Origin: a virus
Virus record (IMG/VR): IMGVR_UViG_3300019377_000003
Location: 1 to 32,185 of that record
Length of the DNA: 32,185 bases
Strand: one strand, 5' to 3'
Shown here piece by piece: positions 1 to 32,185 of this stretch (positions are counted from its first letter, which is position 1; each line of letters begins with the position of its first letter). Under the pieces are notes generated by a model. It was not told the DNA's origin and ran no database searches. It worked only from the letters and a program-made list of their open reading frames with translations. The position numbers and the translations under genes are program-made.

Positions 1-135
1 CGCGACGTGCTGAACAAGCGGCGAGATTCGGTTTTCAAACGGGCGCAGTTGTTCAAAAAATCCGCCAGGAAAAATGGCGCCTCGCGCGCGTGGCGCCTCA
101 AGCTGGAGTCTGAGCCGGCTGACTCGAGGTACTGA
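1..135 (+). CDS. C-terminal end of an upstream gene (partial, unknown)
   Basis: Frame 1 is open from the first base and ends at TGA 133-135, giving 44 visible residues rich in Lys and Arg (begins RDVLNKRRDS, ends EPADSRY). The stop lies one base before the ATG of the terminase-small-type gene at 137, the tight spacing seen through the rest of this operon, so I read it as the 3' end of a co-transcribed gene. The basic composition would suit a nucleic-acid-binding protein, but too little is visible to name a family. It also argues against starting the next gene upstream at 74, which would lie inside this frame. Confidence 0.5.
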   Translation, partial: RDVLNKRRDSVFKRAQLFKKSARKNGASRAWRLKLESEPADSRY

Positions 136-136
136 C

Positions 137-553
137 ATGGGTAGCAAAGAGAGCGGACGTCGACCGAAGTACAGCGCTGCGCTGCACGCCAAGCTGATCG
201 AGTACCTCGAAGGCGGTGCGTTCAAAAAGCACGCAGCCAACGCCGTGGGCATCAGCGCCAACACACTCGCCGCGTGGCTCAAGCGAGGCGAAGACGGCGA
301 GGAGCCCTACGCGCAGCTCGCACTCGACGTCGAGAAGGCGATCGCCAAAGACGCTGTGCGCAACCAGCTCATCATCAGCAAGGCCGCTCAGGGCGTGCAC
401 CTGGGCGACTGGAAGGCGGCCGCCTGGAACCTCGAGCGCAAGTTCCCGAAGCTGTACGGCAGCATGGCAGCCGGGCACGAGCTCCCTGTGAGCGACAAGC
501 CCTACAGCCCGTGGAAGCAGCCCGCCGGTGAGACCCCGGAGTCGACCAACTGA
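137..553 (+). CDS. Terminase small subunit-like HTH protein
   Basis: 138 residues. Small terminases bind the packaging site on concatemeric phage DNA and recruit the large subunit. Residues about 8-50 form a helix-turn-helix of homeodomain/transposase type (KHAANAVGISANTLAAWLKR). It is followed by a helical segment and the motif GDWKAAAWNLERKFPKLYG, which I recognise from phage small-terminase-like proteins. The ATG at 137 is chosen over one at 74 because a GAGG box at 126-129 precedes it and the upstream stop is one base away. The stop overlaps the next start (TGATG). It lies two genes before the large terminase. The neighbouring 191-residue HTH protein could instead be the true small subunit, or both may act in packaging. 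Confidence 0.7.
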   Translation: MGSKESGRRPKYSAALHAKLIEYLEGGAFKKHAANAVGISANTLAAWLKRGEDGEEPYAQLALDVEKAIAKDAVRNQLIISKAAQGVHLGDWKAAAWNLERKFPKLYGSMAAGHELPVSDKPYSPWKQPAGETPESTN

Positions 554-1128
554 TGCAGCCGAAGCTCGCCGTCATGCCACCGGTGGTGCGCTCCGAAGGT
601 CAGCGCATGCTGCTGTGCGTGACGGGCTCGCTGCGGGCGATTGCCGCCGAGCTCGGCTGCAAGTCCACGAAGTCGATTCTCGATTGGCGTACTGGTGAGA
701 AGCCCCCTGGCGCAAACGCTCGAGCGCGCATGTGGACCGCCTTCGGCATCCCGGTACGTGCGTGGTCGGTGCAGCCCGGGGGCTCACTCGACGAGCCCCG
801 CTCCACCCCGCTCGAGCTCGCGCAGGCTGCGTCCCCTGTCGGAGCTCCGAGCACGCTCGAGGACTGCCTCGCGCTGCTGAACGTCATCCGCCGTGACCGC
901 AGTCAGCAGGGCCTGATGCCGAGTGAGCGCGTGAAGCTTGCTGATGCCGAGGCACGTATCCTCGGCTTGCGCGCTCGACTCGAGCAGGCCGCGGAGTTCG
1001 CCGAGTCGCGCTACGTGCACGAGCACCCGAGCTGGATACGCCTCAGGCGCGCTATCCTGCACGCACTCGAGCCGCACCCAGCTGCGGCCAAAGCCGTGGT
1101 CGAGGCGCTCGCGAGTCTCAAAGCGTGA
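553..1128 (+). CDS. HTH DNA-binding protein of the packaging operon, possible second small terminase
   Basis: 191 residues. The N-terminal part (about 18-75) is an HTH domain containing SLRAIAAELGC and ending GIPVRAWSVQP. The rest is mainly helical, with a central segment rich in Arg, Leu and Glu (about 100-150) that could mediate oligomerisation. The start overlaps the previous stop as TGATG and the end overlaps the large-terminase GTG, so the three are translationally coupled. The HTH part resembles the small regulator at 4730-4948 (both end GI-x-V-x-AW-x-V-x-P), suggesting one domain used in packaging and in regulation. A role in DNA recognition during packaging is inferred from position and domain; the exact family is not recognised. 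Confidence 0.6.
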   Translation: MQPKLAVMPPVVRSEGQRMLLCVTGSLRAIAAELGCKSTKSILDWRTGEKPPGANARARMWTAFGIPVRAWSVQPGGSLDEPRSTPLELAQAASPVGAPSTLEDCLALLNVIRRDRSQQGLMPSERVKLADAEARILGLRARLEQAAEFAESRYVHEHPSWIRLRRAILHALEPHPAAAKAVVEALASLKA

Positions 1129-2780
1129 CGACGTCGACCAGCACCGAAGTCGCGCGACGCAAGCAGCAGCGCGACGCAGAGCGCACAACGTTCGAGGATG
1201 ACCTGCTGCGCGAGCTGAACGCGCTCGTAGTGCGCATCACGACGCTACGCTGGCCAAATGACCGCTACCAGCATGACCCGGTGGCGTTCTTCAGAGAGAT
1301 CCTGGGCGTCGAGCCGTGGTCCGAACAGATCAAGATCATCGAGGCCGTGCGCGACCACCCACGCGTCGCAGTGTGCAGCGGTCACAAGACGGGTAAGAGC
1401 CTAAGCATCGCGGGGCTCGCGCTGTGGTTCTACTGCAGCTTCACCGATGCGCGTGCCGTCATGAGCAGCACCACCTCGCGCCAGGTCGATCAGATCCTGT
1501 GGCGCGAGCTCCGCATGGTGCGAGCTCGCTCCGGCCGCTGCGTCTCGTGCAAGCGTGCCGATCCGGACGGCCTCATCATCCCGCGCCCGTGCCCGCACAG
1601 CGCGCTCATCGACGGCGAGCAGGGCGACTTGGCGAGGACCGGCCTGAAGGCGACCGACTTCCGCGAGGTGGTCGGCTTCACGGCGAGAGAGGCCGAAGCA
1701 GTTGCGGGTATTTCCGGCCGGCACCTGCTGTTTCTGTTCGACGAGGCGTCTGGCATCCCAGATGCGATCTACGAAGCAACCGAGGGCAACCGCGCCGGCG
1801 GCGCCCGCATCCTGCTCGCCGGCAACGGCACCCGGAACGAGGGCGAGTTTTTCGAGGCGTTCACCTCGAAGGCGCACATCTACAAGACGATTCGCGTCTC
1901 GAGCGAGACCACACCCAATGTCGTGCAGGGTCGCGATGTCATACCGGGGCTCGCGACGCGCGCGTGGATCACCGAGAAGAAACTCGAGTGGGGCGAGGAG
2001 TCGCCTCTGTACAAGGTGCGCGTCAAGGGCCAGCACGCGACGCACGAGGCTGGCAAGATCTTCTCGCTGCATGTGATTGGCCTCGCCGAGCAGCGCTGGT
2101 CCGATACGCCCGACGCAGGGCGCCTTTCTATCGGCCTCGACCCTGCGGGCGAGTCAGGCACCGGGGACGAGAGTGCATTCAGCATCCGACGCGGCTTGAA
2201 GCAGCTCGCGCTTCGGACGTTTCGCGGCCTCAACGTCGAGCAGCACCTGGTGCAGCTGCTGCTTCTCATCGCGGCGTTCAAGCTGCCGCGCGAGACTCCG
2301 ATCGTAGTCTTTGACCGTGAGGGCACCGTGGGTGCGGAGCTCTACGGCACGCTGCGCGCGTATGTCGACAACGACACGCCCGCGTTCGAGCTCGTCGCGA
2401 TGCGCTCGAGCGACAAAGCGTTGCGGCAGCCCAAGGTGTATGACCGCATGCGCGACGAGCTCGCCGGCAATCTCGAGAGCTGGATTCGCGACGGCGGCGC
2501 TATCGTCGAAGACACCAAGCTCGAAAAGGACCTGCACGCGCTCGAGTGGAAGCAAGCGGTCAACGGCAAGCTCAAGCTCACGCCGAAAGACGTCCTGCGC
2601 AAGATGCTGGGCCGCTCGCCCGACCGCTACGACGCGACGACGCTCAGCGTGTGGGAACCGCTCAGCCTCGGTGAGGATGTCGAGCTCCCTCCGAGTGCTC
2701 GGCAGGCGCTGTCGGGCGAGGATGCTTACTCAGAGCCGATCATGGACCCGTACGCCGGTGCGTCCACGTGGAAGCGCTAG
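1125..2780 (+). CDS. Terminase large subunit (packaging ATPase and nuclease)
   Basis: 551 residues, normal for the family. It powers DNA translocation into the prohead and cuts the concatemer. Walker A is SGHKTGKS (85-92) and Walker B is LLFLFDEA (201-208), whose last acidic residue would be the catalytic Glu. The C-terminal RNase H-like nuclease shows GLDPAGE (D339), VFDREG (D397) and RYDATT (D503), plausible metal ligands. An unusual insert between Walker A and B carries C139, C142, C156 and H158, a possible zinc knuckle. The GTG start overlaps the upstream stop (GTGA). The TAG stop overlaps by four bases the end of the leftward gene at 2777. The GHKTGKS type of Walker A is found in Mu gp28-related and similar terminases. 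Confidence 0.93.
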   Translation: MTTSTSTEVARRKQQRDAERTTFEDDLLRELNALVVRITTLRWPNDRYQHDPVAFFREILGVEPWSEQIKIIEAVRDHPRVAVCSGHKTGKSLSIAGLALWFYCSFTDARAVMSSTTSRQVDQILWRELRMVRARSGRCVSCKRADPDGLIIPRPCPHSALIDGEQGDLARTGLKATDFREVVGFTAREAEAVAGISGRHLLFLFDEASGIPDAIYEATEGNRAGGARILLAGNGTRNEGEFFEAFTSKAHIYKTIRVSSETTPNVVQGRDVIPGLATRAWITEKKLEWGEESPLYKVRVKGQHATHEAGKIFSLHVIGLAEQRWSDTPDAGRLSIGLDPAGESGTGDESAFSIRRGLKQLALRTFRGLNVEQHLVQLLLLIAAFKLPRETPIVVFDREGTVGAELYGTLRAYVDNDTPAFELVAMRSSDKALRQPKVYDRMRDELAGNLESWIRDGGAIVEDTKLEKDLHALEWKQAVNGKLKLTPKDVLRKMLGRSPDRYDATTLSVWEPLSLGEDVELPPSARQALSGEDAYSEPIMDPYAGASTWKR

Positions 2781-3208
2781 TCTCTGGCCAGGGCTTGCAG
2801 AGTCGTTTCGAGCGACTCGTGCTTGGCGAGCCACTCGCGGTAGTGCCACGGCGCGAAGCCTTCGGCGTCGACCTCCTCGGCAAACTCAATCCACATAATC
2901 AGCTCTCGGCATAGCGCGCTGCGCAGGCCGCCGCACTCGCCCACCGTGCTCAGGCGCTCGTCATCGGCGAAGCGAGACACCTCGTCAGCTATCAGCAGCG
3001 CCGTCGCGAATGACGCGCACGCCGAGACGCCGCATGCGCCTGCTTCGATTATCCACAGACCCGCGAGCGGGACGTCGCCGAGAGCGCCGGTCGCGTACTC
3101 GTCGATGAATGCAGCACGCACAAATAGGTGCCCGACTGCGAGCCCGCGTGCGATACGCGGCGCAGCGTTGTCAAAACATACGAAGCGTGCGTCGGGTAAG
3201 TTCAACAC
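2777..3208 (-). CDS. Hypothetical protein, end of the leftward cassette
   Basis: 143 residues from GTG at 3208. This start has a GGAGGG box (complement of 3214-3219) five bases upstream; a longer frame to 3259 would run through the inverted repeat at 3230-3266 and is less likely. The protein has a hydrophobic Ala/Gly-rich middle (LAGLWIIEAGACGVSACASF) that could be a buried helix or a weak membrane segment, and an acidic, aromatic end (EEVDAEGFAPWHYREWLAKH). Seven cysteines are scattered without a zinc motif. It is the last gene of a leftward set inside the late region and converges tail-to-tail with the large terminase. No family recognised and no function can be given. Confidence 0.6.
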   Translation of the reverse strand: MLNLPDARFVCFDNAAPRIARGLAVGHLFVRAAFIDEYATGALGDVPLAGLWIIEAGACGVSACASFATALLIADEVSRFADDERLSTVGECGGLRSALCRELIMWIEFAEEVDAEGFAPWHYREWLAKHESLETTLQALARD

Positions 3209-3213
3209 GCATT

Positions 3214-3219
3214 CCCTCC
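3214..3219 (-). promoter_or_regulatory. Shine-Dalgarno box deciding the GTG start at 3208
   Basis: On the minus strand the sequence reads GGAGGG-AATGC-GTG. It is a strong ribosome-binding site at five-base spacing, and fixes the start of the 143-residue protein at a GTG rather than at a farther upstream codon. Confidence 0.6.
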
Positions 3220-3229
3220 GAACCCGGTG

Positions 3230-3266
3230 CCCGGCTGTGCGACGCGCCACCCGCCGCACAGCCGGG
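3230..3266. terminator. Perfect 12-bp inverted repeat, possible terminator or attenuator
   Basis: The arms cccggctgtgcg (3230-3241) and cgcacagccggg (3255-3266) are exact reverse complements around a 13-base loop. The element lies between two leftward genes (117 and 143 residues), just upstream of the ribosome-binding site of the second. No T-run follows on either strand, so it is not a classical intrinsic terminator. It could act as an attenuator, an mRNA-stabilising hairpin or a protein-binding site. The repeat itself is seen directly; its role is inference. Confidence 0.45.
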
Positions 3267-3281
3267 TCTTCGGAGTAGCTG

Positions 3282-3635
3282 TTACTTGCGCGATGCTTTC
3301 GCTGGCATCTCCTCGCCTCGGGCGCGAGCGTTGGCTTCGCTGCTGCTGTCGTTGCTGTGTACTCGCTGAGCAGCGTCGTATTCGCTCGACGCCGCGTGCT
3401 GCTGCTGTTGCGGAGCGTGCTCAGGCAGTGTCGACTCGAACGGTACGTCTGCTGCTTTCGCTTTCGGATATGCCGACGTTAGCGGCTGTAGCGCCGTCGG
3501 CGTTGTCGGTGATGACAGCGATGTCACTGCTGCTTCGAGAGCAGCCTGTACGTCGCCGCTCGTGTTGATCGGTCGCCCTGCTTTGATGTCGTCGAGCAGC
3601 CCGCGGATCAGTCGTGCGTGTTCTGCGATTGCCAT
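3282..3635 (-). CDS. Hypothetical protein with low-complexity C-terminal half
   Basis: 117 residues. The N-terminal 45 residues look folded and helical (MAIAEHARLIRGLLDDIKAG, then DVQAALEAAVTSL). The remainder is Ser/Pro/Gln/Ala-rich with a run of four Gln and a basic end (MPAKASRK), probably disordered. An AAGAAGGGTG purine stretch lies upstream of the ATG. It is in the leftward cassette, after a 38-base gap from the zinc-ribbon gene. The frame is supported by spacing and the ordered N-terminus; opposite-strand frames here are Arg/Ser-rich shadows. No family recognised. Confidence 0.55.
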   Translation of the reverse strand: MAIAEHARLIRGLLDDIKAGRPINTSGDVQAALEAAVTSLSSPTTPTALQPLTSAYPKAKAADVPFESTLPEHAPQQQQHAASSEYDAAQRVHSNDSSSEANARARGEEMPAKASRK

Positions 3636-3673
3636 AGTCCGTCACCCTTCTTTGTCGTGTCGGTTGTTTGATG

Positions 3674-3961
3674 TCACCCTCGTGCGTCGCGAAAAAACTG
3701 ACGCAAGTTGCCGATGCCCTTGTAGCCGCAGTGGCCGCACTCGATGCGCGGCCACTCGAGCTGCGATTGCGCTCGCATCGTCAGTGCTTCGTTGTGCGAG
3801 AGCTCGCGCGCGATGTGACCGCACGAACTGCAGAACAGCTCAGCGCGATCGAAGCCGTGTCCCATGCACGTGTCGACTTGCTTGCGCAGCGTATCGCGCT
3901 CGACGATCAGCGCGTCACGCTCCGCACGCAACTCTCGTAACGCCTCGAGCTCGTCGCTCAT
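3674..3961 (-). CDS. Small coiled-coil zinc-ribbon-like protein
   Basis: 95 residues. Residues 1-32 form a charged heptad-rich helix (LEALRELRAERDALIVERDT), likely a coiled coil. Two Cys pairs follow, CSSCGH and CGHCGYKG, separated by about 30 residues; together they could bind one zinc ion as a zinc ribbon. Its start overlaps the stop of the 82-residue gene (ATGA), showing translation coupling in the leftward cassette. Zinc ribbons in small phage proteins often mediate DNA, RNA or protein contact; the partner here is unknown. The layout of a coiled coil plus a zinc ribbon would fit a small dimeric regulator or inhibitor, but this is inference only. Confidence 0.65.
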   Translation of the reverse strand: MSDELEALRELRAERDALIVERDTLRKQVDTCMGHGFDRAELFCSSCGHIARELSHNEALTMRAQSQLEWPRIECGHCGYKGIGNLRQFFRDARG

Positions 3962-4206
3962 GACTGGTCCTTGTCGGGTAGCCGGGAGATCTCTCGCGCG
4001 AGGACCCGCACCTCTACGAGTACAGCTTCGATCTGTGCTTCAGATGGGTCGACGCTCGCGGCTCTCACGCACGCCTCGGATACCACGCACAGCGCAGCGA
4101 ACGTCAGCATGGTGTGCGGCGGCAAGCCTGATCGCTGGCACAACTCCGCCGCAGCATCGAACACGTGCTTCGAGATGTGCAGTTCGTGAAGGTTGATCGT
4201 CGTCAT
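3958..4206 (-). CDS. Small helical hypothetical protein
   Basis: 82 residues, mostly helical by eye. The N-terminal part (LHELHISKHVFDAAAELCQR) is followed by a small-residue helix (MLTFAALCVVSEACVRAAS) and an amphipathic acidic/basic helix (EAQIEAVLVEVRVLAREI). It is coupled to both neighbours by ATGA overlaps (start within 4203-4206, stop within 3958-3961), so the three genes form one transcription unit. No family recognised and no catalytic motif seen. Confidence 0.6.
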   Translation of the reverse strand: MTTINLHELHISKHVFDAAAELCQRSGLPPHTMLTFAALCVVSEACVRAASVDPSEAQIEAVLVEVRVLAREISRLPDKDQS

Positions 4207-4661
4207 ACGCTTGGCTCCCGCTCTAGTAGCATCAGCACAGACGTCGCGAATGTCACGCCGTCACCCGCAGTCATGATCAGTTCGCCCGCGAGACCGCCAC
4301 GCGACCAGACTCGCACATGATCGTGCGCGCCGAACGTGGTCACAGCTGCTGAGCTCACGAGGAGCTCGCTGCGCGACTCGACTGCTGGCGGCGCGTTCGG
4401 CGCGTCGAACCATCGTTCGGCGCTGACGTTACCGAGTCGGCTCTCTTGTTGAAGTATCTTCGCTGCGGTCGCGCGCACGATGCGCAGCGTCTCGCTGGTG
4501 CTCTCGTGCGATGCAAAGACAAGCACCTCGAGAGTAGGGCTGACGCGGTCATACACCCACGTCATGACGCCCCAGCCTGCGGGCAAGTACGACTGAAGTT
4601 TGTCGAGTAGCGCGCTTGTGCGCTCGACCACCTTCGCGTCGAGCTGATTTTGAGTCGACAT
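4203..4661 (-). CDS. Hypothetical protein, first gene of the leftward cassette
   Basis: 152 residues. It appears globular with a mixed alpha/beta pattern: an N-terminal helix (KVVERTSALLDKLQSYLPAG), alternating hydrophobic strands (WGVMTWVYD, LEVLVFASHE), a middle helix, then further strands ending in an amphipathic helix (SVLMLLEREPSV). There is no signal peptide or membrane segment. It is the promoter-proximal gene of the leftward set, and its start lies 68 bases from the divergent HTH gene, with the TAAAGC-GT-GCTTTA inverted repeat between them. The ribosome-binding site is weak. The family is not recognised; position suggests that the divergent HTH protein regulates it. Confidence 0.6.
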   Translation of the reverse strand: MSTQNQLDAKVVERTSALLDKLQSYLPAGWGVMTWVYDRVSPTLEVLVFASHESTSETLRIVRATAAKILQQESRLGNVSAERWFDAPNAPPAVESRSELLVSSAAVTTFGAHDHVRVWSRGGLAGELIMTAGDGVTFATSVLMLLEREPSV

Positions 4662-4694
4662 GCCGAGCGTGGTACGCCCTCTGCGGGGTCGTTG

Positions 4695-4708
4695 TAAAGC
4701 GTGCTTTA
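4695..4708. promoter_or_regulatory. Inverted repeat TAAAGC-GT-GCTTTA, candidate operator
   Basis: A perfect 6-bp inverted repeat with a 2-bp centre lies in the gap between the leftward cassette (start 4661) and the rightward HTH gene (start 4730). It is AT-rich against a GC-rich background and sits where both divergent promoters must be. This is the classic placement for the operator of an autoregulated HTH protein. Which protein binds is inferred; no clear -35/-10 pair could be assigned. Confidence 0.5.
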
Positions 4709-4729
4709 TGCGCGCACGATGATCGGCTC

Positions 4730-4948
4730 ATGACGCAAGGTCGGCTCTCGCTCCTGGCGGTACTGCAGCGCACCACGGCGCGCGAGGTCGCAGCACGCTG
4801 CCAGGTCTCGCCGACGCGTGTGTCTGAGTGGGCGTCGGGCTTGTGTTTGCCGGCACTTGCATCACGCGAGCGCCTCGCGCGCATCTACGGCATTCGTGTT
4901 GAAGCGTGGCGTGTGGCGCCCGTGGCGAGTTTCGGTCGCCTGCGCTAG
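4730..4948 (+). CDS. Small HTH transcriptional regulator (XRE/Cro-like)
   Basis: 72 residues, essentially only an HTH domain: REVAARCQVSPTRVSEWASG gives helix 2, turn and recognition helix, and GIRVEAWRVAP closes the domain. The ATG at 4730 is the first methionine that leaves only the domain; an in-frame upstream extension to 4616 would overlap the divergent gene and is Arg-rich. It is transcribed away from the leftward cassette and a perfect inverted repeat lies 22 bases before the start, so autoregulation and control of 4661-2777 are likely. The domain resembles the N-terminus of the packaging protein at 553-1128. A Cro-like repressor role is inferred. Confidence 0.65.
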   Translation: MTQGRLSLLAVLQRTTAREVAARCQVSPTRVSEWASGLCLPALASRERLARIYGIRVEAWRVAPVASFGRLR

Positions 4949-4957
4949 TTCCGCCAG

Positions 4958-4989
4958 CTAGCTCGCGCCACGTGGTCTAGCTCGGCGCC
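4958..4989 (+). repeat. Direct repeat CTAGCTCG(G)CGCC before the portal gene
   Basis: CTAGCTCGCGCC (4958-4969) recurs as CTAGCTCGGCGCC (4977-4989), 19 bases apart, ending immediately before the portal GTG. A third CTAG is at 4945, in the stop codon of the HTH gene. CTAG is usually rare in bacterial and phage DNA, so three within 36 bases stand out. They may be a binding site for a regulator of the head operon, or chance. Confidence 0.3.
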
Positions 4990-6417
4990 GTGAGTCTGTT
5001 CAGCAATGTCGCGGCCGCTACGGCTGCACTGCTCGGCCGCTCTGCATACCAGGCAGCGCAACCGTCGCCGTTCGGTGGCGAGATCGATGACGACGACGTC
5101 GGGCGCATTCGTCGCTTGATGGGCGGACAGATCCAGCCGCTCGCACAGTCGCAGACGCGCTGGTACCTGTCCGATCTCGAGATGGCGGAGTACGCCGCCG
5201 ACGCGGGTGAGATCGCGCCGGCAGCTCGCCTCATGCGTGCAGCGCGCAAAGACGGGCGCCTGTCTGGTGTGCTCTCGACACGCACGGGTGGCCTTGTGCG
5301 TTTGCCGAAGCGCTTCACGGGGGACGCTGAAGTTGTTGCTGCGCTCGAGCTCGGCCACGAGGAGTATGACGCGAGCGTGCGCAGCGTTTTCGAGGAGATG
5401 TTCCCCTCGACCGAGCTCGCGCTGATGGCTGCGGACGGCGTTCTGTTAGGTGTTGCTGTGGGCGAGCTCGTGCCCGTCGAAGGTCGAGACTACCCGGTGT
5501 TAGTTCGACTCGATCCGGAGTTTCTGATCTACCGCTGGAATGAAAACCGCTGGTACTTCAGATCGATCGCCGGAACGCTGCCGATCACTCCTGGTGATGG
5601 TCGATGGATCTTACACACGCCAGGCGGGCGCATGGTCCCGTGGCAGCACGGCTTGTGGCGCGCGATCGGCCGTTCGTACATCCGGAAGGAACACGCGCAG
5701 CTTCACAAAGATAACTACGAGGCGAAGCTTGCGAACGCTGCGCGCGTTGCGGTCTCGCCCCAGGGCGCGGGCGAGTTCCAGAAGGAGTCTTGGTATCAGA
5801 AGGTGATGGCGTGGGGCATCAACACGACTTTCGCGATGACGCCCGGTTACGATGTGAAGTTGGTCGAGTCAAATGGCCGCGGCTGGGAAGCGTTCGATAC
5901 GACGATCAGTGAGTGCAACCTCGACGCGATTATCGCTATCGCCGGGCAAGAGGTCACAACGACTGGCGGCGCGGGCTTCCAGAACAGCGACATCCACAAA
6001 ACGATCCGCGCTGATTTGATCAAGGACACTGCAGACGGCCTCGCGAATACGCTCAACACGCAGGGCATTCCGGTGTTCGTTGCGTTGCGCTGGGGCATCG
6101 CCGCGATCGAGTCGCGCGCCTGCATCGTCGAGTGGGATGTTACGCCGCCGAAGGATCGCAACGCTGAGGCGCTGTCGCTCGTCACCACCGCGAACGCAAT
6201 CACGACACTCACTGCGGCGTGTCAAGCTGCTGGCCTTGAGCTTGACGTGCGTGCGCTGTGCGTGCGCTTCGCGGTGCCGCTTGTCGGTGATGGTGCATCG
6301 CAACCGCTTGCCGCAGTTGCTCCGCGTGAGCCGCTGCGCTTGGTGCCCGACGAAGACGAGAACGAGGATGACGACAGCGCCGAGTTCGAGGACGACGAAG
6401 ACGAGGTCGCAGCGTGA
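4990..6417 (+). CDS. Portal protein, DUF935 family (Mu gp29-like)
   Basis: 475 residues. The portal dodecamer forms the vertex through which DNA enters and leaves the head. The body matches the DUF935 pattern: IRRLMGGQIQPLAQSQTRWY near the N-terminus, LMRAARKDGRLSGVLSTRTG in the middle, and the AGQEVTTTGGAGFQNSDIHK segment near residue 330. The last 25 residues are very acidic (Asp/Glu-rich, about 450-475), which is not typical of Mu gp29 as I know it. It starts with GTG at 4990 after a poor ribosome-binding site, and its stop overlaps the protease start (ATGA). The separation from the large terminase by the leftward cassette is unusual, since these genes are normally adjacent. Confidence 0.88.
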   Translation: MSLFSNVAAATAALLGRSAYQAAQPSPFGGEIDDDDVGRIRRLMGGQIQPLAQSQTRWYLSDLEMAEYAADAGEIAPAARLMRAARKDGRLSGVLSTRTGGLVRLPKRFTGDAEVVAALELGHEEYDASVRSVFEEMFPSTELALMAADGVLLGVAVGELVPVEGRDYPVLVRLDPEFLIYRWNENRWYFRSIAGTLPITPGDGRWILHTPGGRMVPWQHGLWRAIGRSYIRKEHAQLHKDNYEAKLANAARVAVSPQGAGEFQKESWYQKVMAWGINTTFAMTPGYDVKLVESNGRGWEAFDTTISECNLDAIIAIAGQEVTTTGGAGFQNSDIHKTIRADLIKDTADGLANTLNTQGIPVFVALRWGIAAIESRACIVEWDVTPPKDRNAEALSLVTTANAITTLTAACQAAGLELDVRALCVRFAVPLVGDGASQPLAAVAPREPLRLVPDEDENEDDDSAEFEDDEDEVAA

Positions 6418-7910
6418 AGCGCCGAAGCGCTACGCCTCCGCAGCGATACGAGCGCCTCAATCAGCGCATGTACGCGATCGACCCGCAAGCGTTTCTCGAG
6501 CTGTTCATTGCGCCCGCGTCACGCGAGAACGAAATGATCGGCGACACGTGCATCGTCGAGGTGTGCGGCCCTCTCGACCAACACGACTCCGGTTGGTGCG
6601 ACTCGTATGAAGCGATTCGAAAGCGTTTCGCTGAAGCGTGCGAGTCGAACGCGACCGCGATCGTTATGCGTGTCGAGTCGCCAGGCGGCGATGTCGCGGG
6701 TTGCTTCGATACGGTCAAAGCGATTCGCGCGATGTGTGAGGCTGCGCGTAAGCCCCTGTACGCGTACTGCGAGCGTGCGTGCAGCGCAGGGTACGCGCTC
6801 GCGAGCGCCGCATCGTTTGTCGTCATGAGTGAGACGAGTACGGTGGGCTCGATCGGTTGTCTGCAGTCGCGACCCGACTACAGCGCGCAGAATGCAATGC
6901 AGGGTGTGCGCTTCGCGTTTGTGACGAGCGGCGCGCGCAAAGTCGATGGGCACCCTGACTCGCCGATCACAGATGACGAGATCAAAGCGACGCAGGAGAT
7001 CATCGACGCAGTCGCAGGCGTATTCTTTGCGCTCGTCGAAAGCACGCGCGGCATCAAGGCTGCGGACGTGGCGGCGTTGCAGGCTGGAGTGTTTCACGCC
7101 GAGGCAGCGCGCGAGCGACGTCTCGTCGATGACGTCATGTCGTTTGAATCGTTGCTCGCACAGATCGCGGGCGGAGGGCTGAAGATGGCTGCGGAAAAAA
7201 ATGCATACGAAGAGGCCCGCGCTGCGCTCGAGAAAGCGGCTGAGGGCGATGACGCGAACGCAGCTGCAGCGAAGCGCGCGCTTGCAGCAATGAACGTCGA
7301 GCCCGCGGGCGACGACGAGGATGAGGAGGAAAGTGACGACGAGCTTGCAGTGAAGGCTGATGACGACGAGCCGAAGGTCGAGGGCGGCGGCGACGAGCCG
7401 GGTGACAAGCCAAAGAAGCCGGCAGCTGCTGAGCCTGACGACAAAAAGCCGGAAGCGTCAACGCACGCGATTGCGCTGAAGGCGCTCGCAGAGGTGCACG
7501 AGCTTCGTGCCGAGCGCACCGCGGACAAGTCGCGCGCCGAGCGGCGACGCCTGCTCGACTCACGCAAGGACTTCGCTGCAGAGCTGCGCAGTGAGCTCAT
7601 GAAGGCCTCGACGCCGATCGAGACAGTGCGCTCGATGGTCAAGACGCTCAAGCGCGGCAAAGACATCGCTGCGACGACAGCAGCGCCGGCAGCCGCAGCC
7701 CCTACACGAGGCGCGGGTCAGGGCGCTCCTGACACTAGCGGCAGCGACCCGCGCGCAGTCGAGCAGCACGCACTCGACGTGGGGATGGGTCTTACGCAGC
7801 AGACGCTCGGCGTCGTCCGTCGTGGCGCTAATCGTCTCGAGTTCGGCATCGTCGACAAGCCTGTCGAAGCAGCTGCACCACCTAGTGGCGCAGCCGGAGG
7901 TGTGAAATGA
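6414..7910 (+). CDS. S49/SppA-type prohead protease fused to scaffold
   Basis: 498 residues. The N-terminal 250 residues are a ClpP/SppA-fold S49 protease like lambda gpC: MRVESPGGDVAG (85-96) forms the oxyanion strand, CSAGYALASAA carries the likely nucleophile S124, and SGARKVDGHPDSP carries the likely general base K176. These are predicted from the SppA pattern. Residues 258-498 are highly charged, Ala/Glu/Asp/Lys-rich and helical, as expected of a scaffold that fills the prohead and is cleaved out. A strong internal ribosome-binding site precedes Met258. The gene follows the portal directly, so no gpF-type minor head gene lies between them. It is coupled to the next gene by ATGA. Confidence 0.85.
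   Translation: MKRRSATPPQRYERLNQRMYAIDPQAFLELFIAPASRENEMIGDTCIVEVCGPLDQHDSGWCDSYEAIRKRFAEACESNATAIVMRVESPGGDVAGCFDTVKAIRAMCEAARKPLYAYCERACSAGYALASAASFVVMSETSTVGSIGCLQSRPDYSAQNAMQGVRFAFVTSGARKVDGHPDSPITDDEIKATQEIIDAVAGVFFALVESTRGIKAADVAALQAGVFHAEAARERRLVDDVMSFESLLAQIAGGGLKMAAEKNAYEEARAALEKAAEGDDANAAAAKRALAAMNVEPAGDDEDEEESDDELAVKADDDEPKVEGGGDEPGDKPKKPAAAEPDDKKPEASTHAIALKALAEVHELRAERTADKSRAERRRLLDSRKDFAAELRSELMKASTPIETVRSMVKTLKRGKDIAATTAAPAAAAPTRGAGQGAPDTSGSDPRAVEQHALDVGMGLTQQTLGVVRRGANRLEFGIVDKPVEAAAPPSGAAGGVK
7173..7178 (+). promoter_or_regulatory. Internal Shine-Dalgarno box for a nested scaffold start
   Basis: GGAGGG followed by CTGAAG and an in-frame ATG at 7185. It has consensus strength and a six-base spacing, inside the protease gene exactly at the domain boundary. 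Most genes here rely on weak boxes and overlaps, so a strong internal one is notable. Confidence 0.55.
7185..7910 (+). CDS. Nested scaffold protein (internal start in the protease gene)
   Basis: 241 residues in the same frame as the protease, from Met258. The product would be only the charged scaffold region: an N-terminal helix (EEARAALEKAAEG), a long acidic low-complexity stretch (DDEDEEESDDE), a helical segment (ALAEVHELRAERTADKSRAE), and an Ala/Pro/Gly-rich end. In lambda, Nu3 is made in just this way from inside gene C, and many S49-type head modules follow this plan. The evidence is the GGAGGG box at optimum spacing, the domain boundary and the composition. Expression is inferred. Confidence 0.6.
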   Translation: MAAEKNAYEEARAALEKAAEGDDANAAAAKRALAAMNVEPAGDDEDEEESDDELAVKADDDEPKVEGGGDEPGDKPKKPAAAEPDDKKPEASTHAIALKALAEVHELRAERTADKSRAERRRLLDSRKDFAAELRSELMKASTPIETVRSMVKTLKRGKDIAATTAAPAAAAPTRGAGQGAPDTSGSDPRAVEQHALDVGMGLTQQTLGVVRRGANRLEFGIVDKPVEAAAPPSGAAGGVK

Positions 7911-8665
7911 CCGCATTGACTCGCTCGCGCATGACGAACTTCGAGCGCTGGACGTACAAGCAGTTCACGCTCGCAGTCGGAAACAAAGCATTCAAGGGTG
8001 GCATCGCCGCGATCGACATGTCGACCGGCAAGTGCGAACCCGGTCACGTTGAGTCCGATTTGTATGTGATCGGACGCTTCGAAGAGGACGTCGACGCAAC
8101 GCTAGTCGAGAAGCTCGTCAACGTTGATCTCAGTCCCGAGATCGAAGTCGTGTGGTGGGGCAATGACGCAGCGTCACCTGTTACGACCGCGATGCTGATG
8201 GCCACGTGTTTTGTGCTCGACGATCAGACTGTGTCGAGCGACGGCTCGGGTCGATCGATTGCCGGTCGCGTCTGGGCTGTCGACACGCTCAGGGGCGTAG
8301 CGGTTCAGAAGATCTCTGGCCCGCTGACGGCGATTGGCTCGCTCGACTCGCTCGAGGCGGTGCCGTCTGCATTGCCGGCGTGGTCGAGCAACATCAGCGC
8401 TCTCGCGGATAACCCAAACTCCAACGCGACGTACGACGCTCCGACGACTGCTGCCGCGTCGATTGTCACGCTGCCTGCGGTCGCGACTGACGGCACGCTG
8501 CTGTATTTCACTGCAGACGGTGTCAAGAACGCGCACACGATCCAGTACAGGGATGCGACGGGTCTGGTCAATCTGACGACGGCGCTGACAGCGCTCAAGC
8601 GTCATCTCGTCATCGCGCTTCGGCGCGGTTCAATCTGGGTCGCCAACGCATACGTCAGCCCGTGA
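7907..8665 (+). CDS. Probable head decoration or capsid-accessory protein
   Basis: 252 residues. It lies between scaffold and major capsid, where decoration (gpD-like) proteins are found. The N-terminal 100 residues contain a beta-rich unit with GGIAAIDMSTGKCEPGHVES, then GRFEEDVDAT, similar in flavour to phage capsid-cement proteins that stabilise the expanded shell. The C-terminal part (about 140-252) is a second beta-rich region with TLLYFTADGVKNAHTIQYRD and a hydrophobic strand end. The start overlaps the upstream stop (ATGA); a second methionine at residue 9 is possible. The role is inferred from position and the first domain; the second domain is unrecognised. Confidence 0.6.
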   Translation: MTALTRSRMTNFERWTYKQFTLAVGNKAFKGGIAAIDMSTGKCEPGHVESDLYVIGRFEEDVDATLVEKLVNVDLSPEIEVVWWGNDAASPVTTAMLMATCFVLDDQTVSSDGSGRSIAGRVWAVDTLRGVAVQKISGPLTAIGSLDSLEAVPSALPAWSSNISALADNPNSNATYDAPTTAAASIVTLPAVATDGTLLYFTADGVKNAHTIQYRDATGLVNLTTALTALKRHLVIALRRGSIWVANAYVSP

Positions 8666-8698
8666 CATCGGCAACCTGACTAACACGGGATAGAACAC

Positions 8699-9751
8699 AT
8701 GCCAGCAATCACACCGACTTTCATGATGGATCTCGAGTCACGCATGCAGCGCTTGACCGAGCAAGAATACAACCGTCTCAACGCGAATCTCTGGTGGCAG
8801 AAGATCACGAAGGTTCGCTCGACGATGGCGCGTCGCGACATCGTGTATTGGCTGCTGTCGACTGCCACGATCAAAGATCAAGGCAAGGGCGGCAACATCG
8901 CGTTCGAAGATCTCGTCTCGACGTACACGGAGTTCGAGACGAAGTTCAGCGGCGATGGTCTGAAGCTTCGACGCGCGCAGCTCGAAGACACAGACGGCGA
9001 CGGCTTGAATCTCGGCAGCGAGTGGAGCGCGCAGATCGGCGCTTACATGGCGTACTGGCCGCAGAAGCAAGTCACGCAGATGCTCAAGAACGCGCACGAC
9101 CCGCTGAAGTTCACGGGCTACGACGGCAAGGCGTTCTTCGCATCCGACCACCCGATCAATCCATACAACGAAGGTGCGGGCACGTTCAGCAATATATTCA
9201 CTGGTGCAGCCGGTGGACTTCTCGGCAGTGCATATCCGGGCGCTGTGCCGATTGACGAGTCGGTGTCGCTCGACACTGCGCTCAGCAACTTGTCCAGGAT
9301 CATGGGCTACATCGCATCGATCAAGATGCCCAACGGCGAGGACCCGCGCTTCTTGCGGCCCGCATTCATACTGTGCTCGCCGCGAGCGTATCCGCGCGCA
9401 GTGCAGCTGACCGGCGCGAAGTTTTTTGGCATGTCGAGCGGCGGCGGTGGGGTTGCGTCGACTGACGTCGAAGCAATCATCAAGGCTCTCGGCTACGCGA
9501 TGCCTATCATGGTCGACGAGCTCGCCGGCTTCGAAGACGACCGGACGTTCTTCGTCGCGTGCGAGAACGTCGCTTCGACACAGCTCGGCGCAATCGTGTA
9601 CACGCAGCGCGAAGCGTACCGCATCAACTATTACGGCACGCAGGATCAAGCTGTGCTCGATCGGGCGCAAGAACTCGAGTGGCATTGCATCGGCCGTAAC
9701 GCTGTGTCCGCGGGGCACCCGTACTTGCTGTTCAAGTGCAAAGCCACCTGA
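8699..9751 (+). CDS. Major capsid protein (Mu gpT-like, HK97 fold)
   Basis: 350 residues. Mu-like major head subunits build the icosahedral shell. Features fitting the gpT family are the N-terminal helix (ESRMQRLTEQEYNRLNANLWW), the segment GYDGKAFFASDHP (about 140-152), and the C-terminal beta strands around IVYTQREAYRINYYGTQDQA. There is no long N-terminal delta region, in line with a separate scaffold. A 33-base gap precedes it with only a weak box (GGGATAG); capsid genes usually have a strong one, so expression may depend on other leader features. A large hairpin lies 12 bases downstream of the stop. Confidence 0.85.
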   Translation: MPAITPTFMMDLESRMQRLTEQEYNRLNANLWWQKITKVRSTMARRDIVYWLLSTATIKDQGKGGNIAFEDLVSTYTEFETKFSGDGLKLRRAQLEDTDGDGLNLGSEWSAQIGAYMAYWPQKQVTQMLKNAHDPLKFTGYDGKAFFASDHPINPYNEGAGTFSNIFTGAAGGLLGSAYPGAVPIDESVSLDTALSNLSRIMGYIASIKMPNGEDPRFLRPAFILCSPRAYPRAVQLTGAKFFGMSSGGGGVASTDVEAIIKALGYAMPIMVDELAGFEDDRTFFVACENVASTQLGAIVYTQREAYRINYYGTQDQAVLDRAQELEWHCIGRNAVSAGHPYLLFKCKAT

Positions 9752-9762
9752 GCGCATCCTCG

Positions 9763-9809
9763 CGCGCACGCCGCTGATCGACCTGGACCCCCGATTGTCG
9801 GCGTGCGCG
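9763..9809 (+). terminator. 11-bp hairpin after the capsid gene, possible partial terminator
   Basis: The arms cgcgcacgccg (9763-9773) and cggcgtgcgcg (9799-9809) pair perfectly around a 25-base loop. The element occupies the 89-base gap between the capsid and gp36-type genes, the largest gap in this operon stretch. Phages often lower or process transcripts after the capsid gene. A T-run is lacking (TTGTGT follows), so it may attenuate or protect the capsid mRNA end rather than fully terminate. Confidence 0.45.
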
Positions 9810-9840
9810 TTGTGTCACCCGTCACCGAACCTAAGACACT

Positions 9841-10329
9841 ATGTCGAGTTACCTCACCGTCGAGCGATTCAAGCTGCTGTCGCTGCTCCCAGCGAAGTGG
9901 GTCGACGACGTCGAGGTCAAGTCGCCAGGCTTCACGCTCGCGCACCTCGAGATCAAAACGGACTGGATCAACGCGCGACTGCGTAAGCGCTACGCCGTCC
10001 CGTTCGCGGAGCCCGTGCCGGGCCTGGTTCAGTTCTGGCTTGTACGCATGGTCACGCTCGAGGTGGATCTCAAGCGCGGCGTGGCGCCGACCGATGAGCA
10101 GTTCCAGCTCGTGCGCGAGCAGGCGAAAGACGCTGCGGCAGAGGTGCTCGAGGCTGCGAACAGCGAGGTAGGGCTTTTTGATTTGCCGATGCTCGACGAC
10201 GGCAGTGCGACTGGCATCTCGCAGGGTTCGCCGCGCGCGTACAGCGAGCAGTCGCCGTACGTGTGGCTCGACGGTCAGGGGCGTACCGGTCACGGCGAGG
10301 ATCGTTCGCGCGGAGGGACCGGCACATGA
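9841..10329 (+). CDS. Head-tail connector, DUF1320 family (Mu gp36-like)
   Basis: 162 residues. DUF1320 proteins are small helical head-completion or connector proteins located just after the capsid gene in Mu-like phages. The sequence fits: an N-terminal YLTVERFKLLSLLP, a helix with IKTDWINARLRKRYAVPF, then FWLVRMVTLEVDLKRGV and a following helix. The C-terminal 30 residues are Gly/Ser/Arg-rich and probably disordered. The next gene starts inside its last codons (ATGA). Confidence 0.75.
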   Translation: MSSYLTVERFKLLSLLPAKWVDDVEVKSPGFTLAHLEIKTDWINARLRKRYAVPFAEPVPGLVQFWLVRMVTLEVDLKRGVAPTDEQFQLVREQAKDAAAEVLEAANSEVGLFDLPMLDDGSATGISQGSPRAYSEQSPYVWLDGQGRTGHGEDRSRGGTGT

Positions 10330-10727
10330 GGGGCGACGCAGAGTTCGAGCGCATGCTCGCAACGATTCGCGCATTGCCGGAGCTCGGCAAGCGTGCGGCG
10401 CCCGACGTTGCGACTGCGATCGAGAATGAGCTTCGGCGCACCATCGCTGCGGGCACCGCCCCTGATGGCACCCCGTGGAAGCCCACTCAGGAGGGCGAAA
10501 CGCCGCTCCGAAACGCTGCAGCCGCGATGGGTGTCGCGGCAGTGGGCCCGACGATTTACGTGCGCCTGACAGGTCCTGAAGCTCGTCACCACATCGGCTC
10601 GGCACGCGGTGGCGTGCGCCGGCAGGTGATCCCTGGTCGCGATGGTTTGCCGCCGGTGATGGCAGCTGCCGTGCGCGTCGTGCTGACGCGGCACTTTCAG
10701 GAGCTCGTGCGGGGCGTCGATGGCTGA
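10326..10727 (+). CDS. Tail completion/virion morphogenesis protein (Mu gpG, P2 gpS-like)
   Basis: 133 residues from the ATG that overlaps the upstream stop; a longer frame to 10263 is rejected since it lies within the previous gene. Family members join tail to head. It has the typical layout of an N-terminal helix (DAEFERMLATIRALPELGKR), a central Gly/Pro strand with DGTPWKP, and a later HHIGSARGGVRRQVIPGRDG segment reminiscent of the conserved H-x-G...R-x-F/I-x-P core. It is followed with an eight-base overlap by the next tail gene. Confidence 0.7.
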   Translation: MRGDAEFERMLATIRALPELGKRAAPDVATAIENELRRTIAAGTAPDGTPWKPTQEGETPLRNAAAAMGVAAVGPTIYVRLTGPEARHHIGSARGGVRRQVIPGRDGLPPVMAAAVRVVLTRHFQELVRGVDG

Positions 10728-11277
10728 CATCCTCGCATTGCCGAAGTTGTATGCGGACGTCGTTGCACGGTTCGCGCTCGACGGGACGCTCGTTGCTCAG
10801 CCGTTTGGGTGGCGCAGTCCCTTCGAGCAGACTGACGCTGCGCGCATCGCGTGGGTGCCGGGCGACCCGCGTGGCAATGCAGGCGTCGTGGGTCCTGCGA
10901 AGTATCCCGGCCAGCTTCCGCGCCGTTCGCTCGCAACGTTCTTCGAGCGCTTTCACGTCATCATCAGCACGTACGACGAGACTGATCCTGAAAACGAGCT
11001 CGCGCAGTACAGCGCGACGCGCTTGTTGCGTGATGTCTGGCATCGCGCTGTGTACCTCGCGGCGCACGGCACATTCACGATCGACTCGACCAACTGGTAC
11101 GGCGAGCGCATCGAGCGGCGCCTCGGCGCGGCACTGCTAGTTGTTTGCACGATTGAGTCGACGGTGCCCGACGAGGCGCTCGAGTCGATGCCGCTCGAGG
11201 GCGCGCGTGCCGTGATCCAAGTCTCCGAACTCGATGTCACCGAGACACTAACTGTCGAAGCAGAGGGCACCCCATGA
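10720..11277 (+). CDS. Probable tail terminator/neck protein (Mu gp37-like position)
   Basis: 185 residues. It lies between gpG and the sheath, the slot of the tail terminator or gp37-type protein. It appears alpha/beta: an N-terminal helix (DILALPKLYADVVARFALDG), a central FHVIISTYDETDPENELAQY segment typical of tail terminators, and the strand ALLVVCTIESTVPDE. The family is not firmly recognised; position and secondary-structure pattern are the grounds. The stop overlaps the sheath start (ATGA). Confidence 0.55.
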   Translation: MADILALPKLYADVVARFALDGTLVAQPFGWRSPFEQTDAARIAWVPGDPRGNAGVVGPAKYPGQLPRRSLATFFERFHVIISTYDETDPENELAQYSATRLLRDVWHRAVYLAAHGTFTIDSTNWYGERIERRLGAALLVVCTIESTVPDEALESMPLEGARAVIQVSELDVTETLTVEAEGTP

Positions 11278-12728
11278 CACAGCCTGCAGTCAACATCACA
11301 GAACAAGACGGCGCGCTGGGCGTGCTACCTCCGAGCTCGGGCAAGCTGTATGCATGCGTCGGCGCTGCGAACGCGGGACCGATCAACGCCCCAGCAACAT
11401 ACGCGCGTGTGCGTGACTTAGTTGCAACGTTTGGCGGCGGTCCCGTGGTCGAGGCCGCTGCGCGACACATCGACGTATACGGCAAGCCCGTTGTGATCGT
11501 GCGCAGCGCCTCGAGCGCGACCTCACCTGCGGGCACCGTCAGCGCGGTCGACAGCGATGCGGACGGCACAAGCGTCGTCACTGTACAAGCCTCGCCAAAT
11601 CCAACAGACGACCTCGAGATCGTTGTCAAGATCATAACTGGCGGCACACGCGGGGTCGCGGGCGTGACGTTTCGGGTCAGCCTCGACAACACTCGCAACT
11701 TCGGCCCCGTGACTGCGCTCGGGACAGCAACGTCGATCGAGGTGTCCGAGGGCGTGTCGTTCGACCTCGCGGCGGGGACATTCGTCGCAGGTGACACGCA
11801 CAGCGCTCGGGCGTTCGCACCGAACTTCAGCAGCGCCGATCTCGGCGATGCGCTCGACGCACTCGGTGCGACCGCAGCCAACTGGGAGATCGCACACATC
11901 GTCGGGCCAGTTGACTCCGACGCCCTGGACACGATCGAGATCAAGTTCGCGGCCATGTTCGCGCGTGGCAAGGAGCGCGCCTGGATCGCGAACACTCGTG
12001 TGCCGAATGCGCTCGAGAGCGAGGCGCAGTACGCGACGGCCATGAATACGGGCTTCAGCACGAAGGCGACGAAGTTCGGTTCGCTCTGTGCGGGTGCAAC
12101 CAAGCTGACGAGCAGCGTCTCGGGTCGCAAGTACCGCCGGCCTGTCTCGTACTCGGTTGGCGCGCTGACCGCATCGGTCTCTGAGGAGATCAACATCGCG
12201 GATGTAGCGGTGGGCCTGCTTCCCGGCGTCTCGATTCGCGACATCAACGGCAATGCCGACGAGCACGACGAGTCACTGAATCCCGGCCTGGATGATGCGC
12301 GGTTTTGCGTGCTGCGAACCATCGAGGGCTATCAGGGTGTGTACGTGAATCGACCGCGGCTCTTTTCTCCCGAGGGCTCGGACTTCCAACTCATGCCGCA
12401 TCGGCGTGTGCTGAACCTCGCACACGCAGCGCTGCGTGTGTACTTCATCCGCCGCTTGAATAAGCCGATTATCGTCAGCAAGACGACCGGCTTCATTCTC
12501 GACTCTGAGGCGCTCGAGATCGAGGCAGGCGCAATCGGCGTGATGCGCGACACGTTGCTCGCGAAGCCGAAAGCATCTGCGGTGCAGTTCGCCCTGTCGC
12601 GCACCGACAACCTGCTTTCGACAAAGACGCTCAACGGCCAGGGTCGCGTCGTACCGCTCGCGTACCCCGAGTTCATCAATCTCGACGTCGGTTTCTACAA
12701 TCCCGCGCTGCAGGTCGTCGCGGTCTAA
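11274..12728 (+). CDS. Contractile tail sheath protein (DUF2586-type, Mu gpL analogue)
   Basis: 484 residues. The sheath surrounds the tube and contracts to drive it through the envelope. The N-terminus enters like other sheaths (MTQPAVNITEQDG...KLYACVGAANAGP), with a Thr/Gly-rich beta insertion (about 85-165). The C-terminal half contains the conserved sheath core: NPGLDDARFCVLRTIEGYQG, YVNRPRLFS, LMPHRRVLNLAHAALRVYF, and FINLDVGFYNP at the end. It precedes the tube gene, as in nearly all contractile systems. I am sure of sheath identity, less so of the subfamily. Confidence 0.85.
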   Translation: MTQPAVNITEQDGALGVLPPSSGKLYACVGAANAGPINAPATYARVRDLVATFGGGPVVEAAARHIDVYGKPVVIVRSASSATSPAGTVSAVDSDADGTSVVTVQASPNPTDDLEIVVKIITGGTRGVAGVTFRVSLDNTRNFGPVTALGTATSIEVSEGVSFDLAAGTFVAGDTHSARAFAPNFSSADLGDALDALGATAANWEIAHIVGPVDSDALDTIEIKFAAMFARGKERAWIANTRVPNALESEAQYATAMNTGFSTKATKFGSLCAGATKLTSSVSGRKYRRPVSYSVGALTASVSEEINIADVAVGLLPGVSIRDINGNADEHDESLNPGLDDARFCVLRTIEGYQGVYVNRPRLFSPEGSDFQLMPHRRVLNLAHAALRVYFIRRLNKPIIVSKTTGFILDSEALEIEAGAIGVMRDTLLAKPKASAVQFALSRTDNLLSTKTLNGQGRVVPLAYPEFINLDVGFYNPALQVVAV

Positions 12729-12741
12729 GAGGAGGTGTGCG

Positions 12742-13221
12742 ATGGCTGACCAGTGGCGGATCAACAACAACATTTACAGCTGGGCGTCGATCATCTGCAA
12801 GATCGACGACGAGCGGTATTACGGCTTCACCAAGCTCTCGTACGGTGACAAGCGCGAGCGCTCGAAGGTGTACGGCATGGCGCGCCACTACGCACCGCGC
12901 GCACGCACACACGGCAAGTACACGATCGAGCCAGTGAAGCTCGGTGGTCCGAAGTCGTCGTGTCAAGCGTTGCGTGCAGGGCTCGCGGCACGCGCGCCGG
13001 ATCAGGTCTCGTACGGCGATGTGGAGTTTCAGATCGTCACGCAGTACGTCGAGGCGGACGAACAGTCGCTCACTGTCGTGATCGAGCGCTGCGTCATCAT
13101 CGGCAACGCCTCAGACGAGAGTGAGGACCCGAAGCACCTCGAAGAGGACATCGAGATCGATGCGATGTTGATTCGTCGCAACGGCCTCACCCTATTTGAC
13201 TCGCAGGAGGGCCAGCCATGA
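12742..13221 (+). CDS. Tail tube protein
   Basis: 159 residues. It follows the sheath and precedes the assembly chaperone and tape measure, the standard tube slot. The sequence is beta-rich as tube proteins are: NIYSWASIICKIDDERYYGF, KYTIEPVKLGGP, YGDVEFQIVTQYVEADEQ and a final strand pair (EEDIEIDAMLIRRNGLTLF). A strong AGGAGGT box at 12730-12736 sits five bases before the ATG, suiting a product needed in many copies. The stop overlaps the next start. Confidence 0.8.
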   Translation: MADQWRINNNIYSWASIICKIDDERYYGFTKLSYGDKRERSKVYGMARHYAPRARTHGKYTIEPVKLGGPKSSCQALRAGLAARAPDQVSYGDVEFQIVTQYVEADEQSLTVVIERCVIIGNASDESEDPKHLEEDIEIDAMLIRRNGLTLFDSQEGQP

Positions 13222-13706
13222 GTAACGCGAATGGACAGGCAGTTGGCGACAAGTCGATCGACCCGGCTGCAGCCGCAGAACTCGCGGAGCTGAGAGCGAA
13301 GCGCGCCGAGCTCGCGGCGAGACGCGTCAAGCGCGAGGACGCACGCGCCCCGCAGGAGACACTCGCGCGCGAGCGACTCGCGCTCGAGGACGACGAGGTC
13401 ATCGAGCGCTTCGAGAGCGAACGCGGCCCAGACGGCGTCGACATCCGCGTGGTGCGCACCCCTGGCGGCGTGATCATTCTCAAGCGTGCGGGAGCTGCGA
13501 GCTTCAAGCGCTGGATGGATCGCAACCTGTCGCGCGACGGCGCCAAGACCGAAGACCACGAGCGCCTGGTGCGGCCGTGCGTGCTGCACCCACCGATGGC
13601 GCGCTTCGACGAGCTCGTCGAGAAGTACACGATGACGTGGGTGCGCTTGACGGGTGCGCTTGGTCTGCTCGCTGGACATCGCACAGAGGAGCTCGAGGAA
13701 AAATAA
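13218..13706 (+). CDS. Tail assembly chaperone, upstream (unshifted) product
   Basis: 162 residues. It lies between tube and tape measure, where tail assembly chaperones (lambda gpG, P2 E) are encoded. The N-terminus is Ala/Glu/Arg-rich and helical (ELAELRAKRAELAARRVKRE). The core (VVRTPGGVIILKRAGAASFKRWMDR, shown in part) is beta then helix. The end GHRTEELEEK stops at a five-A run. A second frame, offset by -1, continues without a gap to just before the tape measure, so a longer fusion is expected. An AGGAGG box lies seven bases before the ATG. Confidence 0.75.
   Translation: MSNANGQAVGDKSIDPAAAAELAELRAKRAELAARRVKREDARAPQETLARERLALEDDEVIERFESERGPDGVDIRVVRTPGGVIILKRAGAASFKRWMDRNLSRDGAKTEDHERLVRPCVLHPPMARFDELVEKYTMTWVRLTGALGLLAGHRTEELEEK
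13698..13706 (+). other. Probable programmed -1 frameshift site (GAA AAA TAA)
   Basis: The unshifted frame ends GAG GAA AAA TAA, giving five As at 13699-13703 directly before the stop. Lys-tRNA on AAA can re-pair with AAA one base upstream, and reading continues ATA ACA GCG in the -1 frame. A weak hairpin (GCGACA/TGTCGC, 13728-13746) lies downstream but farther than the usual stimulator. The position between the two chaperone frames is typical of tailed phages. Confidence 0.65.
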
Positions 13707-13906
13707 CAGCGCTGCGAGATAGGGCGCGCGACAACGCCGGTGTCGCTGCCGAGTGCCTACTCACAGCGCGAGGCTTCCGGGTACCTGAAAGTGTGGAGGA
13801 GCACGCGCGGGGGTACGTCGGCGCGATACTCGAAATCGAATCGTACGCAGAGGTCAAGCGCCTGCGGCTCACCATCGAAGCCGCACTCAAGTCGCTCGGA
13901 AAATAA
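13703..13906 (+). CDS. Tail assembly chaperone, -1 frameshift extension
   Basis: 67 further residues joined to the 162-residue protein by a -1 slip, for a 229-residue product. The extension starts ITALRDRARDN, continues AAECLLTARGFRVPESVEEH, and ends in a helix (IEAALKSLGK) four bases before the tape-measure start. It has no good ribosome-binding site of its own; the frame is open upstream to 13577 only as a shadow within the first gene. In lambda the G-T fusion binds the tape measure and recruits tube subunits. The role here is inferred from the same architecture. Confidence 0.65.
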   Translation: MTALRDRARDNAGVAAECLLTARGFRVPESVEEHARGYVGAILEIESYAEVKRLRLTIEAALKSLGK

Positions 13907-13909
13907 CAC

Positions 13910-15925
13910 GTGCCAGGCGAGGACCAGAAAGCCGTATTCGCACTCACGCTCGAGGACGAGATGTCCACGGCGGCGAAGACGATGCAGCAGTCGCTCGAGG
14001 CGCTCAAAGGCGACATCGACGCCGACAGCCGCGCGCTCGCGAGCATGCAGAAAGCGATGCGCAACTTGCAGGGCGGCTCGACTGTGAACATCGAGCAGTT
14101 CCGCAAGCTCAAGACCGCGATCGATGCCAAGAAGCAGTCGATCGCTAGGGCGCAGACGAGCTATCTGTCGCTTGGCGGCACGTTCGCAAAGACGGGACCT
14201 GCTGCTAGCAGCTTCACCGCGCGCATGGCCGCGCTCTCGAAACAGTCACAGGCGGTGCCGGGGCCACTCAATAGCATTATCGCGAAGCTCGGCGCGATAA
14301 AGATGCTCGTTGCAGGCGGCGGCGCGATCGCGGTCGGGGTGTTCGCAATCGTTGCTGCGCTGACCGCGCTTGTGGTCGCAGTCGGCGTTGCGGTTGTCGC
14401 GCTGTACAAGTACGGCGTCGCGGCGGGCGACGCTCGTCGCAATGAGAAGCTCCACCTCGAGGGGCTTGCGAAGATGCGCTACTGGTATCAGCGCATCCCC
14501 GCGAACGCGAAAGAGATGCAGGACGGGATCGATCGCGTCGCGGCGTCGAGTTCGCTCGGTCGTGCTGAGATTGCAAAGTACAGCCAGCAGCTCACGGAGA
14601 TGGGCTTCAGGGGAAAGAACCTGAGCGAGACGCTCGAAGGCGTTGCGATCAAAGCATCGACGCAGGGTGACGCAGCGGCGATGCACTTCGCGGGCATGGC
14701 CGCGACGATCAACCTCGCGGGCGGCAGTGTGACGAAGCTCGCGAACAACGTGAAAGCGCGGCTCGGCGGCATCGCGCAGCGGCAGCTCGAGTCGACCGAA
14801 GTACAGGCGAAAAAGACTCAAGAGGCGTACGCAGCACTGTTCAGCGGCCTTGAGATAGACAAGTACCTGACGGCTTGGAAGGGCGTCAACGATCTCATGA
14901 GTCAGTCGACCGAGATGGGTCAGTCGCTCAAACAGATCGTCGAGCTTATCCTGCAGCCACTGATCAACGACTCGACTGCGGCCGCCCCCATCGTGAAGCG
15001 GTTTTTCCAGGGCGTGATCCTATCCGCGCAGGGCTTGTTGATCGCGGTGCTCGAGCTGCGGCTGTGGTTCAAAAAGACGTTCGGTGACAAGGCGGTGCTC
15101 GACGGCATCAACGGTCAGAGCGCGGCGGTGCGGTTCGGGAAGATTGCGCTCTGGGGCATGATCGCGGCGCTCGTAGTTGCGAGCGCCCTGGTGGTGGGAC
15201 TCTCGATCAAGCTGACGATGATGCTCGTGCCGGCGCTCGGGCGCGGAACGTGGGCACTGATGAAATATTCGGCATCGGGACTAACCGGCGCGATCAAGGG
15301 CATGTGGCGCTTCGCTGCGAGCGCCTGGTCGATGGTGCCGGCAATGTGGGCGGCAATCGCGCCGCTGTTGCCTTTCATCATCGCCGCGCTCGCAGTCGGC
15401 TGGGCTGTCTACACGCTCATCGACCGGTGGGACGAACTGAAGCAAGCGTTCGCAGACGTCGACTGGGTGCAGGCCGGCAAAGACATCTTGATGGGCATCA
15501 TCGAAGGCCTCGTGCCGGCGCCGCTGCTGGCTGCGATCAGGCTGCTGGGCGGCAGCGCACTTGAAGCGTTCAACACTGCGATCGGGAGTCACTCCCCCTC
15601 GAAGCTATTCGCAGTCGCAGGCCTATCGATTCCGCAGGGCGTAGAAGCTGGAATCAAAAAAGGCGCGCCCGGCGTACAGGCTGCGGCTGACGACGTCGTC
15701 GCACCACGCGTCGCGCCGGTTGGAGCGGGTGAGACCTCGTCGAGCTCCGCGAGTTCGGCGCCGCAGGTGAACACCTCAGCACCGATCACAATCGACGTCG
15801 GTGGGATACACGTGCACTCAGACGGCAAGCCCGAAGACGTCGCGAACGATGTCGAGCGCCGTGTTGAGGCGCTGTTCGAACGCATCGCGCTGCAGCTAGG
15901 CGCGCGCGTGGCAGGTGCCACATGA
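13910..15925 (+). CDS. Tape measure protein
   Basis: 671 residues. It sets tail length and is threaded inside the tube. The N-terminal 90 residues are helical and coiled-coil-like (LEALKGDIDADSRALASMQK). A hydrophobic block follows at about 125-165 (GGAIAVGVFAIVAALTALVV), with other hydrophobic Ala/Val/Trp-rich segments around 415-445 and 480-505; these may insert in the host membrane. The segment GSHSPSKLFAVAG is a hallmark of tape measures near their C-terminal end. The start is GTG at 13910, three bases after the chaperone frame stop. The size would give a tail of about 100 nm at 1.5 angstrom per residue, an estimate by the usual rule. Confidence 0.88.
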   Translation: MPGEDQKAVFALTLEDEMSTAAKTMQQSLEALKGDIDADSRALASMQKAMRNLQGGSTVNIEQFRKLKTAIDAKKQSIARAQTSYLSLGGTFAKTGPAASSFTARMAALSKQSQAVPGPLNSIIAKLGAIKMLVAGGGAIAVGVFAIVAALTALVVAVGVAVVALYKYGVAAGDARRNEKLHLEGLAKMRYWYQRIPANAKEMQDGIDRVAASSSLGRAEIAKYSQQLTEMGFRGKNLSETLEGVAIKASTQGDAAAMHFAGMAATINLAGGSVTKLANNVKARLGGIAQRQLESTEVQAKKTQEAYAALFSGLEIDKYLTAWKGVNDLMSQSTEMGQSLKQIVELILQPLINDSTAAAPIVKRFFQGVILSAQGLLIAVLELRLWFKKTFGDKAVLDGINGQSAAVRFGKIALWGMIAALVVASALVVGLSIKLTMMLVPALGRGTWALMKYSASGLTGAIKGMWRFAASAWSMVPAMWAAIAPLLPFIIAALAVGWAVYTLIDRWDELKQAFADVDWVQAGKDILMGIIEGLVPAPLLAAIRLLGGSALEAFNTAIGSHSPSKLFAVAGLSIPQGVEAGIKKGAPGVQAAADDVVAPRVAPVGAGETSSSSASSAPQVNTSAPITIDVGGIHVHSDGKPEDVANDVERRVEALFERIALQLGARVAGAT

Positions 15926-16455
15926 GCATGAACTTTTGGAATCCGATCGCTGAGCCGATCGATCGCTGTTTGATCGGTGGCGTGCTCAGCCCGGGCCTGT
16001 GCGACATCGTCGGCGCCGACACGCCGCGCAACTGGGACGAACGCCAGGGGCCCGGCTTGTCCGGTTCGATCGTCGTGTTTCGCGGTGTCATGCTCAGTCA
16101 CTTTGGCATCAAGTTCCGCTTAGTAACACCCGAGCACTGGGTCGAGTGGGATGACTTTCTACCAATCGTCATCAAGCCGCCGTACGGCAAGCGACCCCGC
16201 GCGCTCGACATCGTTCACCCGCTGCTCGAGCCGCTCGGCATCCGCGCGATCGTGATCGAGAATGTGAGCGCGCCTGAGCAGACGAGTGACGGCGAGTGGA
16301 CCGTCGAGCTCAAGGTGATTGAATACCGCCACCCGAAGTATGCGCTCGCGACACCAGACGGCGCCCAGCAGTCGCCTGCCGACCCGTACGAGGCCGAAGC
16401 CAAGGCGAACCGCGAGTACATCGCGAAGCTTGTTGCAAAGCTGGCGGCGCCATGA
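15922..16455 (+). CDS. Tail/baseplate protein after the tape measure, family unclear
   Basis: 177 residues. It occupies the site where Mu encodes gpN and other phages a hub-assembly or LysM protein. It looks beta-rich and globular: SGSIVVFRGVMLSHFGIKFR, then HWVEWDDFLPIVIKP, then IRAIVIENVSAPEQTSDGEW followed by VELKVIEYRHPKY. It has a Pro/Ala-rich linker and a basic C-terminal helix (YIAKLVAKLAAP). The motif RALDIVHPLLEPLGI recalls inner-baseplate proteins that hold the tube end. ATGA overlaps on both sides tie it to tape measure and hub. The hub-adaptor role is inferred. Confidence 0.45.
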   Translation: MSMNFWNPIAEPIDRCLIGGVLSPGLCDIVGADTPRNWDERQGPGLSGSIVVFRGVMLSHFGIKFRLVTPEHWVEWDDFLPIVIKPPYGKRPRALDIVHPLLEPLGIRAIVIENVSAPEQTSDGEWTVELKVIEYRHPKYALATPDGAQQSPADPYEAEAKANREYIAKLVAKLAAP

Positions 16456-17696
16456 CGACCGAGCAACAGGTTACGTGCAACGGCCAGCGCATCGTCGCGC
16501 TCACGCTCAACGTCGCGAACGTCGGGCCGTGGGTCGCTGAGCTCGACTTCGAAGTCGCACCGGACGTGTCCGGCAAGGTGACGATCAACATTGGCGCGCT
16601 CGCGCTCATCGGCACGGTGGTCCCGACACAGGCAGGCACGCATCTCGAGCAGCGGCGTGTTCGCGTGGTCGCGGGCGCAGGCGGCTGGGGTCGGTCGCTA
16701 CCGCGCAAGAACTACCACAACGATGCGAAGATCAAAGCGCGCCTCGTCGCAGACGATGCCGCGCGTGAGGTCGGCGAAACGATTGGCGAGTTTGAACCTG
16801 AGGTCGAGCGCGTCGGTAGTGACTACGTGCGCAGCGTCGGCACGGCATCACGCGTGCTCGAGCACGTCATCGGCGAACGCGCCTGGTGGGTCGACTACGC
16901 AGGTCGCACGCATGTCGGCGTGCGACCGGCTGTGCCGCTCAGCGTCAAGACGGGCGACGTTCTCACATACGACCCGCGTAACCGCGCGCTCACGTTCGCA
17001 CTCGACGATGTGTCACAAGTTCAGATCGGCTCGGTACTCTCGCAGCCCCCGCTCGAGAGCGCGCAGACGATTCGCGAGTACGACATTCGCATCGATGCTT
17101 CGAGTTCGCGCATTGTCGCGTGGTGCGGAGGCGGCGCGACGGAGCGCGGCCGGCTTGCGGGCCTGCTTCACGCGATCGCGCGCCGAGCTACGGACGGCAT
17201 GCTCTTTGGCAAGTACCGCTATCGCGTCGTCGCGATGCGCGACGACGGCCGAGTGGATCTGCAGGCCATCCGCAAGGGCGCTGGGCTGCCGGACGTGCAA
17301 CCGCTGTCGATGTGGCCTGGCGTCGCGGGCGTGCACGCCGAGCTCGCTGCGGGCGCGGAAGTGCTCGTCGAGTTCATTGAGGGCGACCCGGGCCAGCCGA
17401 TCGTCACCCACTTCGTCGGGCAAGGTGGCGCTGGCTTCGCTCCAGTGTCGATCAGCTTCTGCGGCTCCGAGCAGGCAGCAGCTCGACAGGGCGACCTCGT
17501 GCAGTCGGGCGGCGTCGGCACGACGTGCGTGTTCCTGCCAGTGCCGCCACCCATCGGGCCAGCTGTCCCGCCGCCGACGATGATGCCCGGCGTCCCATAT
17601 CTTGTCAGCTTCAGCTCGTCCGCGGCTGACCTGCCACTGCTCGCGAAGCCGCTGTACGGCGCAGTCGCGACAGGCTCGCCGAAGGTGCGCCTATGA
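16452..17696 (+). CDS. Baseplate hub/spike protein (gpD-like plus OB fold)
   Basis: 414 residues. The N-terminal 250 residues resemble a hub of the gpD/gp44 type, with beta strands and an RVLEHVIGERAWWVDYAGRT segment. Residues about 255-325 look like a gpV/gp5-type OB fold (YRVVAMRDDGRVDLQAIRKG, EVLVEFIEGDPGQPIVTHFV). The end has ARQGDLVQSGGVG and a Pro/Gly-rich tip ending GSPKVRL, similar to PAAR-like tips where ARxGD begins the domain. The hub and spike appear fused in one chain, whereas Mu encodes them as separate genes. Hub plus spike is well supported by position; the PAAR-like end is tentative. Confidence 0.65.
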   Translation: MTTEQQVTCNGQRIVALTLNVANVGPWVAELDFEVAPDVSGKVTINIGALALIGTVVPTQAGTHLEQRRVRVVAGAGGWGRSLPRKNYHNDAKIKARLVADDAAREVGETIGEFEPEVERVGSDYVRSVGTASRVLEHVIGERAWWVDYAGRTHVGVRPAVPLSVKTGDVLTYDPRNRALTFALDDVSQVQIGSVLSQPPLESAQTIREYDIRIDASSSRIVAWCGGGATERGRLAGLLHAIARRATDGMLFGKYRYRVVAMRDDGRVDLQAIRKGAGLPDVQPLSMWPGVAGVHAELAAGAEVLVEFIEGDPGQPIVTHFVGQGGAGFAPVSISFCGSEQAAARQGDLVQSGGVGTTCVFLPVPPPIGPAVPPPTMMPGVPYLVSFSSSAADLPLLAKPLYGAVATGSPKVRL

Positions 17697-18193
17697 TCAC
17701 GTGCCTCGGCGAGCTGTCACTGAGCGCCGCTGTGCCCCTGCTGGCAACGCTGAAGGCGGGTCTCGCCGCTTCCACTGCGATGTCGATTCCCACGCTGACT
17801 GCGCAGCTGACAGGACTGGGAAACGTGCTCGCCGCCATCACCGTGGCGCCGCCTTCCCTCGGGGCGACCATCGTCGCCGCGCTCGCGAACGTGGCGCAGC
17901 TTCAGCTCGCCATCGGCGGCCCCAGCGTGACGCTTCAGCTACCCGCGATCACGCTCAAGCTCGCCGAGCTCCAGGTCTCGCTGGGTCAGCTGACTGCGCT
18001 CGCAGCACTGGTCATCCCGGCCGGCGCGGTGACCGTGTACGTGTTCGAAGGCACCTCAGACGCACTCGGCGGCGAGCTCCACGCCGAAGTCGGAGCGACG
18101 CTCGCGGGGGCCCCACTCAGTTGCCACGCGCTCGTGTTCGTTGCGACCTCGCCCGCTGACTGGGCCGCGTGCGCGGGAGTCTTCGTCACATGA
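17693..18193 (+). CDS. Ala/Leu-rich helical protein between spike and gpW
   Basis: 166 residues. About 125 N-terminal residues are Ala/Leu/Thr-rich in long amphipathic stretches with repeated L-x-x-L spacing (PTLTAQLTGLGNVLAAITVA, ALANVAQLQLAIGG, LKLAELQVSLGQLTALAALV). The C-terminal 40 residues turn to strands (AVTVYVFEGTSDALGGELHA). Proteins like this in the baseplate region may form a helical bundle or fibre-like trimer. It has no Mu equivalent that I recognise. Overlap with both neighbours (ATGA) makes it part of the baseplate operon. Confidence 0.5.
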   Translation: MITCLGELSLSAAVPLLATLKAGLAASTAMSIPTLTAQLTGLGNVLAAITVAPPSLGATIVAALANVAQLQLAIGGPSVTLQLPAITLKLAELQVSLGQLTALAALVIPAGAVTVYVFEGTSDALGGELHAEVGATLAGAPLSCHALVFVATSPADWAACAGVFVT

Positions 18194-18687
18194 GCAACCT
18201 CACCTACGCCAACGCGGTCACGCGGCAGCTCGCGACACTCGCGCGCGTGAGTGACTTCGCGACCGAGCCGCTCGACTACGGCGTGGACGTGCACTGCCTC
18301 ATGGACTGCCGCGACGACTTCAGCGAAGTCGACGAGCACTCACCCGAGGCGATCGTCGAGGCGCTGGTGCGGCGCTTCGTAACACCTCGCGGCGCGCTCG
18401 TCGACGCGCCGAACTACGGCCTCGACATTCGGGCGTACTGCAATCGCGGCGTGACCCTGACCGAGCTGCGCATGCTCAGCTCGCAGATGTCTGCTGAAGC
18501 ACGCAAAGACGACCGCGTGGACAAGATGAGCGTGGTCATCTCAAGCCCGCTGTCGACTCAGCAGCTGAGCGTGAAACTCGTCATCACGCCTGCAAACCCT
18601 GAGCTCGCAACCTTCACGGCGACGTTCGCAGTCACCAGTGCGGGCGTACTGCTCGATACACTCAACATTACGAGCGCCGCTGCATGA
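18190..18687 (+). CDS. Baseplate wedge protein, gpW/gp25-like (Mu gp46)
   Basis: 165 residues from the ATG that overlaps the upstream stop (18190). gp25/gpW-type proteins nucleate sheath assembly on the baseplate. The matching part is PEAIVEALVRRFVTPRGALV followed by DAPNYGLDIRAYCN, the usual 'L-x-T-x-xG-x-L-x-x-x-P-x-YG' core. A later helix (LSSQMSAEARKDDRVDKMSV) and paired strands complete the fold. A longer frame beginning at 18169 is rejected because it lies in the previous gene. Confidence 0.75.
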   Translation: MSNLTYANAVTRQLATLARVSDFATEPLDYGVDVHCLMDCRDDFSEVDEHSPEAIVEALVRRFVTPRGALVDAPNYGLDIRAYCNRGVTLTELRMLSSQMSAEARKDDRVDKMSVVISSPLSTQQLSVKLVITPANPELATFTATFAVTSAGVLLDTLNITSAAA

Positions 18688-19877
18688 CGCCCATTTTCTC
18701 ATTCAACGACCTGATCAATCCGACCACGCGCCAGGAGGTGCAGGCGAGCTTCTACGAGGTGTACGGGATCCTCGGCCTGAAGATCTCAAGCTGGAAAGAG
18801 GGTGCTGTCGTGCGCGCGTGGACGGTCGCCTCGTCGATCGCGCTGTCCGCGTACAGCGAGCTCCTCGCCGCAACCGCGCGCTCGGGCTTTCTCGAGTTCG
18901 CCGAAGGGCCGTGGCTCGACATCGTCGCGCACTACGTCTACGGGATCGACCGCATTCAGGCGACGTTCGCGACGGGCGTGCTGACGCTCGTCAACGGCGG
19001 CGGCGGCGAGTACGAGCTCGACGCCGAGGATCTCATCGTGCGCAACCCCGCCACGAACAAGACCTACCGCAATGAGACTGGGCTCGTGCTCGCCTCGTTC
19101 GCGACGAACACGGTTGCGATTCGTGCAACCGAGGCAGGCTCGGCCAGCTCCAGTGGTGCGCTCACGATCACAGAGCCGGTCACGACGCTGCTCGCTGTGA
19201 CGTGCTCGAATGCACTCGCGCTGACAGGTCGCGACGCTGAGACCGATCCGCAGTTGCGCACGCGATGTAGCGAGACGCTCGGCGCGCTGTCGCCGTTCGG
19301 GCCGTGGGATGCGTACAGCGCTGCTGTTCGCAATGCGACACGCCCGGACGGCTCGACGCTCGGCATTACGCGCATTCGCCCCGTCAAAGATGGTTACGGC
19401 AACGTCACGGTGTACTGCGCGAGCGCGACCGGCGCGATCGAGGGCGACTCCGAAGACCCAGAGACCGATCTCGGCATCGCGAACGAAGCAGTGCAGCGTG
19501 CCGCAGCTCCGCTCGCGGTCACTGCGGACACAGTCAGTGCGATGGCCCTGAGCGTTGCGGTCACGTACGAAGTGTGGATGTACAGCACGAGTGGGCGCAC
19601 CGACCAGCAGATCAAAGACGAGATCGAGTTACGCCTGGCGGCGTTCATGATCGGGCAGCCTATTGGCGGCAACCGCATCGCGGGTGGTGGCGCCGGGAAG
19701 GTGTACGTCGATGCGATTCGCAGCGTCATCGCGTCGAGCTGGCCGCAGATCTTTCACGTGGTTGTGACGACGCCGGCCACGGATGTCGAATGCAGCGCGT
19801 ACGACGTGCCGGTCAGCGCCGCTGTGAACGCGACTGCGATTCACCAAATCGCGCCTGCAGACGGAGTCAGCGCATGA
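18684..19877 (+). CDS. Baseplate J-like protein (Mu gp47)
   Basis: 397 residues, the usual length for the family. gpJ-type proteins form the wedge ring around the hub and connect to tail fibres. Recognisable parts are FLEFAEGPWLDIVAHYVYGI (about 70-90), the paired GAL-type beta repeat region (GALTITEPVTTLLAV), and TGRDAETDPQLRTRCSETLG (about 180-200), followed by an acidic EGDSEDPETD loop and the C-terminal QIKDEIELRLAAFMIGQPIG. It is coupled by ATGA to gpW and gpI partners on each side. Confidence 0.85.
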   Translation: MTPIFSFNDLINPTTRQEVQASFYEVYGILGLKISSWKEGAVVRAWTVASSIALSAYSELLAATARSGFLEFAEGPWLDIVAHYVYGIDRIQATFATGVLTLVNGGGGEYELDAEDLIVRNPATNKTYRNETGLVLASFATNTVAIRATEAGSASSSGALTITEPVTTLLAVTCSNALALTGRDAETDPQLRTRCSETLGALSPFGPWDAYSAAVRNATRPDGSTLGITRIRPVKDGYGNVTVYCASATGAIEGDSEDPETDLGIANEAVQRAAAPLAVTADTVSAMALSVAVTYEVWMYSTSGRTDQQIKDEIELRLAAFMIGQPIGGNRIAGGGAGKVYVDAIRSVIASSWPQIFHVVVTTPATDVECSAYDVPVSAAVNATAIHQIAPADGVSA

Positions 19878-20569
19878 CGGCGCTCGAGCCAGCCGAGACA
19901 TTTCGCGATCGGTTGCGCAAGCGTGTTGCGCCGTGGCTTCAGCGCGGCAATAACGAGAAGCTGCTGTACACACTCGGCGTGCATCTCGACGCGTTCGGCG
20001 ACGCCTTGATTGCGGCGGTCAAGCTGCGCTTCCCTGGTCTGTACTCATCCGAATCGATCCCGTACATCGGACGAGAGCGCCGCATCCCGCGAGGGCTCTC
20101 CGAGGGCGATGCGGCGTACGTCGAGCGACTGCGGCGCTGGCGCATCGATCACCGTCGACGCGGTGGACCGTACGCAATGCTCGCGCAGCTGTGGACGCAC
20201 TACGCACCTAACAACTTCCCGATCGACCTCGTGTACTACTCGGGTCGACGCTTTCTGATGGACGTCGCCGGCAACGTCGAGCGCACCACGGTCGCCTGGT
20301 GGCCTGACTCGAACGCTGCGAAGTGGGCGCGCTGGTGGCTGTTCTATCAGACCGACCAGTGGGTGTCAGACGAGCCAACCGCGGCCGAGCGCGAAGACTT
20401 GCTACTCATCCCGCGGCAGTGGAACGCAGCGCACCCACTCGGGTCGATCGTCCTATACTCGAGCGGCTCTGAGCTGTGGAACTACCCGCCCGGGCACGAG
20501 TGGAACGAAGGCGGCGTGTGGAACACGGCGGGCGTGGTGCGCTTTCTCAACGTCGACGACGAGGTCTGA
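19874..20569 (+). CDS. Tail protein, gpI-like (Mu gp48 position)
   Basis: 231 residues from an ATG overlapping the gpJ stop; the frame is open farther upstream but that part is a shadow of gpJ. gpI-type proteins link baseplate J protein to fibres. The N-terminal half (RLRKRVAPWLQRGNNEKLLY; RRIPRGLSEGDAAYVERLRR) looks helical and Arg-rich. The C-terminal half is Trp/Tyr-rich (WWLFYQTDQWVSDE, SELWNYPPGHEWNEGGVWNT), which is striking and could be the fibre-binding face. Assignment rests mainly on gene order after gpJ. Confidence 0.65.
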   Translation: MTALEPAETFRDRLRKRVAPWLQRGNNEKLLYTLGVHLDAFGDALIAAVKLRFPGLYSSESIPYIGRERRIPRGLSEGDAAYVERLRRWRIDHRRRGGPYAMLAQLWTHYAPNNFPIDLVYYSGRRFLMDVAGNVERTTVAWWPDSNAAKWARWWLFYQTDQWVSDEPTAAEREDLLLIPRQWNAAHPLGSIVLYSSGSELWNYPPGHEWNEGGVWNTAGVVRFLNVDDEV

Positions 20570-20573
20570 TTGC

Positions 20574-21407
20574 ATGTCTCATGATCTGACAGACGCGGAT
20601 GACTTCTCGCCGGTGCCGGTGCCAGACGGCACTGACTCGCGCAATGACGCCGCGAACAAAGTCGAAGCGCTCGGTCAGTCGCTTGCGAATCGCACGTATT
20701 ACTTGCTGCTGCGCCTCGCCGAGCTCGGACTCAACATCGCGCGCACGAACCTCGCCAACGTTTTCACTGAGCCGCAGACGATTCCCAACATCGCAGGCAG
20801 CACGATCGTCGAAGCCGATTTGACGGTCAACGGCGAGACGCGCGTGCCGTGGATCAAGGATGCAGTCGAGATTGCAGGCAGTCTCGACGTGACCGGTGAC
20901 ATCAGCGCGCACGATGACATCATCGCGCAGGACGAGTTTCAATACTGGCGCGACCCGTGGCCGACTCGCACGGTGTTGATCCCGCTGCTGAGCTGCTTCG
21001 GCGAAGGCACGCTCGACATGAGCGGCGGCGGTGCTGTCGCGAGAGTCACCCTCGGCGCCGGCAAGGTTCATCTGTGGCCGATCAAACTTCCGAACGGGGC
21101 AAAGTTTCTCAGCGTGCAGGCGCTCGTCGCGAAGTCGGGTGGTAACGCGATGACGATGAAAGTCATTCGCAAACAGAACGGCGACTGGAGTCCGACGCCG
21201 TCGTCGATGCCCGGCAGCTTTGATCGCGGCTCGCCGCATGCTGTCACGGGTTCAGGCCTCAAGATGCTCGACGTCACGCTGCCAGTGAACGAGACGATCG
21301 ATAACGAAGATATCGAGTGGTTCGTGTACATCACGAGCACTGATGGACTCGACGATGTGTACGCGCTTCGCATGACGTTCCTCGATCCCGGCCCGCGCAA
21401 TCACTGA
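20574..21407 (+). CDS. Tail fibre-like protein
   Basis: 277 residues. The N-terminal part has a helix (NKVEALGQSLANRTYYLLLR) followed by a repetitive fibre-shaft segment (GSTIVEADLTVNGETRV; GSLDVTGDISAHDDIIAQDE), typical of short beta-helical tail fibre trunks. The C-terminal 130 residues form a beta-rich domain (GAGKVHLWPIKLPNGAKFLS; VTLPVNETIDNEDIEWFVYI) which could be a receptor-contact or trimerising head. It is the first gene after the baseplate, as fibre genes usually are. The family of the C-terminal domain is not recognised. Confidence 0.6.
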   Translation: MSHDLTDADDFSPVPVPDGTDSRNDAANKVEALGQSLANRTYYLLLRLAELGLNIARTNLANVFTEPQTIPNIAGSTIVEADLTVNGETRVPWIKDAVEIAGSLDVTGDISAHDDIIAQDEFQYWRDPWPTRTVLIPLLSCFGEGTLDMSGGGAVARVTLGAGKVHLWPIKLPNGAKFLSVQALVAKSGGNAMTMKVIRKQNGDWSPTPSSMPGSFDRGSPHAVTGSGLKMLDVTLPVNETIDNEDIEWFVYITSTDGLDDVYALRMTFLDPGPRNH

Positions 21408-21418
21408 GAGCACATCGC

Positions 21419-21844
21419 ATGAGCCTTCTCGACAATCTATTCAAGCAGCAAGTCATTGTCGGTGGCGACGCCGGGCCGCTGCAGATCGCGACCTTCAATG
21501 GCTTCACGAACGGCGCTCCGTTCGTGTCGTGGACGATTGACGGCCCCGACATCTTTGCCGCTGATGTGGTGCGCATCGACACGACTTCGGAGCCGGGTAC
21601 GGTCTTTCTCAAGCTCGTGGGCATGAATACGCAAGACGAGATGAAGCAGCGTAAGATCCTCGTCAACGTCGGGCCGATGCCGATCGTGATTGCCCACCTC
21701 GCTGGTTCGGATTCTAACGGCTGGTTCGTGCTCGCGGACGACGCCGGCTTCGAGATGTGGCCAGACGTCTGCGTCGAAGCAGTGTGGCTGCCGCTGATGG
21801 GTGATTCGCCAGCTGGTTGGCGCTTGCTCGGCATACTGAGTTGA
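21419..21844 (+). CDS. Hypothetical fibre-module protein
   Basis: 141 residues, apparently all-beta: QQVIVGGDAGPLQIATFNGF, APFVSWTIDGPDIFAADVVR, TVFLKLVGMNTQDEMKQRKI, ILVNVGPMPIVIAH. It is globular with no signal peptide, membrane segment or catalytic motif. It lies between the fibre and the 708-residue lectin-domain protein, so an accessory structural or assembly role is plausible. Not recognised. Confidence 0.55.
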   Translation: MSLLDNLFKQQVIVGGDAGPLQIATFNGFTNGAPFVSWTIDGPDIFAADVVRIDTTSEPGTVFLKLVGMNTQDEMKQRKILVNVGPMPIVIAHLAGSDSNGWFVLADDAGFEMWPDVCVEAVWLPLMGDSPAGWRLLGILS

Positions 21845-21857
21845 GAGCGGAGGGTCT

Positions 21858-22208
21858 ATGACAGCAGTGCTAAGCGTCGCGTACATTCAGTCGCTCGGTG
21901 TGTGTTGGACGCCCGCACAGCTCGCGGAAGCAGCGCTCAGCTGGCCGTCGCCGACGCCAAGCTGGTCGTGGTTTCTCGGAGAGCGATTGCCGCTTCTGAC
22001 GCGCAGCGCTGCGTTGCTGCGCGTGCAAGTCGCACTCGCACACGTCGTGGTGCAGCAGATGGCTGCGCCGAAGTCGCCTCGTGAAGTGCTCAACTTCTGC
22101 CGCACATGCACTGACCTGAAGTTCGCTACTCTGTGTCAAGCGTTCGGCGCGTGGCTCGACACCCCTGATGCATCGACGCTCGCTACATTCGCCGGCACGT
22201 TGGTTTGA
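21858..22208 (+). CDS. Hypothetical helical protein in the fibre module
   Basis: 116 residues, mostly helical and rich in Ala, Leu, Trp and Ser (QLAEAALSWPSPTPSWSWFL; SAALLRVQVALAHVVVQQMA). Four cysteines are present (one at residue 16 and three between about residues 82 and 94). A GGAGGG box lies four bases before the ATG. It may be a fibre assembly chaperone, given its size, helicity and position between structural fibre genes, but this is inference; no family is recognised. Confidence 0.5.
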   Translation: MTAVLSVAYIQSLGVCWTPAQLAEAALSWPSPTPSWSWFLGERLPLLTRSAALLRVQVALAHVVVQQMAAPKSPREVLNFCRTCTDLKFATLCQAFGAWLDTPDASTLATFAGTLV

Positions 22209-22232
22209 GAGAAGGCACAGTCGGAGGATCGA

Positions 22233-22649
22233 ATGTTAATAATGAATGAGCAGGGTGGCCCGTACTTCGCGAACGTCGACGCGACGATGCCGTATGCGGG
22301 CCGCTGGTTCGTCTGCGACGGCGGTCCGGCAGTGCTGACGCTCAGCACCGAGATCGTCGTCAGCGGTGTCGTCACCGGCCAACTGCTCGGCGAGTTCACT
22401 GCAGATCCCGAACAGCTGAAAGCGATCGCGCGTCTCACGATGCCTGACGGGTGCCTGCATACAGCCATGACGCAAGTCACATGGACGTCGCCCGGACAGC
22501 TAATCCAGCTCACTGCGGCGCCGTCCGGCGCGTTCGGGCTGACGTTCGCATTTCCTGTTGCCGGATCGATGCGCTTTCGCTGGGTGCCGACGACAGTCAC
22601 TGCAGGTGCAAGGCTGACGATACACACGCAGCTCAGTGTCGAGGGCTGA
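22233..22649 (+). CDS. Hypothetical beta-rich fibre-module protein
   Basis: 138 residues, strand-rich: PAVLTLSTEIVVSGVVTGQL, MTQVTWTSPGQLIQLTAAPS, GLTFAFPVAGSMRFRWVPTT, ending in an ARLTIHTQLSVEG strand. A GGAGG box at 22222-22226 lies a few bases before the ATG. The stop overlaps the start of the lectin-domain gene (TGATG), so the two are translated together. Probably a small structural or fibre accessory protein; the family is not recognised. Confidence 0.5.
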   Translation: MLIMNEQGGPYFANVDATMPYAGRWFVCDGGPAVLTLSTEIVVSGVVTGQLLGEFTADPEQLKAIARLTMPDGCLHTAMTQVTWTSPGQLIQLTAAPSGAFGLTFAFPVAGSMRFRWVPTTVTAGARLTIHTQLSVEG

Positions 22650-24775
22650 TGCCGACACCGCAGATATCCCCGAGCATCTCGCGACCGATGTCAGCGACGA
22701 CAGCGCTCGGCGGCGCGACTGGTGCCGCGTACATTCCACCGCTCAGCGGTGGGCTGCGACCGCTCGCGCTGTGGGACGCACGACATGGCATCACGCTGAC
22801 GAGTGGCGCAGTGTCGAAGTGGACAGACATCATTCGCAAGCTGCCGCTCACTGACAACGGCACGACGACGCGACCACTGCATGTAGTTGACTACGAACAC
22901 TTCGGCGGCAAGAAAGTCGTGCAGTTCGACGGCGTCAACGACACGCTGCAGAACTTAGCTATCTCGCCTGCGCTCATACCAGCGGGTACGCGCCCGCACT
23001 GGTTTGCTGTGCTTCGATACCGCGGCGCGAGCGGTACTGTGTTTAGTTGCATGGACGCAGTCGTAAACGCATATACGGGAGTCCAACGCACAAACAGTCT
23101 GCTGACCTCCAACACCAATGCATACATTGCAACGGGCTCCGATCCGCTCGCTAACGTTCATGTGGTCGAAGACTTCATTTCCGCCGCGACGGGTGTCGCG
23201 ACACTTGGAATGGATGGTGTGGACGCCACCGCCGGAACCGGGCTCGTCCTGTCACAGCCCATCACGAGAGTGTGGCTCGGCAACTGGACTCTGACTTCGT
23301 TCGGCGCAGTGTCAATCGCAGCTATCGGCTGCTACGCGGCTGAGCTGACGGCGCAGCAGCGAATCGATTTGCGTGCACACTACGCGATTGCATATCCGGC
23401 GAGCGTCTCGACGTTAGCTCCACCACCGATCGGCGCCACACCGCTCGTGCTGTGGGATGCGCGAGCTGGCGTCGAGACGGTCGGCAGCGTCGTGTCGAGT
23501 TGGGTCGACACTGTTCGTGGCTTGCCGCTGTATGACAACGGGTCGACGACGCGACCGGCGTACGGGCCGGACTACAACTATTTCGGTGGGCAAAGCGTCG
23601 TGCAGTTCGACGGCGTCAACGACACGCTGCAAGCAGTGAACTTCGCGCCCGTGTTTGCTGCGAGCGCGCGCCCGCATTTTTTCGTCGTGTTTCGCTACCG
23701 CGGCGCTCTCGGCCACCTGTTTAGCGCGCTCGACAACCCTGTCGCGTACGCTGTGCCACGGATGTATCGGACGGCTGGCCTCCTTCTGGAAGCAAGCGGC
23801 GCGGGCGCGGCCACGAACGTAGGTGATCCGTTCGCTGCTGAGCACGTGCTGGAATACTTCATCACAGCTGCGGGCACCGTCAAACACGCGCTAGACGGTG
23901 TGGACGTGACCGGCGGCTCGAGCGCATCGATGCTCGGCGCCTTTCAGACGCTGTATCTCGGCAACGATCGCGGACAAGCAGGATCGTTCGGCGCAGTGTC
24001 GATCGCAGCTATCGGCTGCTATGCAGCTGAGCTGACAGCGCAGCAGCGAATCGATCTGCGCGCTTACTACGCTGCTGCGTTCCCGGCGCCTGCACTGAAC
24101 CCGTCCGACTTTCTCACGAACCTACTCGTGTGGGTCGACCCAGCGTTCGTCACGACCAGTCTCGGCAAAGTTTCCGCGCTCACCAACCGCGGCAATCAAG
24201 GCGGCGTGCTCACACAGGCAACTGCTGGATTGCGCGCGACGGTAAACGTTGCGGACGCAAGCTTCGCAAACAAGTCGACACTCAGCATCGACAACTGTTC
24301 GTATCCGCTTCCCACACCGGGATCGTATCCGGGCATGGAATGCTTTGTCGTCGGCGTGCACGCAAGCGATCCACCCGCAACGGGCGGTGGTGGGTTTCAA
24401 CGTCAGGGAAGCGACGGGGCGAATCCGGGAATGTTGCCGGCCGGTGATGCAGGGCGACTGGTGCATGGCGAGTTCGCAACAACGGCGCGCAAGTCGTCGC
24501 TTGGCCCATTCGCAGTAGACTTTGCACTGCCGTGGCTGCTCGACATGTGGTCGGCGCCGAGTGACTGGGGGCTCAGACACAATCGCGTGACCCTGTACAC
24601 GACTGGAGCTAACGGCGTCGGAGCACTGACCGGCGGAACCATTCTCAGCGACAACCGGGGCGGCGCGTACTACTTCGTCGGCAAGTGGGCTGCGTACATT
24701 CTCTGCGGCGCGAAGCAGACGCCCGCGCAACGTGCACAACTGGAGGCGTGGGTCCTCGCGACCTACGGAGTGTAG
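22649..24775 (+). CDS. Three-domain LamG/ConA-like receptor-binding fibre protein
   Basis: 708 residues from an ATG overlapping the upstream stop (TGATG); 66 in-frame residues farther upstream lie within the previous gene. Three lectin-like beta-sandwich domains follow a short Ser/Thr-rich leader: D1 about 38-248, D2 about 265-480, D3 about 486-708. D1 and D2 share L-x-LWDAR at the start, VVQFDGVNDTLQ, RPH-x-F-x-V-x-x-RYRGA, and an identical SFGAVSIAAIGCYAAELTAQ stretch near the end. D3 is diverged but ends in the same way (QTPAQRAQLEAWVLATYG). Such domains bind glycans, so this is the likely host-recognition protein. It has no recognisable attachment or intramolecular-chaperone domain. Confidence 0.75.
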   Translation: MPTPQISPSISRPMSATTALGGATGAAYIPPLSGGLRPLALWDARHGITLTSGAVSKWTDIIRKLPLTDNGTTTRPLHVVDYEHFGGKKVVQFDGVNDTLQNLAISPALIPAGTRPHWFAVLRYRGASGTVFSCMDAVVNAYTGVQRTNSLLTSNTNAYIATGSDPLANVHVVEDFISAATGVATLGMDGVDATAGTGLVLSQPITRVWLGNWTLTSFGAVSIAAIGCYAAELTAQQRIDLRAHYAIAYPASVSTLAPPPIGATPLVLWDARAGVETVGSVVSSWVDTVRGLPLYDNGSTTRPAYGPDYNYFGGQSVVQFDGVNDTLQAVNFAPVFAASARPHFFVVFRYRGALGHLFSALDNPVAYAVPRMYRTAGLLLEASGAGAATNVGDPFAAEHVLEYFITAAGTVKHALDGVDVTGGSSASMLGAFQTLYLGNDRGQAGSFGAVSIAAIGCYAAELTAQQRIDLRAYYAAAFPAPALNPSDFLTNLLVWVDPAFVTTSLGKVSALTNRGNQGGVLTQATAGLRATVNVADASFANKSTLSIDNCSYPLPTPGSYPGMECFVVGVHASDPPATGGGGFQRQGSDGANPGMLPAGDAGRLVHGEFATTARKSSLGPFAVDFALPWLLDMWSAPSDWGLRHNRVTLYTTGANGVGALTGGTILSDNRGGAYYFVGKWAAYILCGAKQTPAQRAQLEAWVLATYGV
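22763..23400 (+). repeat. LamG-like domain repeat unit 1 (D1)
   Basis: The first of two in-frame units 681-687 bases apart. Block 22916-22950 is identical over 35 bases to 23597-23631. Block 23297-23373 matches 23984-24060 at about 72 of 77 bases by eye. Between these blocks the copies differ strongly, so conservation is patchy. Confidence 0.7.
23444..24090 (+). repeat. LamG-like domain repeat unit 2 (D2)
   Basis: The second unit, paired with 22763-23400. The two strongly conserved blocks are at 23597-23631 and 23984-24060; most changes in the latter are synonymous third-base changes. The intervening segments carry many amino acid changes, which fits diversifying loops on a conserved scaffold. 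Confidence 0.7.
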
Positions 24776-24777
24776 AG

Positions 24778-25110
24778 ATGACACCACAGCTATACATTGA
24801 ACTCGACACCGAAGCGGAGCTACTGCGCTGGGAGGAGTGGGCGTGTCGCTGCTATGCAGCAGACAACTCCGCACCGTTCCCGATCCCTGACGACCCGCCG
24901 AGCACTGGTCTGACGTATCTGTACTTGCAGGGTCTTCGCAAAGCAAACGACGCAGGCGGCGTTGTGCGTCTGGACGACGAGCTGATGCGCTTCGCAACGA
25001 CAAGCGAAGTCACGATGACAGACGAAAGCACGTACTCGTTTGATCTCGCGGCGAACGCGAAGACACACGACCAGCTGAGCGCCGAGGCTCAAGCACTGTA
25101 CCCCGAATGA
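24778..25110 (+). CDS. Small acidic hypothetical protein after the fibre
   Basis: 110 residues from the ATG two bases after the fibre stop; the longer in-frame extension overlaps the fibre gene and is rejected. It is acidic (IELDTEAELLRWEEWACRCY, VVRLDDELMRFATTSEVTMT) with a Pro-rich stretch (FPIPDDPPSTG). It may be a fibre chaperone or a lysis-timing protein by position alone. The stop overlaps the next start (ATGA). No family recognised. Confidence 0.55.
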   Translation: MTPQLYIELDTEAELLRWEEWACRCYAADNSAPFPIPDDPPSTGLTYLYLQGLRKANDAGGVVRLDDELMRFATTSEVTMTDESTYSFDLAANAKTHDQLSAEAQALYPE

Positions 25111-25274
25111 CTATCAGCCCGAGCGAGTTTCACACGCCAACGCGCAGCAACGCGGCAGTGAAGCTCGCTCGGGATCTCGCAGCGATACGTCGCGAGTTGA
25201 GACTGCAAACCTATGCACTCGTCGTCGTCGGCGTGCTCGTCGTGCTGCTCGCAGTCATGATCAGGCTGAGGTGA
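25107..25274 (+). CDS. 55-residue single-TM protein, lysis module
   Basis: A short gene starting inside the previous stop (ATGA). The first 33 residues are polar and basic (NAAVKLARDLAAIRRELRLQ), likely a helix, and are followed by one C-terminal membrane segment (YALVVVGVLVVLLAVMIRLR, residues 36-55). The basic last residues fit an N-in or C-tail anchored topology. It lies at the front of the lysis genes, so it could be a holin accessory, antiholin or an inner-membrane spanin-like protein. No homologous family is recognised. Confidence 0.6.
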   Translation: MTISPSEFHTPTRSNAAVKLARDLAAIRRELRLQTYALVVVGVLVVLLAVMIRLR

Positions 25275-25676
25275 ATGACTATGAGTGAGAAGGCTCAACT
25301 CGCACTGATACAGCTCGTCGGGTTTCTCGCCGTGCTAATCGGTGCTGCGCTCGCGCTCGCTGTGTACCTGTACGTGCCCGCGCTCGCAGCACTCGGAATC
25401 CCAATCACAACTGCAGTCGGCTGGTACGTCGGCAAGCTCGTCGGGGCGCCGCTGAACCTCGTCACGATGAAAGCGGTGGACGCGCTGCCACCTGCTGAGA
25501 CTGCCGAGCTCGTGACACGCATCGCAACCAGCTCGCCACCCGCGAAGATGGTCCAAGTGCTGCAGTCGCTCGCGCCGGCTGCGCGTCAGCAGATACAGAT
25601 CATTCTCGACGACGAAGCGGCGAGCATGCGTCCACCCCCGCTCACCGGTTTAGGAGAGCCGCCCAATGAGAGTTAG
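25275..25676 (+). CDS. Putative holin-like two-TM protein
   Basis: 133 residues. Membrane segments are about 9-32 (LALIQLVGFLAVLIGAALAL) and 36-56 (PALAALGIPITTAVGWYVGK). The last 75 residues are soluble, with a helix (KMVQVLQSLAPAARQQIQII) and a Pro-rich tail. Holins form the lethal membrane holes that release the endolysin. Position directly before the amidase and the two TM segments favour this, though the long soluble tail is unusual. ATGs at 25275 and 25281 are both possible starts, hinting at the dual-start regulation known from lambda S. The end overlaps the amidase gene by 11 bases. Confidence 0.6.
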   Translation: MTMSEKAQLALIQLVGFLAVLIGAALALAVYLYVPALAALGIPITTAVGWYVGKLVGAPLNLVTMKAVDALPPAETAELVTRIATSSPPAKMVQVLQSLAPAARQQIQIILDDEAASMRPPPLTGLGEPPNES

Positions 25677-26280
25677 ATCGATTCCGCCACCCGGCGAGCC
25701 GCGCATCGTCGCAGTCGCCGAATACAAGCTCAGACATCAGCCGGCGTCGCTGCGCAACTACTCGCGGCTCGTGCGTCGTCCGACACACATCGTGCTGCAC
25801 TGCACGGACGGTTGCGAAGGCACGACGAAGGACACCGACGTCGCGACGATGTTTCAGGACCCGCACTTGGCCAAGAAACGCTCGTGCGGGTATGTCGTCG
25901 ACACTGATAGCGCGACCTGTTGCGTCGCCGATCATCACATCGCATACCACTGCGGTGTGCAGGGCAACATGCGAGGCATCGGCATCGAGCTATGCGGTCG
26001 CGCCGCGCAGACACGCGCCGAGTGGCTCGACGCGTTGAGCTTGCCCATGCTCTGCATCGCGGCGCGCCTCGTCGCGGACAAGTGCCTCGAGTGGAACATC
26101 GAGCCGCGCATCTGTACCGCGAGCGGCCTCGTCTCGGGCGAACGCGGTATCACCACGCACGCGTGGGTCAGCGAGGCGTGGAAAGAAACGAACCACTACG
26201 ACCCTGGTCTGCACTTCCCGCTCGTGTCATTCGTCCGTGCGGTTGCTGAGGCTGTGGAGCTCGCAGGCACACCCACGTGA
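25666..26280 (+). CDS. Endolysin, N-acetylmuramoyl-L-alanine amidase (Amidase_2)
   Basis: 204 residues. It cleaves the bond between MurNAc and the peptide stem of murein. The zinc-dependent Amidase_2/PGRP fold is seen in HIVLHCTDG (H45 zinc), HIAYHCGVQGNMRGIGIELC (91-110), GITTHAWVSEAWK (H165 zinc; K173), and NHYDPGLHFP (D179 as third ligand). There is no signal peptide, so export should depend on the holin. Ten cysteines are unusually many for this family. It is the central gene of the lysis module and its stop overlaps a GTG start (GTGA). Confidence 0.85.
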   Translation: MRVRSIPPPGEPRIVAVAEYKLRHQPASLRNYSRLVRRPTHIVLHCTDGCEGTTKDTDVATMFQDPHLAKKRSCGYVVDTDSATCCVADHHIAYHCGVQGNMRGIGIELCGRAAQTRAEWLDALSLPMLCIAARLVADKCLEWNIEPRICTASGLVSGERGITTHAWVSEAWKETNHYDPGLHFPLVSFVRAVAEAVELAGTPT

Positions 26281-26480
26281 GTGTCCTCGGCTACATTCTG
26301 GACGAGCTGCTGAGCGCGCTACAGCGCAACTCCGTTGATGGGCCGCCGCCTGAGCATTGGTACCCGCCTGCGAAAGTGCGCGCACAGCTCGCACTCGCGA
26401 AGCACAAATGCATGTACTGCGGCGTCGTCGACTCGAAGCATCGTCGCGTGACGAAGCCGCCGTGCACGGGGCGCGCATGA
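26277..26480 (+). CDS. Small Cys-containing protein in the lysis module
   Basis: 67 residues from a GTG that overlaps the amidase stop. The N-terminal helix (VLGYILDELLSALQRNSVDG) is followed by a Pro-rich linker and KHKCMYCGVVDSKHRR with a further Cys near the end (KPPCTGRA), a possible partial zinc site. It is coupled to the lipoprotein gene by ATGA. There is no membrane segment. The function is unknown; position among lysis genes is the only clue. Confidence 0.5.
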   Translation: MSVLGYILDELLSALQRNSVDGPPPEHWYPPAKVRAQLALAKHKCMYCGVVDSKHRRVTKPPCTGRA

Positions 26481-26698
26481 CGACGCGCATGGCATGGCTC
26501 GTGCTCGCGCTGAGCGCGTGCGGCTACCCCGAGAGCGCAGTGCAGTCGCAGCGCAACCAGATCGCGAAGCTGCAATCAGCGCTCGTCGATGTCTCGCTCG
26601 CGGCCGCGACCTACGAGTCGACTATTGCGAAGCTTACCGCGGACAACGATGCGCTGCGGCTGCGCTGCGTGTCGCTTCTGCCGGTAGCACCGCCGTGA
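26477..26698 (+). CDS. Spanin-like outer-membrane lipoprotein
   Basis: 73 residues. A lipoprotein signal (MAWLVLALSAC; lipobox LSAC, C15) precedes a 58-residue mature chain with a probable coiled coil (SAVQSQRNQIAKLQSALVDV, then STIAKLTADNDALRLR). It is small, downstream of the amidase, and coupled by ATGA, which fits an o-spanin that spans the outer membrane after murein degradation. It would imply a Gram-negative host. The partner i-spanin is not obvious: the 55- and 37-residue TM proteins are candidates. Confidence 0.65.
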   Translation: MTTRMAWLVLALSACGYPESAVQSQRNQIAKLQSALVDVSLAAATYESTIAKLTADNDALRLRCVSLLPVAPP

Positions 26699-26808
26699 GC
26701 CCCTGGAGAGCGAGAGCGCACCACCGGCGGCGTCGCGACGAGCAGCTCCTACTCGTCACACTGGCTCTGCTCGCTATCGCGGCTGCGCTCATCGCGCTCA
26801 CGCACTGA
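26695..26808 (+). CDS. 37-residue membrane peptide
   Basis: A GTG start overlaps the lipoprotein stop (GTGA). The N-terminus is strongly basic (WRARAHHRRRRDEQ), then one TM segment fills the rest (LLLVTLALLAIAAALIALTH). It is the last rightward gene of the late operon and ends four bases before the stop of the leftward glycosyltransferase. Basic-N, TM-C tiny proteins in lysis modules can act as pinholin-like or antiholin peptides or as spanin anchors. It is very short, so confidence is moderate. Confidence 0.5.
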   Translation: MSPWRARAHHRRRRDEQLLLVTLALLAIAAALIALTH

Positions 26809-26811
26809 CAG

Positions 26812-27654
26812 TCAGATCGCTTTGCGGTCTGCCATCTTGACCAAGCGCATGCGGTGACTCGTCTCGGCTGGGATCACGACGCCGGGTCGCGGCCTGAGTT
26901 TATTGCACTTGAAGGGGCGGTAATCGACGACGTGCTGCCAGCGGTTCCACCGGCGCGCGATCGTGGTCACATCGGGATGCTGACGCTGTAGCGACTGCGC
27001 CATCTCGAGTCGCCCGTCACCCTGATACAGCACGTCGGTGTTTCCGCCCTTCATCTTCATCGTCGCAATCTTCTGGCACAGAAACGCCATGAACAGGATG
27101 GTGCACCAGCCGTCCTTGAGCACGCGCAGAGACAGATCGGTGTCCTCGTTGTAGCGACCGCGCCAGCGGTGCGGCAGATCGTTCTTGATCAGGATGCACG
27201 AGTAGATCCGGGTGTTGAAGCGCATCGCGGGCCACGTGGTGCGCGTTGTCGGCGTGAACATGACGTACTCGAAGCCCGCGAGCGCGACGTTCTCGTACCG
27301 GTCGACGAAGCCCTCTGCGGCTTTGAAGATCGTGCCGTCGCAGACGGGGTGACGCCGACCGCGATGCAGTCGCCGAAACTCGCGGATGTTGTCGTCGAGT
27401 ATCCAGTGCCGCGCTGCGCCGGTGCTCACTGCGTGCTCCCACACCCAGTTGCGTGCGGGGATGCTCCCCTGGCCGAGGTTCGAAAACGGCAGCACGAGCA
27501 GCTTCGCCGGATCGATCACCGCCGCGTACTGCTCGTGCTCCTGCGGCTCGATCACGACGTGATGCGGCACGCCCATGCGCGTGAGGGCTTTCGTTGTGAG
27601 GCGGCTCTCCCAGCGCCCTTTCGAGATCACATAGATCGGGTAGTCAGGATTCAT
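26812..27654 (-). CDS. Putative GREB1/TET-associated-type glycosyltransferase
   Basis: 280 residues. The sequence opens YPIYVISKGRWESRL, followed by the highly conserved-looking PFSNLGQGSIPARNWVWEHA and RHWILDDNIREF (D87-D88 as the DxD-like sugar-nucleotide site), then RYNEDTDLSLRVLKDGW (167-183), which fits the acidic motif of a GT-A glycosyltransferase. I recognise this arrangement as the phage family linked to TET/JBP oxygenases, proposed to glycosylate oxidised pyrimidines in DNA. Its start overlaps the ParB-domain gene by 11 bases. No TET, methylase or kinase lies in the window, so the substrate is unproven. Other glycan targets remain possible. Confidence 0.6.
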   Translation of the reverse strand: MNPDYPIYVISKGRWESRLTTKALTRMGVPHHVVIEPQEHEQYAAVIDPAKLLVLPFSNLGQGSIPARNWVWEHAVSTGAARHWILDDNIREFRRLHRGRRHPVCDGTIFKAAEGFVDRYENVALAGFEYVMFTPTTRTTWPAMRFNTRIYSCILIKNDLPHRWRGRYNEDTDLSLRVLKDGWCTILFMAFLCQKIATMKMKGGNTDVLYQGDGRLEMAQSLQRQHPDVTTIARRWNRWQHVVDYRPFKCNKLRPRPGVVIPAETSHRMRLVKMADRKAI

Positions 27655-28402
27655 CGTCGTCGTCCTCGCTCCACTGCTCGGCGCTCTCAGCGAAGCGCTC
27701 GTGCGGCGGGAACCAGATCGAGACGGTCTCCTTCGTCACGGGCTGCTGAACTAGCGCTGCGAACTGCGCCATGCCCTCGTCGGTGTCGAAGCGCACCACG
27801 ACCTGGCCGCATGACTTCGGGCTGCCGTCGAACTCGGGCATGCCTGTCCACTCGGTAGCGGCGACGTCCGGGATGTTGAGATCGGGCATGCCCCAGTCGT
27901 TCAGCTCGGCGGGGTTGAACTCCTGAAGCAGCATCTCGAGGTCGAACTCACCCGCAGCACCTTTGTGCAGATAGATCGTGAGCTTCTCGCGCTCCTTCTC
28001 CGAGAGCTCGCGCGAGCAGACGCGCGCCTCCACCGCGTAGTCGAGGCCGTGCTTCTCAGCGAGCACCTTCAGCCGCTGGTGGCCGTTGTACACCTCGCGG
28101 TTCGGGCCGATCGCGAGCACCTCCACCTGACCGAACTCCTCGAAGGAGTCGAGCAGGCGCGCTGACTGCTGCGCGTTGATCTTGCGCGGGTTACGAGACC
28201 ACGGCAGCAGGTCTCGCAGCTGTACCGTTTGCGTCGCCCACGACGGCGCGCCTGTCGCCTCCGCCGCGGGCTGGGCGGGCACAGCAGCTATCGGCGGCAC
28301 AGCCTCCACCACCGGCGAGCGCTGTCGTGCGGGTGCGCGCTGCGCGACGGGCGGCGCTTTCTTCTGAGCCTTTTTCTTCGCTACCGCTGCTTTGCCAGCC
28401 AT
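27644..28402 (-). CDS. ParB/Srx-domain protein
   Basis: 252 residues. The N-terminal 50 residues are basic then Ala/Pro-rich and probably disordered. The ParB-like fold runs about 58-130: VQLRDLLPWSRNPRKI, LLDSFEEFGQ, and EVYNGHQRLKVLAEKHG with the NGHQR (106-110) nucleotide-binding box. An acidic C-terminal end (EQWSEDDDDES) follows a WFPPHERFAE segment. Such single-domain ParB proteins in phages accompany DNA methylases and base-modification enzymes, where they may act as nucleases or CTP/ATP-dependent clamps; they are not partition proteins. An AAGGA box precedes the ATG. It is the first gene of the leftward pair. Confidence 0.75.
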   Translation of the reverse strand: MAGKAAVAKKKAQKKAPPVAQRAPARQRSPVVEAVPPIAAVPAQPAAEATGAPSWATQTVQLRDLLPWSRNPRKINAQQSARLLDSFEEFGQVEVLAIGPNREVYNGHQRLKVLAEKHGLDYAVEARVCSRELSEKEREKLTIYLHKGAAGEFDLEMLLQEFNPAELNDWGMPDLNIPDVAATEWTGMPEFDGSPKSCGQVVVRFDTDEGMAQFAALVQQPVTKETVSIWFPPHERFAESAEQWSEDDDDES

Positions 28403-28466
28403 CCGGGGGTTCCTTGCTCGAGCACGGTCTGCACGGCGGCCACCAGCCTAGCTGTAGAAAGCGCAC

Positions 28467-28524
28467 TTGACACGTACGAAAGTGAGGCAACCACATTGAC
28501 GCATGGGCTGGCGGGCCGCATAGT
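28467..28524 (+). promoter_or_regulatory. Sigma70-like promoter before the small zinc-protein gene
   Basis: TTGACG (28496-28501) is 17 bases from CATAGT (28519-28524). Transcription would start near 28531, the first ATG of the downstream gene, giving a leaderless mRNA or, if the ATG at 28561 is used, a 30-base leader. A perfect TTGACA also lies at 28467-28472 without a good -10. The region 28403-28530 separates divergent genes and is the main clear promoter candidate in the window. Confidence 0.5.
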
Positions 28525-28530
28525 AAATAC

Positions 28531-28806
28531 ATGAGCAACACGGTGGACGAAGAGAGTGGAATGCGACCCAAACAGTGCGACATCTGCGAGTGCAGCCTCC
28601 TCGGGCGGGCTTACGTGGACGGGGTCACCCTGCTGGGCCCCTGGGCGAACATGTGCCTCGAGTGCCATCGCACCTGCGGATGCGGGCTTGGCACGGGCTT
28701 CGGTCAGCGGTACGAACCCGCGCTCGAGTTTGCCCCTGCCGCCCGGCGAGCGAAGCAGATCGCCCAGAAGGGCCGCCGCGTCTCAAAGAAGCGCGCCTCG
28801 CCCTGA
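28531..28806 (+). CDS. Small zinc-binding-type phage protein
   Basis: 91 residues. Cys pairs CDICECSLLGRAYVDG and MCLECHRTCGCGLGTGFGQR suggest one or two zinc sites, with a basic C-terminus (QIAQKGRRVSKKRASP). I have seen this type (CDIC...GPWANMC...GCGLGTGFGQRYE) as an uncharacterised small phage protein. The ATG at 28531 has no Shine-Dalgarno box; an in-frame ATG at 28561 (residue 11) has a weak purine stretch before it and may be the actual start. A hairpin terminator candidate lies 18 bases downstream. Confidence 0.65.
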   Translation: MSNTVDEESGMRPKQCDICECSLLGRAYVDGVTLLGPWANMCLECHRTCGCGLGTGFGQRYEPALEFAPAARRAKQIAQKGRRVSKKRASP

Positions 28807-28823
28807 ATCCGGTTTTTCTCCTG

Positions 28824-28849
28824 GCGCACGACTCGAAAGGGTCGTGCGC
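28824..28849 (+). terminator. Hairpin after the small zinc-protein gene
   Basis: gcgcacgac (28824-28832) pairs perfectly with gtcgtgcgc (28841-28849) around an eight-base loop; a T-G pair can close it to a six-base loop. It lies 17 bases after the stop codon. No T-run follows on the plus strand (GCTTCTGCG), but a T-run (TTTTTCTC) lies on its other side, which reads as As on the minus strand. It is a likely terminator or mRNA-end hairpin of a GC-rich type. Confidence 0.5.
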
Positions 28850-28877
28850 GCTTCTGCGTCTGAGAGAGGTGCCCCGC

Positions 28878-29120
28878 ATGCCACGCCCCGCCTACCGCTG
28901 TGACGACTGCTTCGAGACCGCAGCACGCTGCGCGGTGTGCCGTGAGCGGCGCGCGGACGCTGTGCGCGTCGCGCGAGCTCGCAAGCGGGCCGCTGGCCTC
29001 TGCATCGAGTGCGGCGCTCCAGCGCTCGCAGGCATGTCACGCTGCGAGGCACACCGCGTCGCGAACAACACACGCTCCGCCGACGCACACCGCGAGGCGC
29101 GCCGCACGCGGGCTAGCTAA
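28878..29120 (+). CDS. Small Cys-rich zinc-finger-like protein
   Basis: 80 residues. The first Cys cluster is YRCDDCFETAARCAVCRE, the second GLCIECGAPALAGMSRCEAH with spacing typical of a small zinc finger; the rest is Arg/Ala-rich and probably binds nucleic acid. GAGAGAGGT precedes the ATG with an eight-base gap. The longer in-frame extension upstream overlaps the previous gene and is rejected. Small zinc fingers ending in RC-x-x-H are common in actinobacterial and myxobacterial phages. Role unknown. Confidence 0.65.
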   Translation: MPRPAYRCDDCFETAARCAVCRERRADAVRVARARKRAAGLCIECGAPALAGMSRCEAHRVANNTRSADAHREARRTRAS

Positions 29121-29151
29121 AGATCGCACCTGGATCGGCCGTATTAGAAGC

Positions 29152-29817
29152 ATGAGCAAGCTGTTTTCGAATTCCACGCCCGCCACGGTAACGAACGTCG
29201 CCCCTGGGCTCCTGATGTTGTGCCTACTCGCGCTCGCCGGCTGCGCTGCAGACGCCACGGGCGACGAGCTCGACCCGGGCGATGAGACGCAGCTGCTCGA
29301 GGACGCGGGCGCTGGCGACTCTGCAGTGAGCTTTGCCGACGCCGACCCGCCGCCGCTGTACGAGCAGGCCGCTGGCCGCGCTGCGCCCGTACCGGTTCCC
29401 GTGCCCGTCGTGGATGCCGGCTCGACGCCGCTCGTCGACGCCGATGGTGGTGCTGCGGGTGCGCCTGCGGTCGAAGCCGACGCGGGGACTGGTTCTGCTG
29501 GTTCTGGCGCCGCTGGCAGTGCGGGGACCACCGCGGGCACGGCTGGCGGCGCGGGTGCCTCGGGTAGCGCGGCCGGCGCCGGTGGTGCGCTCCCGGTCGA
29601 GCCTCCGCCGAGCTCGCCCACCAGCTGTCGGTTCCCGGTGTCCGAAGTCATCCTGACGTGTGCGAATCAGCAGGTGTACGGCTGGCTACTCCGCTGGTCG
29701 GTGAGCGAGTCGACAACGGTGACCTGCCTCGACACCGGGTACCCACAGTGCGTGCGCGGCGCCCGTTGCACCGCGATGAAGTCGAACGGCACGGTCGAAG
29801 TCGGCGCCTGTCAGTGA
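29152..29817 (+). CDS. Ala/Gly-rich lipoprotein, host-like cargo
   Basis: 221 residues. A lipoprotein signal ends LLMLCLLALAGC (lipobox LAGC, C31). The mature chain is acidic, then a Pro/Val stretch (PVPVPVPVVDAG), then a low-complexity Ala/Gly/Ser/Thr linker of about 40 residues, then a small C-terminal domain of about 65 residues with six Cys (SCRFPVSEVILTCANQQVYG; TVTCLDTGYPQCVRGARC) that may form three disulfides. This plan is frequent among myxobacterial lipoproteins. It would be displayed outside and may be a lysogenic conversion gene. The ATG has a TATTAG box four to nine bases upstream, and only a weak Shine-Dalgarno. A frame extending upstream overlaps the previous gene and is rejected. 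Confidence 0.65.
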   Translation: MSKLFSNSTPATVTNVAPGLLMLCLLALAGCAADATGDELDPGDETQLLEDAGAGDSAVSFADADPPPLYEQAAGRAAPVPVPVPVVDAGSTPLVDADGGAAGAPAVEADAGTGSAGSGAAGSAGTTAGTAGGAGASGSAAGAGGALPVEPPPSSPTSCRFPVSEVILTCANQQVYGWLLRWSVSESTTVTCLDTGYPQCVRGARCTAMKSNGTVEVGACQ

Positions 29818-29862
29818 AGCGCGAGACGCAGGGCGCGATCGTCGTCGTCGTCGTCGTGCACG

Positions 29863-30498
29863 TCAGTATTCCTCTGGCAGTAGCAGCGTGGTCGAGCTGC
29901 GGTCCGCCTCGGTGATGATCCACAGCGTGTTATCGCCGTGGCCCTCGCTCGGCTTCGACTCATCGATCGGGTACGCGCTGAGCACTCTGCAACCGTCGAC
30001 AAGGCTGCGGTCATTTTCGGCGCGATCTTCAGCGCAACACACGCCCCAGTCGCCCGCGGCGTGACGCATCAAGCAGCGGCTGAGCAGCTCGCCGTCGAGC
30101 GCAGACGCGCCGGGTGTCGCGACGACCTGCCCGAGCTCGAATCGAGCAGTCGCGCCCGCGCGTTCCATGCACGAGTGACAGACGCGATGCGGCGAGCCGC
30201 GCGACACGACGTCGTACATCGCTTTGATCTCCTCGAGCGTTTCAGCGCCGCGCGTCGTGCGCTCGTACGCGCCTAGTGCGAATGCAACCGCTTGCAGTCG
30301 ACACACGTCTGAGTCTTCGTCACCCGGCGGCAGCCCGAGCTGCGTTATGCGTGCACGCAGCTCGGGACCGCGCAACGTGCGCGCATCTGCGTACGCTGCC
30401 GCGACGTGCCCTTGCAGCTCGCCGCGCATCGCCCGCTGCTGCTCGTCGACGGCTTCGTCGATGCGGTCGATGATTGTATCGTGATCGAGTTCGGTCAT
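29863..30498 (-). CDS. Conserved HxxGDWG-domain protein of unknown function
   Basis: 211 residues, with ATG at 30498 overlapping the stop of the 62-residue gene (ATGA); a longer frame to 30549 overlaps that gene and is rejected. The N-terminal half is helical (RIDEAVDEQQRAMRGELQGH) with a VCHSCMERAG Cys pair (107, 110). The C-terminal 95 residues match a widespread plasmid- and phage-borne domain I recognise but cannot name: FELGQVVATPGASAL, RHAAGDWGVCCAEDRAENDR, RVLSAY, and LWIITEADRSSTTLLLPEEY. It is the last gene of the recombinase operon. The function is unknown; horizontal mobility of the domain is known. Confidence 0.65.
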   Translation of the reverse strand: MTELDHDTIIDRIDEAVDEQQRAMRGELQGHVAAAYADARTLRGPELRARITQLGLPPGDEDSDVCRLQAVAFALGAYERTTRGAETLEEIKAMYDVVSRGSPHRVCHSCMERAGATARFELGQVVATPGASALDGELLSRCLMRHAAGDWGVCCAEDRAENDRSLVDGCRVLSAYPIDESKPSEGHGDNTLWIITEADRSSTTLLLPEEY

Positions 30499-30683
30499 CG
30501 TTTCACCACCGTGTGGCCATTGCGTCGGGCCCAATCGCCGGCAGGCCACATCACCTCAGCAAACGTTTTTTCGCTCGGCACCGGCTTGGTGCTGTACAGA
30601 CACTCGCCCTTCGCGGTCACCACGTGCGCGACCAGGGTGTCATTTGCGCGGTCGATCTCGACCGTGATCCGCACGACCGTCAT
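30495..30683 (-). CDS. 62-residue hypothetical protein
   Basis: A small globular protein with strands and one helix: MTVVRITVEIDRANDTLVAH, ECLYSTKPVPSEKTFAEVMW, PAGDWARRNGHTVVKR. The start overlaps the recombinase stop (ATGA at 30680-30683) and its stop overlaps the 211-residue gene, so the three form one leftward operon. No family recognised. Because it is coupled to a recombinase, an excisionase-like role is possible, but no HTH is visible and this is speculative. Confidence 0.55.
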   Translation of the reverse strand: MTVVRITVEIDRANDTLVAHVVTAKGECLYSTKPVPSEKTFAEVMWPAGDWARRNGHTVVKR

Positions 30684-32185
30684 GGCTCGTTGTCGCTCGG
30701 TAGCTTCACAAGCGAGGGCCGCGAGCGCTGCACGATGCCTTCGCGTTGGAGCTCGCTCATCACTGCCGCGGTGACCGACTTCGCGATCGCGGGCGTCATG
30801 GCTCGGACGAGCTCGGCGAGCACCCGGCCCGGCAGCTCGACCCGTAGCTCGTGCTCCAATCTGCGGACGTGATCCTGGAGCTCGGCGACCTGGGCTTCTG
30901 CCCGCGATTTGCCATTCGCACCCGGCAGCACGGGGCTGGAGCTGATCGCGTCACTGGTATTTGTTGAGTTTTTAGGCATATCGGCTACTTGTGAGTGTAG
31001 CACAAAATCTTGCGAGAACTTTGGTTTTGCCAATGATTGCGCATGCTTAGCGATCAGCGTGGCAGGACCGTGGCAACTGGTCAGCTCTCCGCCGGTTGGG
31101 GAGGCGGGCCCCGTCACGGTTGCACGCAGCTCGGGGATGGCTTGATCGAGCGGCACGAAGTCACGGTTGAGTAGGTCGAGCTGCTCGTACGTGTCTGCTG
31201 CGCGCTGGTACGTCTTCAGCATGCGCGAGTCGACGTGCGCGGTGTGCTCCTGCACCTTCGAGGGCGTCCAGCCGATGGCAAGCTTGATGGTGATGAACGC
31301 CCCGCGGTAGTCGTACGCGACCACGTGGCGGCGCTGAGCGGTCGCCTCGAGGAGCTCCGGCCGGCGCTCGAGCACACCCGCGAGTCCGAGGTGTTCGCGG
31401 AACCGCTCGGCGAGATCCTCGAGCGGGATCGGGCCGCCGTCGTCGTCGATGAACAGTAGGTCACTTCGCTTCGCGTTCGGCCGGTAGCGGGCCAGGTACG
31501 CGCGCACCGCTTCGCGCGTCCCCGGCGTCATCGCGAACATGATGCGTGCGTCGGTCTTGGTGTCGTCGCAGCGCACCGCGTTCTTGTCCAGGTTCACGTG
31601 CTCGATGCGCAGCGCTACGACGTTGTGCGGGCGCATCCCTTCGTGACCGAAGAACCCCCAGAACACCCGCCAGTGAACGGACACCGCGTCGCAGGCGAGC
31701 AGCTCCGCATCATCGTCGGGGTAGATCATCGCCTTGGCTTTCCTCGCCGCGGGCGCAGGCACCCAGCCCGTCGGCAGCGGTGACTTCTCGATGTACTTGC
31801 ACGGGTAGACGGCGATGTTCATCAGCGCGCGGAAGCGTGCGAGCACATTGCGAGCTGAGTCGTGCTCGAGGCCGGACGCAGACAGGTTCTTTTTTACGCG
31901 GTCGGCGACCTCGAGCGCAACCTGGTCGAGCGGCACCTCCCCGATCAACGGGTACACCCACTTGCTCAGGAGATCGTCGGTGTGCTGCGCGGTGCGGTCG
32001 CTCATGATGCGCCTGACGAAATCAACCCTGTGCAGCTTGTACAGCGTGCCGTTGGTCCACTGCGTGCCGAGCTGTCTCACAGTCAGAGCGGTCGACGGCG
32101 GGCGCCAGCCGCCAATCAGCTTGTCGACGAACGCGCACGCGACGTTGAGCGTCTGCTCTCCGTGTGCCGCAGCAACCGCACTCAG
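30680..32185 (-). CDS. Tyrosine recombinase/integrase, 5' end outside the window
   Basis: The frame is open to the right edge (501 residues visible), so the start lies beyond 32185; a GTG at 32080 is only an internal codon, and the residues before it (PSTALTVRQLGTQW) belong to the N-terminal arm or core-binding domain. Numbering from that GTG, catalytic positions are R150 (GHEGMRPHNVVALR), K175 (DTKTD), R259 (AYDYRGAFIT), H282 (EHTAHVDSRM) and nucleophile Y291 (LKTYQRAAD). The usual H in HxxR is Tyr256. About 165 residues after the catalytic domain contain a Ser/Thr/Pro-rich linker and a coiled coil (AEAQVAELQDHVRRLEHELR), unusual for integrases. It likely mediates prophage integration. Confidence 0.82.
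   Translation of the reverse strand: MSAVAAAHGEQTLNVACAFVDKLIGGWRPPSTALTVRQLGTQWTNGTLYKLHRVDFVRRIMSDRTAQHTDDLLSKWVYPLIGEVPLDQVALEVADRVKKNLSASGLEHDSARNVLARFRALMNIAVYPCKYIEKSPLPTGWVPAPAARKAKAMIYPDDDAELLACDAVSVHWRVFWGFFGHEGMRPHNVVALRIEHVNLDKNAVRCDDTKTDARIMFAMTPGTREAVRAYLARYRPNAKRSDLLFIDDDGGPIPLEDLAERFREHLGLAGVLERRPELLEATAQRRHVVAYDYRGAFITIKLAIGWTPSKVQEHTAHVDSRMLKTYQRAADTYEQLDLLNRDFVPLDQAIPELRATVTGPASPTGGELTSCHGPATLIAKHAQSLAKPKFSQDFVLHSQVADMPKNSTNTSDAISSSPVLPGANGKSRAEAQVAELQDHVRRLEHELRVELPGRVLAELVRAMTPAIAKSVTAAVMSELQREGIVQRSRPSLVKLPSDNEP

Follow-up and report, generated by a model that had tools for sequence, protein, structure and literature searches.

In the late region of a temperate myo-type phage, two overlapping genes encode a glycosyltransferase of the TET-associated type (TAGT) and a protein with a ParB domain, and this raises the question of what the enzyme decorates with sugar: phage DNA, either as an unmodified base or through a handle installed by another enzyme, or a protein. 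The window, by which we mean the whole stretch of DNA that was analyzed, is a 32,185-bp linear IMG/VR record that holds the late half of the phage and no early region. The presence of an integrase indicates that the phage is temperate, and since the integrase frame is still open at the end of the record, the record is incomplete; checks of the window for tRNAs and end repeats found none. Its main genes are as follows:

Plus strand: terminase, portal, protease, capsid, sheath, tape measure, and baseplate (late genes)
26812..27654, minus strand: TAGT-family GT-A glycosyltransferase, 280 aa (PF20691; AlphaFold2 model; invariant columns)
27644..28402, minus strand: partner gene, 252 aa, with a ParB domain and a second domain, here called N-dom (PHROGs, profile, fold)
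30680..32185, minus strand: tyrosine integrase (PF00589, E 1.2e-11), whose open frame runs past the record end

An amidase endolysin is also encoded, and the TAGT/ParB pair is flanked by the endolysin and integrase genes. Both open reading frames of the pair are real and lie where the preliminary description of this DNA had placed them (26812-27654 and 27644-28402). Upstream of the ParB gene, and divergent from it, the adjoining plus-strand gene at 28531-28806 encodes a small Cys-rich protein that matches PHROG 29767 and 23287 (function unknown). Between ParB and the integrase, a further plus-strand gene (28900-29817) encodes an Ala/Gly/Pro-rich low-complexity protein with a lipoprotein-like signal, which is possibly a lysogenic-conversion gene.

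The glycosyltransferase

As had been proposed from the letters alone, the 280-residue protein is a phage TAGT-type glycosyltransferase, matching Pfam PF20691 with 164.4 bits (gathering cut-off 27.5; E 4.2e-48) and PHROG 842, "beta-glucosyl-HMC-alpha-glucosyltransferase," with an E value of 4.1e-43. Its reading frame is intact and under purifying selection, with a dN/dS of ~0.22 (0.175/0.780) against the TAGT of a sibling phage, L004; in the TAGT pair of loci L100 and L102, the ratio is 0.03. Across 65 aligned TAGTs, 26 columns are invariant, and these include Gly203-Gly204 (65/65) and two further motifs:

27388..27396, minus strand: Asp87-Asp88-Asn89, invariant in 65/65 aligned TAGTs
27142..27150, minus strand: Asn169-Glu170-Asp171 in RYNEDTDLSLR, invariant in 65/65 aligned TAGTs

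The first of these we take to be the DxD-type metal/nucleotide-sugar motif of GT-A enzymes, and the second is likely a catalytic or acceptor-side motif, judging from its conservation. The AlphaFold2 model (pLDDT 93.2, pTM 0.91) has a GT-A fold, and its best fold matches in the PDB were collagen galactosyltransferase (COLGALT1), GalNAc-T2 (Z 14.7), and cellulose and hyaluronan synthases, with the best GT-A chain giving an rmsd of 4.3 over 222 residues. A structural match to a protein glycosyltransferase had been put forward in the preliminary description as evidence against DNA modification, and such folds are indeed among the best matches; however, at ~10% identity and TM 0.4-0.5 they are generic GT-A neighbors that do not settle the acceptor. 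Searching solved structures with the TAGT and N-dom profiles returned nothing meaningful, and no TAGT was found in the plasmids searched.

The partner gene and its two domains

The partner gene, together with its junction to the TAGT gene, can be divided as follows:

27887..28231, minus strand: ParB/Spo0J-like N-terminal domain, ~residues 58-172 (PHROG 620 over residues 58-168; PDB ParB by profile and fold)
27677..27859, minus strand: N-dom, ~60 residues (~182-242; W-x-GMPEF...SIWFP), matched in the window ORF by its own HMM at 65.5 bits
27644..27654, minus strand: stop/start overlap of 11 bp (ATGAATCCTGA), read from the sequence, with the stop of the ParB gene over the start of the TAGT gene

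The 252-aa protein itself has no Pfam match. It matches PHROG 498, a ParB-bearing methyltransferase family (1.6e-15), and PHROG 620 (3.6e-12), while the profile of its family matches Spo0J/Noc/ParB in the PDB (1.6e-13) and the fold predicted for it agrees with that of ParB N-domains. The earlier reading of the pair, in which the glycosyltransferase gene overlaps that of a single-domain ParB protein, is therefore correct as to the 11-bp overlap and, by profile and predicted structure, as to the ParB fold, but not as to the single domain, because a second conserved domain occupies ~residues 182-242. The window ParB has NGHQR where GERR, presumably the canonical CTP-binding motif of ParB at this position, would be expected, and this loss makes CTP-clamp behavior doubtful. 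No relatives of the window ParB protein were found in the named phages that were searched for them.

The overlap between the two genes would couple the translation of the partner gene and the TAGT. Of the 106 relatives in which the upstream gene is separate, 56 have an identical 11-bp overlap, and the commonest overlap junction reads (G)ATGAATCCTRA.

N-dom as the near-constant partner of TAGT

N-dom sits at the C-end of the window ParB gene, and its motif across relatives is W-x-GMPEF...IWYP. Neither Pfam nor NCBIfam has a model for it, and PHROG 22103 matches it weakly. The N-dom HMM matches 133 of 142 TAGT sources (141 loci plus the window), which is an in-sample count, as the HMM took its seed from 8 of these sources and was then refined iteratively on them. 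Among 150 TAGT ORFs, N-dom is fused to the enzyme in 27, encoded in the upstream gene in 106, found elsewhere in the locus in 6, and missing from 11, several of which lie on contigs cut at the TAGT gene. In the separate N-dom/TAGT pairs, the TAGT ORF starts within 162 bp of the upstream N-dom gene in 101 of 106 cases and is 578-1644 bp away from it in the other five. When the search was reversed and started from N-dom, a TAGT was present in all 78 new loci examined (78/78, from the best 80 of 538 viral candidates), a result that is partly independent of the first, since a by-eye comparison of the lists places 14 of the 78 loci on contigs already in the TAGT set.

The near-constant partner of TAGT is therefore N-dom and not ParB, which is optional. 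Sorted by a motif rule, the N-dom carriers comprise 47 that are ParB-like, 9 with a different long N-end, and 83 with neither feature. A quick tree of 133 TAGTs shows at least 9 switches between the fused and the separate state and at least 10 between presence and absence of ParB, and well-supported branches make no fewer than 3 of the latter necessary. N-dom has a confidently modeled core in the window protein (pLDDT ~95), with a single helix and no sheet of its own, and it is predicted to dock on the TAGT.

Genomic surroundings and sugar donor

The closest view of the surroundings comes from L004, a syntenic record of 44,277 bp, in which 23 of the 41 ORFs of the window have a match at 26-75% identity; the most conserved of these is the TAGT (75%). 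L004 holds an integrase and replication genes (DUF927, RecD2 helicase, PD-(D/E)XK) of a kind not in the window. In both phages, the pair follows the tail genes and is not next to the terminase. Its orientation relative to the late genes is opposite in the window and the same in L004, suggesting that the pair has moved or been inverted as a unit.

Among the wider set of relatives, a terminase large subunit gene lies ≤4 kb downstream of the TAGT in 42 of the 103 loci whose sequence is long enough, genes for packaging or replication are neighbors in 74 of 141 loci, and a ParB fusion occurs in L018. In L006 (9701-13345, plus strand), one 1,214-aa ORF combines N-dom, TAGT, and a family A DNA polymerase. 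Genes of the sugar-nucleotide epimerase/UDP-glucuronate decarboxylase type follow closely after the TAGT in three loci (L030:4511-5500, L051:1865-2818, and L070:4404-5405), overlapping it in two, and the L051 copy matches a PDB UDP-glucuronate decarboxylase at E 3e-100. The presence of such decarboxylase-like genes near the TAGT makes it likely that these enzymes use a UDP-sugar, and by extension the window phage would do so as well; in the phages of L030, L051, and L070, the donor is possibly UDP-xylose.

Phage DNA or protein as the substrate

We consider that N-dom and TAGT probably glycosylate phage DNA, with the choice of DNA deduced from context. The two genes would then form a glycosylation module in this temperate phage of myo type, in which the TAGT would act as a metal-dependent GT-A enzyme that takes its sugar from a UDP-sugar. 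N-dom would be an obligate subunit, co-produced through the stop/start overlap, fused in many relatives, and presumably in complex with the enzyme, while the ParB domain, as an optional addition, would hold the enzyme on phage DNA or position it there. Glycosylation would follow replication and take place before or during packaging, on an unmodified base or on a handle from an enzyme not recognized here, and the sugar on the DNA may protect it against restriction or other defense. A role in DNA modification had already been suggested in the preliminary description and is plausible, as T2/T6 members of the family glucosylate DNA-borne sugar (PMC13216743 and PMC13390438).

The points counted in favor of DNA are (i) the ParB partners and fusions, (ii) the fusion of TAGT to DNA polymerase A, (iii) the terminase and replication neighbors, and (iv) the relative in T6 that acts on DNA. 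Counted against it are the failure of our searches to find a handle for an O-linked sugar, the protein O-glycosyltransferases among the closest solved folds, the loss of GERR, the placement of the pair at the tail end in both the window and L004, and GREB1, which we take to hold a TAGT-type domain of the same family as the window enzyme. GREB1, unlike the window TAGT, is eukaryotic and is reported to be a protein O-GlcNAc transferase (PMC12645433). With the exception of GERR, these same points speak for the main alternative, namely that N-dom/TAGT adds sugar to a virion or host protein such as a tail fiber, the capsid, the terminase, or a defense protein. We regard this alternative as rather unlikely, because the structural matches are to generic GT-A folds, because the association with ParB, the polymerase fusion, and the frequent replication and packaging neighbors all lie on the DNA side, and because the characterized phage member, that of T6, works on DNA.

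Search for enzymes that would supply a DNA handle

According to the preliminary description, pairs of this kind usually occur together with a TET/JBP oxygenase and a DNA methylase; with none visible in the window, these could lie outside it, or the enzyme could act on another base or on a glycan. In such a classical pathway, a C5-methylase and a TET/JBP encoded beyond the window would produce 5hmC, which the TAGT would then glycosylate. The window, being a linear record of 32 kb that lacks an early region, leaves room for this, and the family name ties TAGT to TET. Iyer's 2013 survey reportedly links the two and is said to describe TET/JBP-TAGT-methylase operons with a TAGT plus ParB. The window has TAGT and ParB in common with those operons; however, here there is no TET/JBP and, in the relatives, mostly no C5-methylase.

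A search of the window found no TET/JBP in this incomplete record, in agreement with what had been seen by eye. The wider search that had been recommended, for an oxygenase, a cytosine methylase, or a thymidylate-synthase-like hydroxymethylase, was run on relatives and proved negative or nearly so: among 50 TAGT-bearing viral records, out of those of 83 viral loci, TET/JBP was over the cut-off in none (0/50), a C5-methylase was present in 4 (4/50), and the thymidylate-synthase family (PF00303) was over the cut-off in none (0/50), although T6 gp42 was detected as a positive control in the same kind of search. No TET/JBP was found in six named phages (0/6), in a search in which the positive controls were silent. 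Of 48 TAGT-holding host genomes (48 of 52 genome loci were searched), one had a TET/JBP gene (1/48), and this match implies that the host-genome search is able to detect one. This sole gene is on contig C25 (L144) of a Winogradskyella MAG (G080), a different contig from that of the TAGT locus. Even L004, which carries early genes and is syntenic with the window, has no match to TET, thymidylate synthase, or C5-methylase, and it is therefore unlikely that a TET pathway lies just outside the window. It does not appear that pairs of this TAGT lineage normally keep company with these enzymes, and the classical pathway, for all that the family name and the Winogradskyella genome offer, is improbable here.

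Four of the six named phages do match the thymidylate-synthase family. In Aeh1, henriette, and Kuja, these are full-length PF00303-type matches annotated as thymidylate synthase, with one further short match in Aeh1 that is below the cut-off, and in PTm1, the main match lies within an ORF annotated as an HNH endonuclease, a second being weaker. The alpha-glucosyltransferase family (PF11440) was found in none of 30 N-dom TAGT records (0/30), with T6 positive. No hydroxylase was seen among the top 25 of 42 Pfam families matched by 74 ORFs (30 from the window and 44 from the sibling), a scan that left out 5 of the 49 ORFs selected from the sibling, among them the one with the TAGT, as well as window ORFs scanned earlier, and in which the ORF picked over the sibling ParB was on the wrong strand. 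Likewise, no hydroxylase was among the top 25 of 99 Pfam families for 112 ORFs of three further viral records, where 22 of 134 picked ORFs were omitted; 4 of 7 viral contigs were scanned in this way.

TET/JBP, thymidylate synthase, C5-methylase, and alpha-glucosyltransferase were thus set aside as explanations of the acceptor, the searches for them being negative or rarely positive. The lack of a TET, a base hydroxymethylase, or a first-sugar transferase (from the alpha-glucosyltransferase search) alongside the pair leaves as the acceptor either a base without modification or a handle from an enzyme not recognized here. More speculatively, and with considerable doubt, N-dom/TAGT could be a self-contained system of hundreds of phages and prophages in many phyla, which would place a sugar, perhaps xylose in some, directly onto an unmodified base or onto the handle of an unknown enzyme, without TET, hydroxymethylase, or first-sugar transferase, with N-dom as a so far unnamed obligate subunit and ParB as an interchangeable DNA-targeting module.

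Relation to known systems

The beta-alpha-glucosyltransferase (ggt) of T6 scores 35.8 bits against PF20691 (cut-off 27.5) and adds glucose to DNA-borne glucose (PMC13216743). Like the window TAGT, the T2/T6 enzymes are phage-encoded members of PF20691, described as GT-A type in the same report (PMC13216743), and a by-eye reading of the alignment gives them ExxxY, acidic DD, and GG motifs in common with the window protein. In contrast to the window, they are barely similar in sequence, have no N-dom or ParB, adjoin a dCMP hydroxymethylase, and act on the product of an alpha-glucosyltransferase. That the window TAGT, as a member of the Pfam family of T6 ggt, which makes gentiobiosyl-hmC, would likewise extend a sugar placed on hydroxymethylcytosine by an alpha- or beta-glucosyltransferase is very improbable, given the absence of alpha-glucosyltransferase and gene 42-like matches in the records searched, the lack of N-dom in T6 ggt, and the omission of both Aeh1 and 65 from the gene 42, alpha-gt, and beta-gt lists in Petrov 2010.

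Closer to the window are the TAGTs of Aeromonas phages Aeh1 and 65 and of Vibrio phages, which belong to the same lineage and are 41-47% identical to the window protein in 22 of 24 phage records. Unlike in the window, N-dom is fused at the N-end of the TAGT in Aeh1, 1.124.O, 1.076.O, PTm1, and Kuja, and ParB is absent. In PMC8056088, ORF087c of Aeh1, which may be the Aeh1 TAGT, is listed as a glucosyl transferase with "unknown base." The ParB-methyltransferase and CmoX/ParBc phage systems (PMC12783734) resemble the present one in that a DNA-modifying enzyme has a ParB-like domain fused to it or encoded next to it, whereas the window enzyme is a glycosyltransferase and its constant partner is N-dom.

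Solitary TAGTs without an alpha- or beta-glucosyltransferase are already in print as potentially novel transferases, in 288 of 753 genomes, according to a 2026 survey of phage glucosyltransferases (PMC13216743). No description of N-dom or of the coupling to ParB was found in the literature consulted, although the Iyer 2013 survey could mention them. The orphan TAGT group gains an anatomy, consisting of the N-dom partner, the optional ParB module, and a conserved, presumably translational coupling, and the question of its substrate becomes testable on named phages and lysogens. The name "TET-associated" itself is poor ground for predicting 5hmC.

Other genes near TAGT

A class I SAM methyltransferase family recurs near the TAGT at L005:4364-5176, L020:8772-9686, L057:5387-6406, and L067:8162-8974, and in L005 its gene lies between two TAGT genes. 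A second, diverged TAGT-like gene (L105:7746-9476) is located ahead of the fused N-dom-TAGT gene of that locus, and a related gene precedes the fused gene in its cluster mates L099, L108, L131, and L138.
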